Below, one piece after another: positions 1 through 23,682 of a DNA stretch of 23,682 nucleotides (its first letter is position 1; the number at the start of each line of letters is the position of its first letter). Origin of the DNA: a virus. The position numbers and the translations under genes were made by a program. Location of the stretch: IMG/VR virus record IMGVR_UViG_3300021472_000014, positions 1 to 23,682 of that record; one strand, given 5' to 3'. The notes under the pieces are model-generated. The model was not told where the DNA came from. It made no database searches and saw only the letters and a program-made list of their open reading frames with translations.

Positions 1-8
1 GAGGAATG

Positions 9-461
9 ATGGCAAAACTAAAAATTAAACAGGAAATAATAAAACTGGCATCAACAGTAAATGAGCTTCGCGACGAAGTCAATAAATTACGTGATGACAT
101 TGAGATATTACAAAACAGAGTCAATAATGAAGAGAAGACGAGACGGGAGTTAAGCGCAAGATTAATCGAATGGCGAGACATGATTGATAAGAATTTTAGC
201 CAAATTGCAGACATGATTGACATGTTACGATTGTCAAATAAACGGTGTGCTTTATGCGGTCGAATTATGGGAAAGCGCAATACATATTATATCGGAGTTA
301 ACCGCACCTCTTATGATAAACCTCGTTTGCGAGTGCAAGACGATAAGAACTATCTTATTGACCCTATTGAAATCTGCGAAAAGTGTGCGAAACTGCCTTT
401 ATCGGTGTTGGCAGCTCAATATGGAGAAGTAATAAGAATACTTGAGAATAAGGAGGAATGA
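9..461 (+). CDS. Coiled-coil protein with paired CxxC zinc motif, function unknown
   Basis: A 150-residue product (151 from the first of two tandem ATGs at 6 and 9). I prefer 9 because the GAGG at 1-4 is too close to 6. The first ~75 residues show strong heptad spacing (VNELRDEVNKLRDDIEIL), predicting a coiled coil and probably dimerisation. The C-terminal half carries CALC (about residue 81) and CEKC (about residue 124), a spacing that would bind one zinc ion. No family is recognised. It starts the row of small early genes and its stop overlaps the next start. Zinc binding and coiled coil are inferred from pattern; a nucleic-acid-binding or regulatory role is only a guess. Confidence 0.75.
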   Translation: MAKLKIKQEIIKLASTVNELRDEVNKLRDDIEILQNRVNNEEKTRRELSARLIEWRDMIDKNFSQIADMIDMLRLSNKRCALCGRIMGKRNTYYIGVNRTSYDKPRLRVQDDKNYLIDPIEICEKCAKLPLSVLAAQYGEVIRILENKEE

Positions 462-712
462 TGAGCGTAGCAAGATTAGTTATTTACAAGAAAAACCTGG
501 AAAAATATGAGGAGCAGGGCAGACAACGCGCGAAAAGCACATATCAAGAGGCACTTATAGAGGCATTGGATCCTGTCGAGCTTTACGGGGAATTCGTGAT
601 TGATAGCATAATGTATAAGGATGGCAGGCTGGTTCTTGAAGGGGAACTGGTAATCGACGACAACCCAATTTGTTTTATTTCCACAACAGTAGAACAAGAA
701 AACTGGGGGTGA
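461..712 (+). CDS. Small hypothetical early protein
   Basis: An 83-residue product with no recognised family. AGGAGG at 451-456 lies 4 nt before this ATG and only 1 nt before the preceding in-frame ATG at 458, so 461 is preferred. The ATGATG pair overlaps the TGA of the upstream gene, implying translational coupling. The N-terminal half is helical and charged (KKNLEKYEEQGRQRAK); the C-terminal half alternates hydrophobic and polar residues as in beta strands (GEFVIDSIMYKDGRLVLEGELVI). It looks like a small soluble two-part protein of an early phage operon. Confidence 0.65.
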   Translation: MSVARLVIYKKNLEKYEEQGRQRAKSTYQEALIEALDPVELYGEFVIDSIMYKDGRLVLEGELVIDDNPICFISTTVEQENWG

Positions 713-717
713 TAGCA

Positions 718-1005
718 ATGAGGCTCGTGGAGATAGATGAGGATTTATATATAAATTTGGATAACATATTCGGAATATTGTATCGGTCAAAAAACACTGT
801 AGACGGTAAATGCTTTTATATGTTTTGGCTCAATTCTAATGATTATGTGGAAAGTCATCATTTTGATTCTGAAGAAGCAGCGCAGCAGTGGTTCGAGGAA
901 CATGTCCTTCCTCTTGTGCCAACATACTCAAAGCTGAATCGTGAGCTAAAAATCGATGGAAGATGGAGACGCCATGCAAAGCTAAACCTCAATAGAAAGG
1001 AGTAG
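718..1005 (+). CDS. Small hypothetical early protein
   Basis: A 95-residue product. The ORF is open further upstream (to 670), but the ATG at 718 is chosen because it follows a purine-rich GGGGGTGAT block, starts just after the upstream stop at 712, and gives a natural N-terminus (MRLVEIDEDLYINLDNI). The first ~60 residues look like a short beta-rich domain (DLYINLDNIFGILYR, KCFYMFWLNS), followed by an acidic helix (SEEAAQQWFEEHV) and a basic tail. No family is recognised. Its position in the unidirectional early cluster is the only functional clue. Confidence 0.65.
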   Translation: MRLVEIDEDLYINLDNIFGILYRSKNTVDGKCFYMFWLNSNDYVESHHFDSEEAAQQWFEEHVLPLVPTYSKLNRELKIDGRWRRHAKLNLNRKE

Positions 1006-1007
1006 CA

Positions 1008-1259
1008 ATGCAGGACTTTAAACTTACACCGCCAAGAGTCGACGATTCGGGTTTAAAGCCGAGCACCAAAAAGAAGCTCTGGCATTATAAAAAGACACTG
1101 AACACCAAGATATGCTGTCGAACTTGTCGGCATTGCGTGAAAATCATTCATAACGGCAAGACCTACTACAAATGCACGCTTCTGGGGATTAGCAACTCGG
1201 AAGCGACTGATATAAGACTATGTTATGTGTGTGATAGGTGGGAGAAAAGGAGGGGATGA
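1008..1259 (+). CDS. Small cysteine-rich zinc-binding protein
   Basis: An 83-residue basic protein starting 2 nt after the previous stop, with an AAAGGAG SD. Cysteines cluster as CCRTCRHC near residues 36-43, a single C near 56, and CYVC near 71-74, so two CxxC knuckles can be formed. The family resembles the many short zinc-ribbon-like phage proteins, but I cannot name it. The basic N-terminus (KPSTKKKLWHYKKTL) would suit nucleic-acid contact; this is inference. The stop overlaps the ATGATG start of the next gene. Confidence 0.7.
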   Translation: MQDFKLTPPRVDDSGLKPSTKKKLWHYKKTLNTKICCRTCRHCVKIIHNGKTYYKCTLLGISNSEATDIRLCYVCDRWEKRRG

Positions 1260-1741
1260 TGTTCGATCCTAAAAAAGAAGTGCCAAGCCTTGAATTATGT
1301 AAACAGTTAAAGAAGCTTGGGTTTCCACAAGCTGGTGGAGGTTGGTATTGGACGAAAGATGAAGAATTAACTTATTTTCATCCAGGAATTGTTACCGAAC
1401 GGGATGGCGGCATATATATAGAATGTAGCCCTTCTGTTTGTGTGTGTTACAACTATTTAATTTTCAAAGCACCTACCTGTAGAGAGCTAGGAGAATGGTT
1501 ACCTGATATAATAATAGTTAAATCAGATGAACCGATATCATACTTTATTAAATATCAAAAAAATAAATGGAGATATCGGTATATAGATAAATATGGTAGG
1601 ATGTTAAATACAGAATTTATTGAAGCCGACACCGAACCTAATGCCCGTGCTAAAATGCTTATATGGCTTGCAAAAAATAATTATATCAAATTTAACAAAG
1701 GAGAGAATGATGCTCAAGAAAATCGTAGAAATACTATATAA
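1259..1741 (+). CDS. Hypothetical early protein, WYW-containing
   Basis: A 160-residue protein. ATG occurs in tandem at 1256 and 1259. AGGAGG at 1248-1253 gives 5 nt spacing to 1259, so this start is preferred; the longer reading from 1238 lacks an SD. The N-terminal half (LCKQLKKLGFPQAGGGWYW, then a short beta-rich stretch with several Cys) looks like a small domain commonly seen in uncharacterised phage early proteins; the C-terminal half is Lys/Tyr/Asn rich. The gene is distinctly AT-rich compared with the structural region, and its last ~30 nt overlap the next small gene in another frame. No function is assigned. Confidence 0.6.
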   Translation: MFDPKKEVPSLELCKQLKKLGFPQAGGGWYWTKDEELTYFHPGIVTERDGGIYIECSPSVCVCYNYLIFKAPTCRELGEWLPDIIIVKSDEPISYFIKYQKNKWRYRYIDKYGRMLNTEFIEADTEPNARAKMLIWLAKNNYIKFNKGENDAQENRRNTI

Positions 1742-1880
1742 AATTTTAACTATTATCCTCATAGCGTTAGCGATAGCTGGTTTAATAGTATTCTGTATAC
1801 CCATGAATTTATTGTATTTAGTGAATCCCAAAGCGTTTGAGAAATTTGTTGGAAGCAAGAAAATACGAATACTTTTATAA
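1710..1880 (+). CDS. Small single-pass membrane protein
   Basis: A 56-57 residue protein. The ORF is open back to 1620, but tandem ATGs at 1707 and 1710 follow AGGAG (1699-1703) with good spacing to 1710, so the upstream part is a shadow of the previous gene. The sequence is a short basic N-terminus (MLKKIVEILYK) followed by a run of about 22 hydrophobic residues (ILTIILIALAIAGLIVFCIP) and a basic C-terminal tail, so a single transmembrane helix with a cytoplasmic N-terminus is likely. Its start overlaps the end of the upstream gene by ~30 nt. A superinfection-exclusion or membrane-signalling role is possible but unsupported. Confidence 0.6.
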   Translation: MLKKIVEILYKILTIILIALAIAGLIVFCIPMNLLYLVNPKAFEKFVGSKKIRILL

Positions 1881-1892
1881 AAAGGAGGCATA

Positions 1893-2510
1893 ATGTCATA
1901 TTCACGCTGGGGACCGTCACCATGGTATATATTCTGGCATGCAGGCGATGACGACACTAAAGAAGGGCAACTCTTGGCAATCTGGCATATAAAAGATAAA
2001 AACACACCAGTTTTCACTTATAAAGAGCTGGAAAATGTGAATACTGTAGAGGATTTGAAGGCATTGCTGAAATTAGATATATCCGACGATGAATATCAGG
2101 AAGCATTATATTATATACGAGAGTGGCGTGAAGATATAGCGTGGCAGTTTGACTTCAAAAAAGCTGATAATCCGATACTGATAAAACCAGAAGACAAGGT
2201 GTTCGTTGTGGAAGATGGCGAGGATGAGTTGTATTTCAGTTTCAAGGATTTGATGAATCCTAACACCGAAAGCTATAAACGCATTGTTGAGGCTTTGCAA
2301 AAGAATCCTGTCACTTACGAGGGCTATACTTTCGATGATTTGCAGAGCGGAATAGCTGAACTGGAAATCCTTTTAACACGGGCGAGCGATGAAGTTAACG
2401 ACCTAAAAATGCAGCTTAGACATCTGTTGAGGGATATAAGGCATATAAGAAAGTTTGCGCAGTGTGTTGGTAGGAGAAAGGTAATTGATAACTTTAAAAG
2501 AAAAGGATAA
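1893..2510 (+). CDS. Hypothetical phage protein with C-terminal coiled coil
   Basis: A 205-residue protein with a strong SD (AAGGAGG) before ATG 1893. It opens with a striking aromatic stretch (SYSRWGPSPWYIFW) followed by an acidic patch; similar openings occur in uncharacterised phage early proteins, but I cannot name a family. The middle is acidic and mixed alpha/beta; residues ~150-190 look like a helical coiled coil (IAELEILLTRASDEVNDLKMQLRHLL); the tail is basic. Nothing indicates an enzyme. Confidence 0.65.
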   Translation: MSYSRWGPSPWYIFWHAGDDDTKEGQLLAIWHIKDKNTPVFTYKELENVNTVEDLKALLKLDISDDEYQEALYYIREWREDIAWQFDFKKADNPILIKPEDKVFVVEDGEDELYFSFKDLMNPNTESYKRIVEALQKNPVTYEGYTFDDLQSGIAELEILLTRASDEVNDLKMQLRHLLRDIRHIRKFAQCVGRRKVIDNFKRKG

Positions 2511-2512
2511 AA

Positions 2513-2731
2513 ATGGAATACAGAGAAGAGGTAAATAAAGTAATACGTTTAATAGAATACTATCAAAAGATTTTTGCTGAACACAATGTTAAACCTTTCA
2601 GTGAAACAGAAATACGAGCATTTATTATGGGATATGAAGCAGGAGCAAATATAAAATTTTCTCCTAATGAATGGGATTATATGATTAAAAAGTTAACAAA
2701 AGAATTGGAGGCAAAAGATGAGGGAGATTAA
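2513..2731 (+). CDS. Small helical hypothetical protein
   Basis: A 72-residue product starting 2 nt after the previous stop, with a weaker SD (AAAGGAT). It is mostly predicted alpha-helical and charged (EVNKVIRLIEYYQKIF, MIKKLTKELEAKDEGD). Its last 14 nt overlap the start of the YopX gene, suggesting coupled translation. AT-rich like its neighbours. No family recognised. Confidence 0.6.
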   Translation: MEYREEVNKVIRLIEYYQKIFAEHNVKPFSETEIRAFIMGYEAGANIKFSPNEWDYMIKKLTKELEAKDEGD

Positions 2732-3137
2732 GTTTCGAGGTAAAATAATTGATAAAGGATATAAATATGGAGAATGGGTATATGGTGGTTTGTATTGCGT
2801 GAGAGATGAATGGAATAATGTAACCTGTTATATTGTAACTGAAAAGTGGCAAACTTATCGAGTTGACCCTGAAACGGTTGGGCAATATGCAGGCAAAAAA
2901 GATAAAAATGGCAAAGAAGTTTACGAGGGCGATATTTTATGGCAAGGATGGGAATTTGATAGAAAAATTAAAATCAAAGGAATAGTTCAATTTAGAGAAG
3001 GGATATTTGTTCTTAGAGAGTGCGATGGTAAAGACCATATTTTGAATGAAACAGCAGAAGTCATCGGCAACATCTTTGACAATTCTGAATTGTTGCCAAG
3101 CAAGAAGGAGAACCAAGATGGCACGCACGAGGGATAG
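2718..3137 (+). CDS. YopX-family protein
   Basis: A 139-residue protein recognised as YopX family (PF09643). Hallmarks are MREIKFRGK at the N-terminus, GEWVYGG, the DPETVGQYAGKKDKNGKEVYEGDI segment in the middle, and the closing VIGNIFDNSELL. The family is common in phages and mobile elements and its biochemical role is not known; it is thought to form a small beta-barrel-containing fold. It overlaps the previous gene by 14 nt and the next by 20 nt. Assignment rests on recognised motifs. Confidence 0.9.
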   Translation: MREIKFRGKIIDKGYKYGEWVYGGLYCVRDEWNNVTCYIVTEKWQTYRVDPETVGQYAGKKDKNGKEVYEGDILWQGWEFDRKIKIKGIVQFREGIFVLRECDGKDHILNETAEVIGNIFDNSELLPSKKENQDGTHEG

Positions 3138-3405
3138 TTTGCTTTGTAAGTTTGGTTTTCATAAGTGGAAGATGGTAAAAGATAGTTATCCTGATTGTTT
3201 TTTAGGAGTGAAAATACGACGATATTATATCAGATTCAAGATTTGCCAACGATGTGGGCAATGTAGAGAGTATTTTCATGATAGTTGGATACCCCTTGAT
3301 GAAGAACAATCTAAAATTTTGATGTCAAAAATCATAGATAAAGGGGAATACTATCTTTTAAAAAGAAAGGATAGCCATGGCACGCACGAGGACAATAAAG
3401 CCTGA
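3118..3405 (+). CDS. Small basic CxxC protein, function unknown
   Basis: A 95-residue product. ATG 3118 follows AAGGAGA and gives MARTRDSLL; the longer frame back to 3046 only shadows YopX. A CQRCGQC motif near residues 43-49, together with C9, may bind a metal; the surrounding KFGFHKW, YYIRFKICQRCG and YFHD resemble short zinc-ribbon phage proteins of the 'cell-surface/DUF' kind, without a firm match. The C-terminus is shared in another frame with the start of the replication initiator (overlap 3377-3405). Its first 15 nt are repeated exactly at the start of that next gene. Confidence 0.65.
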   Translation: MARTRDSLLCKFGFHKWKMVKDSYPDCFLGVKIRRYYIRFKICQRCGQCREYFHDSWIPLDEEQSKILMSKIIDKGEYYLLKRKDSHGTHEDNKA

Positions 3406-4372
3406 GTTCTGGACAGATGAGAAGATAGGCTCGTTGCCCATAGAAGCAAGATTGCTTTTCATAGGATTATGGGCACAAGCTGACGATTATGGCGTGGTAA
3501 AAGGGAATCCTGTGCTTCTAAAAAGTCTAATATTCCCTTATGACGAAGACTTAAAAGCGAGTCAGATAAAAGATTGGTTGACTGAGCTTGTGCGAATTCG
3601 GGCGCTAATTCCCTTTCAATACAATGGTGAGCAATATTATTACATTCGAACTTTCAGAACGCATCAAATAATTCCCCGTCCATCTAAACAGCGTAATGTT
3701 CCGCAAGAAATATTAGATAACATATTAGAAAATGCAATGCAATTACATGAAAGTGCAGTGCAATTGCATGAAAATGCAATGCAATTACATGAAAGTGCAA
3801 TGCAATTTCATGATGAAACAGAAACAGAAACAGAAACAGAAACAGAAACAGAAACAGAAACAGAAACAGAAAATATTAACCCTAAATCTGACGATTTAGG
3901 GTATGTCAACGACCCGAAGTCGTTGCCCCCTCAAAATGACCCCTCTGGTAAAAAATCTGAAGCACCAAAAGGAGAAAAACAAAAATCACTTCCGGTAAAG
4001 GCAACGCTTACCAAGCTGGCAGCCATATGGAATGAGCAAAAACCGCCAGAGTGTCCATCAGTTAAGGAACCGTTAACGGATAAACGGCAAAAGAAAGTTA
4101 GAGTGCTCTTAGCGCGCTATGGAGCAAACAAACTGATTGAGCTTTTTGAGCAGGAAATCATTCCCAACATTCGAGCAAGTCCTTTCCTGAGGGGTGAGAA
4201 CCAACGAGGCTGGGTGTGTGGCTTTGATTTTGCCATCCACCCGGAAAAATTCGTGAAAATAATGGAGGGATACTATGGAGCACATAGCAAACACAATGCT
4301 AAAAATCAAGCAACAGTTGACGAATTCAGTGGAGACCCCTTCAGAGCACTTGATGAGTTACACAAGCGATAA
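3377..4372 (+). CDS. Phage replication initiator, winged-helix DnaD/lambda O-like
   Basis: A 331-residue protein. Residues 1 to about 115 form the winged-helix initiator domain typical of phage replisome organisers (TRTIKPEFWTDEKIG, ARLLFIGLWAQADDYG, GNPVLLKSLIFPYD, YYYIRTFRTHQ). Residues ~119-164 are low-complexity: four AMQLHE-type repeats then nine Glu-Thr repeats. The C-terminal domain (~205-331) contains the NQRGWVCGFDFAIHPEKFVKIMEGYY signature found at the end of such proteins. It would bind the origin and recruit the downstream helicase loader. As in lambda O, the putative origin lies inside the gene. SD GAAAGGAT precedes the ATG. Domain call is from pattern recognition; origin binding is inference. 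Confidence 0.85.
   Translation: MARTRTIKPEFWTDEKIGSLPIEARLLFIGLWAQADDYGVVKGNPVLLKSLIFPYDEDLKASQIKDWLTELVRIRALIPFQYNGEQYYYIRTFRTHQIIPRPSKQRNVPQEILDNILENAMQLHESAVQLHENAMQLHESAMQFHDETETETETETETETETETENINPKSDDLGYVNDPKSLPPQNDPSGKKSEAPKGEKQKSLPVKATLTKLAAIWNEQKPPECPSVKEPLTDKRQKKVRVLLARYGANKLIELFEQEIIPNIRASPFLRGENQRGWVCGFDFAIHPEKFVKIMEGYYGAHSKHNAKNQATVDEFSGDPFRALDELHKR
3731..3814 (+). repeat. Four 21-bp iterons inside the initiator gene
   Basis: Four head-to-tail 21-bp units begin at 3731, 3752, 3773 and 3794. Units 1 and 3 are identical; units 2 and 4 differ at 3 and 4 positions. The core ATGCAATTACAT is an imperfect palindrome; in unit 2 it becomes the perfect palindrome TGCAATTGCA. The repeats keep the reading frame (N/S-A-M/V-Q-L-H-E). 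Number, length and location match the iteron layout of lambda ori within O, so these are probable initiator binding sites. The repeat itself is seen directly; the origin role is inference. Confidence 0.85.
3815..3868 (+). repeat. Nine tandem GAAACA hexanucleotides
   Basis: Nine perfect copies of GAAACA follow immediately after the iterons and encode (Glu-Thr)9. The tract is pyrimidine-free except for one C per unit, so the two strands are strongly asymmetric, and it is A-rich and thus easily melted. Such a microsatellite can vary in copy number by slippage without breaking frame, since each unit is two codons. It may be part of the unwinding region of the origin, or just a flexible acidic linker. 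Confidence 0.9.
3879..3925 (+). other. Two adjacent perfect inverted repeats (origin-like hairpins)
   Basis: First hairpin: ACCCTAAATC (3879-3888), loop TGAC, GATTTAGGGT (3893-3902), 10 bp perfect. Second: CAACGAC (3907-3913), loop CCGAA, GTCGTTG (3919-3925), 7 bp perfect, starting 4 nt later. Both are inside the coding sequence, just downstream of the iterons and the GAAACA tract and next to an AT-rich AAAATATTAA. Their position suggests single-strand initiation or primosome-loading structures; RNA-level regulation is an alternative. Confidence 0.6.
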
Positions 4373-4976
4373 TCTACTCCTTAAGCGCTATGTTCCGGAG
4401 CTGCCAAGTGGGCTGTGGAGAAAGGTTGTAGCAGAAAAAATCGGACCGAAACATGTTCAGGTCAGCGGTAAAAAACTTAAACCTGAGATCCGCGATAAAC
4501 TTAATCACTGGCTTGCTAATCGAGCACCGCGAGGGGATCTACCGCGTGGATTGTTTCTCTATGGCTTACCGGGCACCGGTAAAACCAGCATACTGGCGCT
4601 GCTTATGAAAAAGCTCGTGAAGCGACGACCATTTCTGGCGAGCGATATCGAGTACTACACAATGCATGAAATAGTCGACACATTGCGGTTACTGAAATCA
4701 TTCACACCAGCTTTGCGGGAGCGAGCTGAGCATGAACTGCAACGAATGCTGTCTTTGCATGTGCTTTTCGTGGATGACCTCGAGCTTGATTGGGGCAGTG
4801 AGGATTTGCGGTTGATTGCTGAGTTTATCGACAAGCTCTACAGGAAAGAGCGAACGCTTTTCATAGTCACCAATGCGGGTGATAAGGCTATAGCGGCAGC
4901 GATTAAGGATAACATACACTGGGCAAGGATATTCAGGCGACTCAGGGAGATGTGTTATCAGATGGCGGTGAAATAG
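4275..4976 (+). CDS. DnaC/IstB-like AAA+ helicase loader
   Basis: A 233-residue AAA+ ATPase. Visible motifs: Walker A GLPGTGKT (~97-104), Walker B LFVDD (~164-168), sensor 1 FIVTN (~196-200), and a terminal arginine motif RIFRRLREM (~218-226), all in DnaC/IstB order and length. The N-terminal ~85 residues would contact the replicative helicase. It overlaps the initiator gene by 98 nt in another frame; the ATG at 4275 has a good GGAGGG SD, which supports this long overlap. With the initiator it makes a standard lambda O/P- or DnaD/DnaI-like origin-firing pair that recruits the host helicase; no phage helicase is seen in the window. Confidence 0.85.
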   Translation: MEHIANTMLKIKQQLTNSVETPSEHLMSYTSDNLLLKRYVPELPSGLWRKVVAEKIGPKHVQVSGKKLKPEIRDKLNHWLANRAPRGDLPRGLFLYGLPGTGKTSILALLMKKLVKRRPFLASDIEYYTMHEIVDTLRLLKSFTPALRERAEHELQRMLSLHVLFVDDLELDWGSEDLRLIAEFIDKLYRKERTLFIVTNAGDKAIAAAIKDNIHWARIFRRLREMCYQMAVK

Positions 4977-4986
4977 GGGGGACAAG

Positions 4987-5370
4987 ATGTGCAATTCAAT
5001 GTCACCAAAAGATGATGCAATATTGTCATTAAGGCGTGTTGCGAGATGGTTGTTGAAAAAGATACTTAACACTGAGCAAGTTACTGATGATGACATCGAG
5101 GATTTGTTTCGCAGAATGCAGGTGAATTTGGATACGATGAATACTCAGCAAATCGTTGAATTAAGGCGTTATTTGTTCTACATGTTGGATTGTGCTAAAA
5201 AAGCTATGTGGGCCTATGAAGAAGAGCAGAAAGTGTTCAACGCGTTTCTCGATTTGTATTACCACTCTGAGCGAGGGGAAATTGAAGAAAGATTGCGTGA
5301 AAAATCGCGGATGATACTGGAAAGGGCAAAAAAGCAATTAAGACAAGGGCAGATAAAATGCGAGTTATGA
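4987..5370 (+). CDS. Helical hypothetical protein of replication module
   Basis: A 127-residue, almost entirely helical and highly charged protein (SLRRVARWLLKKIL, DIEDLFRRMQVNL, IVELRRYLFYMLDCAKKAMWAYEEEQ, ERLREKSRMILERAKKQLRQ). It starts 10 nt after the helicase loader with a G-rich SD (GGGGGGACAAG). No family is recognised. The position between the loader and RuvC suggests a replication or recombination accessory role, which is inference only. A second in-frame ATG five codons in could be used. Confidence 0.6.
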   Translation: MCNSMSPKDDAILSLRRVARWLLKKILNTEQVTDDDIEDLFRRMQVNLDTMNTQQIVELRRYLFYMLDCAKKAMWAYEEEQKVFNAFLDLYYHSERGEIEERLREKSRMILERAKKQLRQGQIKCEL

Positions 5371-5498
5371 CATTTCAGGAGTTTTTAAAAGCGCTTTACT
5401 CTGGTAGAGATTATGCTATGTGCTACAAAGAAGTTCGGAAAGCTAATGAAAAAGTGTTCGATTATTGGCAGAAAGGTGATAAGCAATGCGAGTCATAG
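5358..5498 (+). CDS. 46-residue small protein
   Basis: A short ORF bridging the gap between the helical protein and RuvC. It starts at ATG 5358 (or 5367, which overlaps the upstream TGA as ATGA) and its stop lies inside the RuvC-like gene. The product (MRVMTFQEFLKALYSG, then a charged helix ending KGDKQCES) is basic and helical. The AAGGGC ahead of 5358 is a modest SD. The short overlaps at both ends and the absence of any other coding in this stretch support it. No family recognised. Confidence 0.45.
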   Translation: MRVMTFQEFLKALYSGRDYAMCYKEVRKANEKVFDYWQKGDKQCES

Positions 5499-6034
5499 CT
5501 TTTGACCCGGAAGTAACACGGGTAGCATACAGCATCTGGGATGACGAGGAGCTTGTTGAGGTGGGGTTTCTTCAGCGAAATTACCCTTATCTTTATGACT
5601 TTTTGAGCAGGCTTTTTGATTTTGCAAACGACCACTGGGTCAGCAAAGGGTTGGTTGCTATTGAGGGGCAATGGTTACATCCGAGGGCGCGAAGGAAAAA
5701 TGTTCTGACATTCCAGCGTTTGATTGAGGTTCGTGAGGAGATAAAAAACACTTTTATCCTTGCCGGATGGCATGTGGTTGTTGTGCCACCGCAGCGATGG
5801 CAAATAGATATTCTTCACTGTCAGCCCCAGGATAAGCGTGCGAAGCGCAAACTTTTAGCACAGGGTGTCGCGAAACCCTATCTTGAGAAACTCAATGTAG
5901 ATGAGCATTTCTACGATAATCACAACATCGCGGATGCTGTGTGTATAGGGTTGTGGGCAACGCACAGGTTTTTCGATTTCGTCAAAGAGGATGATGATAA
6001 ACGGGTTTTTGCTGTGAAACTGGAGGAAAGATGA
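5486..6034 (+). CDS. RuvC-like Holliday junction resolvase
   Basis: A 182-residue RNase H-fold nuclease. N-terminal strand MRVIAFDPEVTRVAYSIWD carries the first acidic residue (D7) in the 'FDP' context, LVAIEGQ supplies E60, and HNIADAVCIG supplies D150 in the last helix, matching RuvC's Asp-Glu-(His/Asp)-Asp arrangement. An Asn (N147) sits where many RuvCs have Asp, next to H146, so the fourth metal ligand may be His. It would resolve branched replication or recombination intermediates before packaging. It overlaps the small upstream ORF and shares an ATGA with the next gene, so the set is translationally coupled. Confidence 0.8.
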   Translation: MRVIAFDPEVTRVAYSIWDDEELVEVGFLQRNYPYLYDFLSRLFDFANDHWVSKGLVAIEGQWLHPRARRKNVLTFQRLIEVREEIKNTFILAGWHVVVVPPQRWQIDILHCQPQDKRAKRKLLAQGVAKPYLEKLNVDEHFYDNHNIADAVCIGLWATHRFFDFVKEDDDKRVFAVKLEER

Positions 6035-6753
6035 GCAGAAAAATGCAAATTATCGTGTTACTTGTATTGGTTGTGCTATCCTATGGGCAATCGGGCTATC
6101 ATTACCTTTTCGCGATTTTTCAGACGGGGTGGAACGATACAGCATGGGTGGACACTTTCGATTTGTGTAACACATGCAGTCTTGGCTATGATTTTGAAGA
6201 CTGCCGGGATTCGATAATAGCGATGCTTGAACCAGATTTGGATTCCCTCGATTCGTTGTGGCATGGGTTTTTGCTGCGCTTTGTGGTATATGACAGCTCG
6301 CTTGGTGAATGGGACACTTACTTCGTGAACGACACTTCATTCTGCGCGCACGGCAGAGACAGCGGCATTATAAACTGCTATGTGTTTCCTGCACAAGGTT
6401 GCTGGGCTTACACATGCTCCACGGTTTTTGGGTATCATGCTTGGTATATACCGATAAGCGCCATTCCGCACTTTACTTTTCTTAACTCAGGCGATTCAGT
6501 GTGCTTTTTGATTACGAAAGGTGATTCTCTTGGCTATCGATGCCATCGTTACGACAACGACACAGCGCTTATTATCATGCGCATTATACTTGACGACACC
6601 ATAAGTTTGAGGACATTGCAACGCAGTGAGCGCAGGCATAAAGTTTACAGGCGTCCTGCCGGGGTTTATGACATCACAGGGCGCCGCGTTGTTGCTCCGA
6701 AGCGATCGGGAGTTTATATTCAAAGGGGTAAGAAGAAGGTTTTGGTAAAATAG
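6031..6753 (+). CDS. Secreted Cys-rich protein with T9SS/FlgD-like C-terminal tail
   Basis: A 240-residue protein. Residues 1-19 form a classical signal peptide: MSRKMQ, hydrophobic IIVLLVLVVL, likely cleavage after SYG. The mature part has nine cysteines (46, 49, 58, 105, 116, 124, 129, 158, 171), many Asp/Ser/Trp/Tyr and alternating beta-like strands, fitting an extracytoplasmic beta-sandwich. The end reads GVYDITGRRVV...SGVYIQRGKKKVLVK, closely like the type A C-terminal sorting tails of type IX secretion substrates in the FCB group, though shorter. It is coupled to RuvC by an ATGA overlap. Export is well supported; sorting by T9SS and a role on the host surface are inference. No known phage structural or lysis family is recognised. 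Confidence 0.75.
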   Translation: MSRKMQIIVLLVLVVLSYGQSGYHYLFAIFQTGWNDTAWVDTFDLCNTCSLGYDFEDCRDSIIAMLEPDLDSLDSLWHGFLLRFVVYDSSLGEWDTYFVNDTSFCAHGRDSGIINCYVFPAQGCWAYTCSTVFGYHAWYIPISAIPHFTFLNSGDSVCFLITKGDSLGYRCHRYDNDTALIIMRIILDDTISLRTLQRSERRHKVYRRPAGVYDITGRRVVAPKRSGVYIQRGKKKVLVK

Positions 6754-6765
6754 CGAGGAATAGTA

Positions 6766-7137
6766 ATGGGCTTTAAAAAGGTGCAAAAAGAAGAATTAAC
6801 TGCTTATGTTATTTATCCCGATGCCACTAACCCCTTAGATTGGTTGAAAATAATTATTCGATTTGAACATTTTGCTTATAGCTATATAATTGCGCTAAAA
6901 CAAAAGGATTATTGCTCGTTCGAGACAAAAAAAGAATTAAGAGCTGGTTATATGCATGAAGACCGTGTATGTGGATATAAACTATTCAAAGAAGACAATA
7001 AAACGAAAGCACAATTAGAAATTGGATTACAAGATTTATATTGTTTTTCATTAGGCGAAAGCTATGAAAATTTTGCTGAATTTCTTATGGAATTAGCTAA
7101 AACGATACAGGAAATAATAAATCATAAACGCAAATGA
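6766..7137 (+). CDS. Hypothetical protein, AT-rich
   Basis: A 123-residue soluble protein starting 12 nt after the secreted protein with a GAGGAA SD. It shows alternating strands (AYVIYPD, WLKIIIRFEHFAYSYIIALK) and a C-terminal helix (EFLMELAKTIQEIINHKRK). Base composition is clearly more AT-rich than the flanking genes, like the early genes at 1.3-3.4 kb, which suggests separate acquisition. It is the last gene before the noncoding stretch ahead of the packaging module. No family recognised. Confidence 0.65.
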   Translation: MGFKKVQKEELTAYVIYPDATNPLDWLKIIIRFEHFAYSYIIALKQKDYCSFETKKELRAGYMHEDRVCGYKLFKEDNKTKAQLEIGLQDLYCFSLGESYENFAEFLMELAKTIQEIINHKRK

Positions 7138-7409
7138 TTGTTGTTTTGATTAATGCGGTCGTTTTTTGAAAGTTAATTCCTTCCTACCAAAAAATTTTTT
7201 TGGGCATGTTGCCAGAAGTTACCAAATGTTACCAAATGTGACTACCCCACCCACAACATGTAGTATTTTTTGTCTTGACAAACCACAAGATATGCTTTGT
7301 CTTATTATTGGAGGCTCTTTTAAAGACCTCCTTGCTTGGGGACAGACAGAGGGTCTCGCACAAGAGGCTATCAGGGGGGCGGGACCCCCTGTAAAACATG
7401 TTAGAGATT
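7138..7409 (+). promoter_or_regulatory. Structured noncoding stretch ahead of the late genes
   Basis: The only sizeable gap. In order it holds an A6T7 tract bounded by CC/GGG (7187-7204); a direct repeat of GTTACCAAAT (7218-7227, 7228-7237); the palindrome TTTGTC-TT-GACAAA (7269-7282) that includes a TTGACA -35-like box (7275-7280), with TTTGTCTT again at 7296; a GGAGG/CCTCC hairpin with a TCT/AGA inner stem (7310-7331); and a CAGGGGG/CCCCCTG hairpin (7372-7391) seven bases before the ATG at 7398. A convincing -10 box at normal spacing is not visible. Plausible contents are a late promoter with operator and a cos/pac site beside the terminase genes. Roles are inference. Confidence 0.45.
7372..7391 (+). 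other. GC-rich hairpin upstream of terminase genes
   Basis: Perfect 7-bp stem CAGGGGG/CCCCCTG with loop GCGGGA. No T-run follows, so it is not a standard intrinsic terminator. Its nearness to the start codons at 7398 and 7410 means it could occlude or protect the ribosome site, act as an RNA processing site, or belong to the packaging signal. Confidence 0.55.
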
Positions 7410-7703
7410 ATGGCGAAGGCAAAGCGAACAAATGCGCCCAAGTTTCGCAGAGACAGTAGGATAATACTGTCCAGTCCTCAGCGTGTTCGCAATCTGATTG
7501 CGCGCTGGATGACAGCAATGCTCACAGGTGAAATTGACCGCAAAGAATACTATGCGCTACTTGAGGGCGCAAGATATGCATTAGAGAGCTTCCGCGTTAA
7601 AAAAGAACTCTCCACGGAAACAAAAACGATAAACATAAATTTTAATGTTCCAGTTAATCAAAATACTGGTGCTGCTTCTGATGGCACAGACGGTTCAAAT
7701 TGA
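7410..7703 (+). CDS. Candidate small terminase subunit
   Basis: A 97-residue basic protein directly upstream of and overlapping the large terminase. ATG 7410 (MAKAKRTNAPKF) is preferred over 7398, as neither has a strong SD and the former gives the more natural start. A basic N-terminus (residues 1-20) is followed by helical segments (SPQRVRNLIARWMTAML, RKEYYALLEGARYALESFRV), then a low-complexity Asn/Thr/Gly tail. Position, size and basic helical make-up fit a DNA-recognising small terminase, but no domain is recognised, so this is inference from context. Confidence 0.5.
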   Translation: MAKAKRTNAPKFRRDSRIILSSPQRVRNLIARWMTAMLTGEIDRKEYYALLEGARYALESFRVKKELSTETKTININFNVPVNQNTGAASDGTDGSN

Positions 7704-8976
7704 TTTGGTGCGTGGCTATGCACCGTATGCGAAGCAAGTGGAGTTTCATCGTAGCAATGCGAAGTATCGAGCTTTTATCGGCGGTGTTGGCAGTGGAAAA
7801 ACTGAAGCGGGGGTGGCGGAAGCTATCAAGCAGGCTATGTTGCAGCCGATGAGTCGAGGCTGCGCTGTGGCTCCAACCTATACGATGCTCATAAGCACTG
7901 TTATTCCTGTCTTCCGTGAAAGATTGGCAGATGAGCTTATCGCGGGTGGGTGGTCAAAAGGGTTCAAAGCAAGCACGAATGATATGAGGCTTCGGTTGGT
8001 TTCCGGCAGCGAAATTTTGTTCCGCAGTGCTGATAAACCTGATAGACTCAGGGGATTGAATCTTGCGTGGTTCTGGATTGATGAGGCTGCACTTTGCGAT
8101 TATCGCGTGTGGCGAGTAATGATAGCGCGATTAAGGCAGAAAGGTTTCAATCATCTTGGCTGGATTACCACAACGCCAGCGGGGCGGAACTGGGTTTACA
8201 AAGTGTTCGTTGAGGAAGCCACAACGCAGCATGCAGTCATCAGAGCGACGACATACGAGAACCCTTATCTTTCCGAGGATTTCGTTGCTGACCTTGAACA
8301 GAGCTATGATGACAAGTTTTTCAGACAGGAAGTGCTGGCGGAGTTCGTGAGCTTTGAGGGGCTGGTTTACGACACTTTCAATCGCGAGTATCATGTTCAG
8401 CGCACTTATCCTGACCCATCGCGATTAAAGCGAATTGTGCTTGGTGTTGACTACGGCTACACGAATCCGAGTGCAGTGCTTGTCGTGGGTATCGATGAAT
8501 TCGAGCAGGTCTGGGTGCTTGATGAGTGGTATAAGCGCAGAATGACGCAGCCTGAAGTGGCGGACGCAGTCGTGGAGCTTGCAGGACGCTGGGGAGCTGT
8601 GCGTGCCTATGTTGACCCCAGTGCAGCGAGTCTTATCGAGGAAATAAGACGGCGACATATCGCTGTTGAACCAGCTAACAACGATGTTATGACTGGCATC
8701 GCGAAGATACGCAATCTACTTGAGCTTAGAGACGATGGTGTTCGACCGCTTAAAGTCACGCATAATTGCGTTCACACGATAGCGGAGTTCGAGAGTTACG
8801 AGCTTGAGCGTTCCTCTGATGGCACTTACCGCGATAAACCCAAAAAGATTAACGACCACGCGATGGACGCGTTACGCTATGCGGTTATGGGACTTCTGGG
8901 AATGCCACGAATACCTGTGCGCTACGATGGAGAGAAGAATCCCGTAAGGTCAGATTTCGTTAAGGGGGCGTGGTAA
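7681..8976 (+). CDS. Terminase large subunit (Mu gp28-like ATPase/nuclease)
   Basis: A 431-residue packaging motor. The ATPase half has Walker A GGVGSGKT (~34-41) and Walker B AWFWIDEA (~129-136) with the DRLRGLN segment just before it; coupling motif TTTPAG lies near 163-168. The nuclease half has GVDYGY (D257), YVDPSA (D312) and NDHAMDALRYA (D392/D396), the RNase H-like metal site of TerL. The frame is open back to 7645, but the upstream residues are hydrophobic and look artefactual; the ATG at 7681 gives MAQTVQID. It overlaps the small-subunit candidate by 23 nt. It translocates DNA into the prohead through the portal encoded next and cuts concatemers. Confidence 0.92.
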   Translation: MAQTVQIDLVRGYAPYAKQVEFHRSNAKYRAFIGGVGSGKTEAGVAEAIKQAMLQPMSRGCAVAPTYTMLISTVIPVFRERLADELIAGGWSKGFKASTNDMRLRLVSGSEILFRSADKPDRLRGLNLAWFWIDEAALCDYRVWRVMIARLRQKGFNHLGWITTTPAGRNWVYKVFVEEATTQHAVIRATTYENPYLSEDFVADLEQSYDDKFFRQEVLAEFVSFEGLVYDTFNREYHVQRTYPDPSRLKRIVLGVDYGYTNPSAVLVVGIDEFEQVWVLDEWYKRRMTQPEVADAVVELAGRWGAVRAYVDPSAASLIEEIRRRHIAVEPANNDVMTGIAKIRNLLELRDDGVRPLKVTHNCVHTIAEFESYELERSSDGTYRDKPKKINDHAMDALRYAVMGLLGMPRIPVRYDGEKNPVRSDFVKGAW

Positions 8977-8978
8977 CG

Positions 8979-11258
8979 ATGAACATTTTCGTTATGGCGA
9001 AAAAAGCTATCGCGAAAGCATTGGGAATAGAGCCACCAAAGCAACTTCCGCCGTGGTGGTATGTGGATGAGGGCAGTTCGCAGCTTTTGCGTCCTTCTGA
9101 ACTGGCGGAGATTCTTGATGGCAACGACATCGTTGCTAAAGCGCGATTATGGGAAACTATCGAAACGCGAGATGCGGTGGTTCATAGCTGCCTTCAGACG
9201 AGGAAGCTTGCGGTGTCAGGTAAACCGTGGGAAATAGTTCCAGCGAGTGAAAAGCGCAAAGATAGAAAAATAGCGCAATTCGTGCGCGAGGTTTTCGAGA
9301 ATATCGAGGATTTCGAGAGCGATATTGCTGATTTACTCGACGCAGTGGGCAAAGGTTTCAGCGTGCTGCGTGTGAACTGGGAAAGCGAGGACGGCAGATG
9401 GATTCCTACTGACCTTGAATGGATTCCACAAAGCGTGTTCGGCTGGCATTGGGAAGACGGCAGCTTTGGATTCTACGATGAAAACGGTGACTTTCATCGT
9501 ATTGAGGATTATCCTGGATGGTTCCTGGTGCACAACTATCGTGGGCGTTCAGCGCATCCAAGCAGGCAGGGAGTGCTGCATGTCGTGGCGTGGATGTTTC
9601 TGTTCAAGCGCTATGCATTGCGTAACTGGACGATAGCCAATGAGCTTATCGGAGTGCCAATGAGAGTTGGCACTTACACGCAAGGAGCAACGGATGCGGA
9701 TATAACATTGCTCAAAAATGCGTTGAAGAGACTTGGTGTGGATGCGTGGGCAGTGTTCCCTGAGGGCACGAATATTCAGTTCATAGAGCCTAAATCGCGG
9801 GGTGACATCAGCGCGATGTTCAAGAGTCTTATTGAGCTCGCTAATGCTGAGATAGCTAAAGCTATACTTGGTCAGACAGCGACGCTTGAGGGCACGCCGG
9901 GGAAACTTGGCAGAGAAAAAGCTCGCGAGGAAGTGCGACAGGACCTTATCGCTGCCGATGCTCGCTCTGTTATGCGCACCGTGCAAAAATTGGTTGACCG
10001 AATAGTCATGGTAAACTTTGGGCAGGATACGCCAGCGCCGAAGTTCGTTATTCGCTATGAGCCACCAGAAGACATGACCGAGAAAGCTAAAGTGCTTGTT
10101 ATGCTGAGCAAAGTGGGAATGGGTTTCCCTGAGAATTGGTTGCGGAAAACTTTCGGAATACCTGAGCCACAGGAAGACGAGGAAATCATAAAGCCGATGC
10201 CTAAACTTCCGATGAAAGACACGCAAGCTTTTTCAGCGCTGCGGAGTGGAGCAATGGTAGCTCACCGGGCTCATAATCCGGGGAATGTGGGTTCGACTCC
10301 CACCTCCGCCAATGAGAGGTTAATGTTGCTTAGAGACCTGAATCCTAACACGGATGAATTTATACTTCGCGATTATCTGTTCAATGAGGACTTGGTGCGC
10401 ATAAGCGACAAGGCATTCAAAGCCTTTGACTATCTCAAGCAATGGCTCCAAAAGCTTTCGGTGAACTCGCTTGCGGAGCTTTACGATAAAGTAAAAAATG
10501 GCAAGCTGGATTGGAAATTCATAAAACCATTTGGCGAGGCATTACAGGAAGCTATGACGGCAGCGGGCAGCAGAGCCTACAAGACTGTCTTCGAGAAATA
10601 CCACAAGCGGAAAGAGCTGTTTTCAATGCAGGAACATACAGGAGAGTTTGCTCCGCCTGAGGATGCTGTGCGATGGTGGAAAGTTGCAGCGTTCACGGTG
10701 GCTGGAGTTGAGAATCAGCAGGCGCTGGATAGGATAAGCGCAAAGATACAATCCGCGATTGATGATGGTGATACGCTTTACGATTTCCGTGAGCAGATAG
10801 ACGAAATATTCGAGGAACTCGGTTATTCAAGAGCTAATCCTTATCATGTTGAGACGGTTTTCAGAACCAACATTGCTACGGCTTATTCAACGGGGCAATG
10901 GATTGCAGACCAGAAGCTTGGCGACGCATTGTGGGGCTGGGAATATGTTGCGGTGATGGATGAGCGAACCCGTGAGGAACATGCTGCACTTAACGGCACG
11001 CGAGCACCGAAAAACAATCCGATATGGAACGAAATTACACCACCGAACGGATTCAACTGCAGATGCTATCTGGACGAGATTTTTGATTTTGAAGCGCACA
11101 GGCAAAGTGTAGCAATGCCTGAGGAGATGCCACCGATTGATTTTCCGGGGAATCCTGCGACGGCACGAGTGGACTTTGAAAAATGGGCGAGCGAGAGAGC
11201 TGATTTAGGGGAAATTAAAAGAATACTCGAGGAGCATGGAATAAATGCCAGTACCTAA
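8979..11258 (+). CDS. DUF935-type portal fused to Mu F-like head protein
   Basis: One 759-residue ORF (GTG 8970 also possible; AAGGGGG suits 8979 better). Residues 1 to ~545 look like the Mu gp29/DUF935 portal (PSELAEIL, RDAVVHSCLQTRKLAVSGKPWEI, PVFG-like EWIPQSVFGWHW, LAKAILGQTATLEGTPGKLG); residues ~590-700 are the Mu F/SPP1 gp7 minor head domain (ETVFRTNIATAYSTGQW, DERTREEHAALNGT, ITPPNGFNCRC). In Mu these are separate genes 29 and 30. At residues ~421-445, in the variable linker after the crown-proximal GIPEPQEDEE segment, the reading frame passes through a complete tRNA gene, giving the tell-tale peptide AMVAHRAHNPGNVGSTP. The portal forms the packaging vertex, and the F domain is thought to aid capsid assembly or enter with DNA. 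Confidence 0.88.
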   Translation: MNIFVMAKKAIAKALGIEPPKQLPPWWYVDEGSSQLLRPSELAEILDGNDIVAKARLWETIETRDAVVHSCLQTRKLAVSGKPWEIVPASEKRKDRKIAQFVREVFENIEDFESDIADLLDAVGKGFSVLRVNWESEDGRWIPTDLEWIPQSVFGWHWEDGSFGFYDENGDFHRIEDYPGWFLVHNYRGRSAHPSRQGVLHVVAWMFLFKRYALRNWTIANELIGVPMRVGTYTQGATDADITLLKNALKRLGVDAWAVFPEGTNIQFIEPKSRGDISAMFKSLIELANAEIAKAILGQTATLEGTPGKLGREKAREEVRQDLIAADARSVMRTVQKLVDRIVMVNFGQDTPAPKFVIRYEPPEDMTEKAKVLVMLSKVGMGFPENWLRKTFGIPEPQEDEEIIKPMPKLPMKDTQAFSALRSGAMVAHRAHNPGNVGSTPTSANERLMLLRDLNPNTDEFILRDYLFNEDLVRISDKAFKAFDYLKQWLQKLSVNSLAELYDKVKNGKLDWKFIKPFGEALQEAMTAAGSRAYKTVFEKYHKRKELFSMQEHTGEFAPPEDAVRWWKVAAFTVAGVENQQALDRISAKIQSAIDDGDTLYDFREQIDEIFEELGYSRANPYHVETVFRTNIATAYSTGQWIADQKLGDALWGWEYVAVMDERTREEHAALNGTRAPKNNPIWNEITPPNGFNCRCYLDEIFDFEAHRQSVAMPEEMPPIDFPGNPATARVDFEKWASERADLGEIKRILEEHGINAST
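10240..10311 (+). tRNA. Initiator-type tRNA-Met (CAU), in frame inside portal CDS
   Basis: All arms fold: acceptor 10241-10246/10304-10309 (6 perfect pairs, 2-71 to 7-66); D stem GAGC/GCTC (10249-10252/10260-10263) with T8, A14 and GG at 18-19; anticodon stem CCGGG/TCCGG with loop CTCATAA, anticodon CAU at 10272-10274; 5-nt variable loop; T stem GTGGG/CCCAC with loop TTCGACT. Positions 1 and 72 are T and C, unpaired; the D stem has A11-T24; and the anticodon stem has two of the usual three G-C pairs (29-41, 30-40; 31-39 is G-T). The 1-72 mismatch and A11-U24 are bacterial initiator hallmarks. Discriminator is A; CCA is not encoded. Its 72 bases equal 24 codons, so the portal frame survives. 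Whether it is expressed and matured is unknown. Confidence 0.88.
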
Positions 11259-12897
11259 ACCGAAAAAATCGGAGAAGGAAAAAGATTTTATCAGCCGTTG
11301 CATACGAGAGCTGAAGCGAACTGATCCTGATAGACCCTTGAAGCAAATTATCGCGATATGTTATGCACAATTAAGACGAACGAGGAAGGAGGGAGCTATG
11401 AAGGATTACATAGATGATGCTTACATCAATTGCCCCAAAGGACATCCAGGCGGACGAGGACGAGGTTCGGCGAATTTTCCTGGTGGTAAAAGCGCTTGGG
11501 AGCGCTATTTCAAATGGGCGATAAAACATGATAGCACCAAAGGATTATTGAACTTCCATCGTTATCTTGTGATGATATACACTAAAAAGACGGGAAAATC
11601 TCTTGCCGCCTCTGCGATTGTTGCAAAAGAAGGGAAGAATCCTGACGATTTTGCTGAAATAATTCCTGTCAGCAAGGCACCACAATGGGTAAAAGATATA
11701 GAGCGAAAACTGCCCCCTGAGAATAAGAATCCTTATTCAATAACTGATTTGCTAACACTTGATGGTTGGGTTATCGCGGAACTACGCAGACGCTTCAAAG
11801 CAGCGGGACGCAAGTTTAATGGAAAATCAATTAGGGAGATGATTAGTGCGAAAGCTGCGAAAGAACCGTGCAATCATTACTTTGAGTTGTCACTTCCTTT
11901 AAGTGAAAATGCGGAAGTGCCCGAGTGGATTCATGTTTTACCGTTTGGCTCGTATAAGCATCCTAAAGGGCTTTTGCGTATTACAGAGAGCGAAGCGCAG
12001 AAAGTTGTGCAGAATTTCAAGGATGACCCGCGGGATTTAGTGCTGGATTACGAGCATCAGAGTCTGAACACTATCGCCAACGGTCAACCAGCACCAGCAG
12101 CGGGATGGATAAAAGAGCTTGAGCTACGCGAGGATGGTGTGTGGGCAAAGGTGGAATGGACAGAGCGAGCCAAAGAGCACATAAAAAACAAAGAATACAA
12201 GTATGTCTCGCCAGTTTATGTGCCCGATTATAAAGACCCCAAGACAGGTGAGTCTGTGGGACCCAAGCTTGTCAGTGTGGCTTTGACCAACACGCCATTT
12301 TTACCCGATTTGAAACCTATCGTCAACAAATTCCAAACGCAGGAGGTGTACCAAATGGAAAAACTAATCAGTCTGGCGGAGAAGCTCGATATTGAGCTCA
12401 CAGACGAACTCCGCGAGAATGCCGACAAGCTCGAAGAGGCTATCACGGCAAAGATTGATGAGCTTAAGGCGACGGCGATTGACAAGGACAACGAGGAGCC
12501 GAGTGAGGATGACACCGAGAAACCCACTGAGCAAGAGCCACAGGAAAATGAGGTTGCTATGAAAGCTATTGCGGAATTGCAGAAGGAGCTTGCTGAGGCG
12601 AAAAAGCAGCTCGCTATGCGCGATGCTACCGAGAAAGTGGAGCGCCTTATAACAGAAAAGCGATTGCTGCCATCGCTTAAGGAGTGGGCAATTCAGTATG
12701 CGATGAAGGATCCTCAGGGCTTCGATGAGTATGCGAAGAATCTGCCAGTTATCGAGGGACCGCCCGATGTTGGCAAGGATACAGTGCTTAAGCCTGCAAC
12801 GGAGCATAGCCTCGTGATGTCAATAGCGAGCTCGTTTGGTCTGACCAAAGAGGACATCGAGAAGTATGGTCCGAAAGAGGAAACAATAAACCTTTAA
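11245..12897 (+). CDS. Mu I-like prohead protease with extra N-terminal modules
   Basis: A 550-residue ORF. Residues ~215-365 match the Mu I-type protease (FGSYKHPKGLLRITESEAQKV, DLVLDYEHQS, PAAGWIKELELREDGVWAKVEWT, EYKYVSPVY, VSVALTNTPFLPDLKPI). Residues 1-51 form the short module (DFISRCIRELKR, QIIAICYAQLRR) often placed before phage proteases and portals; residues ~52-200 are an extra domain, opening with a Cys/Gly-rich CPKGHPGGRGRGSANFPGG, that I do not recognise. The C-terminus (~371-550) is an acidic coiled-coil scaffold. Two internal in-frame ATGs have strong SDs: 11398 (GGAGGG) and 12355 (AGGAGGT). It would mature the head by cleaving scaffold. Start 11245 follows GAGGAG and overlaps the portal stop. 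Confidence 0.85.
   Translation: MPVPKPKKSEKEKDFISRCIRELKRTDPDRPLKQIIAICYAQLRRTRKEGAMKDYIDDAYINCPKGHPGGRGRGSANFPGGKSAWERYFKWAIKHDSTKGLLNFHRYLVMIYTKKTGKSLAASAIVAKEGKNPDDFAEIIPVSKAPQWVKDIERKLPPENKNPYSITDLLTLDGWVIAELRRRFKAAGRKFNGKSIREMISAKAAKEPCNHYFELSLPLSENAEVPEWIHVLPFGSYKHPKGLLRITESEAQKVVQNFKDDPRDLVLDYEHQSLNTIANGQPAPAAGWIKELELREDGVWAKVEWTERAKEHIKNKEYKYVSPVYVPDYKDPKTGESVGPKLVSVALTNTPFLPDLKPIVNKFQTQEVYQMEKLISLAEKLDIELTDELRENADKLEEAITAKIDELKATAIDKDNEEPSEDDTEKPTEQEPQENEVAMKAIAELQKELAEAKKQLAMRDATEKVERLITEKRLLPSLKEWAIQYAMKDPQGFDEYAKNLPVIEGPPDVGKDTVLKPATEHSLVMSIASSFGLTKEDIEKYGPKEETINL
12355..12897 (+). CDS. Nested scaffold protein (Mu Z / lambda Nu3-like)
   Basis: An in-frame internal gene of 180 residues. 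ATG 12355 follows AGGAGGT (12341-12347) with 7 nt spacing, as good as any SD in the window, and the residue is the 371st codon of the protease ORF. The product (EKLISLAEKLDIEL, EEAITAKIDELKA, EPSEDDTEKPTEQEPQENE, IAELQKELAEAKKQLA) is acidic, with coiled-coil segments around a low-complexity region, typical of capsid scaffolds. Mu (I/Z) and lambda (C/Nu3) make their scaffold from the same nested layout. It would be co-assembled with gpT and removed by the protease. Use of this start is inferred from SD strength. Confidence 0.75.
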   Translation: MEKLISLAEKLDIELTDELRENADKLEEAITAKIDELKATAIDKDNEEPSEDDTEKPTEQEPQENEVAMKAIAELQKELAEAKKQLAMRDATEKVERLITEKRLLPSLKEWAIQYAMKDPQGFDEYAKNLPVIEGPPDVGKDTVLKPATEHSLVMSIASSFGLTKEDIEKYGPKEETINL

Positions 12898-12909
12898 AGG
12901 AGGTTAATC

Positions 12910-13314
12910 ATGGCACTAACAGCGGACAGAGACCTTAAAAGAAGAGAAGGAATTATCGCTCGTTATCCTGTCGCTGCTAATACGAAAATTTTTCGTGGTG
13001 CACGCGTATGCGGTAATGCGAGTGGTTACACTGTTCCAGCTGCCGATGTTGCAGGATACACTTATCGCGGAGTAGCGATGGAAACGGTTGACAACACAGG
13101 CGGGAACGACGGCGATAAATATGTCAAGGTATACATCAAAGGTTGCTTCACTGCCAAGAAAAACAATCCTGCTTTAACTGACATCGGTCAGGTGTTCTAT
13201 GTTAAAGACGATGAATATGTGCAGGCTGAAGGAGATTCTGTCAACAAGATAGCGGTTGGTGTATGCGTAGACATCGATGTTGAAGCAGGAGAGATTTGGC
13301 TTAACGAAGGCTAA
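12910..13314 (+). CDS. Head decoration/cement-like protein (DUF2190-like)
   Basis: A 134-residue, Gly/Val/Ala-rich beta protein with a strong SD (AAAGGAGG) and typical placement between scaffold and major head genes. Segments such as GIIARYPVAANTKIFRGARVCGNASGYTVPA, GYTYRGVAMETVDNTGGNDGDKYVKVYIKG, IGQVFYVKDD and KIAVGVCVDIDVEAGEIWL match the pattern of small decoration or cement proteins (DUF2190 type), which bind at capsid symmetry axes and stabilise the expanded head. I am fairly sure of the class but not of the exact family. Confidence 0.75.
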   Translation: MALTADRDLKRREGIIARYPVAANTKIFRGARVCGNASGYTVPAADVAGYTYRGVAMETVDNTGGNDGDKYVKVYIKGCFTAKKNNPALTDIGQVFYVKDDEYVQAEGDSVNKIAVGVCVDIDVEAGEIWLNEG

Positions 13315-13332
13315 ACATAGGAGGTGAGCAAA

Positions 13333-14223
13333 ATGGTACTTAACGCTGAAACCATAAAAGCACTGAGCTTCACAGTCAGCACGCTTTTCAACAAAGCGCT
13401 AAAGAGCACCGAGCCGTGGTATCCCAAGATTGCGACGGTGGTCAAAAGCTCGACTTCAAAGAACATCTACCCGATGATGGAATCGTTAGTCTCGCTTCGC
13501 GAGTGGGTGGACGAGCGCTTCATACAGAACCTGAAAGCGCAGAAGTGGGAAATCGAGAACAAATCGTTCGAGGCTACGGTCGGCATAAACAAAGAGGACA
13601 TCGAGGACGACAACACTGGCGTTTATTCGCCAATGATAGAGGAGCTTGGGCGCGCGGCTGCAAAACATCCCGATAAACTCGTGGCACAGCTTCTTCTAAA
13701 CGGACACACCAGCAAGATATGGGACGGCAAGAACTTCTTCGATACTGGACATCCAGTTGGCAAAGATTTGACTTTCGACAATAAGTTTGGACTTGCTCTT
13801 ACTGCTGATAATTATGCCACGGTGCGGGCTGCGATGATGCAGATAAGCGACCCTGATGGCAAGCCGCTTGGTATAGTGCCAAATCTTCTTGTAGTTCCAC
13901 CGCAGCTTGAGGCTACAGCGAGACAGATTCTTAATGCGGAAATCATAAGCAGCACGACAAACATCTGGCGCAATTCCGCGGATCTTATGGTTATTCCTGA
14001 GCTGGCTTCCGAGCCTAATCGCTGGTTCCTAATTGATAGAAGCAGAGCGCTTAAGCCGTTCATAGTTCAGATACGCAAAAGGCCTCAGCTCGTTCGAAAG
14101 GATAAAGTGACCGACGACAATGTGTTCTTCTTCAAGCAGCTTCTCTACGGTGTTGATTACAGAGGCAACGCAGGTTACGGGCTCTGGCAGCTTGCGGCGG
14201 CATCTGACCCAGACTGGGCATAA
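13333..14223 (+). CDS. Major head protein, Mu gpT-like
   Basis: A 296-residue capsid subunit. The reading frame begins at GTG 13324, but AGGAGGTG at 13319-13326 puts the ATG at 13333 at ideal spacing. Recognised features of the Mu gpT family are the LFNKALKS...PWYPKIATVV opening, REWVDERFIQNLKAQKWEIENKSFEATVGINKEDIEDDNTGVYSPMIEELG, GKNFFDTGHPVG, PDGKPLGIVPNLLVVPPQLEATARQIL and the NVFFFKQLLYGVDYRGNAGYGLWQLA end. It follows the protease, scaffold and decoration genes in Mu order and ends just before an RNA hairpin, as expected for a highly expressed gene. Confidence 0.93.
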   Translation: MVLNAETIKALSFTVSTLFNKALKSTEPWYPKIATVVKSSTSKNIYPMMESLVSLREWVDERFIQNLKAQKWEIENKSFEATVGINKEDIEDDNTGVYSPMIEELGRAAAKHPDKLVAQLLLNGHTSKIWDGKNFFDTGHPVGKDLTFDNKFGLALTADNYATVRAAMMQISDPDGKPLGIVPNLLVVPPQLEATARQILNAEIISSTTNIWRNSADLMVIPELASEPNRWFLIDRSRALKPFIVQIRKRPQLVRKDKVTDDNVFFFKQLLYGVDYRGNAGYGLWQLAAASDPDWA

Positions 14224-14236
14224 CATAAAAGCATAT

Positions 14237-14258
14237 GGGGCAGGTTAATTCCTGCCCC
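14237..14258 (+). terminator. Hairpin after major head gene
   Basis: Perfect 8-bp stem GGGGCAGG/CCTGCCCC with loop TTAATT, starting 13 nt after the capsid stop. Only TT follows, then AAAG, so there is no U-tract and full intrinsic termination is unlikely. It may attenuate transcription or protect the capsid mRNA 3' end. Confidence 0.5.
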
Positions 14259-14276
14259 TTAAAGCGAGGAGGAACT

Positions 14277-14441
14277 ATGGGTAGATTATCAATACTGCGC
14301 AGGGCAGGATTGCTTGATAAACCCAAGAAATCGACAACGGAAACGATAACCAAAAAGACAAAAGACTCGAAGTCGAAACCCGATTGGAAGTCGAAATCGA
14401 AATCACAGGAGAAACGAATCAAAATTCAGACGGGTGAATGA
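14277..14441 (+). CDS. Small Lys/Ser-rich basic protein
   Basis: A 54-residue protein with a good GAGGAGG SD before ATG 14277 (the frame is open back to 14235 but without an SD). The first ~14 residues resemble a short folded head (GRLSILRRAGLLDKP); the rest is low-complexity Lys/Ser/Thr with repeats of the DNA unit AAGTCGAAA. Its TGA overlaps the ATGATG of the next gene. Similar short basic proteins follow capsid genes in several Mu-like head modules, but no function is recognised. Confidence 0.6.
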   Translation: MGRLSILRRAGLLDKPKKSTTETITKKTKDSKSKPDWKSKSKSQEKRIKIQTGE

Positions 14442-14878
14442 TGTATTGTCTTACTGCTGACATAGAAAGGCGAATTGGTTCGCGGACTTATCAACTGCTT
14501 TCACAGGCGTTTACTACGGGCGAGAGCTGGGAAAATGTCGTCGAAGCCACGATAGAGCAGGCGACAGGCATAGTTAACAGCTATCTAATGAAGCGCTACG
14601 AAGTTCCTGTCGGAGATGCTACCGATGAATCCAATCCTGTGCCACAGGTTGTGCGCGATTTGACGATAGATGTAGCGGTATATCTGCTTTACAGGCGAGC
14701 GGGACAGGCGGAGAAAATACCCGATATAAGAGAAACCTATGAGCGCGCTATAAACAGGCTAAAGGATATCGCGAGAGGCATCGCTGAAATTCCCGCTGCG
14801 ACCAAAGATAGCAACCACGGTGGAGCATTTGAAAGCGAAGACCGTGTGTTCACGGTTGAAGAGATGAGGAATTTCTGA
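14441..14878 (+). CDS. DUF1320-like protein (Mu gp36-like), head-tail connector
   Basis: A 145-146 residue protein starting at the second of tandem ATGs (14438, 14441) that overlap the upstream stop. The sequence (YCLTADIERRIGSRTYQLLSQ, VEATIEQATGIVNSYLMKRYEVP, VPQVVRDLTIDVAVYLLYRRAG, PDIRETYERAINRLKDIARGIAEIP) follows the Mu gp36/DUF1320 layout, an all-helical bundle also seen in gp6/gp15-type connectors that dock beneath the portal. Its place right after the major head gene fits. The stop overlaps the next ATG. Confidence 0.8.
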   Translation: MYCLTADIERRIGSRTYQLLSQAFTTGESWENVVEATIEQATGIVNSYLMKRYEVPVGDATDESNPVPQVVRDLTIDVAVYLLYRRAGQAEKIPDIRETYERAINRLKDIARGIAEIPAATKDSNHGGAFESEDRVFTVEEMRNF

Positions 14879-15525
14879 TGGGACTGACGGTCAACATAGC
14901 GGGAGCATCGCGGGTGCTTAGCATGGCAGCGAAACATCTTAAGCGGCGCCACGATATTTTACGGCGTTTAGGTGCGATAACTGTGCGCGGGATACAGCGC
15001 AGGATTCGCAGAGGACAGATAAGTCCGAAATCGAAGCGAGCGGTGGCGGAAAGCGGTAAAACGCTGCTTAACACGGGGCACCTTATGAAAAGCGTTCGTG
15101 TGGTTATGATAACGAAGGATGCAGCGGTAGTAGGTAGCACGGGAATCAAATACGCTGCGCTGCAACATTACGGCGGTGTGGTTCGCGGACGACCGTGGCT
15201 TGCTATTCCCGTTATTAAGGGGCGCAAGAGGCAGCAGATGCCACTTCGGGTTAGCGATGTCATAACCGAGGAAGGCACAGGTCCGCGTGGCGGAAAGATA
15301 TTGCGAGTTGAACGTCCTGCGAAATACCGCGATTTACGGGCATTCTGGATAAGAAGCAGAAAAGGTAATGTGTTGCTCGTGGCTAAAAAGCCAAGTGGAA
15401 TGCTGGTTCCATTGTTCGTGCTTAAGCGCAGAGTAAAGTTGCCAGCACGACCGTTTATGATAGCTGATAAAGCAACGCAATATGACCTTATTAAAGCGGT
15501 GCGAGCATGGACAGGGAAAGTTTGA
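14878..15525 (+). CDS. Virion morphogenesis protein, Phage_tail_S-like (Mu gpG-like)
   Basis: A 215-residue basic protein. The segment SGKTLLNTGHLMKSVRVVMI, then AAVVGSTGIKYAALQHYGGVVRG, and finally PARPFMIADKATQYDLIKAV is the recognisable core of the Phage_tail_S/virion morphogenesis family (tail completion at the head-tail junction). Between ~105 and 180 there is an insertion (KGRKRQQMPLRVSDVITEEGTGPRGGKILRV) longer than in the Mu protein. It overlaps the next gene by 19 nt. Confidence 0.75.
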   Translation: MGLTVNIAGASRVLSMAAKHLKRRHDILRRLGAITVRGIQRRIRRGQISPKSKRAVAESGKTLLNTGHLMKSVRVVMITKDAAVVGSTGIKYAALQHYGGVVRGRPWLAIPVIKGRKRQQMPLRVSDVITEEGTGPRGGKILRVERPAKYRDLRAFWIRSRKGNVLLVAKKPSGMLVPLFVLKRRVKLPARPFMIADKATQYDLIKAVRAWTGKV

Positions 15526-15956
15526 AAAGAGCGTTCACAGGATTTATCGACTGGGCAAAAGCGGAACTTGGAGATAGTGCGAAAACTGTTGCCGGTATAG
15601 CGGAAAGCATAGGTGTTATAAGCGGCGAGGAGATTGAATTCGTCATAGTTCCGCCCGCTGTGTTAATAAATCTTGCTGATATTACTGTGAAAACCGTGGG
15701 CTTAGCGCCGATAACATGGTATTACGACACAAGCTGGTCGATACTTGTTATAGCGGAAACATTGCCCGATACGCAATCAGGTTATGCGGTGTGTCTTGCT
15801 ATAGTGGAAAAACTTATCTCAGCTTTGCTTGAGAATCCGCCTCCGCAGATTCTGGAGCCGACTAATCCACGCGCTGGTTTTGCGTTCGCTGGTGAGGGTA
15901 TAGTCGGAATGGAGATTACCTTTGAAGCGACGATAAAGAACATGACGGAAAGTTAA
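15507..15956 (+). CDS. Tail completion-like protein (Mu gp37/DUF1834-like)
   Basis: A 149-residue protein beginning inside the previous gene. N-terminal helix (LKRAFTGFIDWAKAELGDSA) is followed by alternating strands (EIEFVIVPPAVLINLADITVKT, ITWYYDTSWSILVIAE) and an extended helix (GYAVCLAIVEKLISALLENP), then VGMEITFEATIKN. The size, position and closing strand fit the tail terminator/DUF1834 class that caps the tail next to the connector. The family call is tentative; a structure-based search would settle it. Confidence 0.5.
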   Translation: MDRESLKRAFTGFIDWAKAELGDSAKTVAGIAESIGVISGEEIEFVIVPPAVLINLADITVKTVGLAPITWYYDTSWSILVIAETLPDTQSGYAVCLAIVEKLISALLENPPPQILEPTNPRAGFAFAGEGIVGMEITFEATIKNMTES

Positions 15957-15963
15957 TATAACG

Positions 15964-15985
15964 CGATGGAGCCGCCACTCCATCG
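15964..15985 (+). terminator. Hairpin before the tail tube gene
   Basis: Perfect 8-bp stem CGATGGAG/CTCCATCG with loop CCGCCA in the short gap 15957-16018. ATAAAA follows rather than a T-run, so it resembles the 14237 hairpin: a possible attenuator or mRNA processing/stability element placed just ahead of a highly translated gene. Confidence 0.45.
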
Positions 15986-16018
15986 ATAAAACGCCAACAC
16001 TAAACCAAGGAGGATAAA

Positions 16019-16687
16019 ATGGCACGCGCAATACCCCTAAACCCTACCTATACAGGAGAAACCATACGGTTTTCCAAAGGAGTGCTTTACATCGAGGGCT
16101 GGGATTACTCCGGTGACACGCCGACTCCACCCACTCTGGGCACACTCACCAATGTGGGACTCATACAGGAAGTTACCATCAAGCCCGCTGACTTCGATGT
16201 TATCAAAGAAGGCGGAATGCCCTTCGATGGTCCGATAGTAGTGCAGTCCAGAGGCGGTAATTTCGAGATTACTGGCACCATAGGCAGCGTGAGTCTGAAA
16301 GCTATCGCTTACGCTATGGGAGCAAAGCTTGATGATCTCGCTGATGGCACCAATTACAAGCTTGACCCAGCATTGCTTGCACGATTCGCGACACTTCAGG
16401 TCGTGTTCATTCCGCACGAGGTTAGCAACAGTCAGATAGCGGATTCAGGCACGACACCAGTTGCTGGCTGCGATGTGTTCAGTTTCCGCAAAGTGATGAT
16501 AGACCCAACGGCTTTTGAGCTTGCGATGAAGTATGAGAAAGAGCGTGAGCTTGTGCCGTTTAAAGCGGTGAGCATGCAGTTCCTTGAGGATGAAAGCGAC
16601 CCTCATCATGGGTATCACGGTTTAATCGTTCCCAATCAGAGCCTTGACCTAACCATCGATTCGCATGGCTGGAACCCAGGGTCGTAA
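16019..16687 (+). CDS. Probable major tail tube protein
   Basis: A 222-residue beta-rich protein with one of the strongest SDs in the window (AAGGAGG). Features: an N-terminal strand pair (ETIRFSKGVLYIEGW), GLIQEVTIKPADFDVIKEGGMPFDGPIVVQSRGGNFEITGTIGSVSLKAIAYAMGA, KVMIDPTAFELAMKYEKERELVPFKAVSMQFLEDE, and a C-terminal beta strand. The EVTI...GGNFEITGTI pattern with an alpha helix is what tail tube subunits show, and its position before the assembly chaperones and tape measure fits. No sheath gene lies upstream, so a non-contractile tail is likely. Confidence 0.7.
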   Translation: MARAIPLNPTYTGETIRFSKGVLYIEGWDYSGDTPTPPTLGTLTNVGLIQEVTIKPADFDVIKEGGMPFDGPIVVQSRGGNFEITGTIGSVSLKAIAYAMGAKLDDLADGTNYKLDPALLARFATLQVVFIPHEVSNSQIADSGTTPVAGCDVFSFRKVMIDPTAFELAMKYEKERELVPFKAVSMQFLEDESDPHHGYHGLIVPNQSLDLTIDSHGWNPGS

Positions 16688-16705
16688 TGAAACAAAGGAG
16701 CGAAC

Positions 16706-17320
16706 ATGGTTACGCTGACGATAAAAGTGTATGTGTATGAGCGCACCGATTACAACGGGCAGGAATGCGACAGCGAGATTTCAGGAGCAACGGTAACGAT
16801 TTACGACACGGACGGTGTAACGGAGCTAAGCTCTGGCATAACTAATTCCAGCGGCATCTATGAGGACACGATAACGGTTAGCGGAACGCATTGTCTCGTT
16901 GAAGCGGAAAAGACGGGATATACGACGAGGCATATCTGGACAGCAGTTGCGGACGGTGTTGATGAGTATGTAACGCTGGAGCTTACGCAGACGAATTTTT
17001 CTAATGCTGCCACCATAAGAGCGCGGCTGCGATATTACAGCGATGGTAACTGGTTGCCCGCGCAGAATGTCGAGATGCGCGTTACCATTCCCAATACACC
17101 AGCCAAAGCTACTGGTTCGGATGGTCTTAAATACTTCATCACCAGCAACACGATTTCCGCGACATCGGATGAGAACGGTGTGGTTTCCGCTGTAGTGCCT
17201 TTGGCGAATGACGAGGAGCTGCGTGTCTTCAGGGTGGTTATTCAGTCGGCAGGCATCGACAGATATGTAAGCATTCCGCCCGGAACGACCGAGGTTGACC
17301 TCGGCACAATCAACATTTAA
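16706..17320 (+). CDS. Ig-like/carboxypeptidase-regulatory-like tail protein
   Basis: A 204-residue protein of two tandem beta-sandwich domains. Domain 1 (~1-90): VTLTIKVYVYERTD...ISGATVTIYDTDG...GITNSSGIYEDTITV...HCLVEAEKTGYTT is the CarboxypepD_reg/Ig-like pattern. Domain 2 (~95-204): a longer related repeat, with VEMRVTIPNTPAKATGSDG and ATSDENGVVSAVVPL. The SD is AAAGGAG. Such domains on phage tails decorate the tube or aid adhesion to carbohydrates. Binding partner is unknown; a virion location is inferred from gene order. Confidence 0.65.
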   Translation: MVTLTIKVYVYERTDYNGQECDSEISGATVTIYDTDGVTELSSGITNSSGIYEDTITVSGTHCLVEAEKTGYTTRHIWTAVADGVDEYVTLELTQTNFSNAATIRARLRYYSDGNWLPAQNVEMRVTIPNTPAKATGSDGLKYFITSNTISATSDENGVVSAVVPLANDEELRVFRVVIQSAGIDRYVSIPPGTTEVDLGTINI

Positions 17321-17332
17321 CGGGGAGGTTGC

Positions 17333-17659
17333 ATGATGAAGCTTAAAAAGCATCTGGGCATTAAGACTGCCCGTGAGCTAACCCTTTTCGTCAACAAAGC
17401 GGGACAGAAGGCTTTGACGGCAGATGTGTTCACGCTGTGGCTCATCGAGGATGACAAGCGGGTGGAAAGGTTCGTGGAGCTCGTGTGCGAGGATAAGCCC
17501 GATGTATCCAAGCTGACCTATGAGGAGCTGTCTTCGCTGGTGAACGATTTTTTCGCTGGTTCAGGCGGCAAGTTGATGATTTCAACAGCCGTCTCAGCGC
17601 TGTTATCGGACAAGGAAATAGTCAAAGACCTTATTCAACGGGAGCAGATATCTGGCTGA
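17333..17659 (+). CDS. Tail assembly chaperone, short product (lambda G-like)
   Basis: A 108-residue helical protein between the tail tube and tape measure, the invariant site of the tail assembly chaperones. SD GGGGAGG precedes tandem ATGs at 17333/17336. The protein (KKHLGIKTARELTLFVNK, LTADVFTLWLIEDD, YEELSSLVNDFFAGSGGKL) has the usual size and predicted helical make-up. A U UUU UUC heptamer at 17548-17554, within DFF, lies in the overlap with the following -1 frame (open 17524-17868). Most ribosomes should read this short form; a fraction would shift to produce a 178-residue G-T type fusion. Confidence 0.7.
   Translation: MMKLKKHLGIKTARELTLFVNKAGQKALTADVFTLWLIEDDKRVERFVELVCEDKPDVSKLTYEELSSLVNDFFAGSGGKLMISTAVSALLSDKEIVKDLIQREQISG
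17548..17554 (+). promoter_or_regulatory. Slippery heptamer for -1 ribosomal frameshift
   Basis: T TTT TTC aligned to codons GAT TTT TTC in the zero frame (TTT at 17549-17551, TTC at 17552-17554). Both tRNAs can re-pair after a -1 slip. GAGGAG (17522-17527) lies 20 nt upstream and could act as a stimulatory SD. Downstream there is a small hairpin GTTGA/TCAAC (17572-17586) and another AACAGC/GCTGTT (17584-17604), which are mutually exclusive. The -1 frame is open from 17524 to 17868. Actual efficiency cannot be read from sequence. Confidence 0.65.
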
Positions 17660-17868
17660 GTTTGTTGCCCGCTATGTCGGACGGCGACCCCGCGGCGGGG
17701 TGGGAAGCTTACGAGCAGGATATGCCACTGTGGCTCGTTGCGGAATACATCATCTACAACATAGCCAAGCACAGACCGCTGAGGGGTGAGTCACAGAAAG
17801 TGAGCACAAGCATAAGCGGTAAGGATAAGGAGCTTATGGAATACTACGCAAGCCGATGGAAAAATTAA
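17554..17868 (+). CDS. Frameshift extension of tail assembly chaperone (lambda T-like part)
   Basis: Read in the -1 frame after the slippery site, it gives 104 residues: RWFRRQVDD..., STGADIWLSLLPAMSDGDPAAGW, then DMPLWLVAEYIIYNIAKHRP and a tail ending ASRWKN. The ADIWLSLLPAMSDGDPAAGW stretch runs across the zero-frame stop (17657-17659) without a break, and no SD or ATG precedes the usable TTG at 17662. So it is better read as a frameshift product than as a separate 68-residue gene. It ends one base before the tape measure ATG. Confidence 0.65.
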   Translation, partial: RWFRRQVDDFNSRLSAVIGQGNSQRPYSTGADIWLSLLPAMSDGDPAAGWEAYEQDMPLWLVAEYIIYNIAKHRPLRGESQKVSTSISGKDKELMEYYASRWKN

Positions 17869-20541
17869 ATGGCAACGGGTAACATAACAATCGCGGTAAA
17901 ACTTGAGGGCGTTCAGAACGCTGCGCAGCAGCTCGACCAGCTCAAAAACAAAATCACCAAGGGACTCAATTTTGGTAAAGTTGCACTGGGAATTACGGCG
18001 GTTAGTCAGGGGCTTAACATTCTGCGGCAGGGGCTTGCGGCTGCGAATCGCATAATGAACACCACGATAGAGCGTTACGCACAGTTCGATAAAGGGCTGG
18101 CGAATGTTTCCACGCTGCTTGGCGACCAGGCGAACAAATATCTTCCGCAGTATCGAAGGGAACTTATCGCTCTTTCCTCAAAATACGGCGAGGCAGTAGA
18201 AAATCTTACCAAACCGCTTTACGATGTTATCTCGGCGAGCGTTGAGCCTGCGAAAGCAATGCAACTTCTGGATGTTGCTGCTAAGGGCGCCAAAGTGGGA
18301 ATAGCTGACCTTGGCACGGCAGTTGACACTTATACTACATCCATCAATGCGTGGCATCTTGCGGTGGATCAGGCAGCCAAGGTGGCTGACATCTGGCAGA
18401 TGACTATAAAGCGAGGTAAGACGACCTTAGGTGAGATAGGACAGAATCTTGCCAAGGTAGCACCGCTTGCAGCAGCGCTTAATGTGCCTATAGAACAAAT
18501 AGCAGCAGGTTTGGCTACACTAACCAAGCAGGGTGTGCCGACCGCTATAGCATTCACGCAGCTTGCAGCGATTTTCAGAGGGCTCGTCAGGCATGAAAAA
18601 GATGCAGCGAGACATTTCCCGAAATTAGCGCCTATTTTCAATAAACAAGCGCTTGCTTCGATGGGGTTGCAGAAATGGCTGACCAAACTTTACGAGGCTA
18701 CAGGCGGGAATGTTAACATACTCGTTAAGCTTTTCGGGCGCGCTGAGGCTATCAATGCGGTTCTTGCGATGACTGGCAAGAATGCCAAAATGGCAGCCGA
18801 AGACCTTGCCGCGATGCAAAATGCTACAGGCGAGCTTGAGCGTGGATTCGAAAATGTCAAAAAGAGCTTTTCCTTCAGATGGGACCAGCTGAAAACAAAG
18901 TTCCAGAACATAGCGCTTGTGCTTGGTGAATCTCTTGCGCCAGCAGCGCTTGCTGTGGGTAATGTTGTGGCGAAAATTCTGCAGCTCGTTAATCCGCTTT
19001 TAAGGCTTCTTGGTAAAATGCCATCGGGAATACAGGTGCTTACGGCGGCGGTGATAGGGTTAGTAGCAGCGCAGAGTAAATGGGCATGGGCTTCCAAACT
19101 TGCAAGGCTTAATGTGATTTCCTTAAGTAAAGCAGCGATACAACAAACGCGTGCTTTCTATAAGCTTTCATTCAGTGTTGCCAATATAAATCGGAAGCTG
19201 CCTACTTTACAAAGATTATTGGGTGGGACTACTAAAGCTTCCAGAATCCTATCTGGTGTTTTTCAAGCGGGTCTGGCTCCTGCTATTGCTTTTGCTACAA
19301 CTGAGGTAATACGGGCTATTGACGCATTTAAAGAAATGCGAAAAGCTCATAAGGAATTGATGGAGAGTTTATCCAGTATGTCGGATTTGCAGTTAGCGCA
19401 GACGATGGTGGCATCGTTAGAGATAGCGAGAAAAGAAATAGCAGAAACAGGTAAAGTTAGTAAGGAAACTCGGAAACAATTTAAGTTATTAGTAAAAGCT
19501 GGCAAGATAGATAAAAGCGTATTGGATGCACTGGATGATGCGGTGCAACTGAATAAAGAATGGACTTTCTGGCAATTAAGATTAGCTGATGCTGTCAAGA
19601 AATGGAGAGAAGAACACAAAAAATCTAAAGGAAAAGAACCAGCACCAGATAAAGATTTTAAAGATTTGAATAAATTACTTGATGAACTGCTTAATAAAAC
19701 CAAAGACACTGGCGAAGCCATTTCTGAATTGCCTGCCAAGTTCAAGCCACTACATGATGCGCTGCACAAATACAACATTGATGTTTCGCAATTGCTGGAA
19801 CGGATGGAGAAGGGAGTAAAGCTCAAAATCTCCTACGAAATTCCTGAAATACCAATTGATGAAGCTGATATAGAGGAAAAGCAGGAGCAGATGCCTAAGT
19901 TAACCGTGAAGACTGACTTTTCAGTTGAGGGAATAACTGAAGAGGATGCAGCAAGAATTAAAGGAGCGTTGAATTCAGTTCAATATGCGTTCGCGGATAC
20001 CTTCGCAGACATTATGACAGGAACTATGTCGCTTAAGAAAGCATTTCATTCGTTAGGTTATTCGATACAGAAGGCTTTTGTGCAGCTTGCCGCGCAATCG
20101 GTCGCACGAAGTATATTTGCACAGCTTCACTCGATATTAACGGCAGCGGGCGGATACATAGTTCAGGCTGGAGCGAAACTTATTCAATGGTTCGTCGGCA
20201 CAATGGGACCGTTGGGCATTCCCGCTGCGGCAGCGTCGATAGCGGGTATTATAGCATTGTTCAACCAGCTTAAACATGCCGTCGGTTTCGCTGAGGGGGG
20301 ATTGTGGACTGGCGGACCAGCATACATCGTGCCAGTGACTCCGGGAGCACCTATAGGAATGATTTCGGAGCGGGGCGAGCCAGAATACATTGTGCCAGCA
20401 AGCAAAGCGCAAGCCAGCACAGTGATTATCGAAAACCACTACCACATAAGCGGTGCGGTTATCGATAAGCAGGCATTTGAGGGCTTTGTTGACGATATAA
20501 ACTACATCCAGCGACGGGAAAACTTTTTGAGGAGGGGCTGA
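17869..20541 (+). CDS. Tape measure protein
   Basis: An 890-residue protein, the longest complete gene here. N-terminal part (GNITIAVKLEGVQNAAQQLDQLKNKITKGL; ERYAQFDKGLANVSTLLGD; GTAVDTYTTSINAW; GEIGQNLAKVAPLAAALNVPIEQIAAGLATLTKQGVP) is the PhageMin_Tail/TP901 tape-measure family. Two hydrophobic regions (about 375-400 and 750-800) suit membrane insertion during DNA ejection. The middle (about 420-670) is helical and charged with Lys-rich stretches, in more AT-rich DNA than its flanks. The C-terminus has the common FAEGGLWTGGPAYIVP...EPEYIVPASK motif. Length sets tail length; the SD before the ATG is weak, implying coupling to the chaperone. Confidence 0.9.
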   Translation: MATGNITIAVKLEGVQNAAQQLDQLKNKITKGLNFGKVALGITAVSQGLNILRQGLAAANRIMNTTIERYAQFDKGLANVSTLLGDQANKYLPQYRRELIALSSKYGEAVENLTKPLYDVISASVEPAKAMQLLDVAAKGAKVGIADLGTAVDTYTTSINAWHLAVDQAAKVADIWQMTIKRGKTTLGEIGQNLAKVAPLAAALNVPIEQIAAGLATLTKQGVPTAIAFTQLAAIFRGLVRHEKDAARHFPKLAPIFNKQALASMGLQKWLTKLYEATGGNVNILVKLFGRAEAINAVLAMTGKNAKMAAEDLAAMQNATGELERGFENVKKSFSFRWDQLKTKFQNIALVLGESLAPAALAVGNVVAKILQLVNPLLRLLGKMPSGIQVLTAAVIGLVAAQSKWAWASKLARLNVISLSKAAIQQTRAFYKLSFSVANINRKLPTLQRLLGGTTKASRILSGVFQAGLAPAIAFATTEVIRAIDAFKEMRKAHKELMESLSSMSDLQLAQTMVASLEIARKEIAETGKVSKETRKQFKLLVKAGKIDKSVLDALDDAVQLNKEWTFWQLRLADAVKKWREEHKKSKGKEPAPDKDFKDLNKLLDELLNKTKDTGEAISELPAKFKPLHDALHKYNIDVSQLLERMEKGVKLKISYEIPEIPIDEADIEEKQEQMPKLTVKTDFSVEGITEEDAARIKGALNSVQYAFADTFADIMTGTMSLKKAFHSLGYSIQKAFVQLAAQSVARSIFAQLHSILTAAGGYIVQAGAKLIQWFVGTMGPLGIPAAAASIAGIIALFNQLKHAVGFAEGGLWTGGPAYIVPVTPGAPIGMISERGEPEYIVPASKAQASTVIIENHYHISGAVIDKQAFEGFVDDINYIQRRENFLRRG

Positions 20542-20542
20542 A

Positions 20543-21106
20543 ATGGGTATGCCACGATTTTTGGGACATAGATTTGCGGTTAAACACGGCATAGCGCCAC
20601 CGCTTTTCAGACATAATGCACCGATAGATGTGCCACCAGTTAAGGCATTCGCTACTTATCCGCAGGAGTTTGCGTGGGAACCTGTAACTGAGGCTGAAGT
20701 TGAGCACACGATATTCAATCACGAAGCGTTTTACGGGACGCCCGCGTTTCCGACCGTTCAGAAGGGATTCACGAAAGTGGTGAGCAAAGGGGTTTTCAGG
20801 CTGCGATTTAAATATGTTTTCGTAGGACTGACCATAAATGATACGGACAGATATGGGTTTGGCGAATACGAATATCTTCTCGGGCTTTACAGTCATCGTG
20901 ATTTGATGGCGCAATACGGGCTGTTTTTGCAACCTCATGCTGGCGACCCTGAATTTCGCGTTATTCCCATAGCTGGAAGTTTGAAGCAAGAGTATATCGA
21001 GAAAAAATATTGGCAATACATCGGGCATTTAAAGTCGAGCTATCGCGTGGAGATAGCGTTTGAGACACAGGAAACCTATGAGGAAATTCCGGTGGATTGG
21101 ATATGA
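20543..21106 (+). CDS. Tail protein after tape measure, distal tail candidate
   Basis: A 187-residue soluble protein rich in aromatic residues, starting 2 nt after the tape measure stop with a strong GAGGAGGGG SD. Segments such as FRHNAPIDVPP, FAWEPVTEAEVEHTIFNHEAFYG, KGVFRLRFKYVFVGLT and RVEIAFETQETYEEIPVDWI suggest a mainly beta protein. The position between tape measure and hub is that of the distal tail (Dit) protein in many siphophages, but no Dit domain can be recognised. Its TGA overlaps the next ATG. Confidence 0.5.
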   Translation: MGMPRFLGHRFAVKHGIAPPLFRHNAPIDVPPVKAFATYPQEFAWEPVTEAEVEHTIFNHEAFYGTPAFPTVQKGFTKVVSKGVFRLRFKYVFVGLTINDTDRYGFGEYEYLLGLYSHRDLMAQYGLFLQPHAGDPEFRVIPIAGSLKQEYIEKKYWQYIGHLKSSYRVEIAFETQETYEEIPVDWI

Positions 21107-23682
21107 TACGGCATAGAGTTTACATAACATTCTGGGCGTATAATGTTAAGAGTAACACGATGCGCAGACTTACTGGCGCGCTTGACGGCTACGACCTTCT
21201 TATCAATGCGAACGAACCCGAGCTTATCAAGATAGGGAACATAGTTTACAAAGCGCAGCTTGACTCCTCGCCGCTGAAATGGAGCAGTGGCAATGTCTAT
21301 ATAAAGCTTGCCAATGTTCAGGTGCAGTATTTTGCGCACAAAGTCAGCCCGCGATTCGGCACAATATGGCGTCCACCTAACGAGACATGGGGAGAACTTC
21401 TGGGACGATATATGAACAGCTGCAATAGGGTTCTGGATGCTTTTGAGCGTTTGATGATAGAGGTCGTTATTACCGCTTCTGCGAAAGATATAGCGACTGG
21501 CACGGATGATTTTTCGTATCTGCACACATACGATGATTGCATGTATGGAGCGGGCGAATGCCCGGAGCTTTTGCCGATGGAGAATGAAACGCCTATTTTC
21601 GGCGGGTTTGTCGATTTATCGACGATAAGCTACGATGAGCAGGAGCAAACTTTTGAGTTTCAGGTGCTGGGATATGATAAGTGGGTTGACTTGATAAAAA
21701 CCAACAGTGTGCTCGTTAGTCAATACAGCGACCTCTACAGCATTCTTGACGCTATTGCGGAAAACATTCCATGGCTCAAAATCTCGACGGTGGCATATCA
21801 GGACCCCTTACCTTTTAGATGCCAGTTTCTTAAGCTTGTCGTTGATGCCTCAGAAACATCGCTGACACCATTTCCAGCGCCTTTTAAGGCTGAGGTGCGA
21901 ACGGGCAATCAGGCATGGCTGCACACATTGGACAGCGGCGTGCACATTGTGCAGCTTAATGGAACAGCAGACGCAGCGGGAGTTGACGGTTTCAGGGCAT
22001 TCGATGGAACTACTATTCGCGCTGCTACATCGGCTGAGCGAGGAAAATTTTCATATCATGGATTAGGATGGCCAGGGGGACCGCCAGTTAATAAAAACGC
22101 AGAAGAGTTTTTTGCACCAGTGCTTGCTGGTTTAGCGGCAGCACCATCAGGATGGGCAAGAATGCCTTTCTATCCTACTGGAACTTTTAATGATGTTTTG
22201 GTTTGGGGAGCAGGATTCTGCTGGCAGGCAGCGGATTTGGCTGTGGTGCCTTCGTGTGCTGCACTTACAGATGGCATTTTGATAGTAGTAGCCGATGAAG
22301 ATAATAGAGTTGATGTTTACAATTTCGATGGAGATGTTTATCACTATTGCACAAGCACCAATAGATTCGTTGATAGGGTAACAGCCAGCGAAAATCATCC
22401 TTACATCATCTATTGGTTCAGTGGATGGACGAGATTTTTACTGCTTTCGCCGCAGCGAGACAGATTCTGGGTATATCCATTTGGTTCAGCATACGCTAAT
22501 GCACCGTATGAGTTAACTGATTATACAGAAAAGCTGTCAAATATGCTTATAGTGCAGATTCCATCGATTGCTGGATATGAGATGGTTTGGCGGGTTTACG
22601 GTAAGAAGCAGGACAAATATTACCGCATTGATATGGGGATTCCGCTTTCGGGTAGCGAAGTGGCTGAGGTTATAGAGAAAAAGCAGGTTAACAATGTCGA
22701 TTACCTGCCAGAGCGAGTGATTCATCTTACCAGAAAGAAGGAACTTTGGTTTTACGACGGCAACAAGAAAAGCTTAGTCTGCCTTGATGCGGATAATCTG
22801 GCTTACAAATACATTTACAAGCTTGGATTGCGAAGCGAGTATGTTGCCCTTGGCATGACTCCCACCGAAGACATTCTCGTCTGGGTTGCAGATGACCCCG
22901 AATGTCTGCCTCTGCGAAATGTGGATAAGCTTACTGTGTTTACACACAAGCAGATAAAACCGAGCGATACGGTGGTTTATCTTGAGGGTGAGAACATAGG
23001 GGAACTGCTCGACAATCTTGCTAAGGACTTCTTTGCGATGTGGTATATCACGCCAAGAGGGCAGTTGCACTTTATGCCTCGCTTTGAGGGCAACAGGCGC
23101 GATAGTGCGCCTTACATAATCAAGGCGTCGGGGAAAATGGGCAGGCAAAGCCCGCAGGTGCTCAAATGGGGAGTTTACAAGCATCATTACGATAAAATAG
23201 TGCTTAAGAGCGAATACGGTAAAATGGGGGAATCGAAGGGAGCGGGAGCTTTTGAGCTTGAAATGCAGGTCGGCAAAAACTGGCACAACATTAATGTCGG
23301 CAAAAAATTGGTGATTCTTCTTTACGATTGGTTCAGCAAGATAAGACGGCAAGCACAAGTCACAACGCATTACTTCTTCAGCCTTTGCAGCGATATTCTG
23401 AGCCTTTTCACATCGACATGGAGCATCATAAGCATGTCGTTGCTGCCTCATAATGAGTTGACCAAGCTTACTGTTGTGGAGCATCTTCCGTGCGATAATG
23501 TTCGTGATATAGTGGAGCTGATAGAGTGCTTATCGCATGCGGTTTACTTTGATGACAACGACCATAGATGGAAAATGGCGCCAAACTGGCGCACGATTTG
23601 CTATGACTGTCCGCCCTGTGAGTCGCGAAAATATCTTCTGCTTAACTACATAGTAAGTATGCTCAATTATGGTTGGTGCACT
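21103..23682 (+). CDS. Tail hub/host-recognition protein, partial (3' end beyond window)
   Basis: An uninterrupted frame of 860 codons from ATG 21103, coupled to the previous gene by ATGA, with no stop before the window end. Residues ~1-250 look like a phage tail hub (gp27/GPD-like): short strands such as HRVYITFWAYNVK, GFVDLSTISYDEQEQTFEFQVLGYDKWVDLI. Residues ~250-600 contain an insertion with repeated W/F/D-containing strands (LLLSPQRDRFWVYPFG, KELWFYDGNKKSLVCLDADNL, YVALGMTPTEDILVWVADD), like a beta-propeller. Residues ~600-860 return to hub-like ENIGELLDNLAKDFFAMWYITPRGQLHF. A CYDCPPC motif is near the end. It may join the tail tip to receptor binding; the domain calls are inference. Confidence 0.65.
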   Translation, partial: MIRHRVYITFWAYNVKSNTMRRLTGALDGYDLLINANEPELIKIGNIVYKAQLDSSPLKWSSGNVYIKLANVQVQYFAHKVSPRFGTIWRPPNETWGELLGRYMNSCNRVLDAFERLMIEVVITASAKDIATGTDDFSYLHTYDDCMYGAGECPELLPMENETPIFGGFVDLSTISYDEQEQTFEFQVLGYDKWVDLIKTNSVLVSQYSDLYSILDAIAENIPWLKISTVAYQDPLPFRCQFLKLVVDASETSLTPFPAPFKAEVRTGNQAWLHTLDSGVHIVQLNGTADAAGVDGFRAFDGTTIRAATSAERGKFSYHGLGWPGGPPVNKNAEEFFAPVLAGLAAAPSGWARMPFYPTGTFNDVLVWGAGFCWQAADLAVVPSCAALTDGILIVVADEDNRVDVYNFDGDVYHYCTSTNRFVDRVTASENHPYIIYWFSGWTRFLLLSPQRDRFWVYPFGSAYANAPYELTDYTEKLSNMLIVQIPSIAGYEMVWRVYGKKQDKYYRIDMGIPLSGSEVAEVIEKKQVNNVDYLPERVIHLTRKKELWFYDGNKKSLVCLDADNLAYKYIYKLGLRSEYVALGMTPTEDILVWVADDPECLPLRNVDKLTVFTHKQIKPSDTVVYLEGENIGELLDNLAKDFFAMWYITPRGQLHFMPRFEGNRRDSAPYIIKASGKMGRQSPQVLKWGVYKHHYDKIVLKSEYGKMGESKGAGAFELEMQVGKNWHNINVGKKLVILLYDWFSKIRRQAQVTTHYFFSLCSDILSLFTSTWSIISMSLLPHNELTKLTVVEHLPCDNVRDIVELIECLSHAVYFDDNDHRWKMAPNWRTICYDCPPCESRKYLLLNYIVSMLNYGWCT

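Follow-up and report, generated by a model that had tools for sequence, protein, structure and literature searches.

A predicted initiator-type tRNA gene in frame within the portal linker of a Mu-like phage

Rickettsia palindromic elements (RPE) are structured elements that lie in frame within protein genes, at sites where they are tolerated (PMC10969869). The tRNA-Met genes of Gordonia phage GodonK (gp160) and Mycobacterium phage Erdmann lie in intergenic tRNA arrays, and the E. coli initiator tRNA gene metY stands alone. Mushu and the Pseudomonas Mu-like phage D14K encode the portal and F proteins in separate genes. Both phage tRNAs and in-frame genetic inserts are known; our searches met no other tRNA within a recognisable essential protein gene, and our literature search for tRNAs inside portal or coding genes found no matching case. 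Here we describe a predicted initiator-type tRNA gene that is read in frame in the portal linker of a Mu-like phage.

The window, by which we mean the whole 23,682-base stretch of viral DNA analysed, contains on its + strand an uninterrupted ORF at 8970–11258 (762 codons from a GTG, 759 from the ATG at 8979). Its product carries a Portal_Mu domain (PF06074) at residues 59–397 (E 5e-95; 319 bits against a cut-off of 23.9) and a Phage_Mu_F domain (PF04233) at residues 588–700 (E about 5e-18 to 3e-17; 64 bits against a cut-off of 29.6), and it matches PHROG 113 and 220 as well as the structures of the JBD30 and Mu portals. The ORF encodes a fusion of a Mu-type portal protein with a Mu-F minor head protein. 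The tRNA gene lies wholly inside it, and the ORF scan, with Pfam domains on both sides, upheld the original prediction of a tRNA in frame within an uninterrupted 759-codon portal/F ORF. The two proteins also form one ORF in the nearest relative found, L084 (245–2893; 38% identity), and most related loci keep two genes. Elsewhere in the window, an ORF at 3377–4372 has a central Glu-Thr repeat run (ETETETET...) and no Pfam match.

ARAGORN made a single tRNA call in the window, a tRNA-Met (CAT) at 10240–10311 on the + strand, which reads in the portal frame as LRSGAMVAHRAHNPGNVGSTPTSAN. Rfam model RF00005 agreed, matching all 72 bases end to end (model positions 1–71, complete) with a score of 60.6 bits (E 4.4e-11); the gathering score of this model is 29, and annotated phage tRNA-Met genes score 49.7–65.1 bits with it, a range that includes the window tRNA. 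The two programs thus concur with the earlier description of a complete tRNA(CAU) with T1/C72 unpaired and A11-T24. A degenerate tRNA, which had been named as the covariance-model outcome that would refute the prediction, was not what was found, the score being far above the gathering score and the cloverleaf complete.

In the cmscan alignment, U1/C72 is the only non-standard acceptor pair, the rest of the acceptor being paired. The D stem is GAGC/GCUC and includes A11-U24, and the anticodon arm reads CCGGG CUCAUAA UCCGG. The 1x72 mismatch, A11-U24 and an initiator gene as the nearest E. coli relative are initiator features. Initiators should also have three G-C pairs at 29–31/39–41, where the window tRNA has two (G29-C41 and G30-C40) followed by G31·U39; because of this third pair we call it initiator-type and not a proven initiator. 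No 3′ CCA is encoded, A73 being followed directly by ATG. When the tRNA was folded with 100-base flanks, the predicted probability of acceptor pairing was 0.17, against a median of 0.28 for phage tRNAs, 43% of which were lower. Poor folding in context was dropped as an argument against tRNA function, because such folding is ordinary for phage tRNAs. The RNA folding z-score (−1.04) was uninformative by itself.

The tRNA starts one base into codon 424, and its 72 bases are spread over 25 codons. The earlier equation of 72 bases with 24 codons therefore holds for the net insert, which is 24 codons long, but not for the bases themselves, which start mid-codon. SGAMVAHR and AHNPGNVGSTPTSANER would be peptides of the protein encoded by the ORF. 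One of the three forward frames through the tRNA is free of stops, so an open frame is unremarkable in itself. The tRNA call survived in only 20 of 20,000 synonymous recodings of the tRNA segment and, when the whole ORF was recoded 1,000 times, in 1 case, and the cloverleaf is therefore no by-product of the peptide. The codon usage of the insert is foreign to the ORF, with only about 0.7% of equal-length ORF windows scoring lower.

Upstream of the insert, the portal linker at 10161–10239 on the + strand (EPQEDEEIIKPMPKLPMKDTQAFSAL) has an LPMK-like motif that recurs among relatives in the alignments. The bases abutting the tRNA 3′ end at 10312–10326 (+), read from the sequence, are ATGAGAGGTTAATGT; they begin with the adjoining ATG and run through a TAATG stop/start overlap to an in-frame ATG at 10323. 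From there the 3′ part of the ORF (10323–11258, +) encodes the portal C-terminal helical region and the Mu-F domain, as identified by PF04233 and the L084 alignment. It is speculative, but the ATG and TAATG might act as a restart from which the 3′ portion could still be translated once the RNA has been cut.

The insert had been placed in a variable linker of the portal, and an alignment of 125 portals bears this out, with linkers (measured between GIP(E)P and the C-terminal helices) that vary in length. The window linker has 86 residues, against a median of 59 in the 125 aligned relatives (mean 60.2, sd 9.9), and 62 once the 24 insert residues are subtracted. The longest linkers in relatives reach 97 residues and a few equal or exceed 86, so length alone is no proof of insertion; given these long linkers, the argument for an insertion rests on the foreign codon use and on the tRNA itself.

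The homologue alignment and related-phage search that the original prediction proposed both found the insert to be absent from relatives. L084, the only relative confirmed with the portal-F fusion, has a linker of 59 residues and an alignment gap where the tRNA-coded residues sit, although at 38% identity this comparison does not set the age of the insertion. No tRNA was found at any of 135 related portal loci (1.12 Mb, in collections that may omit records very near the window) or at any of 58 terminase or capsid loci, and scanning viral and genome collections with a single portal sequence recovered no relative. The insert is present in one contig only. Around the tRNA, no target-site duplication, flanking direct repeats or repeat family was found.

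An AlphaFold model of the protein (48 sequences) had a mean pLDDT of 73.7, with values below 50 at residues 418–442 and no regular structure at residues 426–446. Its best matches among solved structures were the JBD30 and Mu portals, with which sequence similarity ends at the linker. The JBD30 portal chain has 526 residues, of which 405 are modelled, and the Mu chain 512, of which 369–383 are modelled; the unmodelled part is probably the C-terminal part. Because the linker is predicted to be disordered and the JBD30 and Mu portals are only partly modelled, the insertion site looks permissive.

The best match to the tRNA in the E. coli K-12 record examined is metY (76% identity over 96%), which its argG-metY-rimP context marks as the initiator gene. 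The nearest phage match is the GodonK tRNA-Met (82% identity), also with U1xC72. Initiator tRNAs had been described as rarely carried by phages. This did not hold: one loose initiator-type core pattern was not rare in viral contigs (judging from at least the matches listed, some of them in contigs that may include host DNA), and initiator-like tRNA-Met genes also occur in Mycobacterium and Gordonia phages; such tRNAs appear to be less rare than first thought and not exotic in viral contigs. U39 was seen in 5 of 88 initiator-like sequences, the window tRNA counted, among the matches listed. The suggestion of a capture from the host fMet gene gained no support, since a near-match tRNA pattern had 0 matches in 84,980 species genomes. 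A stricter core pattern had no matches in viral contigs and a looser one matched only in tRNA arrays of large phages, so near-match patterns found no donor in the species genomes or the viral contigs. As to the host, a hint comes from a 240-residue protein encoded at 6031–6753 in the window. It has a signal-like start, matches nothing in Pfam or NCBIfam, and carries at its C terminus a tail, YDITGRRVV...SGVYIQRGKKKVLVK, which we take to resemble the sorting tails of FCB/WOR-3-type bacteria.

The viral and phage loci surveyed contained 289 tRNAs, of which that of the window was the only one found to lie inside an ORF with recognised domains (0 of the 288 others). The three longest tRNA-spanning ORFs tested (L224, L230 and L297) had no Pfam match and resemble accidental frames, and in Bacillus phage FADO a small CDS, which is not an embedding gene, overlaps the tRNA-like match. 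A ROOL RNA (L077, 2156–2774; 290.7 bits) was seen beside a tRNA-Ala within a phage tRNA array, and Nocardia phage NTR1 has an unannotated lone tRNA-Met (L082, 1000–1074) that separates the major tail gene from the next one in the structural module.

We consider it probable that the portal linker of a Mu-like phage acquired an initiator-type tRNA gene, in a frame free of stops, and that the gene is read through as a tolerated linker. The full tRNA architecture has been kept, and the insertion is therefore recent or held by selection; most likely the gene was captured in frame not long ago, at a permissive site, and is translated as harmless linker. It would have entered the linker, which is hypervariable and joins the portal core to the C-terminal helices, by illegitimate recombination, with another phage or the host as the presumed donor. 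The ribosome would then read through the tRNA and add about 24 disordered linker residues, which the portal would tolerate, while RNase P and RNase Z may release a mature tRNA to which CCA would be added later.

It is quite possible, if short of probable, that the tRNA arrived by chance, never undergoes processing and is set to decay, so that only a neutral peptide matters. The disordered and variable site, the absence of the insert from relatives and an open frame expected by chance in one of three cases all suit such a passive scar. However, the tRNA is unbroken by any substitution, so the event would have to be very recent, and a folded tRNA within an RNA should draw RNase P, useful or not. 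That the late portal mRNA is under selection as the precursor of a working initiator tRNA seems doubtful. RNase P and RNase Z would here excise the tRNA from a fraction of transcripts, to replace host initiator tRNA cut by anticodon nucleases or to boost initiation late in infection. The conserved bases and cloverleaf are intact, and folding in context is no worse than in other phage tRNAs. Moreover, enteric VapC cleaves tRNA-fMet between A38 and C39 (PMC4105405), a cut site at which the window tRNA has U39 and not C39, and phage tRNAs have been proposed to evade tRNA nucleases (PMC10264068). Yet phages mostly refrain from carrying a tRNA-fMet gene when nucleases attack the anticodon itself (PMC10264068), cutting would destroy the portal mRNA, CCA is not encoded, U39 disrupts the last of the three G-C pairs expected of an initiator, the window has no second tRNA copy and no homologue keeps the insert. 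On the sequence evidence, we think it rather unlikely that one transcript gives both a portal-F protein with a tRNA-coded linker and a working initiator tRNA, possibly resistant to C39-cutting nucleases, with the outputs coupled.

The insertion is known from a single metagenomic virus record, and tRNA genes are repeated sequences at which assemblers can err. The tRNA might thus have been joined into the portal gene in library or assembly and be absent from the phage, but this is very unlikely: both flanks belong to the same gene in one frame, the order in L084 is identical across the site, and a chimera formed at a repeat would be expected to pass from one genome to another at the tRNA. In addition, with identities of only about 82% to the nearest phage tRNA and 76% to the nearest E. 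coli one, the tRNA has no evident common donor. Since integration at tRNA genes is common in general, the embedded tRNA could also be used for attachment or exchange by mobile elements or by sister phages. We regard this as the least probable reading, since no integrase was recognised in the window ORFs checked, flanking direct repeats are absent and integration within an essential gene would break the portal.

One DNA stretch can here be read both as tRNA and as protein. If the tRNA is matured, a single RNA would serve as message and also as precursor of a tRNA, offering a clean test of competition between RNase P and the ribosome. Even as a scar, the insert would show a portal linker taking in foreign tRNA sequence as part of the protein, and single phage tRNAs might spread by such a route.

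The nearest analogue is the RPE, which like the window tRNA is structured nucleic acid in frame at a tolerated protein site. RPE form repeated mobile families of about 150 bp in several genes, whereas the window has a single tRNA gene with no repeat family or duplication found in it. With the tRNA-Met of GodonK and Erdmann, the window tRNA shares the CAT anticodon, the unpaired 1x72 with C72, A73, A11-U24 and the core of the D and anticodon arms. It differs from them in being single, in lying within a structural ORF, in its 7-base D loop and in having G31·U39 where they have a complete G-C at 31-39. Compared with metY, which has an encoded CCA and C1xA72, it has U1xC72, no CCA and U39. The head module has the Portal_Mu and Phage_Mu_F families in common with Mu, JBD30 and Mushu, and its fold matches the JBD30 and Mu portals; unlike the separate genes of Mushu and D14K, portal and F are fused in the window, as in L084, with the tRNA in addition.
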